Shown here: positions 1-64,000 of the stretch, piece after piece
Numbering within the stretch: position 1 is the stretch's first letter
Layout of the letters: every line of letters begins with the position of its first letter
Assembly: GCF_014199615.1 (NCBI RefSeq)
Contig: NZ_JACHOB010000003.1
Location: forward strand, 62,001-126,000
Source of the DNA: Parvularcula dongshanensis
GTDB lineage: Bacteria; Pseudomonadota; Alphaproteobacteria; Caulobacterales; Parvularculaceae
Length of the DNA stretch: 64,000 bases
Direction: 5' to 3'
The notes under the pieces: generated by a model
What the model saw: the letters and a program-made list of their open reading frames with translations, nothing else
What the model was told of the DNA's origin: nothing
The model's database searches: none
Made by a program: the position numbers and the translations under genes

Positions 1-117
1 ATCCAGACCCTGTTCGCCGTTGGCGGCGGCATAGCCGGCGAAGTCGATGGTCGCGGCGGACGCAAAGCCGGTCATCGCGATCGCGGCACCGGCGAGAGTG
101 GAGAGAAGTTTCTTCAT
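1..117 (-). CDS. N-terminus of an exported protein (partial)
   Basis: The reading frame starts at an ATG (complement of 115-117) and runs off the left edge of the window, leaving 39 residues. It begins MKKLLSTLAGAAIAMTGFAS, a lysine-rich start plus hydrophobic core ending in an Ala-x-Ala-like cleavage region, so a Sec signal peptide is very likely. The mature part starts ATIDFAGYA, a style seen at the start of many PEP-CTERM/VPLPA-CTERM secreted proteins, but the sorting signal would lie outside the window and the family cannot be named. It is divergent from parC. Confidence 0.6.
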   Translation of the reverse strand, partial: MKKLLSTLAGAAIAMTGFASAATIDFAGYAAANGEQGLD

Positions 118-162
118 GTTTAAAGCCCCCTGTCGATGACGTCCGAGCGGCCCCCCGCCCCG

Positions 163-178
163 TTAACGTCTGGGTAAC
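163..178. promoter_or_regulatory. Possible CtrA box
   Basis: TTAA-N7-GTAAC lies in the divergent gap between the exported-protein gene and parC, about 46 bp from the former's start. It differs at one base from the CtrA consensus TTAA-N7-TTAAC of Caulobacter-type alphaproteobacteria. One mismatch in a short motif makes chance likely enough for this to stay tentative. The rest of the 118-293 gap shows no other recognisable element apart from the parC ribosome-binding site GGAGG at 284-288. Confidence 0.25.
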
Positions 179-293
179 CTCGCTCTCGCAATCGGCGTGC
201 CAGAAGGTGACGATCCGTTAAGGACAAAATCGGAACGACGCGTTTCGTTCTCTTTCCGTTCCAGCTAGAAGGGCAGACCCGCCGGAGGACGCC

Positions 294-2576
294 ATGGCAA
301 GGAAGCCGACCAAGACAGCCCCGAAGCCGAAAGCCGCGCCGAAGCCGCGCGCGGACGAGATCTTCGACGAGCCGATCTCGGAGGCGCTGTCGCGGCGCTA
401 CCTCGCCTATGCGCTCTCGACGATCACGGCGCGGGCGCTGCCGGACGTACGCGACGGCTTGAAACCGGTGCATCGCCGCATTCTCTACGCCATGCGCAAC
501 ATGCGCCTGACCCCCAATGGCGGCTACAAGAAGTCGGCGAAGGTCGTCGGCGAGGTGATGGGCAACTTCCACCCGCACGGCGACCAAGCGATCTACGACG
601 CGATGGTGCGCCTGGTGCAGGACTTTTCCGTCCGCGTGCCGCTGATCGACGGTCAGGGGAACTTCGGCAACGTCGACGGCGACAACGCCGCCGCTATGCG
701 GTACACGGAAAGCCGCCTGACGGCGGCGGCCGAGCTTCTGCTTGCGGGCATAGACGAGGACACGGTCGACTTCCGGGAGACCTATGACGGGGAGGGGCGG
801 GAACCCGTCGTCCTGCCCGCCGCCTTCCCGAACCTGCTCGCCAACGGCGCCAACGGCATCGCGGTCGGCATGGCGACGAGCGTGCCACCCCACAACGTCG
901 CCGAGCTGATCGACGCGACGATCCACCTCATCAAGACGCCCGCCGCGAAGACCGAGACACTGCTCAAATACGTCAAGGGCCCGGACCTGCCAACGGGCGG
1001 GGTCTGCGTCGAGGGCTTCGAGGAGATGGTCGAGGCCTACGCCACCGGCCGGGGCGGCTTCCGCATCCGCGCTAAGTGGGAGGCGGAGGATTTAGGCCGA
1101 GGCCGCTATCAGATCGTCGTCACCGAGGTGCCCTACCAGGTCCAGAAGTCGAAGCTCGTCGAGCGCATCGCCGACCTCATCAATACGAAGAAGCTCCCCA
1201 TCCTTACGGACGTGCGAGACGAAAGCGCCGAGGACATCCGCCTCGTGCTGGAGCCCCGCTCGGGCAGCCTCGACCCTGCCGTCGTCATGGAGACGGTCTT
1301 CAAGCTCTGTGACCTCGAGACCCGCATCCCGCTCAACATGAACGTCCTCGACGCGTCGGGCACGCCGCGCGTCATGGGCCTGCGTGAGGTCCTGCAGAGC
1401 TTCGCGGACCACAGGAAAGAAGTTCTCGTCCGGGGCACGAACCACCGCCTCGAGAAGATCGCCCGCCGCCTCGAGGTTCTCGACGGCTTCATCATCGCCT
1501 TCTTGAACCTCGACGAGGTGATCCGGATCATCCGCTACGAGGACGAGCCCAAAGCGCAGTTGATCGCCACCTTCGATCTGACGGACGTGCAGGCCGAGGC
1601 GATCCTCAACATGCGCCTGCGCTCTTTGCGCAAGCTCGAGGAGATGGAACTCAAACGCGAGCGCAAGGAGCTCCAAGCCGAGCAGAAGGATCTCCGCGCG
1701 CTCCTGAAGTCGGACGACCTGCAGTGGACCCGCATCACCGAGCAGCTCCGCGAGACGAAGAAAGCCTTCTCGCCCACGACTCCGCTCGGCCGCAGGCGGA
1801 CGGCAATCGAAGACGCGCCCGCTGCCGAAAGCCTCGACGAGGCGGACATGATCGAACGCGAGCCCGTTACCGTCGTCATCTCGGAGAAGGGATGGGTCCG
1901 CGCGCTCAAAGGCCACGTCGAGGACGAGGCCGGCATCAAGTACAAGGATGGCGACCAGGGCCGCTTCGCCTTGCCCGCCCAGACCACCGATAAGCTCATG
2001 CTGCTCGGGACCAATGGCAAGTTCTACACGCTGAGCGTAGCGGAGCTTCCCGGGGGGCGGGGGCACGGCGAGCCGATCCGCCTGATGGTCGAACTCGGCA
2101 ATGCCGACGACCTCGCTGCCGCTTTTATCTACCGAGGCGAACGGACGATCCTGCTCGCGGCGACCTCCGGCCACGGCCTCCTCGTGAAGGAGGAGGATGC
2201 GGTGGCCAACACCCGCAAGGGCAAGCAGGTCCTGAACGTCGCCGACGGTGCGGAGGCGGCAGTCTGTCGCCTTCTCGACACGGCGCCAGGCAAGGGTGAC
2301 TTCGTGGCGGCGCTCGCCTCGAACAGGAAGCTCTTGATCTTCGACGCGCAGGACCTGCCCCTGATGACCCGCGGCAAGGGGGTCGCGTTGCAGAAGGTGG
2401 CGCCCGGCACGCTGGCCGACGCCAAGGTGTTCTCGGCGAAGGACGGCTTCACCTGGCAGGACCGCGCCGGGCGGACTCAGTCGGAGGCGCAGTGGAAGTC
2501 CTGGGTCGGTAAGCGCAGCCAGGTCGGCAAGCTGGTGCCGAAGGGCTTCCCGCGCTCGGGGCGCTTCGGCGGCTAG
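294..2576 (+). CDS. parC: DNA topoisomerase IV subunit A
   Basis: A 760-residue ParC/GyrA-family subunit, which cuts and passes DNA to unlink daughter chromosomes, acting as a heterotetramer with ParE (encoded at 26636-28636). A Lys/Pro/Ala-rich tail of about 20 residues precedes the winged-helix core. The catalytic tyrosine is Tyr137 in the AAMRYTE motif, and the QRDR loop HPHGD is at 93-97. The C-terminal third is a short beta-pinwheel-like region ending in a basic stretch, and the length and the lack of a GyrA box favour ParC over GyrA. The start is supported by GGAGG at 284-288. The residue after HPHGD is Gln98, where E. coli ParC has Ser80. The stop TAG shares the CTAG palindrome with the stop of the convergent DUF2726 gene. 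Confidence 0.95.
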   Translation: MARKPTKTAPKPKAAPKPRADEIFDEPISEALSRRYLAYALSTITARALPDVRDGLKPVHRRILYAMRNMRLTPNGGYKKSAKVVGEVMGNFHPHGDQAIYDAMVRLVQDFSVRVPLIDGQGNFGNVDGDNAAAMRYTESRLTAAAELLLAGIDEDTVDFRETYDGEGREPVVLPAAFPNLLANGANGIAVGMATSVPPHNVAELIDATIHLIKTPAAKTETLLKYVKGPDLPTGGVCVEGFEEMVEAYATGRGGFRIRAKWEAEDLGRGRYQIVVTEVPYQVQKSKLVERIADLINTKKLPILTDVRDESAEDIRLVLEPRSGSLDPAVVMETVFKLCDLETRIPLNMNVLDASGTPRVMGLREVLQSFADHRKEVLVRGTNHRLEKIARRLEVLDGFIIAFLNLDEVIRIIRYEDEPKAQLIATFDLTDVQAEAILNMRLRSLRKLEEMELKRERKELQAEQKDLRALLKSDDLQWTRITEQLRETKKAFSPTTPLGRRRTAIEDAPAAESLDEADMIEREPVTVVISEKGWVRALKGHVEDEAGIKYKDGDQGRFALPAQTTDKLMLLGTNGKFYTLSVAELPGGRGHGEPIRLMVELGNADDLAAAFIYRGERTILLAATSGHGLLVKEEDAVANTRKGKQVLNVADGAEAAVCRLLDTAPGKGDFVAALASNRKLLIFDAQDLPLMTRGKGVALQKVAPGTLADAKVFSAKDGFTWQDRAGRTQSEAQWKSWVGKRSQVGKLVPKGFPRSGRFGG

Positions 2577-3067
2577 TCCGAAAGGGCAGCCTCGATCGCG
2601 GCGATCGCCTCCGTCCGGTCGTCTTCGGGAAAGAGTTCGACGAGGGCGATGTTCGCCCTCGCGAGCGCGGCGCGCTTCACCGCGTCGCGTGCCTTCGCGT
2701 CCCCCTGGTAGTGGCCTTCCCCCTGATACTCGATCGCGACGAGCGGGAGGCCGGCGGCGTCGATGACGAGGAAGTCCGCCCGCTTCGCGTTGACCGCGCG
2801 AAAGGCCGCCGGCTCCTTCGTCCGCATCATCTCGCCGTAAGGGACCTGGGCGAGCACGCGGTAGGGCTTCCCGCGCGCCCACTCTTCGAACCAGACGAGG
2901 CGCGTCATCTCGGAACGGTTCAGCACCGGTCGTGCTTCGAAGCCCGCGCGCTTTACCGCGCGGAGGTGCTGGCGCGGATCGGACGGGTCCGTGCCGAGCC
3001 GCAGGAAGGCAAGCAGGCCAAGAAGGACGAGTAGGCCGGTGACAGCCCAAAGAAGGGTCGAGTTCAT
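2573..3067 (-). CDS. DUF2726 membrane-anchored protein
   Basis: A 164-residue protein with one N-terminal transmembrane helix (LLWAVTGLLVLLGLLAFL) followed by a soluble DUF2726 domain. The domain is recognised by the opening LNRSEMTRL and by the restriction-endonuclease-like core ADFLVID...VAIEYQGEGHYQG...D..K, with Asp/Glu residues placed as in nuclease-fold proteins. DUF2726 is structurally close to PD-(D/E)XK/VSR nucleases, but no function is established for it. I use the ATG at 3067; a TTG three codons upstream is also possible. Its last four bases overlap the parC stop on the other strand. Confidence 0.7.
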   Translation of the reverse strand: MNSTLLWAVTGLLVLLGLLAFLRLGTDPSDPRQHLRAVKRAGFEARPVLNRSEMTRLVWFEEWARGKPYRVLAQVPYGEMMRTKEPAAFRAVNAKRADFLVIDAAGLPLVAIEYQGEGHYQGDAKARDAVKRAALARANIALVELFPEDDRTEAIAAIEAALSD

Positions 3068-3143
3068 GGGGTTCAACGACGCTTTGGAACCGCGGACCTT
3101 GCCGGCTTGTTAGCTTGGCGTCCAGCAGAGCAGGGGATGTCGA

Positions 3144-3650
3144 ATGCGGGTGGTGCGCCTGGGACTCGTCGCGTCGTTAGGTTTGATGGGGGCTTGCGCC
3201 CAGGGCGCGCGGCTGCCGCCGCCCGAGAGGACCTATCCCGCGCCGGAACCGGCGCAGGACTGGGAGAACTGGGGAGACGATCGGACGGACGTACCGCCGG
3301 GCGGCGCGATCCGTCGGGATCAGGTGGTAGGGACCATCCTCGAAGGCGAAGCGTTGCGCGGGGAGGTCGCGGGCGTCACGCTGAACGGCTGCTACCCGAG
3401 CGGCGAGCGTTTCTCGGAGCGGCTGGCCACGAACGGCAACTTCTACAACGTGGCCGAGGCCGACGAGCTTCTCGGCCAGTGGTCGGTCGTGAATGATCGG
3501 CTCTGCTTCCGCTACCCGGAACGCGCGCAGGCCGGAGAGCCGGACGCCTGCTTTTCCGTCAGCCAGGGGGCCGGGGGCTTGCACTTCTACGCGCCCGATC
3601 TTTCCGCCTACGTTGCCTCGACTAGATGCCCGATGCGCCTCGGAGAATGA
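3144..3650 (+). CDS. Putative lipoprotein, unknown function
   Basis: A 168-residue protein with a short lipoprotein signal peptide: MRVVRLGLVASLGLMGAC gives a lipobox ending at Cys18, so attachment to a membrane is expected. The C-terminal 110 residues are a compact domain with motifs WSVVNDRLCFRYP and CFSVS and about four cysteines, which resembles the many small periplasmic domains in alphaproteobacteria that read 'W...C..Y'. I cannot name the family. Its TGA overlaps a possible ATG (ATGA at 3647-3650) of the downstream MipA-family gene, so the two are probably co-transcribed. Confidence 0.7.
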   Translation: MRVVRLGLVASLGLMGACAQGARLPPPERTYPAPEPAQDWENWGDDRTDVPPGGAIRRDQVVGTILEGEALRGEVAGVTLNGCYPSGERFSERLATNGNFYNVAEADELLGQWSVVNDRLCFRYPERAQAGEPDACFSVSQGAGGLHFYAPDLSAYVASTRCPMRLGE

Positions 3651-3655
3651 TCAGC

Positions 3656-4504
3656 ATGAGACCTTTCCTCCCCACGTTTCTTCTGACCGTTCTCGGTGCG
3701 CTCCCCGCCGCCGCGCAGCCGGGACTGCTTCAGGACCTGGACGATACGGTGACAGACATCTTCGGCGAGGCGGCCTTCGTCGCCGGCGCGGGTGTCGGCA
3801 TCACCACCTTGCCTTACCGAGACATCGAGGACGGCACCGAGATCTTCCCGATCCCGCTGATCTCCTATCAATCCGAGCGCTTCGAGTTCGTCGGCAAGAC
3901 GCTCGAGGCCGAGCTCTACGAGACGAGCGGCCTGGCCTTCAGCGCCGTCGCCGACTGGCGCTTCCAGGGCTACAAGGCGAAGAACAGCCCCTATCTGACC
4001 GGCATGGACGACCGGAAGGGGACGCTGGAAGTCGGCGGTCGGATCAAGACCGACGCGCTCGGCGCGCAGTTCTCTCTGACGGGGCTTGTCGACGCGCTTT
4101 CTCGCCATGGCGGCTACGAGCTCTCCGCTCAGGCGAGCTACGAGTTGTCGAGCTGGCGCCCGCTCTCACTGCGTCCGGTCGGCGGCGTCCGTTACCAGTC
4201 GAGCAATCTGTCGGATTACTACTTCGGCGTCGATCCGGAGGAAGCGTTGATCGCGAACTGCGTTCAGGAACCTTGCCCCTTCCGGCCCGCCTACGAGACG
4301 GGCGACGCCTTCGTGCCGTTCGCCGGGGTCGTCGCGAGGCAAGCGCTCTCTTACAAGATCGCGCTCTTCGCTCAGGCCGACTACTCCTTCCTGCCGGACA
4401 GCCAGACCAATAGCCCCATCGTCGAGGACGACGGCCGGTTCAGCCTCTTCGTCGGCGCGGTCTACATCTTCGGCGACGCGGCCAAGCGGATCATGGACGA
4501 GTAG
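3656..4504 (+). CDS. MipA/OmpV family outer-membrane protein
   Basis: An outer-membrane beta-barrel of 282 residues with a cleavable signal peptide (hydrophobic run to AAAQPG). It carries the MipA/OmpV signature order: GVGITTLPYRDIEDG near the mature N-terminus, IPLISYQSERF, then alternating barrel strands and a final strand ending in VGAVYIFG. Members in other bacteria scaffold murein enzymes or act as OmpV-type porins; the role here is not shown. I place the start at ATG 3656, nine bases after GGAGA (3642-3646), instead of ATG 3647, which would leave no spacing. The last 43 bases overlap the convergent glycosylase-like gene. Confidence 0.8.
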   Translation: MRPFLPTFLLTVLGALPAAAQPGLLQDLDDTVTDIFGEAAFVAGAGVGITTLPYRDIEDGTEIFPIPLISYQSERFEFVGKTLEAELYETSGLAFSAVADWRFQGYKAKNSPYLTGMDDRKGTLEVGGRIKTDALGAQFSLTGLVDALSRHGGYELSAQASYELSSWRPLSLRPVGGVRYQSSNLSDYYFGVDPEEALIANCVQEPCPFRPAYETGDAFVPFAGVVARQALSYKIALFAQADYSFLPDSQTNSPIVEDDGRFSLFVGAVYIFGDAAKRIMDE

Positions 4505-5079
4505 GCTTCGGCCCAGATCTCAGGGATCGCGGCCCAGCGGTCCGGAAAGGCGGCGCGGACATTGGCCGAGAAGTGCGCCGTCTCGTAGGTCGGCACAGCC
4601 GCCCCGCCGGACGCTGTCCAGACGGTCTGCGCCACTCTGCCGACTAGAACGGCAGTTCGTAGCTTTGGAAGAAGAGCAAGAAGGTCGCGCAGGGCTTCCG
4701 CGCCCGCCCGCCTCTCCTCCGCGGTGACCTTCGCCGTGCCGTTCCACCAAGGCACGGCGTTCCAGATCAGGCTCTCCCCGCGCGGAACCCTCGCCTCAGC
4801 GAGGAACCGCCCGAGCGTGTGAGCACCCCTTGCCGGGTTGTCCCGCCCGACGAACCCGGTCTCGGCGGCGAGTCGGCTCGGCTTCTCGAGGAGGAACAGG
4901 ATGCGGGCTCCTGTTCCGCCGTCGAACGGATCGGCGTCGGGGACGAGCGTTCCTGGTCGTCTAGCCCGAAGCTTCTCGGCAAAGGCGGCGAGGGGCGCGG
5001 CATGCCCACGCCTCAGCGCGGCTTGCCGTTCGGCGCGCACTGCCGCATCTGACAGGTCCGAACGGACGAAAGACGACAT
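4462..5079 (-). CDS. Uracil-DNA-glycosylase-like protein
   Basis: A 205-residue protein of the uracil-DNA glycosylase superfamily. The features seen are [19 protein letters not shown] (first active-site strand and loop), [17 protein letters not shown] (second strand) and, near the C-terminus, [10 protein letters not shown] where typical UDGs have a HPSP-type motif. The superfamily excises uracil and other deaminated bases. Substrate and activity are unproven here, and the distal His motif is only loosely kept. The start used (ATG, complement of 5077-5079) lies on the same CATG palindrome as the metG start on the other strand; an in-frame GTG some codons downstream is an alternative. The 3' end overlaps the MipA-family gene by 43 bases. 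Confidence 0.7.
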
Positions 5080-6760
5080 GGCCCGCATCCTCATCACCTC
5101 GGCGCTGCCCTACATCAACGGAATCAAGCACCTCGGCAACCTCGTGGGCTCGATGCTGCCGGCGGACGTCTACGCCCGCTTCATGCGGGCGCGGGGGCAC
5201 GAGGTCGCCTTCGTCTGCGCGACCGACGAGCATGGCACCCCGGCGGAGCTCGCCGCCGCCGCCGCGGGGCAGGAGATCGCGGCCTACTGCGCCGAGCAGC
5301 ACGAGGTCCAGAAGGCCGCCTGCGAAGGTTTCGGCCTGAGCTTCGACGTCTTCGGCCGATCCTCTTCGCCGGCCAACCGGGAGCTGACGCAGCACTTCGC
5401 GCAGAGGCTGGAAGAGAACGGCTACATCGAGGCGCGCGAGGAGAGCCAGGTCTACAGCCCCGCCGACGGCCGCTTTCTGCCCGATCGCTACGTCGAGGGG
5501 ACCTGCCCCAACTGCGGCTTCGAGCGGGCGCGGGGAGACCAGTGCGACAACTGTGGGAAGCTCCTCGATCCCACGGACCTCATCGATCCGTACTCGGCGA
5601 TCTCGGGCAGCAGAGACGTCGAGCTTCGCGAGACGAGGCACCTCTACCTCCTTCAGTCGAAGCTGGAGCCGGAGGTGCGTGCCTGGGTCGACGCGCACCC
5701 GCACTGGCCGCAGCTGACGCGCTCCATCGCCTACAAGTGGCTGGATGAGGGCCTCCGCGACCGCTCGATCACCCGCGACCTCGACTGGGGTATCCCGGTC
5801 CCGCGCGAGGGGTTCGAGGGCAAGGTCTTCTACGTCTGGTTCGACGCGCCGATCGAGTACATCGCCGCGACGAAAGAGATGGACTCCGACGGCTGGGAAG
5901 CCTGGTGGCGGACCGATCAGGGGGCGGACGACGTCTCTTACGTTCAGTTCATGGGTAAGGACAACGTCGCCTTCCACACCGTCAGCTTCCCCTGCACGCT
6001 GCTCGGCTCGAAGGAGCCGTGGAAGACGGTCGACACGCTCAAGAGCCTCAACTGGCTCACCTGGTACGGGGGCAAGTTCTCGACCAGTCAGGGGCGCGGC
6101 ATCTTCATGGACCAGGCGCTCGAGATCATGCCGGCCGATACCTGGCGCTGGTACCTGATGGCGAACGCGCCTGAGTCCGACGATACGGCCTTCACGCTCG
6201 AAGCCTTTACGGGCGCGGTGAACAAGGACCTCGCCGACGTGCTTGGCAACCTCGTCAACCGCGTGACGCGCTTCGCTTCGTCCCGCTTCGACGGCGTGGT
6301 GCCCGAAGGCGGCGCGCCTGGCGAGGCGGAAGAAGCTTTGTTCGTGGAGCTCGACCGCCGCATCCCCGCCTACACCGAGCAGCTCGAGCGGATGGAGTTC
6401 CGCAAGGCCTTCGCCGAGCTTCGCGCGATCTGGGCGGCGGGCAACGAGTACCTGCAGGCGGCGGCCCCCTGGACCAGCTTCAAGACGGACAAGGACCGAG
6501 CCGCGGCATCGGTCAGGACGGGGCTCAACCTGGTCCGCCTCCTCGCCGAGCTCTCCGCGCCGGTGATCCCGTTCACGGCGCACAAGATGCTCGCCGTCTT
6601 CGGGATCGAGGACGCGCCTTCCTGGCCGCAAGGCGAGGCGAGGGCGCTCCTCGACCGGCTGCCGCACGGCGCCGCGTTCACCGCGCCGGACGTCTTGTTC
6701 CGCAAGGTGGAAGACGAGCAGTTGGCCGAGTGGGCGGAACGCTTCGGCGCGCCGCGCTGA
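5078..6760 (+). CDS. metG: Methionyl-tRNA synthetase (class I, KFSTS type)
   Basis: A 560-residue class Ia aminoacyl-tRNA synthetase that charges tRNA-Met in the cytoplasm. The HIGH-type signature is HLGN (18-21) and the KMSKS-type loop is KFSTS (333-337, followed by QGRGIF). A zinc knuckle carries Cys143/Cys146 and Cys156/Cys159. The C-terminal alpha-helical anticodon-binding domain ([15 protein letters not shown] onward) is present, but the extra EMAP-II-like dimerisation domain found in E. coli is absent. The KFSTS loop with RGIF is closer to the archaeal/eukaryotic-like MetRS form than to the E. coli form. I start at ATG 5078, because the start [15 protein letters not shown] matches the family; longer in-frame extensions upstream lie over the opposite gene and look non-coding. 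Confidence 0.95.
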
Positions 6761-6820
6761 CAAATCGCGGCATTCTGCGCTAAGTCCCCGGCAAAGCGAG
6801 AAGACGAAAAGGAAGCGCCC

Positions 6821-8518
6821 ATGATCGACGAGACCCCGACCGCGCGCGAGAGCATGCAGTTCGACGTGGTGATCGTCGGCGCCGGGCCCGCCGGCCTCTG
6901 CGCGGCGATCCGCCTCAAGCAACTCGAAGCCGAGACCGGCCGCGAGGTCTCGGTCGTCGTCGTCGAGAAGGGCTCCGAGGTCGGCGCGCACATCTTGTCG
7001 GGCGCGGTCCTCGACCCCCGCGCCCTCGACGAGCTGATGCCGGAGTGGCGCGAGGATGCGAGCTGCCCGATCGACACGCCCGTCACGGCCGAGCGCTTCT
7101 TGTACCTCGGTGCGGCGGGCAGCCTGCCGCTGCCGAACTTCGCTCTGCCGAAGATGGTCAAGAACGAGGGCTGCTACGCCGTCTCGATGGCGAACGTCTG
7201 CCGTTGGCTGGCTGAGAAGGCTGAAGGCATGGGCGTCGAGATCTACCCGATGATGGCGGCCTCCCGCGTGCTCCGTGCCGAGGACGGAAGGGTGCGCGGC
7301 GTCATCGTCGGCGAGGCGGGCATCGGCAAGGACGGCGAGCCGAAGGACGCCTACGAGCCCGGCATGGAGCTCCTCGGCACCTACACCCTCTTGGCCGAGG
7401 GCGTGCGGGGCTCGCTCTCCAAGCAGCTGATCGAGGAGTTCGCGCTCGCCGAGCACGCCGAGCCGCAGAAGTACGGCCTCGGGGTCAAGGAGCTCTGGAA
7501 GGTGCCGGACGCGAACTTCCGCAAGGGGCTTGTCCAGCATACCTTCGGCTGGCCGCTCAAGAACGACACGGGCGGCGGCTCGTGGATGTACCACTTCGGC
7601 GACAACTACGTCTCGATCGGCCTCGTCACGCACCTCAACTACAAGAACCCCTACCTTTCGCCGTTCCAGGAGTTCCAGCGCTTCAAGACGCACCCTGACA
7701 TTCGCGGCTTCCTAGAGGGCGGCGAGCGCGTCGCTTACGGCGCAAGGGCAATCACCGAGGGCGGGTTCCAGTCCGTACCGAAGCTGAGCTTCCCCGGCGG
7801 CGCGCTGATCGGGTGCGCTGCGGGCTTCGTCAACGTGCCCCGCATCAAGGGCAACCACAACGCGATGAAGACCGGCATGATGGCGGCCGAAGCCGCCTTC
7901 GAGGCGCTCGGCGAGGCGGAGACGCCCGCCCTGCTCGACGGCTACCAGGCCCGCTACGATGCGTCCTGGGTGCGCGAGGAACTCTACAAGGTCCGCAACG
8001 CGAAGCCGCTCTGGTCGCGGCACGGCACCATCCTCGGCGCAATCGCCATGACGGGGGCGGAGCTCTGGCTATCCAAGCTGCCCGGCGGCTTCTCGCCCTT
8101 CGGCACGCTGCCGCACGGCAAGACGGATGCGGAGGCGACCGAGCCCGCCTCGAAGCACAAGCCGATCGACTATCCGAAGCCCGACGGCGTCCTGACCTTC
8201 GACCGGCTGACGAGCGTGGCCTACTCCTTCACGAACCACGAGGAGGACCAGCCCTCCCACCTCAAGCTTCGTGACGAGGACGTGCCGTACACGACCGAAC
8301 TGCCCGTCTACGCGGGACCGTCGCAGCGCTACTGCCCCGCGGGCGTCTATGAGTTCGTCGAAGCCGGACCGAAAGCGAACCACGGCACCGGCCAGCAGTT
8401 CCGGATCAACGCCCAGAACTGCGTCCACTGCAAGACTTGCGACATCAAGGACCCGGCCCAGAACATCGTCTGGACCGTGCCTGAGGGCGGCGGAGGGCCG
8501 AACTACCCGAACATGTAG
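6821..8518 (+). CDS. Electron transfer flavoprotein:ubiquinone oxidoreductase
   Basis: A 565-residue ETF-QO, an inner-membrane-associated flavoprotein that moves electrons from ETF (fed by acyl-CoA and amino-acid dehydrogenases) to ubiquinone. The N-terminal FAD-binding motif is GAGPAGLCAA after VVIVG. The middle contains the ETF-QO signature GGGSWMYHFG and IKGNHNAMKTGM. The C-terminal ferredoxin-like 4Fe-4S site is NCVHCKTCDIKDP plus an upstream YCPAG cysteine. Length is normal for the family. A purine-rich AAGGAAG precedes the ATG. The gene is convergent with the xylanase gene 20 bp away. Confidence 0.95.
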   Translation: MIDETPTARESMQFDVVIVGAGPAGLCAAIRLKQLEAETGREVSVVVVEKGSEVGAHILSGAVLDPRALDELMPEWREDASCPIDTPVTAERFLYLGAAGSLPLPNFALPKMVKNEGCYAVSMANVCRWLAEKAEGMGVEIYPMMAASRVLRAEDGRVRGVIVGEAGIGKDGEPKDAYEPGMELLGTYTLLAEGVRGSLSKQLIEEFALAEHAEPQKYGLGVKELWKVPDANFRKGLVQHTFGWPLKNDTGGGSWMYHFGDNYVSIGLVTHLNYKNPYLSPFQEFQRFKTHPDIRGFLEGGERVAYGARAITEGGFQSVPKLSFPGGALIGCAAGFVNVPRIKGNHNAMKTGMMAAEAAFEALGEAETPALLDGYQARYDASWVREELYKVRNAKPLWSRHGTILGAIAMTGAELWLSKLPGGFSPFGTLPHGKTDAEATEPASKHKPIDYPKPDGVLTFDRLTSVAYSFTNHEEDQPSHLKLRDEDVPYTTELPVYAGPSQRYCPAGVYEFVEAGPKANHGTGQQFRINAQNCVHCKTCDIKDPAQNIVWTVPEGGGGPNYPNM

Positions 8519-8538
8519 GCTCGGCCGTTCAGCCTCGG

Positions 8539-9669
8539 CTACCTGACCGGCGCGGCACGCAGAGAAGCTGCTATCGCGTCGTAGAGAGGTTTCGGTTGGT
8601 AGTCCGTGCCGAAGGGCAGGGGGCGGGCCGGCGGCTGTCCCTCCTTCCGGAACGCTTGCAGCCAGCTGTAATGATCCGCCATGCCCCACAGCAGGAAGTC
8701 CGTCGCCTTCTCGTTGGCGAGCGAGGCGTCGATGTAATCCTGAGCGAAGGCGGCGATCTCCGCGTCGCGGGTCTCGTCGTCGGCGTCATAGAGCCGATCG
8801 TTCACGTCGAACTCCGTGAACAGAAGGTCGTAGCCCATGTCCGAGACTTCCTTTAGATAGTCCGCCCAAGCCCGCTGCTTCTGTGTCGTGAACGGAACCT
8901 CGGGGTCCAGCATGATGTGAGCCTGCACACCGAGCGCATCGACGGGAACCTCGTCGCGTTTGAGCCGCTCGAGGAGCTTCAAGACGCCCGCTCGGTGGTT
9001 CGCGCTCTTGTCCTCCCAGGACATGTAGTCGTTGTAGACGAGCGTCGCGGTCGGCGCGTTCTCCTTCGCAACGTGGAAACAGTGATCGATGACGTCCCAA
9101 CCCATCGCGTCGCTGAAGACAGAGCTTCGAAGCTCCCCCGTCTCGTCGTTGAAGCTCTCGTTGATGACGTCCCAGGAGTAGACGTGCGGCGAGTAATGAG
9201 AGGCGACACGGGAGATGTAGTCGGTCAGGAACTTCGCCGCCTCGCGCGACGATCCGAACTCCTGCGCGTTGACCCAATCGGGCAGCCAGCGCGGATAGTT
9301 CCACAGGAGGGTATGCCCCCTCATTCCTATATCGTTCTCCTTCGAGAACGCCATGAGGCCATCCCCGGGCGCGAAGTTCCACACGTCCGGTTCGTCCTCG
9401 ATCGTGTACATCTTCAGCTCGCCACCCGGCACCATCACCGCGCATTCGCGCTTGAACAGGTCGGTGTAGGCTTCATCGCCAAGCTGATCGAAGTTGATCT
9501 CCGAGCCGAAGCGGATGCCCTTCTCCGCCGCCAGGTCCTTGAGCCCGGGCCCGTTCCCTGCCGGACGTTGCCCGGCCTGCGATACGGTCCCTGCACGGGC
9601 ACGGAAAGCGGGCAAGAGGGCAGCGCTTCCGAGCAACCCAAGGGTATGACGGCGTGAGAAATCGGGCAT
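8539..9669 (-). CDS. Tat-exported GH10 endo-1,4-beta-xylanase
   Basis: A 376-residue glycoside hydrolase family 10 enzyme, expected to hydrolyse beta-1,4-xylan outside the cytoplasm. The N-terminus carries a twin-arginine signal (FSRRHTLGLLGSAALL) followed by AFRARAG. The TIM-barrel landmarks are RGHTLLW (118-123), acid/base Glu171 in WDVINES, and nucleophile Glu286 in LLFTEFDVND; the second half retains FLLWGMADHYSW. A strong ribosome-binding site (AGGAGG) lies five bases before the ATG. A palindrome 22 bp upstream may be a regulator site. No other glycan-use genes are adjacent, so it looks like a stand-alone xylanase gene. Confidence 0.93.
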   Translation of the reverse strand: MPDFSRRHTLGLLGSAALLPAFRARAGTVSQAGQRPAGNGPGLKDLAAEKGIRFGSEINFDQLGDEAYTDLFKRECAVMVPGGELKMYTIEDEPDVWNFAPGDGLMAFSKENDIGMRGHTLLWNYPRWLPDWVNAQEFGSSREAAKFLTDYISRVASHYSPHVYSWDVINESFNDETGELRSSVFSDAMGWDVIDHCFHVAKENAPTATLVYNDYMSWEDKSANHRAGVLKLLERLKRDEVPVDALGVQAHIMLDPEVPFTTQKQRAWADYLKEVSDMGYDLLFTEFDVNDRLYDADDETRDAEIAAFAQDYIDASLANEKATDFLLWGMADHYSWLQAFRKEGQPPARPLPFGTDYQPKPLYDAIAASLRAAPVR

Positions 9670-9691
9670 GGCATCCTCCTCGTTATTGTTT

Positions 9692-9710
9692 TGTGAGATA
9701 AGGTCTCACA
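9692..9710. promoter_or_regulatory. Palindrome upstream of the xylanase gene (candidate operator)
   Basis: TGTGAGA and TCTCACA form a perfect 7-bp inverted repeat with a 5-base spacer, 22 bp upstream of the xylanase ATG on the minus strand. A TTGACC hexamer lies further upstream (complement of about 9728-9734). The symmetry and position suit binding of a dimeric repressor or activator; the regulator is unknown. Confidence 0.4.
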
Positions 9711-9753
9711 TCATGAGAGGAGGTCAACGAATTTTAACACACCCGGCGGACCG

Positions 9754-9776
9754 GCCGGCCCGTTGCACGGGCCGGC
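9754..9776 (-). terminator. GC-rich hairpin after the aldo/keto reductase gene
   Basis: A 9-bp perfect stem (GCCGGCCCG / CGGGCCGGC) with a 5-base loop lies 10 bp past the end of the aldo/keto reductase gene. There is no U-tract, so intrinsic termination is uncertain. Confidence 0.4.
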
Positions 9777-9786
9777 TTAGGCCGAA

Positions 9787-10821
9787 CTAGCGCTGGCTAT
9801 CCAACTGTTCTTGCCTCGCTGTGCCCTGAGTCTCGAACATCCAACCGGGATACTCCTTCGGCAGGGCGCTGACCTCGTCGAGTGCCGCCAGGTCGTCGCC
9901 TGTAAGGTTCACTTCCGGGGCGCCGAGGTTGTCCTCCAACTGGTGCTTCTTCTTGGCGCCGACGATGACGCTCGTGACGGCGGGTTGGTGAAGGAGCCAA
10001 GCGATCGCGACCTGTGCGACGCTGGCGTCGCGTTCCTTCGCGATTCGGCGCATTACGTCGACCGTGTCGAACCCGCGGTCCTCGTTCACCGGCGGGAAGT
10101 CGAAGTCGGCACGCCGTCCCTCGCCCTTGTCGTCGCGGCTGTACTTGCCCGACAGCAGGCCGCCCGCGAGCGGACTCCAGACCATGAGGCCCATGCCTTC
10201 TGCCTTCAGCATCGGGATGATCTCGCGTTCGAGGTCGCGGCCCGCCACCGTGTAGTAGGCTTGCAGAGAGGCGAAGCGGGAGAGGCCGCGCCGCTCGGCG
10301 ATGCCTTGAGCGCGGGAGACCTGCCAAGCCGCCCAGTTCGACAGTCCGACGTAGCGGACGTGACCGTGCTTCACGAGGATGTCGAGCGCTTCGAGCGTCT
10401 CCTCCATCGGCGTCGCCGGGTCGAAGCCGTGGATCTGGTAGAGGTCGATGTGATCGAGGCCGAGCCGCTTCAAGCTCGCCTTGCAGGCGTCGATCAGGTG
10501 ATACCTCGAGGCGCCGCGTCCGTTCGGCCCCTCGTGCATCTGCCCGAAGGCCTTGGTCGCGATCACGACCTCCTCGCGAGCCACGCCGAGAGTCTTCAGC
10601 GAGCGTCCGAGCGTCTCTTCGGACTGCCCCTCGGAGTAGACGTTCGCCGTGTCGAAGAAGTTGACCCCGGCGTCGAGTGCGGTGCGAACGAGATCGTCGG
10701 CCTCGTCCTGACCTAGCCCTGAGATAGACTTCCACATCCCCTCGGAGTGCCCGAAGGTCATAGTGCCGAGGCAGAGCTCGGAGACGAAGAGGCCGGTGTT
10801 GCCGAGACGGTTGTAGCGCAT
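9787..10821 (-). CDS. Aldo/keto reductase
   Basis: A 344-residue NADPH-dependent aldo/keto reductase with a TIM barrel. The catalytic tetrad can be read as Asp in FFDTANVY, the Tyr in VYSEG, Lys in IATKAFG and His in YQIHGFD. The NADP-binding end has SVIVGAKKKHQLEDNL. It belongs to the family of general stress or sugar-aldehyde reductases (YghZ/IolS-like), and the substrate cannot be inferred. The start MRYNRLGNTGL at 10821 matches the family, and a GGGAG precedes it; the longer in-frame extension runs over the upstream gene and is not plausible. It follows the DUF885 peptidase gene by 70 bp on the same strand. Confidence 0.9.
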   Translation of the reverse strand: MRYNRLGNTGLFVSELCLGTMTFGHSEGMWKSISGLGQDEADDLVRTALDAGVNFFDTANVYSEGQSEETLGRSLKTLGVAREEVVIATKAFGQMHEGPNGRGASRYHLIDACKASLKRLGLDHIDLYQIHGFDPATPMEETLEALDILVKHGHVRYVGLSNWAAWQVSRAQGIAERRGLSRFASLQAYYTVAGRDLEREIIPMLKAEGMGLMVWSPLAGGLLSGKYSRDDKGEGRRADFDFPPVNEDRGFDTVDVMRRIAKERDASVAQVAIAWLLHQPAVTSVIVGAKKKHQLEDNLGAPEVNLTGDDLAALDEVSALPKEYPGWMFETQGTARQEQLDSQR

Positions 10822-10891
10822 GGGAAGGCTCCCTTGTGTGAGAGGAAGCCGAACGGGCGGGGCGGGGTGTGGGTTCCCCGCCCCTGGGCGA

Positions 10892-12841
10892 TCAGCCCTT
10901 CTCGTTGGACTTCTCCTTGCTTCCCGCCGTGTCGCTCGCGGCGAGCTTCGGCGCCGGGCCGCCCTTGGCGATCCACTCGTCGATGCGCTTCTCGAGGACA
11001 CGCAGAGGCGCGCCGCCGTCGCGCAGCACTTGGTAGTGGAAGGCCGCGACGTCGAAGTCGTCGCCGAGCGCCTCCTCGGCGCGCGCCCGCAGTTCCTGGA
11101 TCTTCAGCATGCCGGTCTTGTAGGCGAGGGCCTGGCCTGGCCAGACCGAGTAGCGTTCGATCTCGCTCTCGACGTCCGAACGCTCCATGCCGGTCGTCTT
11201 CACCATGTAGTCGACGGCCTTCTCGCGGCTCCAATGCTTCGCGTGCATGCCTGAGTCGACGACGAGGCGGACGGCACGGAACATCTCCGCCTGCAGACGG
11301 CCGATGTCGCCTTCGGGGTCGTCCTTATACATGCCGATCTCCTTGGCGAAGTTCTCGGCGTAGAGACCCCATCCCTCGGCAAAGCCCGTGGAGGACGCGG
11401 ACTGGCGCACGAGCAGAGGCGTCTCTTTGGCGTCGGTCGCGAGCGCGAGCTGGAAGTGGTGGCCCGGGACCGTCTCGTGATAGACGAGCGTCGGCAGCGT
11501 ATAGCGCGGCTGGATAGCGGTATCGCGCAGGTTGATCATGAACATGCCGGGGCGGGACCCGTCCTCGGCCGGCGACATATAAGAGCCGCCCGCGGCGCCC
11601 TGTTCGGCGTAGGCGGGAACGGGCTCCACGACCACGGAGTTCTTAGGCGTCACGAGGAAGTACTCGCCCATCACGCCCTCGGCCTCCGAGACGAGCCCGC
11701 GCGTGTAGGATAGCAGCTCTTCTTTGCCCTCCGGCGTGTTGGGAAAGACCTGCTCGGGGTCGGCGGTGAGCGCGGCGAGGCGTTCGCCCACCGTTCCCTC
11801 GGTCATGCCGATCTCTTCGAACAAGGCCTCCATCTCGCCTTCGATCCGCGCGACCTCGCTAAGGCCGAGCTTATGGACGCCGTCGCCGTCGAGCTCGCTT
11901 TCGCCATTCGCGACGATGAGCGCGTCGTAGAGGCGTTCCCCTTCGGGAATGTCCCAGATCCCGGCCTCATGGGTCGCCTGCGGCCGCAGCTCCTCGAGCG
12001 CGGCGATGAGCCGCTGATAGGCGGGGTAGACGGTCTCTTCGACCGCTTGGGTCGCGCGTTGACGGTAGCCGTCGACGTCGTCGACGCCGATCTCGGGCAG
12101 CGTGTCCGTAAGGTGCGTGACGAGGACGTTCTCGCTCGCCGGTCCGTCGACGAACATCTTCGCCTGCGCGATGGCGCCGTCGATCGCGTAGTCGGGCGGG
12201 ATCGCACCGGCCTCGGCGTTGGCGTTCATGACCTCGATCGCGCCGTCGAACTGCTCGCCGAAGAGGCCGAGCCGCGTGACGTAGGCGTCGGCATCGTCCG
12301 CCGAGGCGAGCCCGTGCAGTTGCGTCATCAGCTGCGGCAGGTTCGTGTGTATGCCGCCGATCTGGTTGACGACGTACGGGCTATTGTACCCCCCGGCGAG
12401 GTAGTAGCCGGTCTTCTCCTCGATCGCGTCGAGTTCGTCGGCGTTCTCCTGATCGCCGAGAAGGATCGCGAGGTACTCTTGACGTTCGGGCGTGAGCGCA
12501 GAGGCGTCTAGGCCTTCGAGTTCCGCCTCGACCTCATCCGAGTAAGCCTTCATCTCCTCGTAGCCCGCGATCCCCGGCGTGCCGAAGCGATCTTTGTATC
12601 TCCCCCCCGCCTGCTCCTCGGGAATGTTGAGGACGCTCGCATAGGCAGGCTGCAGCTTGAACAGTTCGCTCGTCGCTTCGTCGACGATCCGGTCGAAGGC
12701 CGCATTGGCGTCTTCGTCGGTCTCCCCCTTGTCGGTCTGCTCGGTCGTGGCTGGCTTGGGCGTACCTTGCGCGGTCGCGACCGAGGCGAGGGCGAGTAGG
12801 GCGGTGCTGGTCAGGAGGGCGGCTGTCGTAACGGACTTCAT
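10892..12841 (-). CDS. Secreted DUF885-family metallopeptidase-like protein
   Basis: A 649-residue exported protein. A signal peptide (MKSVTTAALLTSTALLALASVATAQ) is followed by an acidic linker and a DUF885 alpha-helical domain. The zinc-site signature is VYHETVPGHHFQ (HExxPGH), and the third-ligand region is GFAEGWGLYAENF. DUF885 proteins are thought to be zinc carboxypeptidase-like enzymes acting in the periplasm; the substrate is unknown. Length matches the family (about 600-650). It is the first gene of a likely two-gene transcript with the aldo/keto reductase. GAGG lies about six bases before the ATG. Confidence 0.88.
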   Translation of the reverse strand: MKSVTTAALLTSTALLALASVATAQGTPKPATTEQTDKGETDEDANAAFDRIVDEATSELFKLQPAYASVLNIPEEQAGGRYKDRFGTPGIAGYEEMKAYSDEVEAELEGLDASALTPERQEYLAILLGDQENADELDAIEEKTGYYLAGGYNSPYVVNQIGGIHTNLPQLMTQLHGLASADDADAYVTRLGLFGEQFDGAIEVMNANAEAGAIPPDYAIDGAIAQAKMFVDGPASENVLVTHLTDTLPEIGVDDVDGYRQRATQAVEETVYPAYQRLIAALEELRPQATHEAGIWDIPEGERLYDALIVANGESELDGDGVHKLGLSEVARIEGEMEALFEEIGMTEGTVGERLAALTADPEQVFPNTPEGKEELLSYTRGLVSEAEGVMGEYFLVTPKNSVVVEPVPAYAEQGAAGGSYMSPAEDGSRPGMFMINLRDTAIQPRYTLPTLVYHETVPGHHFQLALATDAKETPLLVRQSASSTGFAEGWGLYAENFAKEIGMYKDDPEGDIGRLQAEMFRAVRLVVDSGMHAKHWSREKAVDYMVKTTGMERSDVESEIERYSVWPGQALAYKTGMLKIQELRARAEEALGDDFDVAAFHYQVLRDGGAPLRVLEKRIDEWIAKGGPAPKLAASDTAGSKEKSNEKG

Positions 12842-12918
12842 CGGGAACCTCTGAACTTTATCGATAATCGGAGGTACGCCTGCCCCGGTGTCGCTTCAAG
12901 GAACCTATACCGTCCCCT

Positions 12919-12946
12919 CTTGCGTGACATAAATCCCACACCACAT
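12919..12946 (+). promoter_or_regulatory. Candidate heat-shock (RpoH) promoter of clpB
   Basis: CTTGCG (12919-12924) and CCACAT (12941-12946) are separated by 16 bases, resembling the RpoH pattern CTTG...CC-AT. It sits about 60 bp upstream of clpB, a classic heat-shock gene. The match is partial at the second hexamer. Confidence 0.4.
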
Positions 12947-13005
12947 TCATGCGGACCGGCGTCGCCTTCGGGGGTGCCACCAACTCGTTGCTCTTTGGAG
13001 GACGG

Positions 13006-15651
13006 ATGAACTTCGAGACCTATACCGACCGCAGCCGCGGCATGATCCAGGCTGCGCAGACGATCGCGGTGCGGGAGTCGCACCAGCAGATCACGCCTGA
13101 TCACCTCTTGAAAGCGCTGCTCGACGACAGCGAAGGCTTGGCTGCGAACCTGATCCGTTCGGCCGGCGGGCAACCCGAGACCGCGCTTCAACTCGTCGAC
13201 GCTGCGCTCGCCAAGCTGCCGAAGGTCGAGGGGCAGTCGGCGCAGACCTACCTTTCCCAGAGCCTGAACAAGGTCTTCGTACGCGCCGAGGAGATCGCGA
13301 AGAAGGCGGGCGACAGCTTCGTCACCGCCGAGCGGCTCCTCGTCGCGCTGAGCCTCGAAGGCGAGGCGGCTCAGCATCTCAAGAAGGCCGGCGTCAACGC
13401 GCAGAGCCTCAACGAAGCCATCAACCAGGTCCGCAAGGGCCGCACGGCGGACAGCGCCGGGGCGGAGGGGCAGTACGACGCCCTCAAACGCTACGCGACC
13501 GACCTGACCGAACGGGCGAAGAGCGGCAAGCTCGACCCCATCATCGGCCGCGATGAAGAGATCCGCCGCGCGATGCAGATCCTGTCGCGGCGTACCAAGA
13601 ACAACCCCGTGCTGATCGGCGAGCCCGGCGTCGGCAAGACCGCGATCGCGGAGGGCCTCGCGCTCCGCATCGTCAACGGCGACGTGCCCGAGAGCCTCAA
13701 GGACAAGCGCCTCCTCGCGCTCGACATGGGCGCGCTCATCGCCGGGGCGAAGTACCGAGGCGAGTTCGAGGAGCGGCTCAAAGCGGTCCTGTCCGAGGTT
13801 CAGTCGGCCGAGGGCGGCATCATCCTCTTCATCGACGAGATGCACACGTTGGTCGGCGCCGGGAAGGCGGATGGCGCGATGGACGCGTCGAACCTCCTTA
13901 AGCCGGCCCTCGCGCGCGGCGAGCTTCACTGCGTCGGCGCGACGACGCTCGACGAGTACAGAAAGCACGTCGAGAAGGATGCGGCGCTGGCGCGGCGCTT
14001 CCAGGCGGTCTTCGTCAGCGAGCCGACGGTCGAGGACACGGTCTCGATCCTGCGCGGCCTCAAGGAGAAGTACGAGCTGCACCACGGCGTGCGGATCGCC
14101 GACAGCGCGATCGTGGCCGCGGCGACGCTCAGTAACCGCTACATCACCGACCGCTTCCTGCCGGACAAGGCGATCGACCTCGTCGACGAGGCGGCGTCGC
14201 GCCTCCGCATGGCGGTGGACAGTAAGCCCGAAGCGCTCGACGCGATCGACCGCCAGGTCATCCAGATGAAGATCGAGCGCGAGGCGCTGCGACGCGAGGA
14301 CGACAAGGCCTCCCGCGACAGACTCGCCAAGCTCGAGCAGGAGCTTGCGAATCTCGAGCAGCAGTCCGCCGAGATGACTGCGCGTTGGGAGTCCGAGAAG
14401 GCGGCCCTTGCCTCCGCAACCGAAGTGAAGGAGCAGCTCGACCGGGCTCGCCAGGAACTGACGGATGCGGAGCGCCGGGGCGACCTCGGCCTCGCCTCCG
14501 AGATTAAGTACGGCCGCATTCCGGAACTGGAGCGCAAGCTGGCGGTCGCCGAGGATGCAGAGGATCAGGCGAGCCTCGTCCAAGAGGTCGTCGACGCCGA
14601 AGGCATCGCGCAGGTCGTTTCCAAATGGACCGGCATCCCCGTGGATAAGATGCTGGAAGGCGAGCGCGAGAAGCTCCTTCACATGGAGGAGGCGTTGCAT
14701 CGCCGCGTCATCGGCCAGGACGAGGCGGTCACCGCCGTCTCCGCCGCCGTTCGCCGGGCGAGGGCCGGGCTTCAGGACCCGAACAGGCCCTTGGGCTCGT
14801 TCCTGTTCCTTGGCCCCACGGGCGTGGGCAAGACCGAGCTGACCAAGGCGCTTGCGGCCTTCCTGTTCGACGACGACAGCGCGATCCAGCGGATCGACAT
14901 GTCCGAGTTCATGGAGAAGCACGCCGTCAGCCGCCTGATCGGCGCGCCGCCGGGATATGTCGGCTATGAGGAGGGCGGCGTCCTGACCGAGGCCGTCCGC
15001 AGGCGGCCTTATCAGGTCGTCCTCTTCGACGAGGTCGAAAAAGCGCACCCGGACGTCTTCAACGTCCTTCTCCAGGTCCTCGACGAGGGTCGGCTGACGG
15101 ACGGGCAGGGGCGCACGGTCGACTTTCGCAACACGCTGATCATCCTGACCTCGAACCTCGGGTCCGAGTTCATGTCGTCCCTTCGCGAAGGGGCGGACGT
15201 AGAGGACGTGCGCGAACCCGTCATGGACGCGGTGAGGGCGGCCTTCCGGCCGGAGTTCCTGAACCGACTCGACGAGATCATTCTGTTCTCGCGCCTGCAG
15301 CGGGACCAGATGGGCGCGATCGTGGACATCCAGATCGCGCGGCTACAGCGCCTGCTTGACGAGCGGAAGATCAAGATCGCGCTCGACGACGCGGCCCGCG
15401 CATGGCTCGCCGAGGCGGGTTACGATCCTGCCTTCGGTGCCCGGCCCCTGAAGCGGGTCGTGCAGAAGGCGGTGCAGGACCCGCTCGCCGAAGCCATCCT
15501 CTCCGGCGCGGTCGCGGACGGAGACACGCTGTCGCTGTCGGCGGACGACGATGGACTGACCATGAACGGCGCGCGGCTCTCGGGCCGGGAAGCGTTCAGG
15601 CTCGGGGGCGCAGGCCGTCCGAGCGCGCCCGTCAGCACCGCGATCAACTGA
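13006..15651 (+). CDS. clpB: Chaperone ClpB (Hsp100 disaggregase)
   Basis: An 881-residue AAA+ disaggregase that, with DnaK, pulls proteins out of aggregates in the cytoplasm. The order is an N-terminal Clp repeat domain; AAA-1 with Walker A GEPGVGKT and Walker [10 protein letters not shown]; a coiled-coil M-domain rich in Glu/Arg/Lys (roughly 400-520); and AAA-2 with Walker A GPTGVGKT and Walker [13 protein letters not shown]. The C-terminal D2-small domain includes [10 protein letters not shown]. The start at [15 protein letters not shown] fits the family and is preceded by GGAGG (12997-13001). A longer in-frame extension from 12949 lacks a ribosome-binding site. It is monocistronic, with its own terminator. 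Confidence 0.97.
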
Positions 15652-15653
15652 GA

Positions 15654-15676
15654 GGGCGGGCTCCGGCCCGCCCTTT
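15654..15676 (+). terminator. Intrinsic terminator of clpB
   Basis: GGGCGGGC / GCCCGCCC form an 8-bp perfect stem with a TCCG loop and are followed by TTT, starting three bases after the clpB stop. It is also positioned to act between the convergent clpB and mrp-like genes. Confidence 0.8.
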
Positions 15677-15712
15677 CTCCGGGTCACGCCTGCAGTCGGC
15701 GGAACGCTCGAC

Positions 15713-16774
15713 TCACACCTCGACAGCCGCCACCAGGTCGGCAACCGACCCGAGCAAGTCCGTGCCGACGGCGTCCGTCCGGGCCGGCAGCGCCGCCAGC
15801 TTCGCGTCGAGCGGGAGGCTCGCGAGCCGCTTGAGGTTCAACGCCTCGAGGTCGCCCTCGCTCAGCGGCTCGCCGAACGGGCCGGGGCCGCCGGGCAGGC
15901 TCGCCATGTTCTCCACCACGCCGAGGACCGGAACGCCTGTTCGTTCGAAGAGCTGCTTGCCGCGGCGAAGATCGGCGAGGGCGAGGGGGCTCGGCGTCGT
16001 CACCAGCACGGCCGCGTCCAGCGCGAGCCGCTGGATCATCGACAGATGCGCGTCGCCGGTGCCCGGCGGCGTGTCGACCACGAGCGTGTCGAGCGGCGCG
16101 CCGTCCTCGCCGGTCCAGTCCGCCTCCTCCATCAACTGGCGCACGGCCCCCATGACCATCGGCCCCCTCCAAGCGAGCGCCTGATCTTCGGCGACGAGGA
16201 ATCCGATCGACAGGAGCGACAAGCCCCGAGCGCGGAGGGGCAGCATGGCGCCGTCCCGCAGCGCGGGCTTCTCGCTGAGACCGAACATGACCGGGATGGA
16301 GGGGCCGTAGACGTCGAGGTCGAGGAGGCCGACGCGTTCGCCTTTCTCCGCGAGGGCGAGTGCGAGGCGACTCGCGACCGTGCTCTTGCCGACGCCGCCC
16401 TTGCCGCTCGCGACCGCGACGACACGGCGCACACCGCGCGGGCGCGACTTGGTCGGCGGTTCCGTCCGGCGAGCGCCGCCAAGGCGCAGCGGGTCGTCAT
16501 GGCCGCCGCGCGGTGCCGCCGCCGGTTGGGACGGCTGTCGCGCAGGGCCTTGTTCGACCACCAGGACTCGGGTCGCGCCGAGATTGCTGAGGCCTTCCTC
16601 GATGCGCGGCTTCAACGTGTCAGGCGCGCCTTCGGGTAGGACGACGGTCGCCGCCAGGCCTCCCTCGGCCTCCCGCCAGGTCAGGCGAGCGCCGGGCGCG
16701 GCCTCGTCGACGAGCCGGGCGCCCTTGGTTTCGATCTGCGCGCGTCTTGCAGCGTTCTTCATTCGGTCCAGCAT
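15713..16774 (-). CDS. mrp: Mrp/NBP35-family P-loop ATPase lacking the C-terminal CXXC
   Basis: A 353-residue Mrp/ApbC-type ATPase; the family carries and delivers iron-sulfur clusters. The deviant Walker A motif is ASGKGGVGKST, switch I/II are LLDLDVYGPS and VVDTPPGTGD, and GVVENMA marks the usual C-terminal region. Orthologues have a CPxCG cluster-bridging motif just after this point; here the sequence reads ASLPGGPGPFGE and contains no cysteine pair, so cluster bridging may be lost or done differently. The N-terminal 100 residues are a shortened DUF59-like region and an Ala/Pro/Arg linker. I start at ATG 16774 (GAGG upstream); ATG 16762 is an alternative. Confidence 0.85.
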   Translation of the reverse strand: MLDRMKNAARRAQIETKGARLVDEAAPGARLTWREAEGGLAATVVLPEGAPDTLKPRIEEGLSNLGATRVLVVEQGPARQPSQPAAAPRGGHDDPLRLGGARRTEPPTKSRPRGVRRVVAVASGKGGVGKSTVASRLALALAEKGERVGLLDLDVYGPSIPVMFGLSEKPALRDGAMLPLRARGLSLLSIGFLVAEDQALAWRGPMVMGAVRQLMEEADWTGEDGAPLDTLVVDTPPGTGDAHLSMIQRLALDAAVLVTTPSPLALADLRRGKQLFERTGVPVLGVVENMASLPGGPGPFGEPLSEGDLEALNLKRLASLPLDAKLAALPARTDAVGTDLLGSVADLVAAVEV

Positions 16775-16908
16775 AAGCGCTACCTCGGGTCGCGGGGCCC
16801 CGTACCCCAAGTCTCGTTTGCGTGAGGCGCGGGCGTACACATATAGCGGGGACGAATACGCTGGGAACGGTGGGCCACGAGGCTCTCCATAGATAGAATA
16901 GGACGGTC

Positions 16909-18069
16909 ATGCCCTGGACAGACAAGCCTGGCAGCGGAAACAAAGGCCCCTGGGGCCAACAGCCGGGGGAGGGCAACCGCCCTTCGAACGGCAATGGCCG
17001 GCGCCCCGGCCAGTCCGCGCCGGACCTCGAGGAGCTGCTTCGCTCGGGCCGTGAGCGATTCCGTAAGGGCGGCGGCGGCAAGCGGCCGCCGCGCAGTGGC
17101 GATCCGATCCAGCTGCCTTCGGGCCGCGCCTTCCTCTTCGGGGCGGCGGCGCTCGGCGTCCTCTATCTCGCCTCCGGCATCTACCAGATCCAACCCGGCG
17201 AGCGCGGCGTCGTGACGACCTTCGGCAAGTTCACCGGCCTGACCGGGCCCGGCCTCAACTGGCACATGCCCTGGCCGTTCCAGCGCGTGGTGGACGTCGA
17301 CGTTCAGGGCGACCGGGCGGTGACCATCGGTCGGGGGCAGGGGGGGCGGACCTCGATGCTGACGTCTGACCTCAACATCGTCGATGTCGACATGCAGGTG
17401 AACTACCGCATCAAGGACGACGCCGACACGGCACCGGGCGAGCTGCCGAACGCGGCGAAGTTCGCCTACAACATCGAGGACCCCACGGGCCTCGTGAAGT
17501 CGGCAGCGGAGGCCGCGCTGCGCGAGGTGGTCGGGGGCGAAGAGTTCGGTCCGATCATCAGCCGGGGCCGGAGCATCGTCAACGAAGGTACCGCCGACAT
17601 CCTTCAGCAGACGCTCGACAGCTACGACAGCGGCATTCAGGTCATCCGCGTGAACTTCGGCGAGGCGACCCCGCCTCAGGAAGTGCGCGACAGCCAGCTC
17701 GACGTCGTCAATGCCCGCTCCGACGCGGAGCAGCGCGTCAACGTCGCGACCGGCTACGCGAACCAGCGCGTGCCCGTCGCTCGGGGTCAGGCCCGGCAGA
17801 CCGTGCTCGACGCCGAGGCCTACGCCGCGCGCGTGGTGGCGGAGGCTCGAGGCGACGCCGCGCGGTTCGTCGACATCTACGACGAGTACGCCCGCGCACC
17901 CGAGGTCACCCGCCGCCGCATGTACCTCGAGACCATGGAAGAAGTGCTCGGCGACATGAACAAGATCGTCATCGACGAGAACGCAGGCGGGACCATGCCC
18001 TACCTCAACCTCAATGAGCTCGCGCGGCAGGATCAGAACCGGCGCGCCAACACCGGCGGGAGCAACTGA
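16909..18069 (+). CDS. hflK: FtsH protease modulator HflK
   Basis: A 386-residue SPFH/prohibitin-family inner-membrane protein. With HflC it forms the large cage around FtsH and modulates degradation of membrane proteins. The N-terminus has the typical Gly/Pro/Asn-rich start (MPWTDKPGSGNKGPWG), then one transmembrane helix (FLFGAAALGVLYLASGIY), then the SPFH domain starting IQPGERGVVTTFGKF, and a coiled-coil region with repeated Ala/Arg/Glu. The stop is two bases before the hflC start codon, so the two genes form one translational unit. The order hflK-hflC-degP is common in alphaproteobacteria. Confidence 0.95.
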   Translation: MPWTDKPGSGNKGPWGQQPGEGNRPSNGNGRRPGQSAPDLEELLRSGRERFRKGGGGKRPPRSGDPIQLPSGRAFLFGAAALGVLYLASGIYQIQPGERGVVTTFGKFTGLTGPGLNWHMPWPFQRVVDVDVQGDRAVTIGRGQGGRTSMLTSDLNIVDVDMQVNYRIKDDADTAPGELPNAAKFAYNIEDPTGLVKSAAEAALREVVGGEEFGPIISRGRSIVNEGTADILQQTLDSYDSGIQVIRVNFGEATPPQEVRDSQLDVVNARSDAEQRVNVATGYANQRVPVARGQARQTVLDAEAYAARVVAEARGDAARFVDIYDEYARAPEVTRRRMYLETMEEVLGDMNKIVIDENAGGTMPYLNLNELARQDQNRRANTGGSN

Positions 18070-18071
18070 CC

Positions 18072-18980
18072 ATGACCCCCAAACGCGTCCTTCTGATCGT
18101 ACTGGGCTTCATCGCCCTCTTCGTCCTGAGTTCCGTCCTCTTCACCGTGCGAGAGGACCAGCAGGCCATCGTGCTCCAGTTCGGGGATCCCGTCCGGGTT
18201 CTGACCGACGATGAGACCGGCCTGCACGCCAAGGTCCCCTTGGCGCAGAACGTCATCTTCCTCGACTCGCGGAACCTGGAGTTCGACCTTCGCAACCCCA
18301 TCGAGTTGATCGTCGCGAACGAGGAGCGCCTGCTCGTCGATGCGTTCGTGCGTTACATCATCACGGACCCGCTGCAGTACTTCCAACGGTTCAGCCAGGG
18401 CGGTCGCGACCCCGAGAGCATGCGCGACAGCTTCAACAACCGCCTGACGAACGTGCTCGGCGAGGCGATGCGGGAGGTCGCGGGCGGCAAGCAGATCAGT
18501 CAGATCATCGACAGCGAGCGGGTCGAGGTCATGTCCGCGATCCAGCAGAGCGTCGCGGCGGAGGCCGAGGCCCTCGGGGTCCAGATCGTCGACGTGCGCA
18601 TCCGTCAGGCGGACTTTCCGGCCGAGAACGCGCAGAACGTCTATGAGCGGATGAAGTCCGACTACGATCAGCAGGCGCAGCGCATCCGCGCGGATGGCGA
18701 CCGTCGGGCGCAGGAAATCCGCGCTCAGGCCGACAAGCAGGTCGTCACGATCCTGGCGGAGGCGGAGGAGGAAGCGCAAAGCATCCGCGGTGAGGCCGAC
18801 GGGCAGCGCAACGCGATCTTCGCTCAGGCCTACAACCGCGATCCGGAGTTCTTCGCCTTCTACCGCTCGCTCAACGCCTATCAGCGGTCGCTACGCTCCG
18901 GCGACACGGTCGTCCTTTCTCCCGACTCGGAGTTCTTCCGCTACTTCGAGCAAGATGGTGGTCGGCCCGCCGAGCGTTGA
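18072..18980 (+). CDS. hflC: FtsH protease modulator HflC
   Basis: A 302-residue SPFH-domain partner of HflK. It has an N-terminal transmembrane helix (VLLIVLGFIALFVLSSVLF), VREDQQAIVLQFGDPV at the start of the SPFH domain, and a long Arg/Ala/Glu/Gln-rich coiled coil (MKSDYDQQAQRIRADGDRRA and onward), then the conserved FFAFYRSLNAYQRSL. It starts directly after hflK and is followed by a GC-rich hairpin and the protease gene, so all three genes may share one transcript. Confidence 0.95.
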   Translation: MTPKRVLLIVLGFIALFVLSSVLFTVREDQQAIVLQFGDPVRVLTDDETGLHAKVPLAQNVIFLDSRNLEFDLRNPIELIVANEERLLVDAFVRYIITDPLQYFQRFSQGGRDPESMRDSFNNRLTNVLGEAMREVAGGKQISQIIDSERVEVMSAIQQSVAAEAEALGVQIVDVRIRQADFPAENAQNVYERMKSDYDQQAQRIRADGDRRAQEIRAQADKQVVTILAEAEEEAQSIRGEADGQRNAIFAQAYNRDPEFFAFYRSLNAYQRSLRSGDTVVLSPDSEFFRYFEQDGGRPAER

Positions 18981-18996
18981 TACGACACCGCGCGAC

Positions 18997-19022
18997 GCCC
19001 CGCCCTCTTTGCCGGGCGGGGC
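18997..19022 (+). terminator. GC-rich stem-loop between hflC and degP
   Basis: A 9-bp perfect stem (GCCCCGCCC / GGGCGGGGC) with an 8-base loop lies 17 bp after the hflC stop. No U-run follows (AGAGGGG), so it may attenuate or stabilise the message instead of ending it. Confidence 0.45.
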
Positions 19023-19061
19023 AGAGGGGTTAGGCTCCCCGGCACCCCTCGTGGAGCTTTC

Positions 19062-20360
19062 ATGATCCGCCTCGCGTTCGCGCTTCTCCTACTCCTGCAG
19101 CTGCCCTCGATCGCGTTTGCACGGGGGGCGCCAGACAGCTTCGCGGACCTCGTGGAAGCGGTCATGCCGGCGGTCGTGAACATCTCGACGTCGCAGAACT
19201 CGCAAGGCAACGAGCGGCAAGGCGTCTCGCTCGGCTCCGGCTTCATCGTCACCGAGGACGGCGTCGTCGTGACGAACAACCACGTCATCGACAACGCCGA
19301 CGAGATCTTGGTGATCCTCTCGGACGGGACCGAGCTTCCCGCCCGGCTGCGGGCCAGCGATCCGCTGACCGACATCGCAGTCCTCGACATCGATGCGGAT
19401 CGGACCTTCGCCAATGTCAGCTTCGGCGATAGCGACGCCGCGCGGGTCGGCGACTGGGTCGTCGCGATCGGCAACCCCTTCGGGCTTGGCGGATCGGTCA
19501 GCGCCGGCATCGTGTCGGCGCGTAACCGCGACATCGATAGCGGCCTTTACGACGACTTCATTCAGACCGACGCAGCCATCAACCGAGGCAACTCCGGCGG
19601 TCCGCTCTTCGACATGTCGGGCCGGGTCATCGGTGTGAACACGGTCATCTTCAGTCAGACGGGCGGCTCGGTCGGTGTTGGTTTCGCCGTGCCCAGCAGC
19701 CTCGTGCAGAACGTGGTCGATCAGCTGATCGAGTACGGCGAAACGCAACGGGGTTTCCTCGGCGTGACGCTCAACGAGGTCGACAACCGGGTGGCGAGGC
19801 GGCTCGGTCTGCCGGACCGTAGAGGCGCTCTGGTCGTCCGACCGACACCCGGCGGGCCGTCCGACAAGGCGGGATTGTTGCCGGACGACGTGATCCTGCG
19901 CTTCGGCCGCGCCGAGATCGGCGAGCGGCGGGACTTGACGCGGGCCGTCGCCGAGACGCCGGTCGGCAAGACGGTTCCGGTCACCGTCCTGCGCGGCGGC
20001 GAACGCCTGACGCTCGAAGTTACCGTCGACCGGCGCGAGCGGGCCTTGGCGCGCGCGCAGGGAACCCCCGCCATCTCGGCAGGCGGACTGACGCTCCAGG
20101 CGGCGACCGAAGAGGTTCGCGAGGCCTACGGACTGCCGAAGGACGTGGCGGGGGTGGTCGTCACTGCCGTCGACCCGTCGAGTCCGATCTCCCAGACGCT
20201 GCGCCAGGGCGACGTGATCCTCGAAATAGGATGGGACGAGGCCCGCGAGCCGGCCGACGTCGCGAGGCAGCTCGAGCGGCTTCGCGAGGTACAGGCGGAC
20301 GCGGTGCAGATCCTCGTTCAGCGCGGCGAGCGACTGTTCTACGAGACGATCAGACCCTGA
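19062..20360 (+). CDS. Do-family periplasmic serine endoprotease (DegP/DegQ-like)
   Basis: A 432-residue HtrA-type protease for misfolded periplasmic proteins. A signal peptide (MIRLAFALLLLLQLPSIAFA) is followed by a trypsin-like domain with the triad His74 (TNNHVID), Asp104 (LTDIAVLD) and Ser178 (NRGNSGGPL). Two PDZ domains follow (around RGFLGVTL and GVVVTAVDPSS). It is shorter than E. coli DegP, as is usual for alphaproteobacterial Do proteases. It is downstream of hflKC, linking two envelope quality-control activities. Its 3' end overlaps the convergent aldo/keto reductase gene by 22 bases. Confidence 0.93.
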   Translation: MIRLAFALLLLLQLPSIAFARGAPDSFADLVEAVMPAVVNISTSQNSQGNERQGVSLGSGFIVTEDGVVVTNNHVIDNADEILVILSDGTELPARLRASDPLTDIAVLDIDADRTFANVSFGDSDAARVGDWVVAIGNPFGLGGSVSAGIVSARNRDIDSGLYDDFIQTDAAINRGNSGGPLFDMSGRVIGVNTVIFSQTGGSVGVGFAVPSSLVQNVVDQLIEYGETQRGFLGVTLNEVDNRVARRLGLPDRRGALVVRPTPGGPSDKAGLLPDDVILRFGRAEIGERRDLTRAVAETPVGKTVPVTVLRGGERLTLEVTVDRRERALARAQGTPAISAGGLTLQAATEEVREAYGLPKDVAGVVVTAVDPSSPISQTLRQGDVILEIGWDEAREPADVARQLERLREVQADAVQILVQRGERLFYETIRP

Positions 20361-21229
20361 AGCTTCGCCTCTAGGTCAGGCGGCACGGGGCGGTTCAGAG
20401 CCCGCGCCGACTGCGCGACGTGGCGCGGGTTGGTCGTAGTGGTGAGGATAAGGTCCGGGCTCAGCGTTACCCGCACGAAGGCCAGTAGGAGCGAGACGGG
20501 ATCCCATTCCGGTACGTCCCGCAGCCATATGGCCTGGCGGGCCGCGGTCAGCCCCTCCCCCTTGTTGCGCAAGGTGCGGGCTGCATACCAGATGCCCGCG
20601 GGACCGCTCGGGAGGAGAATGTCCCGCCGCCACAGCGCCTGCGCCAACGGCGCGACAACGGCGATCTTCTTGCCATTCGCCTTCGCTTCACGAAGCGCGG
20701 CGCCGTTGTGCGAATTGAGCGCGTTGTACGGCGCCATCACCCAATCGACCGCTTCGTGGCGCGCGGCCTGCATCAACCAGTCCCGATCGGCACAGATGCC
20801 GATCGCCTTGAGCGAGCCATATTGTTTCAGTCGAGTTAACGCCGGAAGGGAGGAGCGGAAGCCATGTTCATCGGGTCCATGCAGGTAGACGACGTCCAAC
20901 TGCGACACGCGCAGAGCCGAGAGGCTGTTCGCGATCTGCGTCTCGACCGTTTCAGGCCGGAAGTCCTTGATCAGCCGGCCGCCTTCGCCGAGCTTCGTTC
21001 CGACCTTGCTGCTCAGAAGCAGCCGCTCGCCCTCGTAGAGGCCGTCTGGGGCTAGGGAGTTGAGAACGCGGCCGAGCCGAGGCTCGGCGTTGCCGCTAGC
21101 ATAGGACGGTCCGGTGTCGATCGCTCGGACCCCCGCCGCCAGCGCCGCCTCAAGCACTTCGCCTGCGCGGCGTTCGGAAACGATGCGCGACGCCCAGGCG
21201 CCGGTGGCGCCGAAGCCGAGGCCGGTCAT
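20339..21229 (-). CDS. Aldo/keto reductase
   Basis: A 296-residue aldo/keto reductase of the pyridoxal/galactose-dehydrogenase-like branch. The tetrad residues are Asp in AIDTGPSY, the following Tyr, Lys in SSKVGT and His in YLHGPDEH. Its ATG overlaps the stop of purL-bolA (ATGA), so translation is probably coupled. In related genomes the position after bolA is often taken by the monothiol glutaredoxin gene grxD, which is not seen here. Substrate unknown. Confidence 0.85.
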
Positions 21230-23952
21230 TCGCTCTTCGGCGCGGTCTCCAGCGCGAGAGCGTGAAGCTCGCCGCCCATCCGGCCCTTAAGGGCGCGGTA
21301 GACGAGTTGGTGCTGCTGCACCCGGTTCAGCCCCTCGAAGGCGGCCGATTCGATCCGTGCCTTGTAGTGATCGCCGTCGCCCGCGAGGTCCGTGATCTGA
21401 ACTTCGGCGTCCGGCATGGCTTCGAGGATCAGCGTTTTGATGTCGTCTGCGGCCATGGGCATGGGGTCGGTCTCCTGTTCGAACAGGGCGGGGAGGGTGC
21501 CAGCGTGGATCGCGGCGAGGTCGTAGAGGCTGAGGCAGTCCTTGCCGTCGAGCACGACCGCCTCGCCGCCGAAGACGCCGAGGCGGCTCGCCTGGACGCC
21601 CGCCATCGCCGACTTGACGACGAGACTGTCGGCCTCGGACGCCGGCACGGCGAGGAGGTAGCGGCCCTGGTCCTCGCCGAACCAGAAGGCGGCGCGACGC
21701 TCCTTGACCGGGGTCGTCAGCGCGAGGCCCTCGCCTGAAGCCATCGCCATCTCGGCCGCAGCGACGAGGATACCGCCGTCCGAGACGTCGTGGACAGCTG
21801 CGACCTGTCCGCTCTCGATCAGGCGGCGGACGAGCTCGCCCGCCTTGCGTTCGGCGGCGAGGTCGACGGGGGGCGGGGCGCCCTCGGTCAGGGAGAAGAG
21901 CTCGCGAAGGTAGAGCGACTGGCCGAGCCAGCCGCGCGTGACGCCGATCGCGACGAGGGCGTCGCCCGGGCGAGCCGTGTCCATCCGGGCCGCCTTGGCG
22001 ACGTCGCCGATCAGGCCGACCGCGCCGATGGCCGGGGTCGGCGGGATGCCCTTGCCGCTGGTCTCGTTGTAGAGCGAGACGTTGCCGGAGACGACGGGCA
22101 TGGTCAGGGCTTCGCAGGCCTCGGTTATGCCTTCGAGGCAGCCGACGAACTGCGCCATGATCTCCGGCTTCTCGGGGTTGCCGAAGTTGAGGCAGTTGGT
22201 GATGGCGAGCGGCTCCGCCCCGACCGCGCAGAGGTTGCGGTAGCTCTCGGCGACCGCCTGGCGTCCGCCCATCTTGGGGTCCGCGAGGCAGTAGCGAGGC
22301 GTCACGTCCGTCGAGATCGCGAGCGACTTGTCCGTGCCGTGAACGCGGACGACGGCCGCGTCGCCGCCTGGGCCCTCTACCGTGTCGCCCATGACGGTGT
22401 GGTCGTATTGCGACCAGATCCACTCGCGCGAGCAGAGGTCCGGCGATCCGGCCAGGCGGGCGAGGGCGGTCAGGAGGGTGTCGCCCGACGGCGTGTCGGC
22501 GAGGTTCGCCGTCGTCTCCGCCGTCTCGGTCCGGGCGTCGGCGACCATGCCCGCCGCCTTCAGGTTCTCCGCCGCCTCGATCAGGGGCGCGAAGACGTCC
22601 GAGCCCGCGTCGATCGCGGCGCGGGCGTAAAGGGTCAGCCTGCCGTCGTCCTCACGCGCGGCGACGGCGGCGACGCCGGGGCGACCCTTCAGCGTCTCCT
22701 CGATCAGCGCGCCCGCGACCTCGTCCAGCGAACGCTCGCCGGCGGTCAGCGTGACCTCCGCCTCGCGCACGACCACCTTCGGGTCCTCGAGCTTCACCGC
22801 CTCGGGCAGCGGCGTGTGCGGGCGGTCGTAGTTCGGCGCCTCGTCGGCGAGGGGACCTACGGGCAGGTCCGCGACCACCTCGCCCTTGTGCCGAATGACG
22901 AGCTTACCGCTGTCCGTCGTCGTGCCGATAACCGCGAAGTCGACGCCCCACTTGTCGAAGATCGCCCGGGCCTCGTCCTCGCGTCCGGGCTTGAGCACCA
23001 TGAGCATGCGCTCCTGGCTCTCCGACAGCATCATCTCGTACGCCGTCATGCCCTCTTCGCGCTGGGGCACCTGGTCGAGGTCCATGTCGAAGCCGCCGGC
23101 GCCCGCCTTGATGCCGCCCGCAGCCATCTCGACGGAGGAGGAGGTGAGGCCCGCCGCGCCCATGTCCTGGATCGCGAGGATCGCGTCCTTGGCCATCAGC
23201 TCGAGGCAGGCCTCCAAGAGGAGCTTCTCGGTGAAGGGGTCGCCGACCTGCACGGTCGGTCGCTTCTCCTCGGAGGCGTCGTCGAACTCGGCCGAGGCCA
23301 TGGTCGCGCCGTGGATGCCGTCACGGCCGGTCTTGGAGCCGACATAGACGACGGGGTTGCCCGCCCCTTCCGCGGCGGAGAGGAAGATCTTGTCCTGATC
23401 CGCGATGCCGACGCACATCGCGTTGACGAGGATGTTGCCGTCATAGGCGGGGTCGAAGTTCGTCTCGCCGCCCACCGTCGGCACGCCCATGCAGTTGCCG
23501 TAGCCGCCGATGCCGGAGACGACGCCCGCGAGGAGGTGCTTCGTCTTGGGGTGCCCGATCGAGCCGAAGCGCAGCGCGTTCATCATCGCGACGGGCCGCG
23601 CGCCCATGGTGAAGACGTCGCGCATGATGCCGCCGACGCCGGTGGCCGCGCCCTGATAGGGCTCGATGAAGCTCGGGTGGTTGTGGCTCTCCATCTTGAA
23701 GATGACAGCCTGGCCGTCCCCAATGTCCACGACGCCCGCGTTCTCGCCCGGCCCGTGGATCACCCGCTCGCCCTTGGTAGGGAGCTTCGCGAGGTGGCGC
23801 CGCGAGGACTTGTAGGAGCAGTGCTCGGACCACATGACCGAGAAGATGCCGAGCTCGAGGAGGTTCGGCTCCCGCCCGAGCGAGGAGACGATCCGGTCGT
23901 ACTCCTGCAGCGTCAGGCCGTGTTCTTGGATGGTCTCGGGCGCATGTTCCAT
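21226..23952 (-). CDS. purL: PurL-BolA fusion: phosphoribosylformylglycinamidine synthase II with C-terminal BolA domain
   Basis: A 908-residue protein, about 160 longer than normal small PurL. Residues 1-394 and 486-825 are PurL, which converts FGAR to FGAM in purine synthesis with PurQ and PurS. Landmarks are [10 protein letters not shown] (41-50), [30 protein letters not shown] and HDVSDGGI. Residues about 395-485 are an extra segment rich in Ala/Glu not found in ordinary PurL. Residues 831-908 are a complete BolA/IbaG domain: [20 protein letters not shown], the conserved His881 in RVQQHQLVY, and [13 protein letters not shown]. In other alphaproteobacteria bolA is a separate gene just after purL. 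Here no stop separates them, although AGGAG and an ATG for BolA remain inside the frame. Confidence 0.93.
21460..21476 (-). promoter_or_regulatory. Internal ribosome-binding site and start codon for the BolA part
   Basis: On the minus strand AGGAG (complement of 21472-21476) stands nine bases before an in-frame ATG (complement of 21460-21462). From this ATG the BolA part alone would be 78 residues (21226-21462), the normal size of a free BolA of this type. It could be a relic of the unfused gene or could give a second product. Confidence 0.6.
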
Positions 23953-24483
23953 GCGCGGGGGATGCCGCGAGCGGGCGCGTCTGGCAAGAGCGGGCGACGC
24001 GCAGCCCCGATCGTCCGCCCTCTCTTTTGTGGCGCTACCGGCGGGCTGACCGCCCGCCTGCTTGAGCGCGGGCTGGCGGCACGGGCCTTCGGCCCCGGGC
24101 GCCAGCGGTGCGGGGCAGCGAGATCGGAAGCGAGGCAGCGCTCATCGTCCGCTTGCGCGGTGGTACGATGGTCCGGGGTGTCCCGCGCGCGGCTCGCCGC
24201 AGTTCGGGGAGTAGTGTGGTTGTCTGCGGCGCAAGGGGTCCCAAACCCTCGCCGCGCGCGGCACGAAGTCCTCCACGCTCCTCAGCGCGATCCGCCGGGG
24301 CCGTTCTTCAGCTCACCCGGCGCGTGTCTAACCTGACCAAGTGGGATGCATTCCATCATCCAGACTCGGACAGCACGTGACCTCGTGGCGGCAGGCAGGG
24401 GAGACGTCAGCTGTCCGCCCCGCCCCGGTCCTGCCGCGACGGGGGGAGAATGGCACGGAGCGGAAGGGCGGGGATAAGGTTCC
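23953..24483. other. Long gap with no recognisable gene
   Basis: About 530 bases between the purL start and the repeat element. Short open frames exist on both strands, but none has a family motif, a convincing start or normal codon use. The segment is GC-rich with several short hairpins, for example around 24218-24262. No tRNA or known ncRNA signature was recognised. The purL promoter must lie at its left edge. Confidence 0.5.
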
Positions 24484-25119
24484 CGTCGCCCCGGGCTCGT
24501 CCCGGGGCCCAACACCTGCGCCCTCCGCTAGCGCGGCCTCCCTGGTCCGGCAGGTCCGAGCCGCCGGGCGGCTCGCCATCGTCGCGCTTCGTGGCACCTC
24601 TCGGAGATGGACCCCGGGACGAGCCCGGGGTGACGGTTGGGCTGGCGTAAGCGCGCGAACGGCCACAGCCTTCCGTTCGTGGCCGACAGCTTCGTTACCA
24701 TCATGGCGAACCGGCGGAACGGGACGCTCTACACCGGGGTGACGGGGGACCTGCCGCGCCGGGTGGGGCAGCACCGGGCAGGGGCGGGCTCGACCTTCTG
24801 CGCGCGTTGGGGCTGCACGCGGCTCGTCTGGTACGGACGGTTCGAACGCATCGCGGATGCCATCGCGCACGAGAAGCGGGTCAAGAAGTGGCCGCGCGCC
24901 TACAAGCTGAACCTGATCGAGGCGCAGAACCCCGACTGGCGCGACCTGTGGTGGGACCTCGGCGGCTGGACGGGCTAGCCCCACCGTCACCCCGGGCCCG
25001 TCCCGGGGGTCCATCTCGTGAAGTGTCGGTCGGGTGCGGCGACGCGGAGGCGCGCAAGCGTTACCGCCAAGAGGGTCGAGGGTCCGGCTGTTGGGCCCCG
25101 GGACGAGCCCGGGGCGACG
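24484..25119. repeat. Nested inverted-repeat element enclosing a GIY-YIG gene
   Basis: Four related palindromic units frame the GIY-YIG gene symmetrically. The outer pair is 24484-24514 and 25089-25119: 31 bases, exact inverted copies. The inner pair is 24604-24637 and 24983-25017: 34 and 35 bases, inverted copies with one substitution and one inserted G. Every unit has a core of CCCCGGG-N5-CCCGGGG, itself a small hairpin, flanked by GTC(A/G)C. Within each end the outer and inner units are inverted, so each end can also fold as a large cruciform. The spacers between outer and inner units keep similar edges but are otherwise diverged. This is the layout of paired REP-like elements around a gene. 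Confidence 0.75.
24679..24978 (+). CDS. Small GIY-YIG nuclease-family protein
   Basis: A 99-residue single-domain protein of the GIY-YIG superfamily (the UvrC N-terminal/homing-nuclease fold). Seen are LYTGVTGDLPRRVGQHR, which holds the YIG-type strand and the catalytic-arginine region, then TRLVWYGRF, the Glu in HEKRVKKW, and NPDWRDLWWDL at the end. In most relatives the first motif reads YVYI(L/M); here it reads FVTIMAN, so the first tyrosine of GIY is missing. The start is uncertain: GTG 24679 gives the normal family length, while TTG 24637 lies inside the left inner repeat and ATG 24703 is too late. The gene ends five bases before the right inner repeat. Confidence 0.75.
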   Translation: MADSFVTIMANRRNGTLYTGVTGDLPRRVGQHRAGAGSTFCARWGCTRLVWYGRFERIADAIAHEKRVKKWPRAYKLNLIEAQNPDWRDLWWDLGGWTG

Positions 25120-25198
25120 CGAGCAGGGCGGTCGCGGCGCGCGGCCGCCCGTTCGCGGACAAAGCCTGCTGGCCTATCGCAAGTATGAGAAGCCGGAG
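25106..25198 (+). repeat. Direct repeat, copy A
   Basis: About 93 bases beginning AGCCCGGGGCGACGCGAGC and ending AGCCGGAG. It matches copy B at 26000-26113 in the same orientation, with B carrying extra bases internally. It starts inside the right outer unit of the GIY-YIG element. Together the two copies bracket the beta-barrel gene. The gap 25199-25244 holds nothing recognisable. Confidence 0.6.
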
Positions 25199-25244
25199 CA
25201 CGTCCGCCCTACGAGACGGCCGAGATATGACAATAGCAAACAGC

Positions 25245-25895
25245 TCAGAACCCGAACCTGTAGGCCGCGAGAACGCTTACACCGCCATATCCAACGGTTA
25301 CTTCTGTGTCGCCATCACTTTCGTCAAACCCACCCGTGCCTAGATAAGCAGCCTCGATCCCAAAGCTGTTCGATCCGATGGGGACAGCTACGCCCACCTT
25401 AGCTTGATACCCAATTAGTCCGTCCGCATCGACGTCATCCGCGGTATCCGGCATGATGTAACCGACGCCGCCGCCGACAAAGGGCTCGAACCTGCCGAGG
25501 ATGGGTAAAGTGTAGACCCCGTTCGCCATGAACGCGAAGGTGTCTAGGGAGCCATCGAGATCGATCTTCGAACTTTCGCCGATGTCTTCGCCATCGAAGA
25601 TGAGCCCGACGCCATTAGCTTTCGTCGTGCGATACGTCACTTCCGCCTCGAGCGCGAAACGTGCGGATAGGCGGTGACCATAGAGGGCGCCAATCGCGAT
25701 ACCGGGTTCATAGTCGATGTACGCTGCAACATCATAATTTTCCGATCCCGGCAGAACAGCGTTCGTGTCGAGCGCGTCGTCGGTGACGACGAAGAGTCCG
25801 CCGTGAATCTGCGCATAAGAGCTCGTCTCCTGCGCGGTTGCTGTGCCGGTCAGCGTGATCGATGCTGCCAAAAGAACGGAACTGATGTTTCGCAT
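25245..25895 (-). CDS. Outer-membrane beta-barrel protein
   Basis: A 216-residue small barrel. A signal peptide (MRNISSVLLAASITLTGTATAQ) is followed by alternating amphipathic strands such as GIAIGALYGHRL, FALEAEVTYRT, FEPFVGGGVGYIM and VSVLAAYRFGF. It ends in Phe, as expected for Bam-dependent insertion. It resembles the OmpA-like/OMP_b-brl group; no specific function can be assigned. Base composition is noticeably less GC-rich than the flanking core genes, and the gene is bracketed by direct repeats A and B, so recent acquisition is plausible. Confidence 0.8.
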   Translation of the reverse strand: MRNISSVLLAASITLTGTATAQETSSYAQIHGGLFVVTDDALDTNAVLPGSENYDVAAYIDYEPGIAIGALYGHRLSARFALEAEVTYRTTKANGVGLIFDGEDIGESSKIDLDGSLDTFAFMANGVYTLPILGRFEPFVGGGVGYIMPDTADDVDADGLIGYQAKVGVAVPIGSNSFGIEAAYLGTGGFDESDGDTEVTVGYGGVSVLAAYRFGF

Positions 25896-25999
25896 GCGGG
25901 CCCCAAGGTAACGCGTAGATGAGATGCCGCGTAGGCCCTAGTTTCCGAACGGTTTCTGCTCCCTTAAGCCCGACCGAGATAGCTAGTGCTGAGTGATAT

Positions 26000-26113
26000 A
26001 GCCCCAGGGCGACGCGAGCGGGGCGGTCCCTGCGTAGGGCGGTCGCAGCACGGGGCCGTGCGGCCCGGCGGTTCGTTCGGGAACGGAGCCTCCTGGTCTG
26101 TCGCGAGCCGGAG
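26000..26113 (+). repeat. Direct repeat, copy B
   Basis: It begins AGCCCCAGGGCGACGCGAGC and ends GTCGCGAGCCGGAG, and aligns to copy A with several insertions. The rest of the 25896-26145 gap shows no gene. The 3' end of the AT-rich gene at 26146-26643 abuts this copy. Confidence 0.6.
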
Positions 26114-26145
26114 ATACTGGGGTGGGGCCGCGTAACATGACCGGC

Positions 26146-26643
26146 CTACGAGCGAGGCGAGTCGCTACATTTAGAACCAATAGCCGATGATAAGAAATGT
26201 TCAGTTTCCCGAACTATTTCACTCATTCGATATGTAGCACCATCTTCTTCTGTCAGGAAGATATCGTCGATGAGGAAACCCTCACCAAAATCAGGTCCGA
26301 ACTCACCGTTCTGAACTCGATGGCTGAATACCAACCTTTTCTTTTTGTCGAGATCTCGACCGTGCTTCGTTCCCTCGGCAATATCTTTTATAAACCAAAG
26401 ACATTTATGCTCATCAAGCGCATTCTTTCGCTCTATTAAGAATAGATCTTTACTGGCGCAGATATCCCATAGGTGCCACTCTAGTGTGTGCCAAGCAAGC
26501 ATAGCACAGGTTACTGCGTTACCCGAATGCGAGGGGTTTTCTAGATATGCCTCAAGGCATAGTTGAAACTGATCAAGTAGGTCGGAGGTATCTTTCAGTT
26601 CGAGCGTATAGCTAGTGAAAGTTTTCGTTTCCTCCTCAGACAT
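26146..26643 (-). CDS. AT-rich gene of unknown function, coupled to parE (HEPN-like?)
   Basis: A 165-residue protein that I do not recognise by family. It is mostly helical by composition. Two motifs, AVTCAMLAWHTLEWHLWD and WFIKDIAEGTKHGRDL, recall HEPN-type helical-bundle proteins, where a buried 'A..aWH' helix is followed by an 'ia.g.KH' helix; the RNase motif RxxxxH is not seen, so this is a weak guess. The DNA is strikingly AT-rich against the rest of the window, pointing to transfer. The ATG overlaps the end of parE by eight bases, and a GGAGGAG lies just upstream within parE codons, so translation is probably coupled to parE. The last residues, CSDSPRS, are encoded next to repeat B and may be a repeat-derived tail. 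Confidence 0.65.
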   Translation of the reverse strand: MSEEETKTFTSYTLELKDTSDLLDQFQLCLEAYLENPSHSGNAVTCAMLAWHTLEWHLWDICASKDLFLIERKNALDEHKCLWFIKDIAEGTKHGRDLDKKKRLVFSHRVQNGEFGPDFGEGFLIDDIFLTEEDGATYRMSEIVRETEHFLSSAIGSKCSDSPRS

Positions 26644-28636
26644 CCAACTCCTCCCCAACGAACGCCGCGTTCTCCTGGATGAACCGGAACCGCGGCTCCG
26701 CCTTCTTGCCCATCAAGCGGTCGAAGAGGTCAGCCACGCTCGCCGCGGCTTCGCCGTCGGCGGGCATCCTTACGCGCGCCAAGGTCCGTGTACGGGGGTC
26801 CATCGTCGTTTGCTTGAGGTCGCCGGCGTTCATCTCGCCGAGGCCCTTGAAGCGGCCGACGTCGACCTTGGCGCCGGACTTGAACTCTTTGGCGAGCTTC
26901 TTCTCGCGGTCCTCGTCGTCGAGGGCGTAGACGGTCTTTCCGCCTTGGGTCAGGCGGTAGAGCGGCGGCTGGGCGAGGAAGAGGCGGCCGTCTCGGACGA
27001 GCTGCGGCATCTCGTACTGGAAGAAGGTGATGAGGAGGGCGGCGATGTGGGCGCCGTCGACGTCCGCGTCGGTCATGATGATGACCTTGTCGTAGCGGAG
27101 GTCGTCGAGGTCGAACTTGGTGCCGAGGCCCACGCCGAGCGCCTGGGCGATGTCCTGGACCTCCTGGTTCTGGGCGATCTTGTCGCGCGTGGCGGAGGCG
27201 ACGTTGAGGATCTTGCCCCTGAGCGGGAGGATGGCCTGCGTCTCGCGCGCGCGGGCCTGCTTGGCGGAGCCACCGGCGCTATCGCCCTCGACGAGGAAGA
27301 TCTCCGTGTTCGTCCTGTCCTTCGCCGTGCAGTCGGCGAGCTTTCCGGGCAGGCGGAGCTTCTTCATCGCCGACGCCCGAGAGACTTCCTTCTCCTTGCG
27401 GCGGCGCAGGCGCTCGTCCGCGCGGTCGATGACCCATTCGAGGAGCTTGTCGGCCTGCTTCGGATGGTCGGCGAGCCAGTGGTCGAAGGCGGGGCGGATG
27501 GCGGCGTCGGTGAGCTTGGTCGCCTCGGTCGTCGCGAGCTTGTCCTTCGTCTGGCCCTGGAACTCAGGGTTCGAGACGAAGACCGAGAGGAGGGCGCCCG
27601 CCGTGCCGAGGACGTCCTCGGCCGTGATCGAGGCGGCCTTCTTGACGTTGGTCATCTCGCCGTAAGCGCGCAGGCCGCGGGTCAGCGCCTGGCGCAGGCC
27701 CTGCTCGTGCGTGCCGCCCTCAGGGGTCGGGATCGTGTTGCAGTAGCTGGCCGAGAAACCGTCCGCGATCGGCCCCGCGGGCGTGTTGAGCCCCGCCTGG
27801 CCCCAGACGACCGCCCACTCGACCGTGCCGTGCCCGCCCTCCTTCTCGATGCGGCCCGCGAAGAGGTCCTCGGTGACGGTCGGACGCTCCTTGATGACGG
27901 AGCGGAGGTAGTCCGACAGGCCGCCTTCGAAGTGGAAGCTGTCCTTGGCGGGGGTGGGGTCGCTCTCCTTGAGGAGCGAGGGGTCGCAGGCCCAGCGGAT
28001 CTCGACCCCGCCGAAGAGGTAGGCCTTGGAGCGGGCCATGCGGTAGAGGCGCGCGGGCTTGAAGGCCGCGCCCTCGCCGAAGATCTCAGCGTCCGGATGG
28101 AAGGTGACGGTGGTGCCGCGACGGTTGTGGGTCTCGCCGACCTTCTTCAGCTTGCCGGTGGGGTGCCCGCGCTCGAAGCTCTGCCGGTAGAGCGTGCGGT
28201 CGCGCGCGACCTCGACCGTGAGGAGGTCCGAGAGCGCGTTGACGACCGAGACGCCGACGCCGTGAAGGCCGCCGGAGGTGGCGTAGGCCTTGTTCGTGAA
28301 CTTGCCGCCCGCGTGCAGCGTGGTGAGGATGACCTCGAGCGCGGACTTGTTCTTGAACTTGGGGTGCGGGTCGATCGGGATGCCCCGGCCGTTGTCCGCG
28401 ACGGACAGGCTGCCGTCGGCGTGGAGCTCGACCTCGATCCGGGTCGCGTGGCCCGCCACCGCCTCGTCCATCGAGTTGTCGAGCACCTCGGCGAAGAGGT
28501 GGTGCAGCGCGCGCTCGTCCGTGCCGCCGATATACATGCCGGGGCGCATCCGGACGGGCTCGAGGCCCTCCAGGACCTCGATGTCCTTGGCCGAATAGTC
28601 GGACTCGAAGAGGTCGGCGCGCGCCGTCTTGGCCAT
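26636..28636 (-). CDS. parE: DNA topoisomerase IV subunit B
   Basis: A 666-residue GHKL ATPase subunit of topoisomerase IV. The ATP-binding features are EVLDNSMDEA, DNGRGIP and GGLHGVGVSVVNALS. The transducer follows, then the TOPRIM domain with FLVEGDSAGGSA and the metal-binding DADVDG. The C-terminus ends in FKGLGEMN...RFRFIQENAAFV. Length and the absence of the large GyrB insert support ParE. I start at MAKTARADLFESDYS; the longer in-frame extension upstream crosses the divergent cinA-like gene and is not plausible. Its partner parC is 24 kb away on the other strand. Confidence 0.95.
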   Translation of the reverse strand: MAKTARADLFESDYSAKDIEVLEGLEPVRMRPGMYIGGTDERALHHLFAEVLDNSMDEAVAGHATRIEVELHADGSLSVADNGRGIPIDPHPKFKNKSALEVILTTLHAGGKFTNKAYATSGGLHGVGVSVVNALSDLLTVEVARDRTLYRQSFERGHPTGKLKKVGETHNRRGTTVTFHPDAEIFGEGAAFKPARLYRMARSKAYLFGGVEIRWACDPSLLKESDPTPAKDSFHFEGGLSDYLRSVIKERPTVTEDLFAGRIEKEGGHGTVEWAVVWGQAGLNTPAGPIADGFSASYCNTIPTPEGGTHEQGLRQALTRGLRAYGEMTNVKKAASITAEDVLGTAGALLSVFVSNPEFQGQTKDKLATTEATKLTDAAIRPAFDHWLADHPKQADKLLEWVIDRADERLRRRKEKEVSRASAMKKLRLPGKLADCTAKDRTNTEIFLVEGDSAGGSAKQARARETQAILPLRGKILNVASATRDKIAQNQEVQDIAQALGVGLGTKFDLDDLRYDKVIIMTDADVDGAHIAALLITFFQYEMPQLVRDGRLFLAQPPLYRLTQGGKTVYALDDEDREKKLAKEFKSGAKVDVGRFKGLGEMNAGDLKQTTMDPRTRTLARVRMPADGEAAASVADLFDRLMGKKAEPRFRFIQENAAFVGEELDV

Positions 28637-28750
28637 GGGCGGTCCCCTGGAACGAAGAGTGAACGAAAGAAGGCTCCGTCGTAGACCATGCCGGGCGGGC
28701 AGGGAAGGGCGGGACTTCCTGCACGCGCGCGAAGGCGCTAGCGGGGCGCG

Positions 28751-29536
28751 ATGACAGACGACGCTCCTAAAATGCCCACCGCAGCGATGATCGCCATCGG
28801 GGACGAGATCCTCTCCGGCCGCACGCGCGATTCGAACATCTACACCCTGGCGCAGACGCTGGACGAGCGGGGGGTGACCCTGAGCGAGGTGCGGATCGTG
28901 CCCGACGACCGAGAGGCGATCGTGAACGCGGTGCGCACGCTGTCGGGCCGGGTGGACGTGCTCTTCACCTCGGGCGGGATCGGGCCGACCCATGACGACA
29001 TCACCGCCGAGGCGGTCGCCGAGGCCTTCGGCGTGAAGGCGCCCGTCCGAGACGATGCGCTTGCAGTGCTCGCCGAATGGTACGCGAAGAAGAACCAGGA
29101 GGTGACGGACGCCCGGCGGCGGATGGCGCGCATTCCCGAAGGCGCGAGCCTGGTGCCGAACTCGGTCTCCGGCGCGCCGGGGTTCCGGATCGAGAACACC
29201 TTCGTCTTCGCAGGGGTGCCGGCGATCTTCGAGGCCATGCTGGGCGCCGTGATGGACGACCTGCCCAAGGGCGAGCGCCAGGCGGTCTACACCGTGATCG
29301 GCGAGGGCGGGGAGAGCACGATCGCGGACGGCCTCGTCAGCCTCGAGAAGGCGATGCACGGGCTGAAGATCGGTTCCTATCCGGGCAAGACGGGCAAAGG
29401 CGGGCCGCTCTGCATCGTCTGCAAGTCCGCCGACGAGAAGGTCGCCCGCCAAGCGGCGCTGGCGGTCGAGAGCCTGTTCCGTGCGCAGGGCGTGAACCCG
29501 GAGATGGTCGAGGGCTACGGACCCGTGAGGGACTAA
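28751..29536 (+). CDS. CinA N-terminal/molybdopterin-binding-fold protein
   Basis: A 261-residue protein of the competence/damage-inducible CinA N-terminal type (MoaB/MogA fold). The N-terminal strand AAMIAIGDEILSGRTRDSN and the loop LFTSGGIGPTHDDIT are diagnostic. The C-terminal NMN deamidase domain of full CinA is absent. COG1058 members of this length act as ADP-ribose or NAD-by-product hydrolases in some bacteria; the activity here is untested. It is divergent from parE and followed by sdaA on the same strand. Confidence 0.88.
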   Translation: MTDDAPKMPTAAMIAIGDEILSGRTRDSNIYTLAQTLDERGVTLSEVRIVPDDREAIVNAVRTLSGRVDVLFTSGGIGPTHDDITAEAVAEAFGVKAPVRDDALAVLAEWYAKKNQEVTDARRRMARIPEGASLVPNSVSGAPGFRIENTFVFAGVPAIFEAMLGAVMDDLPKGERQAVYTVIGEGGESTIADGLVSLEKAMHGLKIGSYPGKTGKGGPLCIVCKSADEKVARQAALAVESLFRAQGVNPEMVEGYGPVRD

Positions 29537-29574
29537 CGGTCGCAGCGGCGCGTCCGAACGCCTAAGTGCGACGG

Positions 29575-30939
29575 ATGCTCTCCGTCCTCGACGTCTTCAA
29601 GGTCGGCATCGGTCCGTCCTCCTCCCACACGCTGGGCCCGATGGTGATCGCCCGCCGCTTCCTCGAGGAGGCGGAGGGCGAGGGGTGCCTGGAGAAGGCC
29701 GAACGGGTCCTCGTGGACCTTTACGGCTCGCTCGCGCTGACCGGGATCGGGCACGCGACGGACCGGGCCTGCGTGCTCGGCCTGCTCGGAGAGCGGGCGG
29801 AGACGATCGAGACCGCCGCGATCGAGGAGATGACGGCGAAGGTCGAGAGCGAGGGGCGGATCGCGCTTCTCGGGCGGCATGGAGTGGGCTTCGAAAAGAA
29901 GCGCGACGTGCGCTTCGCGCCGCCCGGCGACGTGCCGGACGCGCATCCGAACGGGATGCGGCTGACGCTGCTGGACGGCCAGGGCGAGGCGCTGTTCAGC
30001 CAGGTCTGGTACTCGGTCGGCGGCGGCTTCGTCCGGCGCGAGGACGAGATGGGGGTCGCGGACCCGCAGACCGCGACGCCCGCGCACCGCTTCACGACCG
30101 GCGCGCAGCTCCTGGCGGCCTGCGACGCCTCCGGCCTGTCGATCGCCGACGTGGTGCTCGAGAACGAGGACCAGCTGCGCCCGCGCGAAGAGACGCTGGC
30201 GGGCCTGGACGCGGTCTGGCGCGCGATGGCGGCCTGCATTGAGCGGGGGCTCTCGACCGAAGGCGAGCTACCGGGCGGCCTTCAGGTCGCGCGGCGGGCG
30301 CCGGCCCTTTACGCGTCCCTGACGCGGAGCCTGCCCAACGAGCGCGAGGCGCTGTTCGACTGGCTCAACGTCTTCGCCATGGCCGTGAACGAGGAGAACG
30401 CGGCGGGCGGTCAGGTCGTGACCGCCCCGACGAACGGGGCGGCGGGCCTCCTGCCTTCGGTGGTGAAGTTCTACTGCGCCATGGACGGCGTGACCGAGAC
30501 CGGGCGCATCCGCGACTTCCTGCTGACGGCGGGCGGCATCGCGCTCCTCTACAAGGAGAAGGCTTCGATCTCGGGCGCGGAGATGGGCTGCCAGGGGGAG
30601 GTCGGGGTGGCGTGCTCCATGGCGGCCGCGGGGCTCGCCGCCGTCTGGGGCGGGACGCCTCGGCAGGTCGAGCACGCAGCCGAGATCGGGATGGAGCACA
30701 ATCTCGGCCTGACCTGCGACCCGGTCGGCGGCCTCGTCCAGATCCCCTGCATCGAGCGCAACGCCATCGGCGCGGTGAAGGCGGTCAACGCCGCGCGCCT
30801 CGCGCTGCGGTCCGGCGAGGCCCACAAGGTCAGCCTCGATCAGGTGATCGAGACCATGCGCCAGACGGGTAAGGACATGAACGCGAAGTACAAAGAGACC
30901 TCCGAAGGGGGGCTCGCGGTCAACGTCGTGGCTTGCTGA
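29575..30939 (+). CDS. sdaA: L-serine dehydratase (iron-sulfur, single chain)
   Basis: A 454-residue enzyme that deaminates L-serine to pyruvate and ammonia using a 4Fe-4S cluster. The N-terminal beta domain starts LSVLDVFKVGIGPSSSHTLGP, which is diagnostic. The C-terminal alpha domain has conserved cysteines in FYCAMDG, MGCQGEVGVACSM, LTCDPVGG and IPCIERN, which supply the cluster and catalytic region. I use ATG 29575 (MLSVLDV) over the GTG three codons earlier (29566); neither has a strong ribosome-binding site. The gene lies 38 bases after the CinA-like gene and may be cotranscribed with it. Confidence 0.93.
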   Translation: MLSVLDVFKVGIGPSSSHTLGPMVIARRFLEEAEGEGCLEKAERVLVDLYGSLALTGIGHATDRACVLGLLGERAETIETAAIEEMTAKVESEGRIALLGRHGVGFEKKRDVRFAPPGDVPDAHPNGMRLTLLDGQGEALFSQVWYSVGGGFVRREDEMGVADPQTATPAHRFTTGAQLLAACDASGLSIADVVLENEDQLRPREETLAGLDAVWRAMAACIERGLSTEGELPGGLQVARRAPALYASLTRSLPNEREALFDWLNVFAMAVNEENAAGGQVVTAPTNGAAGLLPSVVKFYCAMDGVTETGRIRDFLLTAGGIALLYKEKASISGAEMGCQGEVGVACSMAAAGLAAVWGGTPRQVEHAAEIGMEHNLGLTCDPVGGLVQIPCIERNAIGAVKAVNAARLALRSGEAHKVSLDQVIETMRQTGKDMNAKYKETSEGGLAVNVVAC

Positions 30940-31015
30940 CGCCTTCTTTTGCTGCGATTGCGAACCCCCACCCCGCCGGAAGCGTTCTTCTCTTCCAACC
31001 CGAGACCGTAGAGCC

Positions 31016-31417
31016 TTGATCGACCCCGCCCCGACCCGCGCCGCCGACCTCGTCCTCGTCGTCGAGGACGAGCCGATGACCGCCATGCTCCTCGCGCAGG
31101 CCGTGAAGGATCGGGGCCTCGACGTGGTCGGCCCGCACCGGGACGCCAACACCGCCCGCGCCGCGGTGGAGAAGGGCGGACTGGCCGCGGCGCTGCTCGA
31201 CGTGTCGCTCGACGCGGGCGAGACGAGCGCGCCGGTCGCCGACGCCCTCGCGGCGGCGGGCGTCCCCTTCGCCTTCGTCACGGGGTACGGCACGGAGACG
31301 GCGCAGGTCGTACGCGCCCACCCCGAGCGGCTCGTCATCCCCAAGCCCGTCGACCGCGAGACGCTGGGCATACTCCTCGACGAGCTTCTACCCGCGGGGA
31401 TCGGCAGCGGCGCCTGA
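31016..31417 (+). CDS. Single-domain response regulator
   Basis: A 133-residue receiver-only protein. The acidic pair is VVEDEP (17-19), the phospho-acceptor is Asp62 in ALLDVSLD, and the conserved Lys is in VIPKPVD. There is no output domain or adjacent kinase, so it is probably an orphan receiver acting by protein contact. The best start is TTG 31016; there is no clear ribosome-binding site, so the exact start is uncertain. The 3' end overlaps the convergent S9 peptidase gene by 30 bases. Confidence 0.82.
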   Translation: MIDPAPTRAADLVLVVEDEPMTAMLLAQAVKDRGLDVVGPHRDANTARAAVEKGGLAAALLDVSLDAGETSAPVADALAAAGVPFAFVTGYGTETAQVVRAHPERLVIPKPVDRETLGILLDELLPAGIGSGA

Positions 31418-33403
31418 ATCGGCACGCTCTTCGGGCCCGCCGAGGCACTCCGAGAGGAAGCTGCCCACCTCGCGAAGGAAGACCATCCGGTTGTCGCCCA
31501 CGTCGACGTAGTGGCTTCCCGCCGGAAGCTCCACGTAACGGTGAGGCGTGCCCGACCGCTTGAGCGCACTCGCCATTCCGCGGCTCTGGTTGACGTCGAC
31601 CACGCGGTCGTCTTCGCCGTGGACCAGCAGCACGGGAACCTTGATCGCGTCGGCCCGCAGCATCGGTGAGTTCTCCCGGTGCATCGCGCGGTCGGACCAT
31701 AGCGTTCCGATGTGGCGGGTCATGTACTCGCCCCCGCGATAACGCTGCGTGTCCCGTAGAAGGGCGTGAAGGTCCGTCACGGCGCCATAGGCGACCGAGC
31801 ACTGGTAGAGGTCCGGCGTCTTCACCACGCCCATCAGCGAGGCGTAGCCGCCGTAAGAACCGCCCATGATGGCGAGGCGATCGCCATCGGCGTAGCCCTG
31901 GGCGACGAGCCACTCGGCGCCGTCGGTGATGTCGTCCTGCATCGCCTGGCCCCACTGGCGGTCGCCTGCCTTGCGGAAGGCCTCACCGTAGCCGGACGAA
32001 CCACGGAAGTTCATCTGCAGAACGCCGTAACCGCGAGAGGCAAGGAACTGAGTCCGCCAGTCGAACTGAGCGAAGCTGCGCGCGGTCGGACCGCCATGGG
32101 GCATGACGACGAAGGGAAGGTCCTTTGCGTCCGTGAGCGACAACCCCGGCGGCAGCGTCAAGTAGGCAGGGATGGAAAGTCCGTCCCGCGCCTCGTAGTC
32201 GACACGGACGACCGCGCCCATCGCCCGACCTTCCAGCGTAGGATACTGCGTGGGCAGGGCGGTGACCTGCCGGTTCGCGATGTCGAAGATGTAGTAGCTG
32301 CCGGCTTCGTTCGTGCCGTCGACGAGGAAGACGGCGTGGGTCTGCTCGGCGTTCAGGTCCGTCAGCGTAACGGCCCGGCCTGGGAAGGTACGCTCCATCA
32401 CGTCGATCGCATCGCGCACGAAGTTCTGCCCGAACCAGTGGATCAGGCTTTCGTCCTCGGCGTAGATCACGCCGAGCGCCTCGCCGGTACCGCGTTGTTG
32501 GTAAACGCCGTAGACGTCCGAAACGGGACTGTGGAACAGCTGCTCCTCGAACCGGTCCGAATCGACGTCGTAGAGGTACAGCGCGGCCGTCTCGGTCTCG
32601 TGGGCGGAAGCGACGAAGGCTTTGCCGGGCGCCCGCGGGAAGCCGAGAACGCTGAAGGTAGGGGCATCTTCGGCCACTCTGCGTGAACGGTCCTGCCACT
32701 TCCCTCGGGAGTCGAGCATGCGAAGGCGGGGTTCCTTGCCGCCCTCCAGGCCCCAGCCCGAACGAATCTCGCCGAGTTCGTCCGCCTTCCAATCGTAGAT
32801 GTCGTCCCGGCCCTTATGCACCCGCTTGTGCCGTTTCGTCCGGTCGACGTCGACCTCGTAGACGTGGTTGATCTTACCGTACACGTCGCCGTTCCAGTAC
32901 TGTACCAGGAGGCTGTCCGGGTCCTGGCGGGTCAGCGAGACTATTCGGTCTTGAATCTGAACGGGGGCGGCGATGCTGCCGCGGGTCTCCGCAACCCCCT
33001 GGCGCTGCTCCGCGTCGAAGAGGGGGATGATCTCGCCCGTCTCCACGTCGAGCGACATGAGCCTCGTCTCGACGGTATCCGTCCTGTGCCGCATCGCGCC
33101 GAATCGCACGGAGAAGACGATCCGGTCATCCCGCATCCAGTGGGGCTCGCTGACGCGGAACTGCTCGTTCTGCTTGCCCGCGTAGCGCATCTGGAACTGG
33201 TCGCCGTACTCGAAGACGATGAAGCTGTACTCTTCTGCCCCGCCGTCGCGGTAGAGCGCCGCGACGCGGTTTCCGCTCGGTGAGACGCTGACGTGCCGCA
33301 GCGTCGGCATCCGGCCGAAGGCGTCGACGTCCTCTCCGAGCGAAGCGCTCGGTGCGGCCGCCGCGACGGCGGCGAACGCCGCGCCGATACATGCGCAGAT
33401 CAT
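31388..33403 (-). CDS. Exported S9-family prolyl oligopeptidase-like peptidase
   Basis: A 671-residue serine peptidase of the dipeptidyl/acylaminoacyl peptidase type. A hydrophobic N-terminus (MICACIGAAFAAVAAAAPSAS) suggests export. An N-terminal seven-bladed-propeller-like region (TolB-style repeats, about 30-390) precedes an alpha/beta-hydrolase domain with nucleophile Ser516 in GGSYGGY, Asp599 in VHGEDD and His631 in PAGSHYV. Such enzymes trim peptides in the periplasm. It is transcribed toward the response-regulator gene. Confidence 0.9.
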   Translation of the reverse strand: MICACIGAAFAAVAAAAPSASLGEDVDAFGRMPTLRHVSVSPSGNRVAALYRDGGAEEYSFIVFEYGDQFQMRYAGKQNEQFRVSEPHWMRDDRIVFSVRFGAMRHRTDTVETRLMSLDVETGEIIPLFDAEQRQGVAETRGSIAAPVQIQDRIVSLTRQDPDSLLVQYWNGDVYGKINHVYEVDVDRTKRHKRVHKGRDDIYDWKADELGEIRSGWGLEGGKEPRLRMLDSRGKWQDRSRRVAEDAPTFSVLGFPRAPGKAFVASAHETETAALYLYDVDSDRFEEQLFHSPVSDVYGVYQQRGTGEALGVIYAEDESLIHWFGQNFVRDAIDVMERTFPGRAVTLTDLNAEQTHAVFLVDGTNEAGSYYIFDIANRQVTALPTQYPTLEGRAMGAVVRVDYEARDGLSIPAYLTLPPGLSLTDAKDLPFVVMPHGGPTARSFAQFDWRTQFLASRGYGVLQMNFRGSSGYGEAFRKAGDRQWGQAMQDDITDGAEWLVAQGYADGDRLAIMGGSYGGYASLMGVVKTPDLYQCSVAYGAVTDLHALLRDTQRYRGGEYMTRHIGTLWSDRAMHRENSPMLRADAIKVPVLLVHGEDDRVVDVNQSRGMASALKRSGTPHRYVELPAGSHYVDVGDNRMVFLREVGSFLSECLGGPEERADSGAAADPRG

Positions 33404-33533
33404 CGATGCCCCTTTGCCTCACCCCCCGCCGAAGCGCGGCAGGTGTCTTCCCTGAACGAAGGGTAACCCGCCGAAGTTTAATCCGACAACAGCGGCTTGC
33501 TTCAAAATGGTGGCGCCGCTTCAATGCTCGGGC

Positions 33534-33618
33534 GCGGACGTGGTGGAATCGGTAGACACACCGGACTTAAAATCCGTCGGCTTCGGCCATGCGGGTTCGA
33601 GTCCCGCCGTCCGCACCA
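33534..33618 (+). tRNA. tRNA-Leu (anticodon TAA)
   Basis: An 85-base tRNA with encoded CCA. The acceptor is GCGGACG / CGTCCGC, the anticodon loop CTTAAAA gives TAA, a long variable arm is built around GTCGGCTTCGGC, and the T arm is GGGTTCGAGTCCC. The long variable arm marks a class II tRNA. It decodes UUA, a rare codon in this GC-rich genome. Confidence 0.95.
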
Positions 33619-33639
33619 AACCGCGAAACGGTTTGGTTT
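33616..33639 (+). terminator. Terminator sharing the CCA end of tRNA-Leu
   Basis: CCAAACCG / CGGTTTGG form an 8-bp perfect stem with a CGAAA loop, followed by TTT. The left arm starts with the CCA triplet of the tRNA, so the terminator hairpin and the mature 3' end overlap by three bases. Confidence 0.85.
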
Positions 33640-33779
33640 CCACTCTGGGTGTTACCGCGCGCGACTCGAACGCTGGCGGTCCGCGTTGCGAAGCGGCGCT
33701 GGCCTCCCGCCTCACTCGTTCGCGTTTTAGAAGGCACTCGGGTACGAAGCTTCTTCGGACGCAAAGCATGGGGAAGAGC

Positions 33780-34091
33780 ATGCGCCCGCCTTTATGGATC
33801 CTCGCCCTCTGTGTGCTCGCGGCGTGCGAGACCTACTACATCCCGGTGCCCGACTGGAACGGCGACGGGAAGGGCGAGATGCTGCGCATCCCCACGACGA
33901 GCGCGGCGCGCTGCGAGGTACGGGACGCCGACCGGGCTTCCTGCATCTCGGACTGTAACGAGCGCTACCTGCACGGCAGCGAGCCGTACGGCCGGTGCGT
34001 CGCCCGCTGCGATGCCAAGCTGCGCGCGTGCGGCGCCAGCAGCGGCCGGCGCGATCCTGCCGGCCTTTCCCAAGCGGCAAGAGCCGACTAG
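33780..34091 (+). CDS. Small cysteine-rich lipoprotein
   Basis: A 103-residue protein with a lipoprotein signal: MRPPLWILALCVLAAC places the lipobox Cys at 16. The mature part contains six further cysteines in the order CEVRD, CISDC, CVARC and KLRAC, suggesting disulfide bonds in the periplasm. No family is recognised. ATG 33780 is preferred over ATG 33768 because GGGGA stands at a suitable distance before it. Confidence 0.65.
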   Translation: MRPPLWILALCVLAACETYYIPVPDWNGDGKGEMLRIPTTSAARCEVRDADRASCISDCNERYLHGSEPYGRCVARCDAKLRACGASSGRRDPAGLSQAARAD

Positions 34092-34307
34092 CCCGCTCGA
34101 CCGGCCGGGGCTCAGCCGAGGGTCGCCGGTCCGCCAACGCCCGAGGCCCGCGCGGTAGCGCCGCGAGGAGGAGTGAAACAAGCCGCCGTCCTTCGTGCGC
34201 TTCCCGGCTCGTCGCCGAACTGTTACAGAATACTCTTTCTGGGACAGTCCCATCCCCGGAGGGCGAGCGGTGCGTGAATTGATGACGGGCAGCCGGAGCG
34301 GCCCGGC

Positions 34308-35279
34308 TTGACCGGACAGACTGAGCGGCCCGTGCTGGCGCTGACCGGCGCCACCGGCCTGGTCGGCCGCGCGGTTCTGCGCGCCGCCGCGGGCCGGGGC
34401 GTCGCCGTGCGCGCGCTCTACAGGACCCGCCCCGGGCCGGAGGGGGCCGAGTGGGTGCGCGGCGACCTGAGTGACGAGGCGGCGCTTCGCGGCCTGTGCG
34501 ACGGGGCGACCGCCGTGTTGCACGTGGCCGGGGCGACGGCGTCTCTCGGCGACCGGGGCTTTCACGAGGTGAACGTCGTGGGCGCCGCCCGCATCGCCGA
34601 GGCGGCGCGCCAGGCGGGTGCCGGCCGATTCGTCCTCGTGAGTTCGCAAGCGGCGCGGGCGCCCGCGCTTTCCGCCTATGCGCGCTCCAAACGGCTCGGC
34701 GAGACCGCGGTTCGCCGCGCCGTGGGCGAGATGCCGGTTGCGGTGGTGCGTCCGCCCGCCGTCTTCGGTCCCGGTGACGAAGCGACCGAGCCTCTCCTCG
34801 CGGCGCTGCGGCGCGGGCTGCTGCCGGTCCCCGGTGGACGGGGCTGGCGCGGACGCCGCTTCGCCGCGATTCCCGCCGATGCGCTGGCCGAGTACCTCCT
34901 CGACGCCGCCATGCAACCCAGCCAGCCGCAGGCCCTCTCGGAGCCGGCGAGCTACCCCGACCTCTCCTGGGAAGCGTTCGCCGGCGCCGCCGCGACGGCG
35001 GGACATCCCGCGCGGCTCTTGCCCGTTCCTCCCTTCCTGCTACGCATGGCGGGACTTGTTTGTGACTTCGCGGCGAGGGTGACACGCCGCCCGGCGGTGT
35101 TCGGGGCGGGGAAGGCGCGGGAAATGCTCCATTCCGACTGGCGGGCCGCGGGCCCCGCCGTTAACTCCCCGCCTCTCGCCGCGGCGCTGCGACCGCTGCT
35201 CGGCACGTCCCGGGCGGATCAGAAGATATTGACACGGGCGCAGGCCGGGCAGGGCCGCCCCCTAACGAGGCATTCATGA
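34308..35279 (+). CDS. Extended SDR (NAD-dependent epimerase/dehydratase fold), possible ceramide reductase CerR
   Basis: A 323-residue Rossmann-fold protein. The cofactor motif is ALTGATGLVGR near residue 12, the catalytic pair is Tyr and Lys in YARSK, and VLHVAGAT is the NAD-facing strand. It starts with TTG 34308, nine bases after GGAG (34295-34298); no ATG fits the frame. Its stop overlaps the start of the serine palmitoyltransferase gene (ATGA). In Caulobacter the SDR encoded next to spt (CerR) reduces the keto group of a ceramide precursor. By family and coupling I infer the same role here, but the specific assignment is not proven. The 216-bp gap before it (34092-34307) shows no gene. 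Confidence 0.7.
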   Translation: MTGQTERPVLALTGATGLVGRAVLRAAAGRGVAVRALYRTRPGPEGAEWVRGDLSDEAALRGLCDGATAVLHVAGATASLGDRGFHEVNVVGAARIAEAARQAGAGRFVLVSSQAARAPALSAYARSKRLGETAVRRAVGEMPVAVVRPPAVFGPGDEATEPLLAALRRGLLPVPGGRGWRGRRFAAIPADALAEYLLDAAMQPSQPQALSEPASYPDLSWEAFAGAAATAGHPARLLPVPPFLLRMAGLVCDFAARVTRRPAVFGAGKAREMLHSDWRAAGPAVNSPPLAAALRPLLGTSRADQKILTRAQAGQGRPLTRHS

Positions 35280-36481
35280 GCATCTTCGACAAGTACGCAG
35301 CGTTCCTCGAGCGCTACCAGATGGCCGAGATGATGCCGAAGAACCCCCTCGGCATGCGGTTCGACGAGATCCTGACGCCGACCCGCGCGCGGGTCGACGG
35401 GCGCGAGATCATCCTCGCGGGCACGAACAACTATCTCGGCCTGACCTTCGACGAAGACGCCAAGGCGGCGGCGGCGGAAGCCATCGCCCACCATGGCACC
35501 GGCACGACCGGCAGCCGGATGGCGAACGGGTCCTACGCGGAGCACCAGGACCTCGAAGCGGAGATCGCCGACTGGCTCGGCATGAAGAGCTGCATCGTCT
35601 TCACGACGGGCTATCAGACCAACCTGGCCGCGATCGGCACGTTGGCGGGCCGCGACGACCTCATCCTGATCGACGCGGACAGCCACGCTTCGATCTACGA
35701 CGCCTGCCGGATGTCCGACGCCAAGATGGTGCGGTTCAAGCACAACCGGCCCGACGACCTCGACCAGAAGCTCGAACGTCTCCTGCCCGAGACGAAGGGG
35801 TCCGCCCTGGTCGTCGTCGAAGGGCTCTACTCCATGTTCGGCGACATCGCGCCGCTCGGCGAGTTCGCCGCCGTATGCGAGAAGCACGGCGCCTACTTCT
35901 TCGTCGACGAGGCCCACTCCGTCGGCGTCTACGGCGAGGAAGGCCGCGGCGTCGCCGACATGCAGGGCGTCCTGGACAAGGTCGACTTCTTCTCCGGCAC
36001 CTTCTCGAAGTCGCTCGCCTCGGTGGGCGGCTTCTGCACCTCGCGGCATGCCGAGTTCGACCGCATCCGCAGCATCATGCGGCCCTACACCTTCACCGCC
36101 TCGGCGAGCCCCGCGACGATCGCGTCGACCCGAGTGACCCTCGCCAAGCTGCGCGAGGGCGAGGGGCTTCGGCAGAACCTCTGGGCCCGCGCCGAGCAGC
36201 TCCACGCCGGCCTGTCGGAGATGGGCTTCACCCTTTGCGCCGAGCCGAGCCCGATCGTCGCCGTGCGGCGGTCGTCGGACCTCGAGACGGTGATGGGCTG
36301 GCAGCAGCTGATGCAGGCGGGCGTCTACGTGAACCTCGCCGTGCCGCCGGCGACGCCGAAGGGCGCTTGCCTCCTTCGCCTCAGCCTGTCGGCGGCGCAC
36401 ACCGAGGACGACATAGACGCGATCCTCGGTGCGTTCGCGCAACTCGCCGAGCAAGGCGCCGTGGCGGTCGCGGCGGAGTAG
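35276..36481 (+). CDS. spt: Serine palmitoyltransferase (alpha-oxoamine synthase)
   Basis: A 401-residue PLP-dependent alpha-oxoamine synthase. The PLP lysine is Lys245 in GTFSKSLASVGG, the cofactor-stacking His is His137 in DSHAS, and Asp211 is in DEAHSVG. The N-terminus MSIFDKYAAFLERYQMAEM and the motif GTGTTGSRMANGSY match bacterial serine palmitoyltransferases better than KBL, ALAS or BioF; a true KBL is also present at 43008-44213. It would condense serine with a fatty acyl thioester as the first step of sphingolipid synthesis. It is translationally coupled to the upstream SDR gene. The acyl carrier protein and ligase often found next to it elsewhere are not here. Confidence 0.82.
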   Translation: MSIFDKYAAFLERYQMAEMMPKNPLGMRFDEILTPTRARVDGREIILAGTNNYLGLTFDEDAKAAAAEAIAHHGTGTTGSRMANGSYAEHQDLEAEIADWLGMKSCIVFTTGYQTNLAAIGTLAGRDDLILIDADSHASIYDACRMSDAKMVRFKHNRPDDLDQKLERLLPETKGSALVVVEGLYSMFGDIAPLGEFAAVCEKHGAYFFVDEAHSVGVYGEEGRGVADMQGVLDKVDFFSGTFSKSLASVGGFCTSRHAEFDRIRSIMRPYTFTASASPATIASTRVTLAKLREGEGLRQNLWARAEQLHAGLSEMGFTLCAEPSPIVAVRRSSDLETVMGWQQLMQAGVYVNLAVPPATPKGACLLRLSLSAAHTEDDIDAILGAFAQLAEQGAVAVAAE

Positions 36482-36490
36482 GCGAAAGGC

Positions 36491-37357
36491 TTACTCCGCT
36501 AGCGGAACGTTATCGATTAGCCGGGTCCTGCCGAGCTTCGCCGCGACGAAGAGGCGGGCGGCTTGCAGCTCGTCACGGCGCAGGGCGCGCGGGGGCAGGG
36601 GGCTAAGGTCGTCACGTCGGCGCAGCTCGAGGTAGTCGGGCTCGAAGCCTGCCGTACGCAGATCCTGCAGGCCCTGAGCCAACGCCGTGTCCGTCGCCAC
36701 GCTGCCGCGGACGCGCCCGGCGACCTTGCCGAGCGTTTCTGGCAGGCGCGCGGCGATGCGGCGCTCTGGCGGGCTGAGGTAGCGGTTGCGAGAGGATAGA
36801 GCGAGGCCGTCGGGTTCCCGGACGGTCGGAACGCCGACGACCTTAACACCGAGGGCGAGGTCCGCCGCCATGCGCTGCACGACGAGGAGCTGCTGGTAGT
36901 CCTTCTCTCCGAAGACGGCCGTGTCGGGCCTGACCTGACCGAAGAGCTTCGCGACGACCGTGCAAACCCCCGTGAAGAAGCCCGGTCGGGACGCCCCTTC
37001 GAGCGGTTCGGCCAGGGCGCCGGGGACGACGCGGGTCTCGTCTCCAGAGGGGTACATCTCCGCCGGCGCCGGCAGGTAGGCGAGGTCGCAGCCCGCCCTG
37101 CGCAGCGCACCCAAGTCGGCCTCCTCGTCGCGGGGGTAGGCGTCGAAGTCCTCGTTCGGGGCGAACTGAGTCGGATTGACGAAGATCGAGGCGACCACGC
37201 GGTCCCCGTGCCGCCGCGCGGCATGGACGAGCGTGAGGTGCCCCTCATGCAGCGCGCCCATGGTCGGGACGAGAACGATGCGCTCTCCGCCCGAACGCCA
37301 GCGCGAAAGCGCCTTCGTCAGCTCTTCGCGACTGCGACTCACGGTTAGGTCGTGCAT
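36491..37357 (-). CDS. panC: Pantothenate synthetase
   Basis: A 288-residue enzyme that joins pantoate and beta-alanine with ATP to make pantothenate. The nucleotidyltransferase motifs are PTMGALHEGH (HIGH-like) and LALSSRN (KMSKS-like); between them are IFVNPTQF and FGEKDYQQL. The start MHDLTVSRSRE is chosen by family length; the in-frame extension is not conserved in character. panB is not in the window. The gene is convergent with spt, nine bases apart, and divergent from the SPOR lipoprotein gene. Confidence 0.95.
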   Translation of the reverse strand: MHDLTVSRSREELTKALSRWRSGGERIVLVPTMGALHEGHLTLVHAARRHGDRVVASIFVNPTQFAPNEDFDAYPRDEEADLGALRRAGCDLAYLPAPAEMYPSGDETRVVPGALAEPLEGASRPGFFTGVCTVVAKLFGQVRPDTAVFGEKDYQQLLVVQRMAADLALGVKVVGVPTVREPDGLALSSRNRYLSPPERRIAARLPETLGKVAGRVRGSVATDTALAQGLQDLRTAGFEPDYLELRRRDDLSPLPPRALRRDELQAARLFVAAKLGRTRLIDNVPLAE

Positions 37358-37421
37358 GATGTTCGTATTCTCTTTACCGGCGTAAAGGTTTCGTAAACCA
37401 GAAGGGTTAACGTTAGCGTCC

Positions 37422-38153
37422 ATGAGACACGCGCTCCCGATCCGCAACCCGGTCCGGCTCCTGCCGGTCGTCTGCCTGCTCGGCGCTTGCGCAAGCGGGA
37501 CGGCGGAGCCGGTCGTGACGGCGAAGGCGCCCTCCGCGGCCGCGCGTACCTTGCGCAGCACGGGCTACGCGGCGCCGGAGATCGAAAGCGGCACCGTCTA
37601 CAGATCGGTCGCCTACCGAGCCGAGAAGGTAGAGCCCGCACCGCTGAGGCAACCGGCGGCGTGGACAGCGCCTTCGCGCGGCCCTCTGCCCGACCTTGAC
37701 GAGATCGTGATACGCCGAGAGGCGCCGACGCCCGTGCGCTATGCCGCCGCGGAAGCAGAAGCGGGGCAGACCTTCACGGGCGAGACCCGCTCGGTGATGG
37801 ACGACGTCGTACGGCCTGAGGGGGCCGATGAACCCGTTGCCGAACCGGAAGTCCTAGCCAGCCTTGCGCCGTCCGCAGGGCCCGAAGCGGCCGCCCTTCA
37901 CCTTGCTTCTTACCGCGCCATGGCGCAGGCGGAGGAAGGATGGCAGGTTCTCACGAAACAGTTCGGCGACGTCCTAAACGGGCTATCGCCGCTCACCATG
38001 TATGTCGACGTGCCGGGGCAGGGGGAATTCGTCCGCCTGCTGGCAGGTCCGCTCGACGAGGGAGCCGCGCAAGACGCTTGCGCGATCCTGGAAGATCAGG
38101 GCACGTACTGCGCTGTTATCCCTATGGAGGGAGCGGCGATGGACAGGCTTTGA
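37422..38153 (+). CDS. Lipoprotein with C-terminal SPOR-like domain
   Basis: A 243-residue protein with a lipobox at Cys23 (VVCLLGAC), a long Ala/Pro/Glu-rich linker (about 30-155) and a C-terminal domain of roughly 75 residues (LHLASYRAMAQAEEGWQ to CAVIPM) that matches the SPOR pattern. SPOR domains bind denuded peptidoglycan at the septum, so a role at the division site or cell wall is likely. It is upstream of mipZ, 46 bases away on the same strand, which agrees with a division-linked unit. Confidence 0.75.
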   Translation: MRHALPIRNPVRLLPVVCLLGACASGTAEPVVTAKAPSAAARTLRSTGYAAPEIESGTVYRSVAYRAEKVEPAPLRQPAAWTAPSRGPLPDLDEIVIRREAPTPVRYAAAEAEAGQTFTGETRSVMDDVVRPEGADEPVAEPEVLASLAPSAGPEAAALHLASYRAMAQAEEGWQVLTKQFGDVLNGLSPLTMYVDVPGQGEFVRLLAGPLDEGAAQDACAILEDQGTYCAVIPMEGAAMDRL

Positions 38154-38199
38154 GGGAAGTCACCGTCCGAATGCACTGTTTCCTGGCAGGAGCCTCATC

Positions 38200-39210
38200 A
38201 TGACAGATACACACGTCATCGTCGTCGGTAACGAAAAGGGCGGGTCCGGCAAGACGACCGTCGCCATGCACGTCGCCATCGCACTCATCCGCTCGGGCTA
38301 CAAAGTCGGGGTCCTCGACCTCGACCTGCGCCAGAAGAGCCTCAGCCGGTATCTCGAGAACCGGGCGAAGTGGGGCGTGGCGCAGAAGCTGACGCCCGAA
38401 GACCTTCCCATGCCGAAGTTCCTGCCGGTGCAGGGTTCGAACCATGACAGCCGGGCCACCGCCAAGGCGCAGGAGCAGGATGCGTTCGGCCGTACCTTGA
38501 TGGAGTATCAGGGCTGCGAGTTCGTGGTCATCGACAGTCCCGGCGCCGACACCCACCTTTCCCGCATCGCGCACATGCATGCGGATACGATCGTCACGCC
38601 GATGAACGACAGCTTCGTCGACTACGACCTCCTCGCACGAATCGATCCCGGTACGGGCGAGATTCAAGGGCCAAGCCTCTACGCCGAGATGGTCTGGGCG
38701 GCGCGCCAGCACCGCGCGCAGTCGGGTGTCCTCGGCGGGATCGACTGGGTCGTCGCCAGGAACCGCCTGTCAGCGACAAACGCCAAGAACAAGAAGGCCG
38801 TCGGCGAAAAGCTCGACCAACTCTCCAAGCGCATCCAGTTCCGCCAGGCTCGCGGCTTCGGCGAGCGGGTGATCTACCGCGAGCTCTTCACGGCGGGGAT
38901 GACGCTGCTCGACCTCGGCGGGAAGGGGGCGCCGCGCAAGCTCGGTTCGATGTCTCACCTCGCGGCGCGCCAGGAGGTCAGAAGCCTTCTCGCCGCGCTG
39001 CGCCTTCCGCAGGTGCGCGAGCAAGTCGCCAAGGACCTCGCGCCCGACATGCCGAAGCACGCCCAGGCCCCCGAGACGGAAGAGGTGTTCGACGAGGTCG
39101 CCGAGGCGGAAGTGCCCGAGACGGTCGAAGCGCCGCGTTCCGCGAACGAAGTCCTGCCCGACGCCGCGCTGCTCGAGCAGCTCGCTTCGGGCGGCCGCCG
39201 AGCGGCCTAA
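38200..39210 (+). CDS. mipZ: Division-plane positioning ATPase MipZ
   Basis: A 336-residue ParA/MinD-family ATPase. In alphaproteobacteria MipZ binds ParB near the origins and blocks FtsZ assembly away from midcell. The deviant Walker A is NEKGGSGKTT with Lys13 and Lys18, followed by VLDLDLRQKSLSR, VIDSPGADTHLS and the MipZ-specific TPMNDSFVDYDLL, IDWVVARNRL and RVIYRELF. A C-terminal acidic extension of about 50 residues goes beyond the Caulobacter length. The start has AGGAG seven bases upstream. Confidence 0.93.
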   Translation: MTDTHVIVVGNEKGGSGKTTVAMHVAIALIRSGYKVGVLDLDLRQKSLSRYLENRAKWGVAQKLTPEDLPMPKFLPVQGSNHDSRATAKAQEQDAFGRTLMEYQGCEFVVIDSPGADTHLSRIAHMHADTIVTPMNDSFVDYDLLARIDPGTGEIQGPSLYAEMVWAARQHRAQSGVLGGIDWVVARNRLSATNAKNKKAVGEKLDQLSKRIQFRQARGFGERVIYRELFTAGMTLLDLGGKGAPRKLGSMSHLAARQEVRSLLAALRLPQVREQVAKDLAPDMPKHAQAPETEEVFDEVAEAEVPETVEAPRSANEVLPDAALLEQLASGGRRAA

Positions 39211-39218
39211 GGGGCGGG

Positions 39219-39644
39219 GTGTCAGGCCCCGTCCTCCTGCTCCTGCTGCTGTTGGGTGGGGGCACACTTCTCTTCGGTACCGACGTAAGGCGGCGCTTGT
39301 CGCGCCTCCCCCGCCGTCGCCGCAAAGCGGTGACGGTAGGAGCGCTCGCGTTGGTGGGTGTGATCCTCTGCGCGGTGCGCCTCGTGCCGCTCGGGGTCGT
39401 GGCCTTCATCGTCGCGGGCGGCCTGCTGGCTCGCCGGGCGCCGGCCCCCCCCGATCCGGCGGGTCGATCCGGCCCGATGACGAAGGCCGAAGCGTGCCGC
39501 ATCCTCGGGCTTGAGGGCACGCCGACCGACGCCAAGATCGACGCAGCGCACAGGCGGCTGATCGCGCAAGCGCACCCCGACGCAGGCGGTTCGGCGGACC
39601 TGGCCGCGCGGGTCAACGCAGCGCGCGACGTGCTGCGCCGATGA
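39219..39644 (+). CDS. Membrane-anchored J-domain protein
   Basis: A 141-residue protein with two N-terminal hydrophobic segments (VLLLLLLLGGGTLLF and AVTVGALALVGVIL) and a C-terminal J domain of the short TIM14/DjlC type. The HPD motif is present in QAHPDAGGS, after MTKAEACRILGL. It would recruit and stimulate DnaK at the membrane. It starts with GTG 39219, eight bases after the mipZ stop, and is probably part of the same transcript. Confidence 0.85.
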   Translation: MSGPVLLLLLLLGGGTLLFGTDVRRRLSRLPRRRRKAVTVGALALVGVILCAVRLVPLGVVAFIVAGGLLARRAPAPPDPAGRSGPMTKAEACRILGLEGTPTDAKIDAAHRRLIAQAHPDAGGSADLAARVNAARDVLRR

Positions 39645-39748
39645 GTGGGCCTCAAGCCGAGTGGCGAGGAGTCGGGTGCGGTAGGTTGGCCGCGCTGGCC
39701 GGCATCTCCTGGCGGTCGAAGCGTCATGGCGACCGTCGATCCTCGCTC

Positions 39749-39783
39749 TTGACGTACTGTCGCATGTCCGCGACATCTGTCGC
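39749..39783 (+). promoter_or_regulatory. Promoter and overlapping operator of the blaI-type gene
   Basis: TTGACG (39749-39754) is 17 bases from GACATC (39772-39777), a passable -35/-10 pair. Three copies of a 6-base arm overlap it: TGTCGC (39758-39763), GCGACA (39770-39775) and TGTCGC (39778-39783), forming two inverted repeats that run directly into the ATG at 39784. This fits autorepression by the BlaI-type protein. No ribosome-binding site precedes the ATG, and the expected transcript start is at or near it, so the message may be leaderless. Confidence 0.55.
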
Positions 39784-40167
39784 ATGGCGTCGTTCGATCC
39801 TCCTCGCTTAGCGCCCTCCGAGGTCGTGTTGATGCGCGCGGTGTGGTCGCTCGGCCGGGCAAGCGCTCGCGAGCTGCACGAGGCGAGCGCGGAGGCGACG
39901 GGCTGGTCGCTCTCGGCAACGCGCAAGACGCTCGACCGCATGGTGGAGAAGGGCGCGCTGCGGACGCAGACCGTACACGGCGTCAAGACCTTCGCGGCGG
40001 CGCGTCCTCGCCTCGAAACGCTCGCGGATCTCATACGCGGCTTCGCGGTCAGCCTTCTCGGCGCCGATCGTCCGCCCGCTGCGGCAGCCTTCGTCGGAAC
40101 TGGGCTCGTCACGCGCGACGAGGTCGAGGAGCTAGAGGCGCTGCTGCGCGACGAGCAGACGCCGTGA
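39784..40167 (+). CDS. BlaI/MecI/CopY-family transcriptional repressor
   Basis: A 127-residue winged-helix repressor. It begins PPRLAPSEVVLMRAVW and has ATRKTLDRMVEKGALR as its recognition helix and wing, then a C-terminal helical dimerisation part where BlaI/MecI are cut to release DNA. It overlaps the downstream membrane peptidase gene (GTGA at 40164-40167), the usual BlaI-BlaR pairing. The target is probably its own operator plus unknown genes; no beta-lactamase is nearby. The 139-bp gap before it (39645-39783) otherwise holds nothing recognised. Confidence 0.88.
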   Translation: MASFDPPRLAPSEVVLMRAVWSLGRASARELHEASAEATGWSLSATRKTLDRMVEKGALRTQTVHGVKTFAAARPRLETLADLIRGFAVSLLGADRPPAAAAFVGTGLVTRDEVEELEALLRDEQTP

Positions 40168-41480
40168 GTGCGGCGCAGGCGCTCATCCTTCTCTTCACCG
40201 CCGCCGCCGGCAACGCCCTCGTCGCCGCGCTGCGCTGGCCCGGGCGGCCCCCGGAAGGCGATCGCTACGAGAAGACGACGGCGGCCGCCATGGTGGCGCC
40301 ACTCGTCTGCGCTGGGCTCGCTCTTCTGGGCTTGCGAAGCGGCTGGTCATGGTCGGTGCCGCTGCCCGTCGCTGCGGACGCTTTTGGTCCCGCGGCGGTC
40401 TCACCGGCCGTCACCGCCCAGGGGATGGCTTGGCCCTTCGACGTGCTGTCTGCGCTGCCCTCCCTGGTCCTATGGGCGTGGGCGGGAGCGGCGCTCGTTC
40501 GCCTCGCCTTCCTTGCGGGGACGGTCCTCCGTCTGCGCCGCGTCGTGGCGAAGGCGGTCGGCGCCGGCGGGTACGGCGTGTTCGCCAGTGCCGAGGTCGA
40601 TGCGCCGATCGCGGCCTTCGGCAGGATCGTCGTTCCGCAGGACTTCGGCCGCGCCCCGGCGGCGCGCCTCGTTCTAGCGCATGAGCGCGCGCACCTGCGC
40701 CGCGGGGATCCGCGCTTCTTCTTCCTGCTCTCCGCGGTGCGGGCCGTCCTGTGGCACGACCCCTTCTTCGTGCGCCAGGCGGACCGATGCCGCCTCGCCG
40801 CCGAGATCGCCTGCGATGCCGCCGCCCTCGAGGGCGCGGCCACCGAGCGTCGGTCCTATGCGGAGGCTCTCCTCCTAGGGCTGAAGCACGCCGCCGGAAC
40901 CGCCCTGCACGGCGGCCCGGCGGCTTTCCCACCCCGGAACCTAGGAGATCACCGGATGAGAATGACCCATATCCTGCGCCCGTCGGCCGCGAGCGGCAAG
41001 CGGCGTCCCTTGCGGTCCCTCGCGCTTGGCGTGGCCGTCGTCCCCGCGACCCTGGCCGTGGCCATCGCGGGCGCGGCCCAGGGCCGCGGCCTGTCGGTGG
41101 TCCCGACGCAAGGTGAGCTGACGAGCGCCTTCGGACCGCGCACCCACCCCATCGTCGGCGAGCCCGCGAACCATCGCGGCATCGACATCGCGGCGCCGCG
41201 CGGCACTCCGGTCTCGGCCGCAGGCGGAGGAAGGGTGACCCAAGCCGGCGAGCAGGGGGCCTATGGCCTTACGGTCGTGATCGATCACGGGGCCGGTCTG
41301 TTGACGCGCTACGCGCAGCTCGATGCCATCGATGTTCAGTGGAACGAAGACGTCGCCGCCGGACAACGGATCGGCGCGGTCGGCAGCAGCGGCCAGTCGA
41401 CCGGCCCCCATCTGCACTTCGAGGTCAGGCGAGACGGGGAGTGGGTGGATCCTGCCGGCGAGCTCGATATAGCGCGATGA
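40164..41480 (+). CDS. M56 (BlaR1-like) membrane peptidase fused to M23 endopeptidase domain
   Basis: A 438-residue protein. The N-terminal half is an M56 membrane metallopeptidase of the BlaR1/MecR1 type: several hydrophobic helices and the zinc motif LAHERAHLRRGD (His173, Glu174, His177), then AAEIACDAAALEG. A further hydrophobic segment (285-304) leads to a C-terminal M23/LytM domain (about 315-435) with the zinc ligands His337 and Asp341 (HRGIDIA) and the pair His416/His418 (HLHFEV). BlaR1 has a penicillin-binding sensor in that place, so here a peptidoglycan-binding or -cutting domain may do the sensing. It starts with GTG 40164, overlapping the repressor stop. Confidence 0.85.
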   Translation: MSAAQALILLFTAAAGNALVAALRWPGRPPEGDRYEKTTAAAMVAPLVCAGLALLGLRSGWSWSVPLPVAADAFGPAAVSPAVTAQGMAWPFDVLSALPSLVLWAWAGAALVRLAFLAGTVLRLRRVVAKAVGAGGYGVFASAEVDAPIAAFGRIVVPQDFGRAPAARLVLAHERAHLRRGDPRFFFLLSAVRAVLWHDPFFVRQADRCRLAAEIACDAAALEGAATERRSYAEALLLGLKHAAGTALHGGPAAFPPRNLGDHRMRMTHILRPSAASGKRRPLRSLALGVAVVPATLAVAIAGAAQGRGLSVVPTQGELTSAFGPRTHPIVGEPANHRGIDIAAPRGTPVSAAGGGRVTQAGEQGAYGLTVVIDHGAGLLTRYAQLDAIDVQWNEDVAAGQRIGAVGSSGQSTGPHLHFEVRRDGEWVDPAGELDIAR

Positions 41481-41503
41481 TGGCACCTCGAGCCTGAGGC
41501 GTC

Positions 41504-41530
41504 GCGGCGTCCGGGATCGCCGGACGCCGC
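41504..41530 (+). terminator. Strong GC hairpin after the M56-M23 gene
   Basis: An 11-bp perfect stem (GCGGCGTCCGG / CCGGACGCCGC) with a 5-base loop, 23 bp past the stop. No U-tract follows. The rest of the 41481-41723 gap has no recognised gene. Confidence 0.5.
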
Positions 41531-41723
41531 GGCATCCGCAAGAGATCCAAGAACGGTCGTCGCCGTCCGAGACCGACTCTGCCGATCAGCGGGGCACTTG
41601 GCCCTAGGGTCACGAAGGCAGCGCTGGTCTTGGCAGGTTTGGGTTCTGCGAGGCCCCCGCGCGAGCGGCGCGGTGATGCTCACTGGGCGTGCCCAACGCG
41701 CGGCGCGGCTGTAGCTCCTGTTC

Positions 41724-43007
41724 ATGGAACACGCCCTGCCCATGCTGATCGCCGCGCTCGTCGTCGCCGCTTACGGCATCGCGTCGAAGCCCCTCGAACG
41801 GCACGCCATCACCGGACCGATGGTGATGACGGTCGCGGGGTTCATCTTGGGGCGGGGCGGGGCCGGGGTGTTCCCGCCGCTCGAATCGTCGCTCGTGCGG
41901 ACGCTCGCGGAGGTGACGCTGGCGCTCGTTCTCTTCTCCGACGCGTCTCGCATCGATCCGCTGTCCCTGCGCCGCCAGGGCGGCATGCCGGTCCGCTTGC
42001 TGCTGATCGGCCTGCCGCTCACGATCCTGCTCGGCACGGCGGTGGGGGCGGCGATGCTACCCGCCTTGAACCTCGCCAGCGCGGCGCTCCTGGCCTCGAT
42101 CCTCGCCCCGACCGACGCGGCCCTCGGCCAGGCGACGGTGTCCGACCCCGCGGTGCCCGCCAGGGTCCGTCAGACCCTGAACGTCGAGAGCGGCCTCAAT
42201 GACGGGATCGCGCTGCCCGCCGTCCTCTTCTTCGCCGCGCTGACGGCGCCCGAGAGCGCCGAGATCGCGCAGCGGGACGCGCTCGGCTGGACGAGCTTCG
42301 TGGCGGGTCAGCTGCTGCTCGGCCCGCTCGCGGGCGCGGTCGCGGGGGTTCTGGGCGGCAGAGCGGCGGAGGCGGCGCGCAAGAAGGGGTGGGAGACGGA
42401 GACCTACGCCGCCGTCACGGCCCTCGCCATCGCGGCGCTCGCCTATACCGGCGCGGAGGTCTTGGGCGGGAACGGCTTCATCGCGGCCTTCGTCGCGGGG
42501 CTCGCCTTCGGCCGGTCGGCCGAGCGGTCGTCGGACGGCTTCGTGGAAGAGTTCACGGAGAGCGAGGGGCAGGTCCTCATCCTCCTCGCCTTCCTTCTCT
42601 TCGGCGCGACCTTGCTGCCGGACGCGCTGGCCGAGGTGAGGCCGCACCACGTGGTCTACGCGCTTCTGAGCCTGACGGTCATCCGGATGCTGCCGGTCGC
42701 GATCTGCCTGATCGGGGCAGGGGTGCGGGCGCCGACGGCGCTCTTCATCGGCTGGTTCGGACCGAGGGGCCTCGCGACGATCCTCTACGTCGTCATCGTC
42801 ACCGACGACTACGCCCGCGACCCCGGCGGCACGGTCGCCGTGGTGGCTTCTCTGACCGCAGGCCTGAGCATCCTGCTGCACGGCCTGAGCGCCTCGCCGC
42901 TCTCCGCGCTCTACGGCCGGATGATGAAAGGGGAGGGGGACGAGGAGCAGCGGCCGACCGAGAAACGGCCGACGCGCACCTTCGCGAAGCCGAAGGAAGA
43001 AAGCTGA
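41724..43007 (+). CDS. CPA1-type cation:proton antiporter
   Basis: A 427-residue integral membrane protein with about twelve hydrophobic helices and the Na+/H+ exchanger pattern. ILAPTDAALGQA holds the ion-binding aspartate region, ESGLNDGIALP is the paired helix, and GGNGFIAAFVAGLAFG and WFGPRGLATILY are typical of CPA1 members. Ion specificity (Na+ or K+) cannot be read. The C-terminus has a charged cytoplasmic tail (EGDEEQRPTEKRPTRT). It ends one base before the convergent kbl gene, the two stops sharing TGATCA. Confidence 0.88.
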   Translation: MEHALPMLIAALVVAAYGIASKPLERHAITGPMVMTVAGFILGRGGAGVFPPLESSLVRTLAEVTLALVLFSDASRIDPLSLRRQGGMPVRLLLIGLPLTILLGTAVGAAMLPALNLASAALLASILAPTDAALGQATVSDPAVPARVRQTLNVESGLNDGIALPAVLFFAALTAPESAEIAQRDALGWTSFVAGQLLLGPLAGAVAGVLGGRAAEAARKKGWETETYAAVTALAIAALAYTGAEVLGGNGFIAAFVAGLAFGRSAERSSDGFVEEFTESEGQVLILLAFLLFGATLLPDALAEVRPHHVVYALLSLTVIRMLPVAICLIGAGVRAPTALFIGWFGPRGLATILYVVIVTDDYARDPGGTVAVVASLTAGLSILLHGLSASPLSALYGRMMKGEGDEEQRPTEKRPTRTFAKPKEES

Positions 43008-44213
43008 TCAGGCGCCCTTGCGGCCGATGACGCCGAGCTGCCGTCCGATCCGGACGAAGGCGTCGACGCAGGCATCGACCTGCTCGTCCGTATGCGCCGC
43101 CGACATCTGCGTGCGAATGCGCGCCTTCCCCTTCGGCACGACCGGATAGAAGAAGCCCGTGACGTAGACGCCCTCTTCCATCAGCCGCGTCGCCATCTCC
43201 TGGGCGAGGGGGGCCTCGTGCAGCATGACCGGGATGATCGGATGCTCGCCAGGAATGAGGTCGAAGCCGGACTGCGCCATGCGCGAACGGAAGCGCTCCG
43301 CGTTGCGCACCAGCTGGCGGCGAAGGGCGTCGCCATCGCGCACCATCGCGATCGCCCTGCGCGAGGCGCCGACGAGGGCGGGGGTGAGGGCGTTCGAGAA
43401 GAGGTAGGGACGGGCCCGCTGGCGCAGGAGGTCGACGACGTTCTGCCGGGCGCAGATGAAGCCGCCCATGCCGCCGCCGAGCGCCTTGCCCAGCGTCGAG
43501 GTCAGGATGTCGACCTGACCCATGACGCCCGCATGCTCCGCCGTGCCGCGCCCCGTCTCGCCGAGGACGCCGGTCGCGTGGCAGTCGTCGACCATGACGA
43601 GGGCGTCGTAGCGCTTGGCGACCGCGCAGAGCCCCGCGAGGTCGCAGATGACGCCGTCCATGGAGAAGACGCCGTCGGTGACGACGAGCTTGGTCCGCGC
43701 ACCGTCCTCGTCCGCCTTGCGAAGCTGCGCTTCGAGGTCGTCCATGTCGTTATTGGCGTAGCGGTAGCGCTTGGCCTTGCAGAGGCGGACGCCGTCGATG
43801 ATCGAAGCGTGGTTGAGCGCGTCCGAGATGATCGCGTCCTCTGGCCCGAGCAGCGGCTCGAACACGCCGCCATTCGCGTCGAAGCAGGCGGCGAAGGTGA
43901 TAGAATCGTCGAAGCCGAGCCAGGTGGCGATCTCTCGCTCCAGCACGCGGTGGATGTCCTGCGTGCCGCAGATGAAGCGCACGGAGGCCAGGCCGAAGCC
44001 GTGCGTGTCCATCGTCTCCTTCGCCGCTTCGGCGAGCCCGGCGTCGTCGGCGAGGCCGAGGTAGTTGTTGGCGCAGAAGTTGAGGACCTCTCGGCCCTGA
44101 ACGCAGATGGTCGGGCCCTGCTTGCCCTCGATCAGACGCTCGGTCTTGTAGAGGCCGGCGGACTTGGTCTCGTCGATCTCGGCGTCGATGCGGTCGTAGA
44201 AGGCGGCAGACAT
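43008..44213 (-). CDS. kbl: Glycine C-acetyltransferase (2-amino-3-ketobutyrate CoA ligase)
   Basis: A 401-residue alpha-oxoamine synthase that converts 2-amino-3-ketobutyrate and CoA to glycine and acetyl-CoA in threonine breakdown. Diagnostic motifs are NFCANNYLGLADD, SVRFICGTQDIH, DGVFSMDG, VDDCHATG and the PLP lysine in TLGKALGGGMGG. The partner threonine dehydrogenase gene is not adjacent. The ATG at 44213 is preceded by GGAG eight bases away, inside a small hairpin. Confidence 0.94.
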   Translation of the reverse strand: MSAAFYDRIDAEIDETKSAGLYKTERLIEGKQGPTICVQGREVLNFCANNYLGLADDAGLAEAAKETMDTHGFGLASVRFICGTQDIHRVLEREIATWLGFDDSITFAACFDANGGVFEPLLGPEDAIISDALNHASIIDGVRLCKAKRYRYANNDMDDLEAQLRKADEDGARTKLVVTDGVFSMDGVICDLAGLCAVAKRYDALVMVDDCHATGVLGETGRGTAEHAGVMGQVDILTSTLGKALGGGMGGFICARQNVVDLLRQRARPYLFSNALTPALVGASRRAIAMVRDGDALRRQLVRNAERFRSRMAQSGFDLIPGEHPIIPVMLHEAPLAQEMATRLMEEGVYVTGFFYPVVPKGKARIRTQMSAAHTDEQVDACVDAFVRIGRQLGVIGRKGA

Positions 44214-44219
44214 GGAAGA

Positions 44220-44242
44220 AACTCCGGATGATTCCGGGAGTT
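44220..44242 (-). promoter_or_regulatory. Hairpin overlapping the kbl ribosome-binding site
   Basis: On the minus strand AACTCCCGG and CCGGAGTT pair (8 bp with one bulged base) around AATCAT and are followed by TCTT. The kbl GGAG lies in the second arm. It could end the tRNA-Trp transcript or limit kbl translation. Confidence 0.35.
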
Positions 44243-44302
44243 GTACGCCGCACCGCAAGCCCGGGCCAACCTAAGCGTGCAGGCGGGTGTCCGAAGGCGG
44301 CC

Positions 44303-44378
44303 TGGCAGGGGCAGAGGGACTCGAACCCACGACCCTCGGTTTTGGAGACCGATGCTCTACCAACTGAGCTATACCCCT
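44303..44378 (-). tRNA. tRNA-Trp (anticodon CCA)
   Basis: A 76-base tRNA with encoded CCA on the minus strand. The acceptor starts AGGGGTA, the D arm is GCTCAGTTGGTAGAGC, the anticodon loop CTCCAAA gives CCA, and the T arm is GTGGGTTCGAGTCCC. The discriminator base is G, as usual for tRNA-Trp. Confidence 0.96.
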
Positions 44379-44425
44379 AAGGCCGGGGAGGCGCTTACGC
44401 CGGGGGCGGCGCGGACGCAAACGAT

Positions 44426-44452
44426 AAGAGGGGCGGCGCGGCCGCCCCTCTT
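44426..44452 (-). terminator. Terminator of the DUF305-LVIVD gene
   Basis: A 12-bp perfect stem (AAGAGGGGCGGC / GCCGCCCCTCTT) with a 3-base loop begins six bases after the gene's stop. The arm ends in TT but there is no long U-tract. It separates the gene from tRNA-Trp. Confidence 0.65.
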
Positions 44453-44457
44453 CGTTC

Positions 44458-46983
44458 TCAGCGCAAGCGGCCCGCAATGCCGGCGAGGGTGCCGGTCAGG
44501 GCGGCGACGCGTTCCTGGCCCTGCGCGTCGCTCGCGGAGACGCCCTCGGCGAGGCCTTCGACCGCGCCGGCGAGGTCTCGGTCGCGGCCCGAGCCCGACA
44601 GCGCTTCGGCGGCCTGGTCGAGCGTCGCCATCATCCGCGACGCCGCGTCCTCCGTCACCGTCCCGCTGCGGACGAGCTGGTCGATATAGGCCTTCGCCAC
44701 GACGGGCTCGGCGGGCCAGCTGACGGGGAATTGCTGCTGCGGGTTGAAGGCGTCGCCGAAGTCGGCGAGCGCGGCGGCTGCAAGCTCGTTCTCGGTCAGG
44801 TACTCGCTCGGCTCCAGCGCCATGACGTCCAGACCACGGACGATCTCCGTCCCGTAGATCTTGCCGTCATAGTAGTAGGTCGACCAGTAGCCGCCGATGA
44901 CCGTGCGGTCCTCCATGATCGGACCGCGGTCGAAGTAGGCGACCTCGACGGGGTCCTTCTCGTCGGTGAAGTCCATCACCGAGAGCCCGCCCTGGTACCA
45001 GGCCTGCACGAAGAGGTCGCGGCCCGGGACGGGCACGACCGAGCCGTTGTGCGCGACGCAGTTCTCCGTGTCCGACTGCGGCGCAGGCATCTTGTAGTGG
45101 CTCTCGTAGACGAGCTTGCCGTCCTCGATCCGGTAGATCGCGTCCGCGCCCCAATTCATCGGGTCCGAGGCCTTGCAGCGCGGTTGCACCCCGCCGCCCC
45201 ACTCGTCGGTGAAGATCACCTTGGTGCCGTCATTGTTGAAGGTCGCGGAGTGCCAGTAGGCGAAGCCGTCATCGTTCACGGCGTCGATCCGCTTGGGCTT
45301 CATCGGGTCCGAGATGTCGAGGAGGATGCCGTTGCCGGAGCACGCGCCCGCCGCGAGGTTCTTCTCGGGGAAGACGGTGATGTCGTGGCACTGGTCCGTA
45401 CGCCGCGTCTCTTGCGTGCCCTCGCCGTGGTCGCCGCCCGACCAGAGCCCCGCGATGCGCCCCGTCTCGTCGTCAGCGAAGACGCGCGGGCTCGAGATGA
45501 TCCGCGCGCGTTCGGGGCGGCGGACCGGGATCTCGATCACGTCGATGCTGAAGAGGGCGCTGCGCTCTTCGCCCGGCAGGCCCTCGACGCAGCCTTCGAG
45601 TTCCTTCTCGTCGCGGATCGAGGAGGTGCCGGAGTTGTAGACGACGATCCGCCTGCGGTCTGCCGCGACGACGGAGTGGGTGTGCGAGCCCCGGCAGGTC
45701 TGGACCTGGCCGACCTGCTTGGGACGCGAGAGGTCCGAGATGTCGAAGATGCGAAGCCCGCGGAAGCGCTCCTCGCTGACGTCTTCTTCGATGCCTTGCA
45801 GGCCGCAATCGACGCGGCCGCGGGTCTGCTCGACCGACATGATGAGGAGGTCGCCGACGATCGACACGTCGCCCTGGCCCCCCGGGCAGACGACGGAGCT
45901 CGTCAGCGTCGGCATGCCTTCCTGGTCGAGCTTGTAGATGTTGAAGCCGTGATAGTTGCCGGTGACGAGCGTGTCGCCGGCGAAGGCCATGTCGGTGTTC
46001 CAGAAGGCGAGGTGCGGGTAGCGCTCGACGTACTGGGTCATCGAGTCGCCGCTTTCGCCCTCCTCGCGCGAGGCGGTCTCGGCCTCGTCGGCAGCTTCCT
46101 CCTCGGCGGTCTCCTCGCCCCGATCTTCCGGAGTGTCGTCCTGGTCCCCAGCCTCATCTTCTGCGGGAAGGACCGGCGGCAGGCCTGCGGGGTTCGAGGG
46201 GTCGAAGAAGCCAGGCGGCTTGGGCAGGGAGGCGAGGAGGGTCAGGTTCTTCGCCGCCTGACCCGCATCGTCCACGCCGGCCGCGAGGCCGACCCGCTCG
46301 TCCTCCGACAGGCCCGCGAGGAGGCGGTTCATGCGGTTGATCTCGGCGGTCTGGTCGTTGACGAGCTCGCCGGTGAAGTCGAACAGCCTGGGCTCGTAGG
46401 CGGAGCCCGGCTGGTGCAGAAGGGTGTCGGTCATCGTGACCGCGCCCTCGTGGTGCGGGATCATCAGGTCCAGGAACATCCGATCGAACTCGGTGCCCTG
46501 CGCGGCTTCGAGCTGCGCGATCTGTTCGGGCGTCGCCATGCCCATGGCGCGGTGGGCCTTGGCCGCCTCGTCGGAGACCTCGTGCATGTGGTCGGTCGAT
46601 TCGGGATCGGGGGCGTCCTCGCCCCGATCGGAGAGCCAGGTCTGCATGAACGAGATCTCGTCGAGCTGGGAGCGTTCGATCCGGCCCGCCGCCGCGAGGA
46701 CGTCCTCGTTGTTGGTCCGTTCGGGCGCCATCCGCGCCATCACCACGGCCTGGTAGTGGTGCGGGATCATCGCCTGCAGGTAGGCGACGTCCGCCGGAGA
46801 GTAGCGCGCGTCCGAGACCTTGATCGCCTCTTCGGCGGACAGCGCCTGGGCGTCCTGCCCCGGCGCGCCGGGCAGGACGATCGGCGCGTCCTGTGCGAGG
46901 GCGGTCGAGAGGGCTGTGCTGCTCAGAAGGAGAAGCGCGCCGAGCGCCGCGCCGCGCCCTTCTGTCCGGACGATCGAGGTCAT
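44458..46983 (-). CDS. Exported DUF305 + LVIVD-repeat propeller protein
   Basis: An 841-residue protein. A signal peptide (about 1-30, ending ALAQ) is followed by a DUF305 region with two MIPHH motifs (72-76 and 174-178) and many Met/His residues, the pattern of copper-binding four-helix DUF305 proteins. A strongly acidic linker (about 274-314) leads to a beta-propeller with LVIVD-type repeats (DTLVTGNYHGFNIYKL, GLRIFDISDLSRP, GILLDISDPMKP, GLSVMDFTDEKDP). A C-terminal helical tail of about 90 residues follows. Cysteines recur in the propeller. It is probably periplasmic or surface-located; the function is unknown, possibly metal handling. Confidence 0.82.
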   Translation of the reverse strand: MTSIVRTEGRGAALGALLLLSSTALSTALAQDAPIVLPGAPGQDAQALSAEEAIKVSDARYSPADVAYLQAMIPHHYQAVVMARMAPERTNNEDVLAAAGRIERSQLDEISFMQTWLSDRGEDAPDPESTDHMHEVSDEAAKAHRAMGMATPEQIAQLEAAQGTEFDRMFLDLMIPHHEGAVTMTDTLLHQPGSAYEPRLFDFTGELVNDQTAEINRMNRLLAGLSEDERVGLAAGVDDAGQAAKNLTLLASLPKPPGFFDPSNPAGLPPVLPAEDEAGDQDDTPEDRGEETAEEEAADEAETASREEGESGDSMTQYVERYPHLAFWNTDMAFAGDTLVTGNYHGFNIYKLDQEGMPTLTSSVVCPGGQGDVSIVGDLLIMSVEQTRGRVDCGLQGIEEDVSEERFRGLRIFDISDLSRPKQVGQVQTCRGSHTHSVVAADRRRIVVYNSGTSSIRDEKELEGCVEGLPGEERSALFSIDVIEIPVRRPERARIISSPRVFADDETGRIAGLWSGGDHGEGTQETRRTDQCHDITVFPEKNLAAGACSGNGILLDISDPMKPKRIDAVNDDGFAYWHSATFNNDGTKVIFTDEWGGGVQPRCKASDPMNWGADAIYRIEDGKLVYESHYKMPAPQSDTENCVAHNGSVVPVPGRDLFVQAWYQGGLSVMDFTDEKDPVEVAYFDRGPIMEDRTVIGGYWSTYYYDGKIYGTEIVRGLDVMALEPSEYLTENELAAAALADFGDAFNPQQQFPVSWPAEPVVAKAYIDQLVRSGTVTEDAASRMMATLDQAAEALSGSGRDRDLAGAVEGLAEGVSASDAQGQERVAALTGTLAGIAGRLR

Positions 46984-47117
46984 GCGTTGGTCCCTGAAAT
47001 CTGCTGCCTTGCAACATCACCTTACGCGACTTCGCCTGGGACCAAAGCGGGAGGTGCTGCGGGCCCCTCGCGCCGCGCCTCTTTCCTTCGGCTGGGACTG
47101 CGGGTTATCGGAGAGGG

Positions 47118-47810
47118 ATGCTCCGGATCGCGTCCTACAACATCCAGAAGGCCATGGGGCACGACATGCGGCGCCGCCCGGAGCGGACGTTGGGGGTCCT
47201 CAACGAGATGGATGCCGACGTCGTCGTCCTGCAGGAGGCGGATCGGCGGTTCGGCGAGCGGATCTCCGCCCTGCCGCGCGAGACGATCGCGCGCATGACG
47301 GACTACCGGATCGCCGACGTTGCCGTCCGGCCCGGCAGCATCGGCTGGCACGGCAACGCGATCCTGCTCAAGCGTCACGTCCGGCTTCTGAAGGCGAAGC
47401 GGCTGGACCTGCCCTACCTCGAACCGAGGGGGGCGGTGGCCGCGGTCGTCGAACTCGATTCTGGCCCCTTGATCGTCGTCGGGGCGCACCTCGCGCTCAC
47501 GACCCGCTACCGCCGCAAGCAGGCCGAGACCCTGGCGGAGTATGCGGACCGGGCGGAGATGCCGCTCATCCTCTGCGGCGACCTCAACGAGTGGCCCTCG
47601 GCCGGGAAGGGCCTCGAGCCCCTGGCGGGCGCCCTCACCGAGCACGCGCCCGGCCGGACCTTCCCGGCGATCAAGCCCGTGGCGCGGCTCGATCGCCTCT
47701 ATCACTGCGGAAGCCTAAGGGTGTCGGCGAGCGTCCACGACACGCCGCTCGCCCGGAGCGCCTCCGACCACCTGCCGATCAAGGCTGACGTGACCCGCGA
47801 ACACGCTTAG
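47118..47810 (+). CDS. Endonuclease/exonuclease/phosphatase-family protein
   Basis: A 230-residue EEP-fold metal-dependent hydrolase. Motifs are IASYNIQKAMG, VVLQEADRR (catalytic Glu), VGAHLALTTRYR, LCGDLNEW (Asp-x-Asn) and SASDHLPI (Asp-His). It has no signal peptide. The gene lies directly before cardiolipin synthase (45 bp), as do EEP genes in many proteobacteria, where they are paired with cls; a role in lipid phosphate chemistry is possible but not shown. Confidence 0.86.
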   Translation: MLRIASYNIQKAMGHDMRRRPERTLGVLNEMDADVVVLQEADRRFGERISALPRETIARMTDYRIADVAVRPGSIGWHGNAILLKRHVRLLKAKRLDLPYLEPRGAVAAVVELDSGPLIVVGAHLALTTRYRRKQAETLAEYADRAEMPLILCGDLNEWPSAGKGLEPLAGALTEHAPGRTFPAIKPVARLDRLYHCGSLRVSASVHDTPLARSASDHLPIKADVTREHA

Positions 47811-47855
47811 CGCGGCGCGATCCTCGCAAGGACGACGGCCGAAAGGGACGCCCGC

Positions 47856-49280
47856 GTGGAAAGCTCTACGATCTTCTTCTGGTTCGACGTGGTGTTCTAC
47901 ATCGGCGCGGTCGGATGCGGATTGCATTCGCTCATGGCGAACCGCACCGCCCAGGGGACGCTGGCCTGGATGCTGGCGCTCTTCGCGCTGCCCTACGCCG
48001 CGGTGCCGCTCTACTTCGTGTTCGGCCGACGGCACTTCGGCGCCTACGCGTCCGGCCTCAAAAGAGCGCAGGAACGGGTGCGCACCAAGGCCGAGGTCGA
48101 GCGGTTCCTCGCCTACGAACCCGAGAGCCCGCGCCACGCAGCGCGCGGCCTGGAGGTCGCCGAGGACATCGGCGGTGCGGGCTACACGACCGGCAACTGC
48201 GTCACGCTGCTTCAGGACGGGTACGAGACCTTCGAGGCGATCTTCGAGGCGATCGACCGGGCGGAAGCCTACGTCCTCGTCCAGTTCTACATCTTCCGCG
48301 ACGACGACCTCGGACGACGCCTCCGCGACCGCATGGTCGCGGCGGCGGGGCGGGGCGTGCGGTGTTGTCTCCTCTACGACGAGATCGGCTGCTTCACGAC
48401 GCCGCGCAGCTACTGGGCCGGGTTCACCAAGGCCGGCGTGAAGGTCTCCGCCTTCGGTGCGCGTCGTCCGCTGCGGGGCCGGTTCGAGCTCAACTTCCGC
48501 AACCACCGCAAGATCGTGGTCTGCGACGGCAACGTCGCCTTCGTCGGCGGCAACAATGTCGGCGACGAGTACCTCGGCGAGAGCAAACGCTTCGGCGCCT
48601 GGCGGGACGCGCATGTGCGGATCGAAGGACCGCTAGTGCAGGCGGCGCAGCTGGCCTTCCAGCAGGACTGGGAGTTCGCCGCCGGCGAGGTCCTGCCGCT
48701 CGAATGGCAGGCGCAGCGGGCGGAGAACGGCAACCAGATCGCGATGATCCTGCCGACGGGCCCCGCCGACAACCTGGAGACGGGTAGCCTCATGTTCGTC
48801 GCGGCGATCAACTCGGCGCAGAAGCGGCTTTGGATCGTCAGCCCCTACTTCGTACCGGACCAAGCGGTGATGTCCGCGCTGAAGCTGGCCTCGCTGCGGG
48901 GCGTCGAGGTTCGGGTGATGGTGCCGGACAAGCCCGACCACCTGGCCGTCTGGCTCGCAGGCTTCGACTTCATCGAGGAGGCCGAGCGGGCGGGCATCGA
49001 GGCCTACCGGTACACGGGGGGCTTCCTGCACCAGAAGGCCGTGCTCATCGACCACGACATCGCGATGATCGGCACCGCGAACATGGACAACCGCAGCTTC
49101 CGCCTGAACTTCGAGGTGACGGTGATCGTCGCGGACGAAGGCTTCGCCGCCTGCGTCGAGGACATGATCGAGAAGGACTTCGAGAAGGCCCGCGAGCACG
49201 TCGAGACGGACTATCAGCAGCGTTCGGTGCTGTTCAAGCTGGCGGTCCGGGGCGCGCGGCTCTTGGCGCCGGTGCTATGA
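47856..49280 (+). CDS. cls: Cardiolipin synthase (phospholipase D family)
   Basis: A 474-residue inner-membrane enzyme that joins two phosphatidylglycerols into cardiolipin. Two N-terminal transmembrane segments (about 5-50, GTLAWMLALFALPYAAVPLYFVFG) precede two HKD motifs, NHRKIVVCDGNVAFVGG and HQKAVLIDHDIAMIGTANMDNR. The start is GTG 47856 with AAGGGA upstream; no ATG gives the right N-terminus. Confidence 0.93.
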   Translation: MESSTIFFWFDVVFYIGAVGCGLHSLMANRTAQGTLAWMLALFALPYAAVPLYFVFGRRHFGAYASGLKRAQERVRTKAEVERFLAYEPESPRHAARGLEVAEDIGGAGYTTGNCVTLLQDGYETFEAIFEAIDRAEAYVLVQFYIFRDDDLGRRLRDRMVAAAGRGVRCCLLYDEIGCFTTPRSYWAGFTKAGVKVSAFGARRPLRGRFELNFRNHRKIVVCDGNVAFVGGNNVGDEYLGESKRFGAWRDAHVRIEGPLVQAAQLAFQQDWEFAAGEVLPLEWQAQRAENGNQIAMILPTGPADNLETGSLMFVAAINSAQKRLWIVSPYFVPDQAVMSALKLASLRGVEVRVMVPDKPDHLAVWLAGFDFIEEAERAGIEAYRYTGGFLHQKAVLIDHDIAMIGTANMDNRSFRLNFEVTVIVADEGFAACVEDMIEKDFEKAREHVETDYQQRSVLFKLAVRGARLLAPVL

Positions 49281-49349
49281 GCAGCGCGGCGGTATCTGCC
49301 GCTGCCCTCGCGTGGTAGCCCCTACCGGAAGGATCGAGGGAGCCGCCGG

Positions 49350-49802
49350 ATGCGCGCGAGCACGCTAGTTCTGGCCGCGTTCCTGTCCGTTCAGTCACCG
49401 GGAGCCGAAGCGATGGACCAGGCAAGGGGGACGTTCAGCGTCTCGATGGAGCCGGTGGAAGAAAACGAGGGCGAGGGGGCGACGCTCGGCCGGATGACGC
49501 TCTCCAAGACCTTCGAAGGCGACCTCGCCGGCCGCTCGGAAGGTCAGATGCTGACCGCGATGACGCCCGTCCAGGGTTCCGCCGCCTACGTCGCCATCGA
49601 GCGGTTCGAGGGCAGCCTGGGCGGCCGAAGCGGCGGCTTCGCGCTGTCGCATCGAGGCGTCATGTCCGCGGCGGGGCAGGACCTCGTCATCGGCATCGTT
49701 CCGGACTCAGGCAGCGGCGACCTCTCCGGCATCAAGGGGACGATGGACATCGAGGTGTCCGGCGGACAGCATGCCTACACGCTGGACTACGACCTGCCAT
49801 GA
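49350..49802 (+). CDS. DUF3224-domain exported protein
   Basis: A 150-residue protein with a short signal peptide (MRASTLVLAAFLSVQSPGAEA) and a DUF3224 beta-barrel-like domain. Visible features are RMTLSKTFEGDLAGRSEGQML, YVAIERFEGSLGGRSGGFALSHRG and DLSGIKGTMDIE. Its function is unknown; the family relates to allene-oxide-cyclase-like barrels. The stop overlaps the next start (ATGA at 49799-49802). Confidence 0.82.
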   Translation: MRASTLVLAAFLSVQSPGAEAMDQARGTFSVSMEPVEENEGEGATLGRMTLSKTFEGDLAGRSEGQMLTAMTPVQGSAAYVAIERFEGSLGGRSGGFALSHRGVMSAAGQDLVIGIVPDSGSGDLSGIKGTMDIEVSGGQHAYTLDYDLP

Positions 49803-50629
49803 GCGGACCGGAACCGCGTCCCTGGCGCTCGCTGCTCTTCGTGCCGGGCGCGCGGCCGGACCGCTTCGAGAAGGCGGCGTCGGCGGGGGCGGACCTCGTC
49901 TGCATCGACCTCGAGGACGCGGTCGCGCCGGGCGGCAAGGACGAAGCCCGGCGAGCGACGCTCGACTTCCTCGCGCGGTATGAGGGCGAGGCGACCGTCG
50001 GCCTGCGCGTGAACGCGGTCGGCTCCGACGTCGGCGCGGCCGACCTCGAAGCGCTGAAGGGCGCGACGGGCGTTCGCTTCGTGATGGTGCCGAAGCCCAC
50101 GGGCACGGGCGAGCTCGACGCGGTCGCGGCCGCCTACGACGCGCCCATGCTGATCCCCGTCATGGAGACGGCGCGCGCGATCCAGACCGCGGGCGCCATC
50201 GCCGATCACCCCGCGGTCGTCGCCGGCGTCTACGGTGCGATCGACCTCGCGGCCGACATCGGCTGCACACTCGACTGGGAGGCGCAACTCTACGCGCGGT
50301 CGGCCTGCGCGCTCGCCTTCGGAGCGGCGCGCAAGGTGCTGTTCGACGTGCCCTACCTCGACGTGAAGGACCCCGAGGGGCTGAAGGCGGAGACGCGGCG
50401 CGCGAAGACGCTCGGCATTCATGCCCGCGCCGCGATCCACCCCGCGCAGCTCGGGCCGATCCACGAGGCACTGGCCCCCACGCCCGACGAGGTCGCGCGG
50501 GCGCAGCGGATCGTCGATGCGTTCGAGGCCGCCGAGGGCGGCGTCGCCCTGCTCGACGGCAAGATGATCGAGCTTCCGGTCATCAAGTCCGCGCGACGCG
50601 TGCTGGCCCTGGCCGCGCCGCGCGCTTGA
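49799..50629 (+). CDS. CitE-like (HpcH/HpaI aldolase family) CoA-ester lyase
   Basis: A 276-residue TIM-barrel lyase. Motifs are RSLLFVPGARPDRFEKA, CIDLEDAVAP (metal-binding Glu/Asp), LRVNAVGS, PVMETARAI and GIHARAAIHPAQL. Members cleave malyl-CoA, citramalyl-CoA or related esters; the substrate is not readable. There are no citrate-lyase partner genes, so it is a stand-alone CitE-like protein. Translation is coupled to the DUF3224 gene. Confidence 0.88.
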   Translation: MSGPEPRPWRSLLFVPGARPDRFEKAASAGADLVCIDLEDAVAPGGKDEARRATLDFLARYEGEATVGLRVNAVGSDVGAADLEALKGATGVRFVMVPKPTGTGELDAVAAAYDAPMLIPVMETARAIQTAGAIADHPAVVAGVYGAIDLAADIGCTLDWEAQLYARSACALAFGAARKVLFDVPYLDVKDPEGLKAETRRAKTLGIHARAAIHPAQLGPIHEALAPTPDEVARAQRIVDAFEAAEGGVALLDGKMIELPVIKSARRVLALAAPRA

Positions 50630-50687
50630 CCCTTACCGGGGCGCGGTGCATCCCATCGCGCGCGAGACGAAAGACGAACGGGACCCG

Positions 50688-52664
50688 ATGGATCAGGAAC
50701 TTCACAGCCGTATGGCGACCGCCATCGCGGCGCTGTCGATGGATGCGGTGCAGCGCGCGAACTCTGGCCACCCGGGCATGCCCATGGGCATGGCGACGGC
50801 GGCGACGACGCTCTTCACCAAGCACATCAAGTACGACGCCAGCACGCCGGACTGGCCGGACCGCGACCGCTTCGTTCTGTCGGCGGGCCACGGCTCCATG
50901 CTGCTCTACAGCCTCCTCTACCTGAACGGTTATCCGGGCTGGGAGATGGAGAACCTCAAGAACTTCCGTCAGCTCAACTCCAAGACCGCCGGCCACCCCG
51001 AATACGGCCACGGCGCGGGCATCGAGACGACGACCGGCCCGCTCGGCCAGGGCCTCGGTAACGCGGTCGGCATGGCGATGGCCGAGGCGCACCTGAACGC
51101 GATCTACGGCGACGATGTCGTCGATCACCGCACCTGGGCGATCGCGGGCGATGGCTGCCTGATGGAGGGCATCAGCCAGGAGGTGATCGCGCTCGCAGGT
51201 CACCTCAAGCTGCGCAAGCTCTGCGTGATCTGGGACAACAACGGCATCACCATCGACGGCAAGGTCTCGCTGTCCGATTCGACCGATCAGCGCGCGCGCT
51301 TCGAAGCGTCCGGCTGGCGGACGATCGCCTGCGACGGCCAGGACGCGATGGACGTCGACCGCGCCCTCGAAGAGGCGAAGACCTCCGACCGCCCGACCCT
51401 TATCGCCTGCCAGACCGTCATCGGCTTCGGCGCGAAGAACGCGGGCACGGCCAAGGTTCACGGCTCGGCGCTCGGCGAGGAAGGCGTCGCGGAGGCGCGG
51501 GAGAACCTCGGCTGGACGAGCGAACCCTTCGTCGTCCCCGATGACATCGCGGCCGCTTGGAAGGAAGCGGGCTCGCGCGGCGCCGAGGCGCGCAAGGCCT
51601 GGGAGCAGCGGCTCGCCAATTCGGACAAGGCCGAAGCGTTCGAAGCGGGGCTGAAAGGCGACGTCTCCGCCGCCGTCGCCGCGCTGGCCGACCATGCGGC
51701 CAAGGCCGCGTCGGAGGGCAAGAAGGTCGCGACGCGCAAGGCGTCCGAGAACGCGCTGATCGCGATCAACGGCGCTCTGAAGACGACGTTCGGCGGCTCG
51801 GCGGACCTGACCCCGTCGAACAACACGCTGACGCCGGACATGGACGACTTCTCGGACGAGAACTACGGCGGCCGCTACGTCCGCTACGGCATCCGCGAGC
51901 ACGGCATGGCCGCGGCCATGAACGGCATCGCGCTGCATGGCGGCGTGATTCCCTATGGCGGGACGTTCCTGGTCTTCGCGGACTACATGCGGCCTTCGGT
52001 TCGCCTCGCGGCCCTGATGGGCATTCGCGTCGTCTACGTCCTGACGCACGACTCGATCGGCCTCGGCGAAGACGGCCCGACGCACCAGCCGGTCGAGACG
52101 CTGGCGGGCCTCAGGGTCATTCCGAACCTCGCGGTCTTCCGCCCCGGCGACGAAGTCGAGACGGCCGAAGCGTGGGCCTGCGCCCTCGAGCGGACGAGCG
52201 GCCCGAGCGTGCTGGCGCTGACGCGGCAGGGCATCGGCCCGGTCCGCAAGGAAGCGGGCGAGAACAGAACGAAGCGCGGCGGGTACGTCCTCAAGGACAT
52301 GGACGGCGCGAAGGCGACGTTCATCGCCACGGGTTCCGAGGTCGACCTCGTGCTCGAAGCCCAAGACCGCCTCGCGCAGGAAGGCACGCCGACGCGCGTC
52401 GTCTCGATGCCCTGCCTCGACCTCTTCGAGGAGCAGGACGAAGCCTATCAGCGCGAGGTCCTCGGCGAGGTGCCGCGCGTCGCGATGGAGGCGGGCCTGC
52501 GACAGGGTTGGGACAAGGTCCTCTTCGCCTTCGGCGGCAGGGGCGACTTCGTCGGCATGAAGGGCTTCGGCGCCTCGGGCCCCGGCGCGTCGCTCTTCGA
52601 CTACTTCGGCATCACCGCGAAGGCGGCTGCGGACAAGGTCCGCGAACTGATCGGGAAGGATTGA
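50688..52664 (+). CDS. tkt: Transketolase
   Basis: A 658-residue thiamine-diphosphate enzyme of the pentose phosphate pathway. Landmarks are ANSGHPGMPMGM, the TPP motif starting IAGDGCLMEGISQEV, HGSALGEE, FGGSADLTPSNNT, GIREHGMAAAMNG and THDSIGLGEDGPTHQP. I use ATG 50688 (MDQELHSRM), with GGGA upstream. It is the first gene of a carbon-metabolism run; gap starts four bases after its stop. Confidence 0.96.
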   Translation: MDQELHSRMATAIAALSMDAVQRANSGHPGMPMGMATAATTLFTKHIKYDASTPDWPDRDRFVLSAGHGSMLLYSLLYLNGYPGWEMENLKNFRQLNSKTAGHPEYGHGAGIETTTGPLGQGLGNAVGMAMAEAHLNAIYGDDVVDHRTWAIAGDGCLMEGISQEVIALAGHLKLRKLCVIWDNNGITIDGKVSLSDSTDQRARFEASGWRTIACDGQDAMDVDRALEEAKTSDRPTLIACQTVIGFGAKNAGTAKVHGSALGEEGVAEARENLGWTSEPFVVPDDIAAAWKEAGSRGAEARKAWEQRLANSDKAEAFEAGLKGDVSAAVAALADHAAKAASEGKKVATRKASENALIAINGALKTTFGGSADLTPSNNTLTPDMDDFSDENYGGRYVRYGIREHGMAAAMNGIALHGGVIPYGGTFLVFADYMRPSVRLAALMGIRVVYVLTHDSIGLGEDGPTHQPVETLAGLRVIPNLAVFRPGDEVETAEAWACALERTSGPSVLALTRQGIGPVRKEAGENRTKRGGYVLKDMDGAKATFIATGSEVDLVLEAQDRLAQEGTPTRVVSMPCLDLFEEQDEAYQREVLGEVPRVAMEAGLRQGWDKVLFAFGGRGDFVGMKGFGASGPGASLFDYFGITAKAAADKVRELIGKD

Positions 52665-52668
52665 GCCC

Positions 52669-53682
52669 ATGACATTGAAAGTCGGCATCAACGGCTTCGG
52701 CCGCATCGGACGCCTGAGCCTGCGTTCCATCATCGAGAACGGCCGTGACGACATCGAGGTCGTCGCGATCAACGACCTCGGCCCGGTCGAGACCAACGCG
52801 CACCTCCTGCGCTACGACACGATCCACGGCCGCTTCCCGGCCGAGGTCTCGACGGGCGAGGACACGCTCACGGTCAACGGCCATGAGATCAAGGTGATGG
52901 CCGAACGCGACCCCTCCAAGCTCCCCTGGGGAAGCTTGGGCGTCGACATCGTGTTCGAGTGCACCGGCATCTTCACCTCGCCCGACAAGGCGGCGCTGCA
53001 CCTCGAAGGGGGCGCGAAGCGCGTCCTCGTCTCCGCGCCGCTGTCCAAGCCGGTCGACGAGAAGACGGTCGTCTTCGGCGTCAACCACGACACGCTGACG
53101 GCGGACGACAAGATCGTCTCCAACGGTTCGTGCACGACCAACTGCCTCGCGCCGGTGGTCAAGGTCCTGCATGAAGCCGTCGGGATCGAACGCGGCTACA
53201 TGACGACGATCCACTCCTATACGGGCGATCAGCCGACGCTCGATACGATGCACAAGGATCTCTATCGCGCCCGCGCCGCCGCCCAGAACATCATTCCGAC
53301 CTCGACCGGCGCGGCCAAGGCGCTCGGCGAGGTGCTGCCGGAGATGAAGGGGCGGCTCGACGGTTCGGCCGTGCGCGTGCCGACGCCGAACGTCTCGATG
53401 ATCGACCTCGTCTTCGTCCCGTCGAAGGAGACGAGCGTGGACGCGGTCAACGCGGCCGTCCGCGAGGCGGCGGAAGGTCCCCTCAAGGGCGTGCTCGGCT
53501 ACACCGACGAGAAGCTCGTCAGCCATGACTTCAACCACGACCCGCACAGCTCGACCTTCGCCGGCGCGCAGACGCAGATCGTCGATGGCGGCCTCGTCCG
53601 CGTGCTGAGCTGGTACGACAACGAGTGGGGCTTCTCGACCCGGATGGCGGACACCGCGCTCGCCATGGCGAAGTTCCTCTGA
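52669..53682 (+). CDS. gap: Glyceraldehyde-3-phosphate dehydrogenase
   Basis: A 337-residue phosphorylating GAPDH. The NAD fold begins KVGINGFGRIGR, the catalytic cysteine is Cys155 in SNGSCTTNCLAP, and the C-terminus has SWYDNEWGFSTRM. It lies in the order tkt-gap-lipoprotein-pgk-fba, consistent with one transcript serving lower glycolysis/gluconeogenesis. The stop TGA overlaps the CTG that may start the lipoprotein gene. Confidence 0.97.
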   Translation: MTLKVGINGFGRIGRLSLRSIIENGRDDIEVVAINDLGPVETNAHLLRYDTIHGRFPAEVSTGEDTLTVNGHEIKVMAERDPSKLPWGSLGVDIVFECTGIFTSPDKAALHLEGGAKRVLVSAPLSKPVDEKTVVFGVNHDTLTADDKIVSNGSCTTNCLAPVVKVLHEAVGIERGYMTTIHSYTGDQPTLDTMHKDLYRARAAAQNIIPTSTGAAKALGEVLPEMKGRLDGSAVRVPTPNVSMIDLVFVPSKETSVDAVNAAVREAAEGPLKGVLGYTDEKLVSHDFNHDPHSSTFAGAQTQIVDGGLVRVLSWYDNEWGFSTRMADTALAMAKFL

Positions 53683-54137
53683 GCACGCGCAAGCTCGCGC
53701 CGGTGCTTCTTCTCCTCGCCGCTTGCGGCGGCGGGGAAGAGGAGGCCTCGGCGCCGGAACCGCCGATCGTGAACCTTCCCGAGGCGGCGCCCCAAGCGCC
53801 CACGTCGGGCGTGGGCATTCAGGCCGCGGACGGGACCTACCCGTTCCAGGGCTTATGGAACTCGGGTGGTGCCGACTGCGCCGAAGCGCCGGGCAGCACG
53901 CCCATGGCCCCGATCGAGATCACGCCCGCGGGCTTCGTCGGATACGAGAACGCCTGCGCCATCGACTCGGTCACGGTCCTCGAACCCGACGCCCGCTTCG
54001 TCCTCGGCATGAGCTGCGAGGGCGAGGGCGAAGCCTACATGCGGGACGTCACGCTGACCGTCTCGCCAGAAGAGATGCTGGCCGAGGAAGAGGGCGGGGA
54101 ACTGACCGTCTTCGTCCGCTGTGAGGCCACCGAGTAG
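53679..54137 (+). CDS. Small lipoprotein between gap and pgk (non-standard start)
   Basis: An open frame of about 152 residues whose coding character is clear from the lipobox [15 protein letters not shown] (Cys about 16) and a conserved-looking domain with three cysteines in the mature part. No ATG or GTG gives a good start near the signal peptide. CTG 53679, which overlaps the gap stop as CTGA, gives an ideal LSTRKLAP signal start. GTG 53703 would leave almost no basic region, and GTG 53625 lies inside gap. The family is unknown. It is unusual to find it inside a glycolytic run. Confidence 0.6.
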
Positions 54138-54165
54138 AAGCCGGACGACCGGCGAGGAGAACCCA

Positions 54166-55365
54166 ATGGCCCCCTTCAAGACCCTCGACGACCTAGGCGA
54201 TCTTTCCGGCAAGCGCGTCATGGTCCGCGTCGACTTCAACGTGCCGGTGCAGGACGGGAAGGTCTCGGACGCGACCCGGCTCGAGCGCGCCGTGCCGACC
54301 GTGAAGGAGCTGTCCGACAAGGGCGCGAAGGTCATCCTTCTCAGCCACTTCGGACGGCCGAAGGGCCAAGCGGTGGCGGAGATGTCGCTGCGCCCGGTCG
54401 CCGAAGCGTTCGCAGGCGTGCTCGGCAAGCCGGTCGCCTTCGCAGCGGATTCGGTCGGCGGCCCCGCGAACGAGGCGGTCCAGGCGATGAAGCCGGGCGA
54501 CGTCCTCCTTCTCGAGAATACGCGCTTCCACGCGGGCGAGGAGGCGAACGACGAGGTCTACGCCAAGGCGCTGGCGATGAATGCCGACGCCTACGTCAAC
54601 GACGCCTTCTCCGCCGCGCACCGCGCCCACGCCTCGACCGAGTACCTGGCGCAGATCGTCCCCGCCGCCGCTGGCCGCGCGATGCAGCGCGAACTCGACT
54701 ACCTCAACGCGGCGCTCGCGGCGCCCGAACGGCCGGTCATGGCGATCGTCGGCGGGGCCAAGGTCTCGACCAAGCTCGACGTGCTGCAGAACCTCGTCTC
54801 GAAGGCGGACAAGCTGATCGTCGGCGGCGGCATGGCGAACACGTTCCTGCTGGCCATGGGCATGGACGTCGGCAAGTCGCTGGCCGAGCCGGACCTCGTC
54901 TCCACCGCCAAGGAGATCCTGGCGAAGGCGGGCGGCGAAGGCTGCGAGATCATCCTGCCGAAGGACGTGGTGGTCGCCTCGGAGTTCAAGGCGAACGTCG
55001 AGACCGCCGTGCGCGCGGCGGATGCGGTGAAGCCCGGCGAGATGATCCTGGACCTCGGTCCCGACAGCGTCGACGCCTACGCGGAGGCCCTCGAGGGCTG
55101 CAAGACGCTGGTCTGGAACGGGCCCTTGGGCGCCTTCGAGACGCCGCCCTTCCACACGGCGACGGTGGAGCTCGCGAAGTACGCCGCGAAGCTGACGAAG
55201 GGCGGGTCGCTGACTTCGGTCGCAGGCGGCGGCGATACGGTCGCGGCGCTCAACATGGCGGGCGTCGTCGACGAGTTCACCTACGTCTCGACGGCGGGCG
55301 GCGCGTTCCTCGAGTGGATGGAAGGAAAGCCGCTGCCGGGCGTCGACGCGCTGCGCCGGCCCTGA
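54166..55365 (+). CDS. pgk: Phosphoglycerate kinase
   Basis: A 399-residue two-lobed kinase. Visible motifs are [72 protein letters not shown] and [18 protein letters not shown] stands upstream of ATG 54166. Part of the tkt-gap-pgk-fba run. Confidence 0.97.
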
Positions 55366-55449
55366 CATCGACTGCAGACTGCCGCCCCGGCGGCGCGGTT
55401 CTCGCTTATCCTGACCCAAACGGCGCTGAAGCGCCTGGAGGAGACAGGG

Positions 55450-56502
55450 ATGAACGAGAACCGACTGGAAGAGCTTCACGTGGTCGCCCGCGCCATGGTC
55501 GCCCCCGGAAAGGGCATCCTGGCGGCGGACGAGTCGTCCGGGACGATCAAGAAGCGCTTCGACTCGATCGCCGTCGAGAGCACGGAGGAGAGCCGCCGCG
55601 ACTATCGCGAGCTTCTCTTCCGCTCGGAGACCGCGATGCGCGAGCATGTCTCGGGTGTGATTCTCTACGACGAGACGATCCGGCAGAAGGCGGCCGACGG
55701 TACGCCGCTGACAACGCTGATCGAGCAGGCGGGCTCGATCCCCGGGATCAAGGTCGACAAGGGCGCGAAGCCGCTGCCGGGCTGCCCCGGCGAGACGATC
55801 ACTGAGGGCCTCGACGGGCTGCGCGAGCGCCTCTCCGAGTACTACGAACTCGGCGCCCGCTTCGCGAAGTGGCGGGCCGTGATCGACATCGGCGACAACG
55901 GCCAGGGCGGGCGGATGCCGTCCCACACCGCCGTGCATCAGAACGCGCAGGCGCTCGCCCGCTACGCGGCGCTCTGCCAGGAAGCGAACATCGTCCCGAT
56001 CGTTGAGCCCGAGGTCCTGATGGATGGCGGCCACGACATCGACACCTGCTACGAGGTGACGAAGTGGGTGCTGAGCGAGCTCTACCAGGAGCTCTACTAC
56101 GCCCGCGTCGAGCTCGAGGGGACGATCCTGAAGCCGAACATGATCGTTCCCGGCAAGAAGGCGGCGGATCAGTCCTCGCCCGAGGAGATCGCCGAGAAGA
56201 CCGTCCGGTGCTTCCGCAACACGGTGCCCGCCGCCGTGCCGGGGATCGTGTTCCTCTCGGGCGGCCAGTCCGAGGTGGAGGCGACGCGGAACCTCGACGC
56301 GATGAACAGGGCGTACCGGGGCGAGTTGCCGTGGGCGCTGTCGTTCTCCTACGGCCGGGCGCTTCAAACGTCCGCGCTGAAGGCGTGGAGCGGCAAGGCG
56401 GAGAACGTTCGGGCGGCGCAGATCGCCTTCGATCACCGCGCGAAGATGAACGGTCTCGCGCAGCAAGGCGCTTGGTCCGATGCGGTCGAAGAGGCGGCCT
56501 GA
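55450..56502 (+). CDS. fba: Class I fructose-bisphosphate aldolase
   Basis: A 350-residue Schiff-base aldolase. The catalytic lysine is Lys228 in GTILKPNMI. Other class I markers are GILAADESSGTIKKRF, LYDETIRQKAADG, VPIVEPEVLMDGGHDI and FLSGGQSEVEATRNLDAMN. This is the eukaryote-like class I type, not the metal-dependent class II enzyme typical of E. coli. GGAGGAG precedes the start. It closes the carbon-metabolism run. Confidence 0.96.
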   Translation: MNENRLEELHVVARAMVAPGKGILAADESSGTIKKRFDSIAVESTEESRRDYRELLFRSETAMREHVSGVILYDETIRQKAADGTPLTTLIEQAGSIPGIKVDKGAKPLPGCPGETITEGLDGLRERLSEYYELGARFAKWRAVIDIGDNGQGGRMPSHTAVHQNAQALARYAALCQEANIVPIVEPEVLMDGGHDIDTCYEVTKWVLSELYQELYYARVELEGTILKPNMIVPGKKAADQSSPEEIAEKTVRCFRNTVPAAVPGIVFLSGGQSEVEATRNLDAMNRAYRGELPWALSFSYGRALQTSALKAWSGKAENVRAAQIAFDHRAKMNGLAQQGAWSDAVEEAA

Positions 56503-56565
56503 CAGCCGAATTGCGCGGCGCGGGAGCGAGTGCGGGTTTCGGTCCGCTCCGCTAGCGTGCCCCGC

Positions 56566-57624
56566 ATGAGCGAGACGATGGTCAATTCCGAAGACGACCG
56601 CTGGGCCCGCGTGGTCGCGCGCGAGCCTGGCGGGTTCTTCCTGGGGGTTCTCACGACCGGCGTCTTCTGCCGACCCGGCTGCCCGGCCCGGACGCCGCGG
56701 CGGGAGAACGTTCGGTTCTACGACGATGCGCAGGAGGCGCTTCGGGCCGGGTTCAGGCCCTGCCTGAAGTGCCGTCCGATGGGCACGGACCCCACGCTAG
56801 ACCTCGCCGTGCGGGCGGCGCGCGCGATCGAAGCCGACCCCGCGCGGCGGTGGACCGGCGCGGAGCTCAGCGAGGTCGCAGGCCGCGCGCCCCGGACGGT
56901 GCTGCGCGCGTTCGAAGCGGCGCTCGGCGTAACGCCGCGGGCCTTTCGCGACGCGGTGCGCCTGCGCCGCTACGGCGACGCCCTCCGCGGCGGGGCGGAC
57001 GCGACCGAGGCGGGTCTCGACGCAGGCTATGGCGGCGAGGCGGCGCGCCACGAAGGAACGAGAGCACTCGGGATGAGCGCGAACAGCTATGCGAAGGGCG
57101 GGGCGGGCGAGAGCGTCGAGTGGCTGCCGCTCGATACGACCCTCGGGACGATGGTGATCGCCGCGACGGCGAAGGGAATCTGCCTTCTGCGGTTCCTGGA
57201 CGAAGATGCCAGTGCGGCGGCGGTCGTCGCCGGCGCCTATCCGGCCGCGTCGCTGCGGCACGCCGCGCCCGATGCGAGCCTGCGTGCCTGGGGCCAGGCG
57301 GTCGCGGCCTTCGTCGAGAAGGGCGGGCCCCGGCCCGACCTGCCGCTCGACCTTCGCGGGACGGCGTTCCAGCTGCGCGTGTGGCAGGCGCTGCGTGCGC
57401 TCGGCCCCGGCGAGACGGTGACCTATGGCGAGCTCGCGCGGCGGATCGAGGTGCCGGGGGCGGCGAGGGCGGTGGGGGCCGCGAACGGCGCGAACCGCGT
57501 CGCGGTGCTGATCCCCTGCCACCTCGTCGTCGCGGCGGGCGGAAAGCTCGGCGGCTACGCCTGGGGCGAGGCGCGCAAACGGGCGCTGATCGCGGCGGAG
57601 AAGACCACAGCCGCGTCGCGGTAG
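56566..57624 (+). CDS. ada: Ada-type regulator/methylated-DNA methyltransferase
   Basis: A 352-residue three-part protein. The N-terminal zinc domain has Cys35, Cys39, Cys66 and Cys69 (GVFCRPGCPAR...CLKC), which accepts methyl groups from phosphotriesters. An AraC-type helix-turn-helix follows (about 80-170). The C-terminal O6-methylguanine methyltransferase domain has active Cys318 in IPCHLVV. Most members read PCHRV; here the Arg is Leu320. In E. coli Ada, methylation of the zinc domain switches on the adaptive response. ATG 56566 is chosen; ATG 56578 is four codons later. Confidence 0.9.
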   Translation: MSETMVNSEDDRWARVVAREPGGFFLGVLTTGVFCRPGCPARTPRRENVRFYDDAQEALRAGFRPCLKCRPMGTDPTLDLAVRAARAIEADPARRWTGAELSEVAGRAPRTVLRAFEAALGVTPRAFRDAVRLRRYGDALRGGADATEAGLDAGYGGEAARHEGTRALGMSANSYAKGGAGESVEWLPLDTTLGTMVIAATAKGICLLRFLDEDASAAAVVAGAYPAASLRHAAPDASLRAWGQAVAAFVEKGGPRPDLPLDLRGTAFQLRVWQALRALGPGETVTYGELARRIEVPGAARAVGAANGANRVAVLIPCHLVVAAGGKLGGYAWGEARKRALIAAEKTTAASR

Positions 57625-57657
57625 CGCCGAGGGCCCATGAGCCGCTAGAGGCGGCGC

Positions 57658-58032
57658 ATGACCATTCCTCCCTTCCTCGCCGTCGCGACCGGCGGCGCGC
57701 TCGGCGCGCTCGCGCGCTGGTGGACGGCGCGCGCCGTGATCGCCCTTTCGGGCAGCGAGGCGGCGCTCGGCACCTTCGCGGTGAACGTGCTCGGCTCCTT
57801 CGGCCTCGGCCTCTTCGCGGCGGTGCTGCTCGAGCGGCAGAGCCCGCTGGCGCTGCTCGTTCTCGTCGGCTTCTTCGGCGCGTTCACGACCTTCTCGACC
57901 TTCGCGATGGATGCGTTGCGGCTGTTCGAAGAGAGGGGACTGACGCTCGCGGCAGTGTACGTCTTCGGCTCGGTCGCGCTCGCGCTCCTCGTCTTCCTCG
58001 CGGGCGCGGCGCTCGGGAGGAGCTTCGCATGA
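57658..58032 (+). CDS. crcB: Fluoride channel Fluc/CrcB
   Basis: A 124-residue four-helix membrane protein that exports fluoride as a dual-topology dimer. Diagnostic motifs are GGALGALARWW, GTFAVNVLGSFGLG and GFFGAFTTFSTFAMD. No fluoride riboswitch was recognised in the 33-base gap upstream. The stop overlaps the start of the pseudouridine synthase gene (ATGA). Confidence 0.94.
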   Translation: MTIPPFLAVATGGALGALARWWTARAVIALSGSEAALGTFAVNVLGSFGLGLFAAVLLERQSPLALLVLVGFFGAFTTFSTFAMDALRLFEERGLTLAAVYVFGSVALALLVFLAGAALGRSFA

Positions 58033-58982
58033 GCGGCGTCGAGATGGTGACGGTCGCGCGGGCCGATGACGGTCTGCGGCTCGACCGCTGGTTCCGCCAG
58101 CACTACCCGGCCGTGAAGCAGGGGCAGCTTCAGAAGATGCTGCGCAAGGGGCAGGTGCGGGTCGACGGCGCGAAGGTCGAGGCGAACCGCCGGCTCTCTC
58201 CGGGCGAGGTCGTCCGCGTGCCGCCCGTCCCCGCCGCGACGCCGGCCGGGAAGGCGGCGGCCTCGGCGCAGGACCGCGAGGAGATCCGCAGCTTCGTCCT
58301 CTACGAGGACGACCGCCTGATCGCGATCAACAAGCCCTTCGGCCTGCCGGTGCAGGGCGGCTCCGGCGTCGCCCGCCACCTCGACGGGATGCTGGACGGC
58401 CTCGCCAAGGGCGGCGAGCGGCCGCGTCTCGTTCACCGCCTCGACAAGGACACGGGCGGCCTCATGCTGCTGGCGCGCGACAGGCTCGCGGCGAAGGACC
58501 TGACCGAATCGTTCCGCAGGCATCTGATCGAGAAGACCTACTGGGCGCTCGTCGCGGGCGTGCCGCACCCCCTCGAAGGGACGATCGATCTGCCGGTCGA
58601 GAAGGGCGGGCCCGAGGGCGCCGAGCGCATGGGCGCGTCCGAGGGCGGCAAGAAGGCGATCACGGACTATCAGACGGTGGAGATGGCGGCGGGGAAGGCC
58701 GCGTTCCTGGCGCTTCGCCCGCTGACGGGGCGGACCCACCAGCTGCGTGTCCACATGGACGCGATCGGTACGCCCATCGTCGGCGACGGAAAGTATGGCG
58801 GCGAGCGCGCGAAGCTCGAAGGGGTCTCAAAGCGGATGCACCTCTTCTGCCGCACGATGAGCGTGCCGCGCGACGGCAAGCCGCCGCTGGAACTGACCGC
58901 CCCCCTGACGGGGCACATGGCGAAGACCTGGGACTTCTTCGCCTTTCCGAGGGACGTGGAGGTCGAATGGCCGGACCGGTGA
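58029..58982 (+). CDS. RluC-type pseudouridine synthase
   Basis: A 317-residue RluA-family enzyme. An N-terminal S4 RNA-binding domain (LRLDRWFRQHYPAVKQGQLQ) precedes the catalytic domain with Asp in HRLDKDTGGLMLLAR. RTHQLRVHM and DGKYGG are also present. RluC modifies 23S rRNA; the exact target sites here are assumed from the family. It is coupled to crcB upstream and overlaps the ATP12 gene by 16 bases. Confidence 0.9.
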   Translation: MSGVEMVTVARADDGLRLDRWFRQHYPAVKQGQLQKMLRKGQVRVDGAKVEANRRLSPGEVVRVPPVPAATPAGKAAASAQDREEIRSFVLYEDDRLIAINKPFGLPVQGGSGVARHLDGMLDGLAKGGERPRLVHRLDKDTGGLMLLARDRLAAKDLTESFRRHLIEKTYWALVAGVPHPLEGTIDLPVEKGGPEGAERMGASEGGKKAITDYQTVEMAAGKAAFLALRPLTGRTHQLRVHMDAIGTPIVGDGKYGGERAKLEGVSKRMHLFCRTMSVPRDGKPPLELTAPLTGHMAKTWDFFAFPRDVEVEWPDR

Positions 58983-59680
58983 GCGAGCCCGCGAAGGTCC
59001 GCCGATTCTACGAGGCGGCCGGGATCGAGGCCGAGGGGGACGCGTACGCCGTCACGCTAGACGGACGGCGCGCCCGCTCACCCGGACGGCGGGTCCTAGC
59101 CGGGCCGCTGACGCTCGCGGAGGCGATGGCGGCGGAGTGGGCGGGGCAGGGCGAGACGCTCGACATGGCGTCGATGCCGCTGACGCGCCTGCACGGACAG
59201 TTCCTCGACGCGGACGACGAGCAGCGCGCCGCGTGGGGCGAGACCGTCGTCGCCTATGCCGGGTCGGACCTCCTCTGTTATCGCGGCGACGACCGGAAGC
59301 TCGCCGCGCGGCAGGCGGAGGTTTGGCAACCCTTCCTCGACGAGATCGGAGACGCGGCGGGGGACAGCTTCGCGGTCACGGAAGGCATCATGGCCGTTGG
59401 ACAGCCCGAAGGCGTCCTGTCCGGCGTCCGGGGGCTCGTAGCGGACCTGTCCGAGGCGCATCGCTTCGCCGCGCGCCACCTGACGGAGATCACGGGTTCC
59501 GCCGTGCTGGCGCTCGCGGCGATACGCGGGGCAGACCCGGACGCGGTCTTCGCGGCCAGCCGGTTGGACGAGACGTTTCAGGCGGAGCGGTGGGGCGTCG
59601 ATGCGGAGGCCGCCGCCAGGGAAGCGGCGCGGAGGCGCGACTTCGGCGCCGTCGTTCGGTACGCCGCGCTCACGGCGTAA
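58967..59680 (+). CDS. ATP12-family F1-ATPase assembly chaperone
   Basis: A 237-residue protein with the ATP12 pattern: RRFYEAAGIEAEGDAYAVTLDGR at the start, TLAEAMAAEWAGQGE, MPLTRLHGQFLD and YAGSDLLCYRGDD in the middle. In mitochondria ATP12 chaperones the F1 alpha subunit, and alphaproteobacteria carry the bacterial form. The ATP synthase operon is not in the window. It runs together with crcB and the pseudouridine synthase by overlaps. Confidence 0.88.
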   Translation: MAGPVSEPAKVRRFYEAAGIEAEGDAYAVTLDGRRARSPGRRVLAGPLTLAEAMAAEWAGQGETLDMASMPLTRLHGQFLDADDEQRAAWGETVVAYAGSDLLCYRGDDRKLAARQAEVWQPFLDEIGDAAGDSFAVTEGIMAVGQPEGVLSGVRGLVADLSEAHRFAARHLTEITGSAVLALAAIRGADPDAVFAASRLDETFQAERWGVDAEAAAREAARRRDFGAVVRYAALTA

Positions 59681-59684
59681 GCGC

Positions 59685-60782
59685 TCAGCGGACGTAGCGC
59701 CGCTCGACCCTGGCCCCGATGCTCGTGAGGAGCTCGTAGGAGATCGTACCGGCGAGGCGCGCGAGGCGATCGACCGGCACATGCGGTCCGAAGAGTTCGG
59801 CCCGGTCGCCGACCTTCACGTCTTCGGCCTCGGTCACGTCGACGATCAGGAGGTCCATCGAGACCTTGCCGGCGACGGGGCATTCCCGGCCGCCGAGCCA
59901 TACCACGCCCTTGTTCGACAGGTGACGCGGGTAGCCGTCCGCATAGCCGATCGCGAGGGTCGCGAGGCGGCTTTCGTGCGGCGCCCGCCAGATGCCGTCA
60001 TAGCCCGCGGTGTCGCCGCGCGCGACGGTCCTGACCGTGAGGACGGGCGCGGTAAGCGTCGCGACGGGCTCAAGCGCCGAAGCCGGGTCGGCGTCCGGCG
60101 CCCCGCCGTAAAGGGCGATGCCGGCACGCACGAGGCCCTCGGCCGGGCTGTTCGGCAGGAAGAGGCCGCCCGATGCCGAGAGGCTGAACTTCGCACGGGG
60201 GAAAGCCTGCAGGCACTCCGCGACGGTGTCCTCGAACAGGAGGGTCTGCGCGCGGTTCTGCGCCGCGGCGGGGGTGCCTGCGTGGCTCAGATGCATGAGG
60301 ACGAGGCGGACGTCGTCCTTGTCGAGGCCGGTCCGCTTGCAGAAGCCCAGAAGGTCCTCGGGCGGAATGCCGAGGCGGTTCATGCCGACGTCGACGCCGA
60401 TGGCGCATGGCTCTTCGCGCCTGGCCCACGCGACCGCTTCTTCGGCGGTGTTCAGGACGGGACGCAGCTCCGCCATGTCGTAGCGAGCGTCGTCCGCCGG
60501 GTTGTAGCCGTTGAGGACGTAGAGATCGACCGGATCGATGCCGGGTTTGTTGATCGCGCCCCTGACGCGCTCGGCGCCGTAGGCGTAGGCGACGAACATG
60601 GTCCGTACGCCGCAACGCTCGGCGAGGTGTCGCGCGACGTCCGGCGCACCGAGGCCGTAGGCGTCCGCCTTGACCACCGTGGCGACCTCGGCACCGCCCG
60701 CGCGGGCGCGGAGCGCCTCGAGGTTGCGGCCTAGGGCGGCGAGGTCGACGGTAAGGGCGGGGCGATTCGGCGGTAGCGGCAC
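59685..60782 (-). CDS. alr: Alanine racemase
   Basis: A 365-residue PLP enzyme that makes D-alanine for peptidoglycan. The PLP lysine is Lys38 in VVKADAYGLG, and the second catalytic base region is TAGYDGIWRAP. It starts with GTG 60782, seven bases after the upstream response-regulator gene, so it is probably on the same message. Length is normal. Confidence 0.94.
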   Translation of the reverse strand: MPLPPNRPALTVDLAALGRNLEALRARAGGAEVATVVKADAYGLGAPDVARHLAERCGVRTMFVAYAYGAERVRGAINKPGIDPVDLYVLNGYNPADDARYDMAELRPVLNTAEEAVAWARREEPCAIGVDVGMNRLGIPPEDLLGFCKRTGLDKDDVRLVLMHLSHAGTPAAAQNRAQTLLFEDTVAECLQAFPRAKFSLSASGGLFLPNSPAEGLVRAGIALYGGAPDADPASALEPVATLTAPVLTVRTVARGDTAGYDGIWRAPHESRLATLAIGYADGYPRHLSNKGVVWLGGRECPVAGKVSMDLLIVDVTEAEDVKVGDRAELFGPHVPVDRLARLAGTISYELLTSIGARVERRYVR

Positions 60783-60789
60783 GTGGGCC

Positions 60790-61194
60790 TCAGCCCGCGC
60801 CGATGGCCACGACGGCCTTCAACAGCGCCGTCGGCCAAACTGGCTTGGAGAGGGCGTCGGCACCCGGATAGCGTTCGCGGAGCTCGCCCGCGTCGGCGTG
60901 CCCGGAATGGAAGACGAAGCCGATGCCCGCGGCGCGTAGCGCGTCGGCCAGAGGATAGACGTCGCCGTCGGCGAGCCGGACGTCCAGCACGGCGGCATCG
61001 AAGCCTTGGTGCAGGAGTTCGAGCCCTGCCGCGACGCTGTCCACCACGGTCACGAGGGCGCCGCGTTCCTCGAACTCCATCTGGAGCCCGAGCGCGATGA
61101 GGAACTCGTCCTCTGCGAGCAGGATGCGCGCGCCCTCGAGCTCGAGGGGCGGGGCGCCATCAGAAGCGTCTTCAGTAACGCGCAGAGCCTGCAT
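60790..61194 (-). CDS. Single-domain response regulator
   Basis: A 134-residue receiver protein with AEDEF (acidic pair), Asp71 in AVLDVRLADGD as phospho-acceptor, and SKPVW holding the Lys. No output domain. It sits upstream of alr with a 7-base gap on the same strand. A link to D-alanine production is possible from position only. It resembles the receiver at 31016-31417 in size and style. Confidence 0.86.
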   Translation of the reverse strand: MQALRVTEDASDGAPPLELEGARILLAEDEFLIALGLQMEFEERGALVTVVDSVAAGLELLHQGFDAAVLDVRLADGDVYPLADALRAAGIGFVFHSGHADAGELRERYPGADALSKPVWPTALLKAVVAIGAG

Positions 61195-61261
61195 CCGCCT
61201 GCATTAGGCATGCGAGCGTAAACATGTCGCTACACACCCTCAGGCCCTCCCGCATCCGTGA

Positions 61262-62740
61262 TTAGAAGTCGCGCGATGGGTAACGCTCGGGTTGCGCGAG
61301 GTCCGAGAACTTCGTGCGATTGGGATCGAAGGCGAGCTTGATCGTGCCGATCGGACCGTGCCGCTGCTTGCCGATCACGACCTCGCCGACGCCGTGGACC
61401 TCGTCCATGCGGGCCTGCCATTCGAGGTGTTCGGGCGTGCCCTCGCGCGGCTCGGTCCGGGAGAGGTAGTACTCCTCGCGGTACACGAACATGACGACGT
61501 CGGCGTCCTGCTCGATCGAGCCCGACTCGCGCAGGTCGGCGAGCTGGGGCCGCTTGTCCTCGCGCGCCTCGACCTGACGGGAAAGCTGGCTGAGCGCGAT
61601 CACGGGGACCGACAGCTCTTTGGCCAGGGCCTTGAGGCCCATGGTGATCTCGGAGACCTCCTGTACGCGGCCGTCGGAGGTCTTCTTCGAGCCGGTGAGG
61701 AGTTGCAGGTAGTCGACCACGATCATGCCGAGGCCGTGCTGACGCTTCAGGCGCCGAGCGCGGGCGGCGAGCTGCGCGATCGAGAGGCCGCCCGTGTCGT
61801 CGATGTAGAGCGGCAGGTCGTTCAGTTCGGCCGAGGCCTCGTAGATCTTCTCGAAGTCCGACTGATCGATGTCGCCGCGCCGGATGCGATCGGACGAGAT
61901 GCCCGACGTCTCGGACAGGATCCGCCCCGCGAGCTGCTCGGCCGCCATCTCGAGGCTGAAGAGGCCGACCACCGCGCCGGCCTTGGCCTTGATCGTGCCG
62001 TCGGCCTGGCGCTCCGGCTCGTAGGCGCGGGCGGCGTTGACCGCGATGTTGGTCGCGAGGGCCGTCTTCCCCATGGAGGGACGCCCGGCGAGGATGATGA
62101 GGTCGGAAGGGTGGAGCCCGCCGAGCTTCTGGTCGAGGTCGCGCAGGCCGGAGGCCACGCCCGCAAGGCCGCCGTCGCGCTGATAGGCGGCGCTCGCAAG
62201 CTCGATCGCCTCGGTCAGCGCGCTCTCGAAGGTCTTGAACCCGCCGCCGTACTTGCCGGTCTCGGCGAGCTTGTAGAGGCGGGCCTCGGCTTCCTCGAGC
62301 TGCGTCTGAGGATCGTCGTCGAGGTCGGCGGCGCGCGCCTTCTCGATCATGTCCGTGCCGAGCGAGATCAGCCCCCGGCTGACCGAAAGGTCGAAGACGA
62401 CGCGGGCGTAGTCCGGCGCGCCCACCGTCGAAGGCACCGCGCGGGCGAGGGCGGAGAGGTAGCCCTCGCCGCCGACCTCGGTGAAGGCGGGCTCTTCTTG
62501 CAGGTAGGTGTTCAGCATGACCGGCGAGGCGAGGCGCCCCGAGCTGATCAGCTTCTCCATCGCGCCGTAGATGACGCCGTGTACGGGATCGTAGAAGTGC
62601 TCCGGCTTCAAGAAGCCCGAGACGCGGTAGAAGACCTCGTTGTCGAACAGGATCGCGCCCAGCACGGCCTGCTCCGCGTCGAGCGAGAAGGGGACTTTCT
62701 CCGCGTTCGCGGTATCGGGAAGAGGGGCGCCGTCAGCCAT
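61262..62740 (-). CDS. dnaB: Replicative DNA helicase DnaB
   Basis: A 492-residue hexameric helicase. The N-terminal DnaB domain starts VPFSLDAEQAVLGAILFD. The RecA-like motor has Walker A GRPSMGKT (219-226), VVDYLQLL as the Walker B strand, and the conserved SQLSRQVEAR, DLRESGSIEQDADVVMFVYR and QRHGPIGT. No intein interrupts the Walker motif. It is divergent from proC across a repeat-bearing gap. Confidence 0.96.
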   Translation of the reverse strand: MADGAPLPDTANAEKVPFSLDAEQAVLGAILFDNEVFYRVSGFLKPEHFYDPVHGVIYGAMEKLISSGRLASPVMLNTYLQEEPAFTEVGGEGYLSALARAVPSTVGAPDYARVVFDLSVSRGLISLGTDMIEKARAADLDDDPQTQLEEAEARLYKLAETGKYGGGFKTFESALTEAIELASAAYQRDGGLAGVASGLRDLDQKLGGLHPSDLIILAGRPSMGKTALATNIAVNAARAYEPERQADGTIKAKAGAVVGLFSLEMAAEQLAGRILSETSGISSDRIRRGDIDQSDFEKIYEASAELNDLPLYIDDTGGLSIAQLAARARRLKRQHGLGMIVVDYLQLLTGSKKTSDGRVQEVSEITMGLKALAKELSVPVIALSQLSRQVEAREDKRPQLADLRESGSIEQDADVVMFVYREEYYLSRTEPREGTPEHLEWQARMDEVHGVGEVVIGKQRHGPIGTIKLAFDPNRTKFSDLAQPERYPSRDF

Positions 62741-62798
62741 GCCGAATCATAGGGCACCGCAGGGCACGGCGGTAGGGAGAGTTTGGCACATATTCTTT

Positions 62799-62908
62799 GC
62801 GCTATCGCCTTCGGCTACTTGAGCGCGGGGGCCGCGGCGCTATCGCCTTCGGCTACTTGGGCGCGGGGGCTGCGGCGCTATCGCCTGCGCTACTCGAGCA
62901 CGGGTTAG
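62799..62908 (+). repeat. Three tandem copies of a 38-base unit
   Basis: Units start at 62799, 62837 and 62875, each beginning GCGCTATCGCC. The first two are near identical (they differ at a couple of bases), and the third is shortened and diverged after TATCGCCT. Each full unit contains GCCTTCGGC, a small hairpin. It lies in the dnaB-proC gap (62741-62967), where nothing else was recognised. Confidence 0.8.
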
Positions 62909-62967
62909 GTTTCGTCGCCTGCCGTGCGGCGTTGCGGCGAGTGGAGGCCCGGTCCTAAGCGCCGCGC

Positions 62968-63789
62968 ATGGCTTCACCCTCTCTTCTTCTCCTCGGCGCG
63001 GGCAATATGGGCGGGGCGCTGTTGCGCGCCTGGCTCGGAAAAGGCGCCATCGCCGCGGCGAAGTCCGCGGTGGTCGACCCGAACCCTTCGATCCCGGTCC
63101 TCGAACTTTGCGAGGCACACGGCGTCGCGGTGAATCCCGCCGAGGATCCGGGCTACGACGTCTGCGTGCTGGCGGTGAAGCCGCAGATGTTCGCGAGCGT
63201 CCTGCCCACGCTGGACTGGCCGAGGATCGCCGAGACGCTGTTTCTTTCGATCGCCGCCGGAACGACCATCGAGACGATCGGCCACCTATTGGCCGAGCGC
63301 GCCCCAGGCGCGCGCGTGGTGCGGACGATGCCGAGCCTTCCCGCCTCGGTCGGGCGGGGCGTGACGCTCCTATGCGAAGGGGGCCGCCTGCGCGGCGGCG
63401 ATCGTGACGTCGCGACCGCGCTGATGGCCGCCGCCGGCGAGACCTACTGGTGTCGGGACGAGGATCACCTGGACCGGGTCATGGGCGTCACGGGCTGCTC
63501 GCCGGCCTACGTCTTCTTGCTAGCCGAGGCGCTGACGGACGCAGCGCTCGCCCAGGGCGTAGGCCCCGCGGACGCGCGGCGCATCGCCGAAGCGAGCGTG
63601 ACGGGCGCGGCGGCCATGCTGGCGCAGGACGGCCGGCCGGCGGCCGCGCTGCGCCGCTCGGTGACGAGCCCCGGCGGCACGACGCAGGCGGCGCTGAGCG
63701 TGCTGGACGATGAGACCGAAGGTTTGAGGCCCCGCGTGAACGCAGCCGTCGAGGCCGCCTACGCCCGCGCGAGGGAACTCGCATCGTGA
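62968..63789 (+). CDS. proC: Pyrroline-5-carboxylate reductase
   Basis: A 273-residue NAD(P)H enzyme for the last step of proline synthesis. The dinucleotide fold is LLLLGAGNMGGALLRAW, then VLAVKPQMF, and the C-terminal dimerisation domain has GSPAYVF-like GCSPAYVFLLAEALTDA and TSPGGTTQAAL. The stop overlaps the next start (GTGA at 63786-63789). Confidence 0.94.
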   Translation: MASPSLLLLGAGNMGGALLRAWLGKGAIAAAKSAVVDPNPSIPVLELCEAHGVAVNPAEDPGYDVCVLAVKPQMFASVLPTLDWPRIAETLFLSIAAGTTIETIGHLLAERAPGARVVRTMPSLPASVGRGVTLLCEGGRLRGGDRDVATALMAAAGETYWCRDEDHLDRVMGVTGCSPAYVFLLAEALTDAALAQGVGPADARRIAEASVTGAAAMLAQDGRPAAALRRSVTSPGGTTQAALSVLDDETEGLRPRVNAAVEAAYARARELAS

Positions 63790-64000
63790 CGGTGGTCTTC
63801 ACGCACCCCGTCTTCGGCGAGCACGAGACGCCGCCAGGCCACGCCGAGCAGCGGGCGCGATACGCCGCCGCCCTGCGCGGCTTGTCGGCCGGGCCGCTCG
63901 CCGACCTCGAACGCCGCGAGGCGCCCTTGGCCGAGCGCGGGGCGATCCTGCGCGCGCACGACGAGGCCTACGTCGCGAAGCTTGAGGCCGCCTCGCCGCG
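63786..64000 (+). CDS. Histone-deacetylase-family protein, N-terminal part
   Basis: The frame starts at GTG 63786 and runs off the right edge after 71 residues. It begins VVFTHPVFGEHETPPGHAEQRARY, the entry strand and substrate-loop region of bacterial class II HDAC/acetoin-utilisation-like deacetylases, and later has AHDEAYVAKLEA. The zinc-binding residues would be outside the window. Overlap with proC implies cotranscription. Confidence 0.8.
   Translation, partial: MTVVFTHPVFGEHETPPGHAEQRARYAAALRGLSAGPLADLERREAPLAERGAILRAHDEAYVAKLEAASP

What the first reader, a model, noticed from the sequence alone, without database searches (positions are those of the whole stretch)
23953..26635. Accessory patch between purL and parE
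2.7 kb between two core genes holds a long gene-free stretch, several repeats, a nuclease-like gene, a barrel gene and an AT-rich gene. Everything else in the window is tightly packed core sequence, so this is the likely insertion hot spot.
Basis: inference. Interest (0 to 1): 0.5.

Follow-up and report, generated by a model that had tools for sequence, protein, structure and literature searches.

The report
Repeated structured RNA gene in Parvularcula
The empty-looking DNA between two core genes of this bacterium holds one of about eighteen copies of a folded RNA gene for which we found no description, which seems to travel with small mobile repeats, and beside it sits a nuclease gene wrapped in repeats of its own.

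Summary
The "gene-free stretch" matters most. Window 24172-24481 (minus strand) is one of 17 aligned copies (18 model matches) of a ~310-bp unit in this genome. It evolves like a structured non-coding RNA gene: compensatory changes, G-U rather than A-C exceptions on one strand, a promoter-like box, no shared open frame. A covariance model finds 85 matches in 8 of 10 congeneric (Parvularcula) genomes and none in the 52 other family, 289 other order and 384 other class genomes searched. Rfam 15 has no match. Copies mostly lie at different places in different species. In 26 of 67 copies a GTAG-type REP end abuts the box, and 4 of 8 (nearly) full-length RAYT transposase genes in the genus are followed within 212-278 nt, same strand, by the RNA. 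The GIY-YIG gene is bracketed by CGTC-type REPs; 23 of 30 homologues have a shared repeat on both sides, and in three species it lies head-to-head with the RNA. purL-parE adjacency was seen only here. Transcription and function are untested; best read as a component or passenger of REP-type mobile DNA.

The parts
24172..24481 (-). Copy of the structured RNA gene (promoter-like box to 3' end of the conserved core)
   Evidence: 17 own copies aligned; most common unit ends 100-165 nt before and about 160 nt after the core start; covariance-model hit 24176-24326, 118 bits
24470..24478 (-). Conserved box CTTATCCCC at the 5' end (-35-like); -10-like CCATTCT about 24447-24453
   Evidence: CTTRTCCCC upstream of the core in 52 of 78 copies, 0.34 in shuffled upstream sequence; loose form 67 of 78 against 10 shuffled. 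A -10-like hexamer exactly 25 nt downstream in 25 of 66 copies (27 of 66 at 22-29 nt, shuffled mean 2.3), but 0 of 17 own copies fit that strict motif
24143..24170 (-). Hairpin just after the conserved core, possible terminator (weak)
   Evidence: Read directly from the sequence; hairpins after the core in 55 of 66 copies but 47.6 in shuffled controls, so not shown
24021..24116 (.). Second repeat module, next to the RNA in some copies and without the full RNA elsewhere
   Evidence: Matches in L025-L029
24483..24507 (.). CGTC-type REP palindrome E1, within 5 nt of the RNA box
   Evidence: tag, stem, loop and tail compared with PMC3733652
24608..24635 (.). CGTC-type REP palindrome E2 (inverted to E1)
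24703..24978 (+). Small GIY-YIG nuclease gene, head-to-head with the RNA
   Evidence: PF01541 E 4.8e-10; matches in 50 of 62 family genomes
24984..25008 (.). CGTC-type REP palindrome E3
25092..25119 (.). CGTC-type REP palindrome E4 (inverted to E3)
25104..25147 (.). Repeat D1 copy 1 (overlaps E4) on one side of the barrel gene
25245..25895 (-). Outer-membrane beta-barrel ORF (216 aa)
   Evidence: PF13505 E 2e-7
25999..26058 (.). Repeat D1 copies 2 and 3 (70-73% identity) on the other side of the barrel gene
26146..26643 (-). AT-rich ORF without known relatives
   Evidence: No match in Pfam, PHROGs, NCBIfam or PADLOC; none significant among solved structures; no relative in viral contigs; model of low confidence, pLDDT 43

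Best explanation
Window 24172-24481 (minus strand) is one member of a multi-copy gene family for a non-coding RNA of roughly 280-300 nt with many paired helices, found so far only in the genus Parvularcula. Shown by sequence: the copy number, the compensatory evolution, the strand preference, the promoter-like box, and the frequent company of GTAG-type REPs and the REP-associated transposase RAYT. Inferred: each copy is transcribed from its own promoter; the RNA gene spreads as a passenger or working part of REP-type mobile units (RAYT with GTAG-REPs), is homogenised by recombination between copies, and helps rearrange the chromosome. In the window it sits beside a second REP-type unit, a GIY-YIG nuclease gene bracketed by paired CGTC-REPs. 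I expect that nuclease to cut the REP hairpins as single-stranded DNA; that step is inferred from recalled work on related enzymes. The interval is probably the join of a rearrangement that separated purL from purQ.
For: RNA: 17 own copies, 79 pairs, 99.5% of cells paired; 74 cells with changes on both sides against 24.6 in shuffles and covariation 0.205 against 0.110, 0 of 500 shuffles reaching either. Genus-wide, 34 copies: 32 of 37 pairs change on both sides, covariation 0.528 against 0.149 shuffled and at most 0.080 when slid. Departures from Watson-Crick pairing on the proposed RNA strand: G-U 124 against A-C 5 (17 copies), 93 against 8 (34 copies). Consensus folding z -7.65 on the RNA strand, -4.56 on the other. 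Box CTTRTCCCC in 52 of 78 copies against 0.34 shuffled. Spread: 85 matches in 8 of 10 genus genomes, 0 of 52 others in the family, 0 of 289 other genomes drawn from the order, 0 of 384 others drawn from the class. No Rfam match at threshold. REP/RAYT link: CCCTAC within 45 nt upstream of the box in 26 of 67 copies, background 1.4% for either orientation per 45 nt, 2.5% for CCCTAC per 50-nt bin; RAYT identified by NF047646; 4 of 8 (nearly) full-length RAYT genes have the RNA core 212-278 nt downstream on the same strand with GTAG-REP sequence between; a strict REP pattern and RAYT occur in the same 6 of 10 genomes, all with the RNA. Mobility: a flanking protein shared in only 66 of 3003 locus pairs, several of them within one genome; mechanical ORF 3' of the RNA on the same strand in 9 and on the opposite strand in 8 of 17 own copies. 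GIY-YIG: shared repeat on both sides in 23 of 30 homologues, 1 of 23 in far flanks.
Against: Two RNA-bearing genomes (G004, G008) gave no RAYT match and no match to the strict REP pattern, so the RNA seems able to persist without them. 41 of 67 copies lack the REP end at the box. In the window itself the neighbouring repeats are CGTC-REPs, not GTAG-REPs. Of the 8 RAYT genes, 2 have the RNA 1.2-1.9 kb away and 2 have no model match near. Some copies keep orthologous places with both flanks shared (mainly G005/G009), so turnover is slow. In one search two of the five measures do not clearly beat shuffles: pairs with double changes 13 against 10.4 (24 of 500), pair types 35 against 37.3 (491 of 500). 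Both structures were derived from, or fitted to, the alignments they are scored on. Two of 17 own copies break a covarying pair (100-217). In 5 of 18 relatives the other strand has the lower single-fold z. The 3' hairpin is not above chance and own copies miss the strict -10 motif. No expression data.
Confidence: 0.62

Rival explanations
1. The RNA is a host regulatory or housekeeping RNA family (a trans-acting sRNA or scaffold) that happened to multiply in REP-rich intergenic DNA; REPs and RAYT are bystanders.
For: Strong structural conservation over the genus; present in two genomes without a RAYT or strict-REP match; some copies at orthologous places; conserved promoter-like box.
Against: The model finds none in two congeners; copy number varies from 4 to 18; positions mostly not shared; the placement next to RAYT and REP is far above background.
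Confidence: 0.22
2. A DNA-level miniature element (MITE-like): the helices matter only as DNA palindromes and no RNA is made.
For: Dispersed, about 310 bp, no shared coding frame; the other strand also folds better than column shuffles (z -4.56).
Against: G-U 124 against A-C 5 on one strand; a promoter-like box at a fixed distance from a -10-like hexamer; a multi-branched structure rather than terminal inverted repeats.
Confidence: 0.1
3. A 5' leader (riboswitch or attenuator) of purL.
For: It lies upstream of purL on the same strand, about 220 nt away.
Against: Across the 17 own copies the next ORF is in either orientation (9 same, 8 opposite, window included); no model match upstream of purL in the 8 congeners examined.
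Confidence: 0.02
4. Only a rearrangement scar that collects unrelated repeats; no functional unit.
For: purL-parE adjacency was seen only here among the 9 genomes where the upstream side of purL could be read (own plus 8); several repeat types and low-GC genes side by side.
Against: The RNA family and the GIY-YIG/REP arrangement recur elsewhere with the same anatomy.
Confidence: 0.1

Closest known systems
GTAG-REPs with REP-associated tyrosine transposase (RAYT / TnpA_REP, REPtrons, REPINs)
   Same: Palindromes with a GTAG end beside RAYT genes, often in inverted pairs; dispersed copies; strict REP pattern and RAYT in the same genomes.
   Different: A structured RNA gene with its own promoter-like box follows the RAYT's 3' REPs in 4 of 8 loci, and REP-linked RNA copies are scattered. 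In one search the 12 papers listed of 655 do not describe this by title or abstract start; the other 643 were not seen.
Small RNAs of ISPpu9 in Pseudomonas putida (PMC8450116; only the listing and abstract start seen)
   Same: Small RNAs encoded next to a transposase gene, with the element inserted in REP sequences.
   Different: Those RNAs are described as regulators of one insertion sequence's transposase; here a dispersed RNA family in 4-18 copies per genome. Sequence or structure not compared.
CGTC-REPs (Di Nocera et al. 2013, PMC3733652; abstract and passages read)
   Same: CGTC tag, 8-bp stem, 5-nt loop and CCA tail in E1; inverted pairs; mostly alphaproteobacterial.
   Different: [quoted passage not shown] here they bracket a GIY-YIG gene, and 23 of 30 homologues share a repeat on both sides. 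E1 lacks the A-T pairs that paper finds at the stem base.
Ssn family of GIY-YIG single-strand nucleases (recalled; not found in the held library)
   Same: Small GIY-YIG protein whose gene is flanked by its presumed recognition repeats.
   Different: No binding or cleavage tested; head-to-head placement with the new RNA in three species.
Mobile/repeat sequence candidate RNA motifs (class defined in PMC11109978, passages read)
   Same: Structured motif in several copies per genome with inconsistent orientation to neighbours, some beside transposase or nuclease genes.
   Different: The word Parvularcula does not occur in that paper's main text (supplements not seen); Rfam 15 has no match.
IS200/IS605 omega RNAs and HEARO (recalled)
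   Same: A structured RNA next to a Y1-type transposase or nuclease gene.
   Different: No Rfam hit; no guide segment defined; TnpB and IscB genes were not searched for.

Membership tests
RAYT / GTAG-REP system | RAYT protein present in the genome | tested here: met
   NF047646 E 6e-47 for the G005 protein; a 77% identical relative in the own genome at C2:11768-12229. PF01797 scores it below cut-off (E 0.0036), so, which found only G003, missed it.
RAYT / GTAG-REP system | RAYT gene flanked by GTAG-REPs | tested here: met
   GTAG-REP sequence on one or both sides, by eye, in the six loci printed
RAYT / GTAG-REP system | The RNA unit itself ends in GTAG-REPs | tested here: inconclusive
   26 of 67 copies at the 5' end; no consistent REP at the 3' end
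RAYT / GTAG-REP system | RAYT binds or moves the unit | not testable with these tools
   needs biochemistry
CGTC-REP (PMC3733652) | Unpaired CGTC tag, 8-9 bp stem, 4-5 nt loop, CCA tail | tested here: met
   E1 read from the sequence: tag CGTC, 8-bp stem, 5-nt loop, CCA tail; E3 the same with one bulged base (consensus)
CGTC-REP (PMC3733652) | A-T pairs at the first two stem positions ('almost invariably') | tested here: not met
   E1 begins with G-C; E3 has A-T at the first position only (consensus)
GIY-YIG nuclease | GIY-YIG domain above the Pfam cut-off | tested here: met
   40 bits, cut-off 22.6
Ssn (recalled) | Sequence-specific cleavage of single-stranded DNA at the associated repeat | not testable with these tools
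   association only
Rfam families | Match at the gathering score | tested here: not met
   Whole window: only two tRNAs; interval at E up to 5: four matches, all far below gathering scores; 13 relative loci: only whalefall-1 below its cut-off, outside the RNA
Retron or group II intron (RT-dependent element) | Reverse transcriptase in the genome | tested here: not met
   PF00078 gave no match in the own genome; matches in 2 of 10 genus genomes
purL leader | Conserved place upstream of purL | tested here: not met
   no model match in 8 congeners

The most novel reading that the evidence does not exclude
The RNA is a working part of a REP-type transposition system: a structured partner or guide for a single-strand DNA enzyme (RAYT, or the head-to-head GIY-YIG nuclease). 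It would be a REP-world counterpart of the omega RNAs of IS200/IS605 elements, made by an RNA gene that spreads with the REPs.
Probability: 0.12. Interest if true: 0.92.

Novelty: new variant of a known kind. Interest (0 to 1): 0.7.

Why it matters
REP elements and RAYTs are widespread bacterial repeats, yet how they are kept and what else travels with them is poorly known. A multi-copy, strongly structured RNA gene tied to RAYT loci would be a new component to test; omega RNAs (recalled) show that RNAs beside Y1-type transposases can be guides. [quoted passage not shown] The RNA family would also be a new entry for RNA catalogues.

Tried and rejected
Rejected: purL riboswitch; coding repeat (no frame is stop-free in all 17 own copies); known RNA family; reverse-transcriptase-driven retroelement in this genome. 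No sign of plasmid or phage origin of the RNA: no match in the plasmid or phage collections, from which near relatives of the own genome may be left out; one exact pattern in viral contigs, none found. First conclusion corrected: (nearest flanks only) suggested almost no shared positions; the wider test found more. First conclusion corrected: (PF01797) suggested no Y1 enzyme in this genome; some searches found the RAYT.

Led nowhere or weak: AT-rich ORF; sequence-only full-length alignment across species (no usable consensus fold); column-shuffle z for A3 (the controls collapse, not used); terminator test (not significant). The Ssn paper was not found in the library and is recalled only.

Rows dropped before counts: 78 of 85 model matches were used for flank, box and REP counts (10 of the 17 in G001 were fetched); of these, 67 or 66 had a loose 5' box, of which about 10 would be expected by chance. 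R1 was built from 17 of 23 copies then in hand, R2 from 34 of the 55 matches. The order and class searches drew a sample of genomes and used stricter filters that lose weak matches, as did the family search, and the three sets overlap. Of 30 GIY-YIG loci, 23 had far flanks on both sides. All 11 close and 4 weak GIY-YIG matches in the genus were checked for the RNA.
Full report
WHAT IS IN THE INTERVAL. The window lies in a 3.13-Mb genome of 16 contigs. purL and parE are both on the minus strand, and 23953-26635 separates them. Reading from purL: a repeat module 24021-24116; the unit 24172-24481; paired CGTC-type palindromes E1 and E2; a GIY-YIG gene (24703-24978, plus strand); palindromes E3 and E4; a barrel gene (25245-25895, minus) between copies of another repeat; an AT-rich ORF (26146-26643, minus).

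THE GENE-FREE STRETCH IS A DISPERSED UNIT. A search of the own genome with the interval found 16 other places matching 305-500 nt of the stretch 23983-24485 at 80-93% identity, besides shorter ones. Pairwise comparison of the 17 copies puts most common ends between 100 and 165 nt before, and at about 160 nt after, the start of the modelled core; some pairs share more on either side. The unit begins at the box CTTATCCCC and ends after GGGACACCCCGG. No frame is stop-free in all 17 copies.

IT EVOLVES AS AN RNA. The window copy folds better than dinucleotide shuffles on the minus strand (z -2.30) and not on the plus strand (z 0.16). In the alignment of 17 own copies (A1, made by sequence only) 79 pairs give 99.5% paired cells, 74 doubly changed cells against 24.6 in shuffles, and covariation 0.205 against 0.110. 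Two other measures do not clearly beat shuffles: 13 pairs with double changes against 10.4, and 35 pair types against 37.3. A-C cells, which would be G-U on the other strand, number 5 against 124 G-U on the proposed RNA strand. The structure was predicted on that strand, which favours this count; column-shuffled controls also give the RNA strand the better z (-7.65 against -4.56). In 18 single relatives the mean z is -1.60 on the RNA strand and -0.96 on the other; in 5 of the 18 the other strand is lower.

DISTRIBUTION. A covariance model of the 3' half (R1) found 55 matches in 8 of 10 genus genomes. A second model built from 34 of them (R2) gave 85 matches: 18 in G000, 17 in G001, 16 in G003, 10 in G002, 8 in G008, 7 in G009, 5 in G005, 4 in G004, none in G006 and G007. 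Outside the genus it found none in 52 family genomes, 289 genomes drawn from the order and 384 drawn from the class; the three sets overlap and those searches use stricter filters. An exact pattern in named genomes hit only Parvularcula oceani (6 stretches), whose contig lengths identify G002. On the 34-copy alignment 32 of 37 pairs show changes on both sides, and covariation is 0.528 against 0.149 shuffled and at most 0.080 slid; that alignment was fitted to the model. Rfam has no match at threshold.

TRANSCRIPTION SIGNALS. CTTRTCCCC stands upstream of the core in 52 of 78 copies, against 0.34 in shuffled upstream sequence; a loose form in 67 of 78 against about 10. A -10-like hexamer lies exactly 25 nt from the box's first T in 25 of 66 copies; 27 of 66 have it at 22-29 nt, against 2.3 in shuffles. 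None of the 17 own copies fits that strict hexamer; most have a CCATNCT-like sequence there. Hairpins after the core are common (55 of 66) but not above shuffles (47.6). Transcription is therefore inferred.

PLACES. In the own genome the next mechanical ORF 3' of the RNA is on the same strand 9 times and on the opposite strand 8 times (17 copies). Of 3003 locus pairs only 66 share a flanking protein. Several pairs, mostly G005 with G009, share both flanks, so copies are inherited for a time. At L135 (G003) the 5'-side gene matches that of L110/L115 and the 3'-side gene that of L112/L117, which are separate RNA loci in G005/G009; this suggests rearrangement at RNA copies (inference).

LINK TO REP AND RAYT. 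The protein 5' of the RNA at L018, L110, L115, L156 and L161 is a REP-associated tyrosine transposase (cluster; NF047646 for the proteins of L110, L115 and L161; the others by the matches). Nine places in 6 of 10 genus genomes match it, eight of them over most of its length. In four of the eight the RNA core begins 212, 220, 242 and 278 nt after the matched frame, same strand, with GTAG-REP sequence between. In two it lies 1.2 and 1.9 kb away; two have no RNA match near. Over all copies with a box, CCCTAC lies within 45 nt upstream in 26 of 67, against 1.4% of random 45-nt pieces for either orientation. A strict REP pattern occurs in exactly the six genomes with RAYT; it does not cover all REP variants. 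Against a strict dependence: G004 and G008 have the RNA but no RAYT or strict-REP match.

THE GIY-YIG GENE AND ITS REPEATS. The protein matches in 50 of 62 family genomes. Of 30 homologue loci fetched, 23 carry the same repeat on both sides within 320 nt, and in 17 of these 23 the matched piece itself holds a stem of 6 bp or more; in far flanks the count is 1 of 23 loci that had them. The repeats differ from locus to locus; many, by eye, show the GTCA/CGTC start and CCA end described for CGTC-REPs, which were reported to lack a dedicated transposase (PMC3733652, abstract and passages). From recall, GIY-YIG nucleases of the Ssn type act on such repeats; that paper was not found in the held library, so I do not claim this arrangement as new. 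In three species (own, G002, G005; 65% and 50% identity) the gene lies head-to-head with an RNA copy with palindromes between. The 8 other close matches in the genus (two of them in G007, which lacks the RNA) have no RNA match near. At the G009 locus that shares both flanks with the G005 one the RNA is present and no GIY-YIG match is found.

THE INTERVAL IN RELATIVES. Upstream of purL, 8 congeners show none of the interval's genes and no RNA match; 4 of the 8 have a purQ-like gene there. So the interval is private to this lineage as far as seen and probably joins two formerly separate regions.

WHAT IT MOST LIKELY IS. A new RNA gene family carried by, or working with, REP-type mobile DNA. Shown: the family, its structure, strand, distribution, and association with RAYT and REP. 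Inferred: transcription, mobility by RAYT, and any role in transposition or in the host. Literature searches whose listings showed no description of this RNA: (10 listed of 10; 3 of 3; 20 of 32; none; 5 of 5; 15 of 26; 2 of 2; 1 of 1; 15 of 117), 110 (12 of 655); open-licence papers only.

Noticed in passing
window 24021-24116; loci L025-L029, L109, L113: A second repeat module with TGGCGCTACCG occurs elsewhere in the genome without the full RNA; by eye, related stretches are inserted inside the RNA of G005 (L109) and G009 (L113), between its 5' and 3' parts.
   Followed up: partly
L135 against L110, L115, L112, L117: Flank genes on the two sides of one RNA copy in G003 lie at two different RNA copies in G005 and G009, as if recombination between RNA copies had rearranged the chromosome.
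   Followed up: partly
L132 (G003) and L164 (G001): Both flank genes are shared but on swapped sides, i.e. the RNA lies in inverted orientation at what looks like an orthologous place.
   Followed up: no
L074 636-769, L066 2567-2623: Sub-threshold matches to the Rfam whalefall-1 RNA (31-32 bits, gathering score 37) in congeners.
   Followed up: no
window 25104-25147 and 25999-26058: Copies of a repeat (70-73% alike) stand on both sides of the barrel gene, as if that gene had been picked up between repeats.
   Followed up: no
L238 (own genome, C2:9800-13200): Between the own RAYT and its nearest RNA copy lies about 1 kb that by eye reads like a glycine/aspartate-rich repeat protein, apparently inserted between RAYT and RNA.
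   Followed up: no
L239 (G002, C14:67800-72000): By eye, a second, 5'-only RNA copy lies between the RAYT and the full RNA copy.
   Followed up: no

Follow-up and report, generated by a model that had tools for sequence, protein, structure and literature searches.

A small gene of the GIY-YIG nuclease family and a set of REP-type hairpin repeats together make up a probable mobile unit in Parvularcula dongshanensis. In the window (the whole stretch of 64,000 nucleotides that was analysed) the gene sits in a 636-bp block, framed by four CCCCGGG-N5-CCCGGGG hairpins, and the block is inserted into a copy of another repeat. In other genomes, repeats of this kind are associated with genes of the same family, the type of repeat tends to match the enzyme lineage among paralogues within genomes of one genus, and comparable blocks are polymorphic in presence and absence between related replicons. 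Our best reading, to which we give a probability of roughly 0.6, is that the block is a mobile element bounded by REPs, and that its nuclease recognises the hairpins of its own repeat family.

The first-pass annotation of this DNA had described an exact 31-base outer inverted pair and a near-exact inner pair, built of such hairpin units around a 99-residue GIY-YIG open reading frame within 636 bases, and the coordinates confirm this description (Table 1). The arms are exact in the hairpins at 24489-24507, 24612-24630, 24990-25008 and 25096-25114. The exact 31-nt outer pair is nested in a 45-nt inverted pair of 89% identity (24481-24525 / 25078-25122), and the inner pair (24612-24646 / 24974-25008) extends over 35 nt at 91%. 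Read on their own strands, the copies have the sequence CGTC(G/A)CCCCGGG-(CTCGT or CCCGT)-CCCGGGG(C/T/G), then CCA. The CGTC tag is present and unpaired in all four copies, the stems are 8, 8, 7 and 8 bp long with loops of 5 nt, and the CCA tail is in place in three copies, being displaced by a single G in the fourth. The repeats are ordered REP+ REP- gene REP+ REP-, with the tags facing outward within each dimer, and the stem of the inner right REP begins 14 nt past the last sense codon of the gene. Because the left and right dimers are about 70% identical as inverted copies of each other (170-column alignment), each end of the block corresponds to a REPIN-like unit and not to a lone hairpin. 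Single-strand folding of the four 31-mers gave z values of -3.5, -3.8, -1.8 and -3.1, and folding of the 636-nt block gave a z of -12 against 20 shuffles.

Table 1. Coordinates of the gene, the REP copies, the inserted block and the interrupted host repeat, as positions in the window.
Feature	Position	Strand	Details
GIY-YIG ORF	24679..24978	+	99 aa; GTG start 24679, stop 24976-24978
Outer left REP	24484..24514	+	CGTC tag outward, 8-bp stem, 5-nt loop, CCA tail
Inner left REP	24606..24636	-	minus-strand reading CCGTCACCCCGGGCTCGTCCCGGGGTCCATC
Inner right REP	24984..25014	+	tail shifted by one G
Outer right REP	25089..25119	-	exact inverse of 24484-24514
Inserted block	24479..25124	.	646 bp; compared with five uninterrupted host-repeat copies, TCGT is replaced between GGGGATAAG and AGGGCGGTCGCGG
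Host dispersed repeat, left part (insertion target)	24200..24478	+	matched, in full or in part, at 17 other genome sites
Host repeat, right part	25125..25149	+	in other copies, the first arm of a GTAG-footed hairpin

These features place the repeats close to the CGTC REPs. In the available text of Di Nocera, De Gregorio and Rocco (2013; PMC3733652), who named this mostly alphaproteobacterial class, its members are defined by a CGTC (or TGTC/CCTC) tag, a stem of 8-9 bp, a loop of 4-5 nt and a CCA tail; the stems almost invariably begin with complementary AT at positions 1-2, and copy number is high. The window repeats share the unpaired CGTC tag, the 8-bp stem, the 5-nt loop, the CCA tail, the organisation as inverted dimers and the prevalence in alphaproteobacteria. 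They differ in their very low copy number, in having a specific gene partner, and in stems that open with GC or AC and lack the AT start, which is seen in many relatives' REPs.

Comparison with the rest of the genome located the insertion site. The left part of a dispersed repeat, ending in GGGGATAAG, continues in five other copies as TCGT-(A/C)GGG(C/A)GGTCGCGGCACGCGGCCGC, whereas in the window the matching right part is displaced by 646 bp. Scores for the right part were 18-22 at the five uninterrupted copies, against shuffle maxima of 11-14; the other 12 of the 17 matches to the dispersed repeat have no right-part continuation. Since the 23-nt core of the right part occurs, at no more than one mismatch, in six places in the genome, namely the five intact copies and the window, the block interrupts a sixth copy of the host repeat. 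The five uninterrupted copies are a paralogous empty site in the same genome. The first-pass annotation had proposed that a mobile element should have empty sites matching its boundaries, and such a site exists here by paralogy, with the block edges 5 bp outside the outer REPs. No target-site duplication was found at these edges, where the flanks GTTCC and CGAGC differ and TCGT is missing. The insertion point coincides with the foot of a different hairpin, whose intact form (e.g., in L212 and L218) is CGTAGGGCGG...CCGCCCTACG. At the purL locus of nine congeners, all of which have purL, there was neither an adjacent GIY-YIG match nor a syntenic flank (L182 and L183 are short).

The host repeat has features of its own. 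It measures about 280-340 bp (24140-24478 in the window), with copies that mostly end in GGGGATAAG. At five loci of this genome (L212, L213, L214, L215 and L218) the hairpins that follow it have GTAG (or GTCG) at their foot; they are orphan GTAG-like repeats, no Y1/RAYT transposase having been detected in this genome.

One alternative is that the REPs were moved by a RAYT or another transposase, with the GIY-YIG gene as a passenger, and the GTAG-footed hairpins of this genome do resemble the RAYT-linked class. We regard this as very unlikely. A search covering the Y1_Tnp family (PF01797) detected no member in this genome, which is 99.98% complete, but was positive in five of 14 control genomes, so help from a RAYT is unlikely now. 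In addition, the available text of Di Nocera et al. (PMC3733652) describes the CGTC repeats as unlinked to transposase genes, save for a few fortuitous cases, and as apparently having no dedicated transposase, and leaves their mobilisation to future work.

The repeat is scarce in the genome that carries the block. Exact arm matches occur at nine sites genome-wide, four of them in the block, and the tagged motif with its tail, allowing three mismatches, gave nine matches (eight clear and one weak) in 3.13 Mb, against zero for the reversed control of the tagged motif in the same search. With about eight REPs the genome is REP-poor; matches to the REP pattern reach 71 in other family members. Each of the four clear copies outside the block is single within the 1.3 kb around it. 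The tagged motif was used for counting because the bare 19-mer with three mismatches is drowned in chance matches, with 15 in the window against 25.4 expected, which is not above chance, and a genome-wide count of 512 per strand where the control gave 594. What counts is the exact, tagged copies and not the loosened arm pattern. Two further loci of this genome (L036 and L037) form a pair of ~575-bp repeats, 83% identical, each member having one CGTC-type REP close to its end.

The 99-aa protein matched PF01541 (E 1.3e-10) and no other Pfam family, and an NCBIfam search with it assigned no family; the Pfam search of the same DNA additionally gave frames of 665 and 295 aa. Its AlphaFold model has a mean pLDDT of 92.7. 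The closest solved sequences are the UPF0213 proteins 1zg2 and 1ywl (profile E 6.3e-10 and 6.2e-7), and the closest solved folds are 1zg2 (E 1.1e-3) and, weakly, Slx1 (E 0.1-0.7). All of these share the GIY-YIG fold; Slx1 cuts branched DNA, and to our knowledge neither it nor the solved UPF0213 proteins are partners of hairpin repeats. The motif residues Y, Y, R, H, E and N have a catalytic role in GIY-YIG nucleases. Among 155 aligned sequences, hardly any variation is seen at the second Tyr, R, H, E, K and N, all of which the window protein keeps. The column of the first (GIY) Tyr holds 141 Y, 12 gaps, one H and one T, the window protein being the only sequence with Thr. Since this Tyr is regarded as catalytic across the superfamily, the window copy may be a weak cutter or fail to cut; it is perhaps catalytically impaired, and may be inactive or dead. 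Its pairwise dN/dS against the nearest homologue is about 0.3 (0.33/1.11), suggesting that selection has acted on the frame over most of the period that the comparison spans, although it may have decayed recently. Given the Thr and the few REPs in the genome, this copy is probably an old one. To the left of the block lies purL, on the minus strand and starting at 23952, and to the right a 216-aa minus-strand frame (25245-25895) that we read as a putative outer-membrane barrel. The family search also gave a weak homologue at C2:64007 (E 1.5e-6).

We next consider homologues in other genomes, which were picked by protein similarity and not by their repeats. A family search over 62 genomes found a GIY-YIG match in 50, with zero to five per genome, and these genes, together with the best 80 of at least 580 named relatives, gave 157 distinct genes. 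The 350 bp before each gene were compared with the 350 bp after it, counting inverted repeats that scored at least 16; five of the 157 genes had short flanks and were left out. A flanking inverted repeat was found at 87 of the remaining 152 genes, the other 65 scoring below 16; among 390 positions drawn at random from those loci there was none. Among the loci of the named relatives (the best 80 of at least 580), such a repeat flanked 45 of 79 GIY-YIG genes but only 13 of 1059 other ORFs, some of these 13 adjoining the GIY-YIG gene, as in L150, L120 and L137. The first-pass annotation had set against its own proposal an even spread of repeats with no association to GIY-YIG genes; the repeats instead show a strong association with GIY-YIG genes of this clade in many genomes.

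The density of strict REPs, defined as GTC, hairpin and CCA, falls with distance from the gene, from 3.55 per kb within 100 bp to 2.62 at 100-200 bp, 1.12 at 200-300 bp, 0.42 at 300-500 bp and 0.06-0.10 beyond 2 kb. Strict REPs are thus ~37-fold denser within 100 bp of the gene than at 4-10 kb (0.095 per kb). No strict REP lies within 350 bp of 72 of the 157 genes. The commonest layouts, with tags outward, are REP+ gene REP- (19 of 157) and REP+- gene REP+- (10 of 157), the latter being the layout in the window. In the 80 extracted repeats the tags are mainly GTC; CTC comes mostly from one genus, and ACT or CCT is found in the CCACGG type.

Such clustering might arise passively, if REPs gathered near small genes as terminators or at insertion hot spots with no functional tie. 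REPs lie predominantly downstream of coding regions in the available text of Di Nocera et al. (PMC3733652), and the 13 flanked ORFs mentioned above show that the arrangement is not confined to GIY-YIG genes. The complete lack of flanking repeats at random positions, the far lower rate at other ORFs, and the finding described below, that the REPs of paralogues match those of their own relatives and not the genome's other REPs, already strongly disfavour this explanation, which we find scarcely credible. Chance, terminators alone and RAYT mobilisation were rejected or ranked low (0/390; 45/79 versus 13/1059 at loci of the best 80 of at least 580 relatives; no Y1).

The association was also seen at the level of whole genomes. 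In a survey of 240 alphaproteobacterial genomes, of which 69 were gene-bearing at E <= 1e-12, at least five matches to the REP pattern were present in 27 of the 69 and in 6 of the 171 others (Fisher p 9e-12, uncorrected for kinship). Viewed from the repeats, the gene is carried by 27 of the 33 genomes with at least five matches and by 42 of the remaining 207. Six REP-rich genomes have no detected gene, among them G166 with 77 pattern matches. Fewer than five matches were found in 42 of the 69 gene-bearing genomes; the pattern is narrow, so that gene-bearing genomes with other REP types are scored as empty. In the family set, where 44 of the 62 genomes were gene-bearing at E <= 1e-18, at least five matches were found in 29 of the 44 and in 4 of the other 18 (p 0.002, again with kinship uncorrected).

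The hairpin sequence varies from gene to gene, and this variation tends to follow the enzyme. For 73 genes, protein similarity and REP similarity between genomes are correlated (Mantel r 0.26, a value reached by 0 of 2000 permutations); this test dropped seven of 80 REP rows, because of an orientation score below 1.5 or the lack of an aligned protein, and two of 157 proteins, which were 60 aa or shorter. As the correlation could come from shared descent of whole genomes, paralogues within one genome were compared. Here 21 comparisons placed the REP of a gene nearer to that of its closest relative elsewhere than to that of its companion in the genome, with 2 ties and 3 losses, the 26 ordered comparisons being drawn from seven genomes of a single genus (g7) and not all independent. 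Genome G023, for instance, has a single REP of the CATCCCTGC type and two of the CCACGG type, in each case next to the kind of protein that carries that type in other genomes. For the CCACGG family there were 31, 18, 11 and 2 matches in the four genomes searched, and several of its copies form close inverted pairs away from the GIY-YIG genes found. The analogy with REP/RAYT systems that had been drawn from the sequence therefore holds insofar as enzyme lineages tend to own a repeat (21/2/3). Like REPtrons and REPINs, the units described here have inverted hairpins framing a gene, a lineage-specific repeat, and gene-free repeats elsewhere; unlike them, the window unit has a GIY-YIG nuclease in place of a Y1 HUH transposase, and a CGTC tag in place of GTAG.

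Presence and absence of related blocks could be compared directly on plasmids. In Sphingobium, seven records have a block in the gap between fnrL and a response regulator gene, and four of these (L184, L195, L196 and L202) were aligned with four records lacking it. The hairpins flanking this block, GTC...CCCGGGGTCCC, do not end in CCA and so were missed by the strict REP scan. Two of the four block-free records have a single hairpin of the outer arms at the site, and the other two have none; in L191 the solo hairpin is CGTCACCCCGGG-TCAAG-CCCGGGGTGACGG, with tags at both ends, and L192 has a variant of it. Possible origins of the solo hairpin are a pre-existing target hairpin and a scar of recombination between the arms. 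Of the Shinella plasmid records aligned, two have a gene with a REP dimer on either side and three relatives are without the block; these three are from five block-free records at 82% coverage, and their surroundings are too diverged to fix the edge. At the Rhizobium CIAT894 locus, 80% coverage of the query is reached by the source record alone, and of the 39 other records listed (out of 134) not one extends across both flanks.

We take the Ssn/NTS system of Neisseria to be the closest relative of the window system. A homologue in N. gonorrhoeae, presumably Ssn itself, is 49% identical over 79 residues and has CGTCATTCCCGC...GCGGGAAT repeats on both sides of its gene; the identity and the flanking CGTCATTCCCGC hairpins fit Ssn/NTS as the nearest known system. 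The Ssn proteins, reportedly described by Chenal, Veyrier and others in Nature Communications in 2025, are said to be GIY-YIG single-strand nucleases that cut the NTS repeats, and the system is said to modulate transformation. Common to both are a small GIY-YIG protein and CGTCATTCCC-type hairpin repeats beside its gene. The window protein differs by the Thr at the GIY Tyr, and here the repeats and gene form a bounded, inserted block. The window protein could be a domesticated Ssn-like nuclease, whose sequence-specific single-strand cutting would tune uptake or recombination, with mobility as a by-product. The repeats on both sides of the gonococcal gene, the reported activity of Ssn on NTS and in transformation, and the pairwise dN/dS of about 0.3 are all in keeping with such a role. 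However, the genes are patchy and found at differing loci, the unit inserts as a block that is missing from sister plasmids, and this genome has few REPs, and we consider the domesticated role unlikely.

If the block is instead a mobile element bounded by REPs, its protein would recognise the hairpins that belong to its REP family, most probably while the DNA is single-stranded or extruded as a cruciform, and the nuclease would nick beside the GTC tag. Host gap repair or replication would then complete the copying, so that new REPs and REP-gene-REP units would be inserted with no duplication of the target. The matching of enzyme and repeat speaks for recognition, and nicking and copying by the GIY-YIG enzyme are suggested by its fold and by the absence of target duplication. 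We know of no GIY-YIG enzyme that joins DNA ends and of no strand-transfer activity for this fold, so finishing the copy would fall to host repair or replication. Gene-free REPs and REP pairs would be non-autonomous relatives of the REP-gene-REP element. The earlier suggestion that the GIY-YIG protein mobilises the hairpins thus gains from the association, the matching and the empty site, while cutting and moving by this protein is a step that we infer.

Together, these observations recommend the GIY-YIG clade as a good candidate for the partner that a large class of bacterial repeats has so far lacked. More tentatively, and at somewhat under even odds, the clade may be the long-missing dedicated enzyme of the CGTC REPs, and so a second, HUH-independent invention of the REP lifestyle by means of a 100-residue nuclease and host repair. 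If so, two unrelated enzyme folds would have reached the same way of living off hairpin repeats. With a tight and matched partner, the mobilisation of CGTC REPs, which are common throughout alphaproteobacteria, can be put to a direct test using a 100-residue protein and oligonucleotides of 30 nt. A search of the open literature found no paper joining GIY-YIG with 'repetitive extragenic palindromic' and, among the titles listed, none on a pairing of GIY-YIG and REPs, and the available part of RepRanger 2025 (PMC12306157) contains no mention of GIY-YIG or RAYT.

Several loci show further variations. At L012, L019 and L022, the REPs beside the gene are compound: a second hairpin of the GCAGCAT...ATGCTGC type sits inside the loop that an ATCCCGG stem closes. 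In Bacteroidota and other groups, homologues (L136, L138, L149, L094 and L143) lie near repeats of the GTCATTGCGAG...GCAATCC type, hinting at a wider spread. Finally, genome G010 has two tandem pairs of GIY-YIG genes, at C1:99426-100254 and 2135764-2136670 (L057 and L173), and L057 contains a long inverted repeat.
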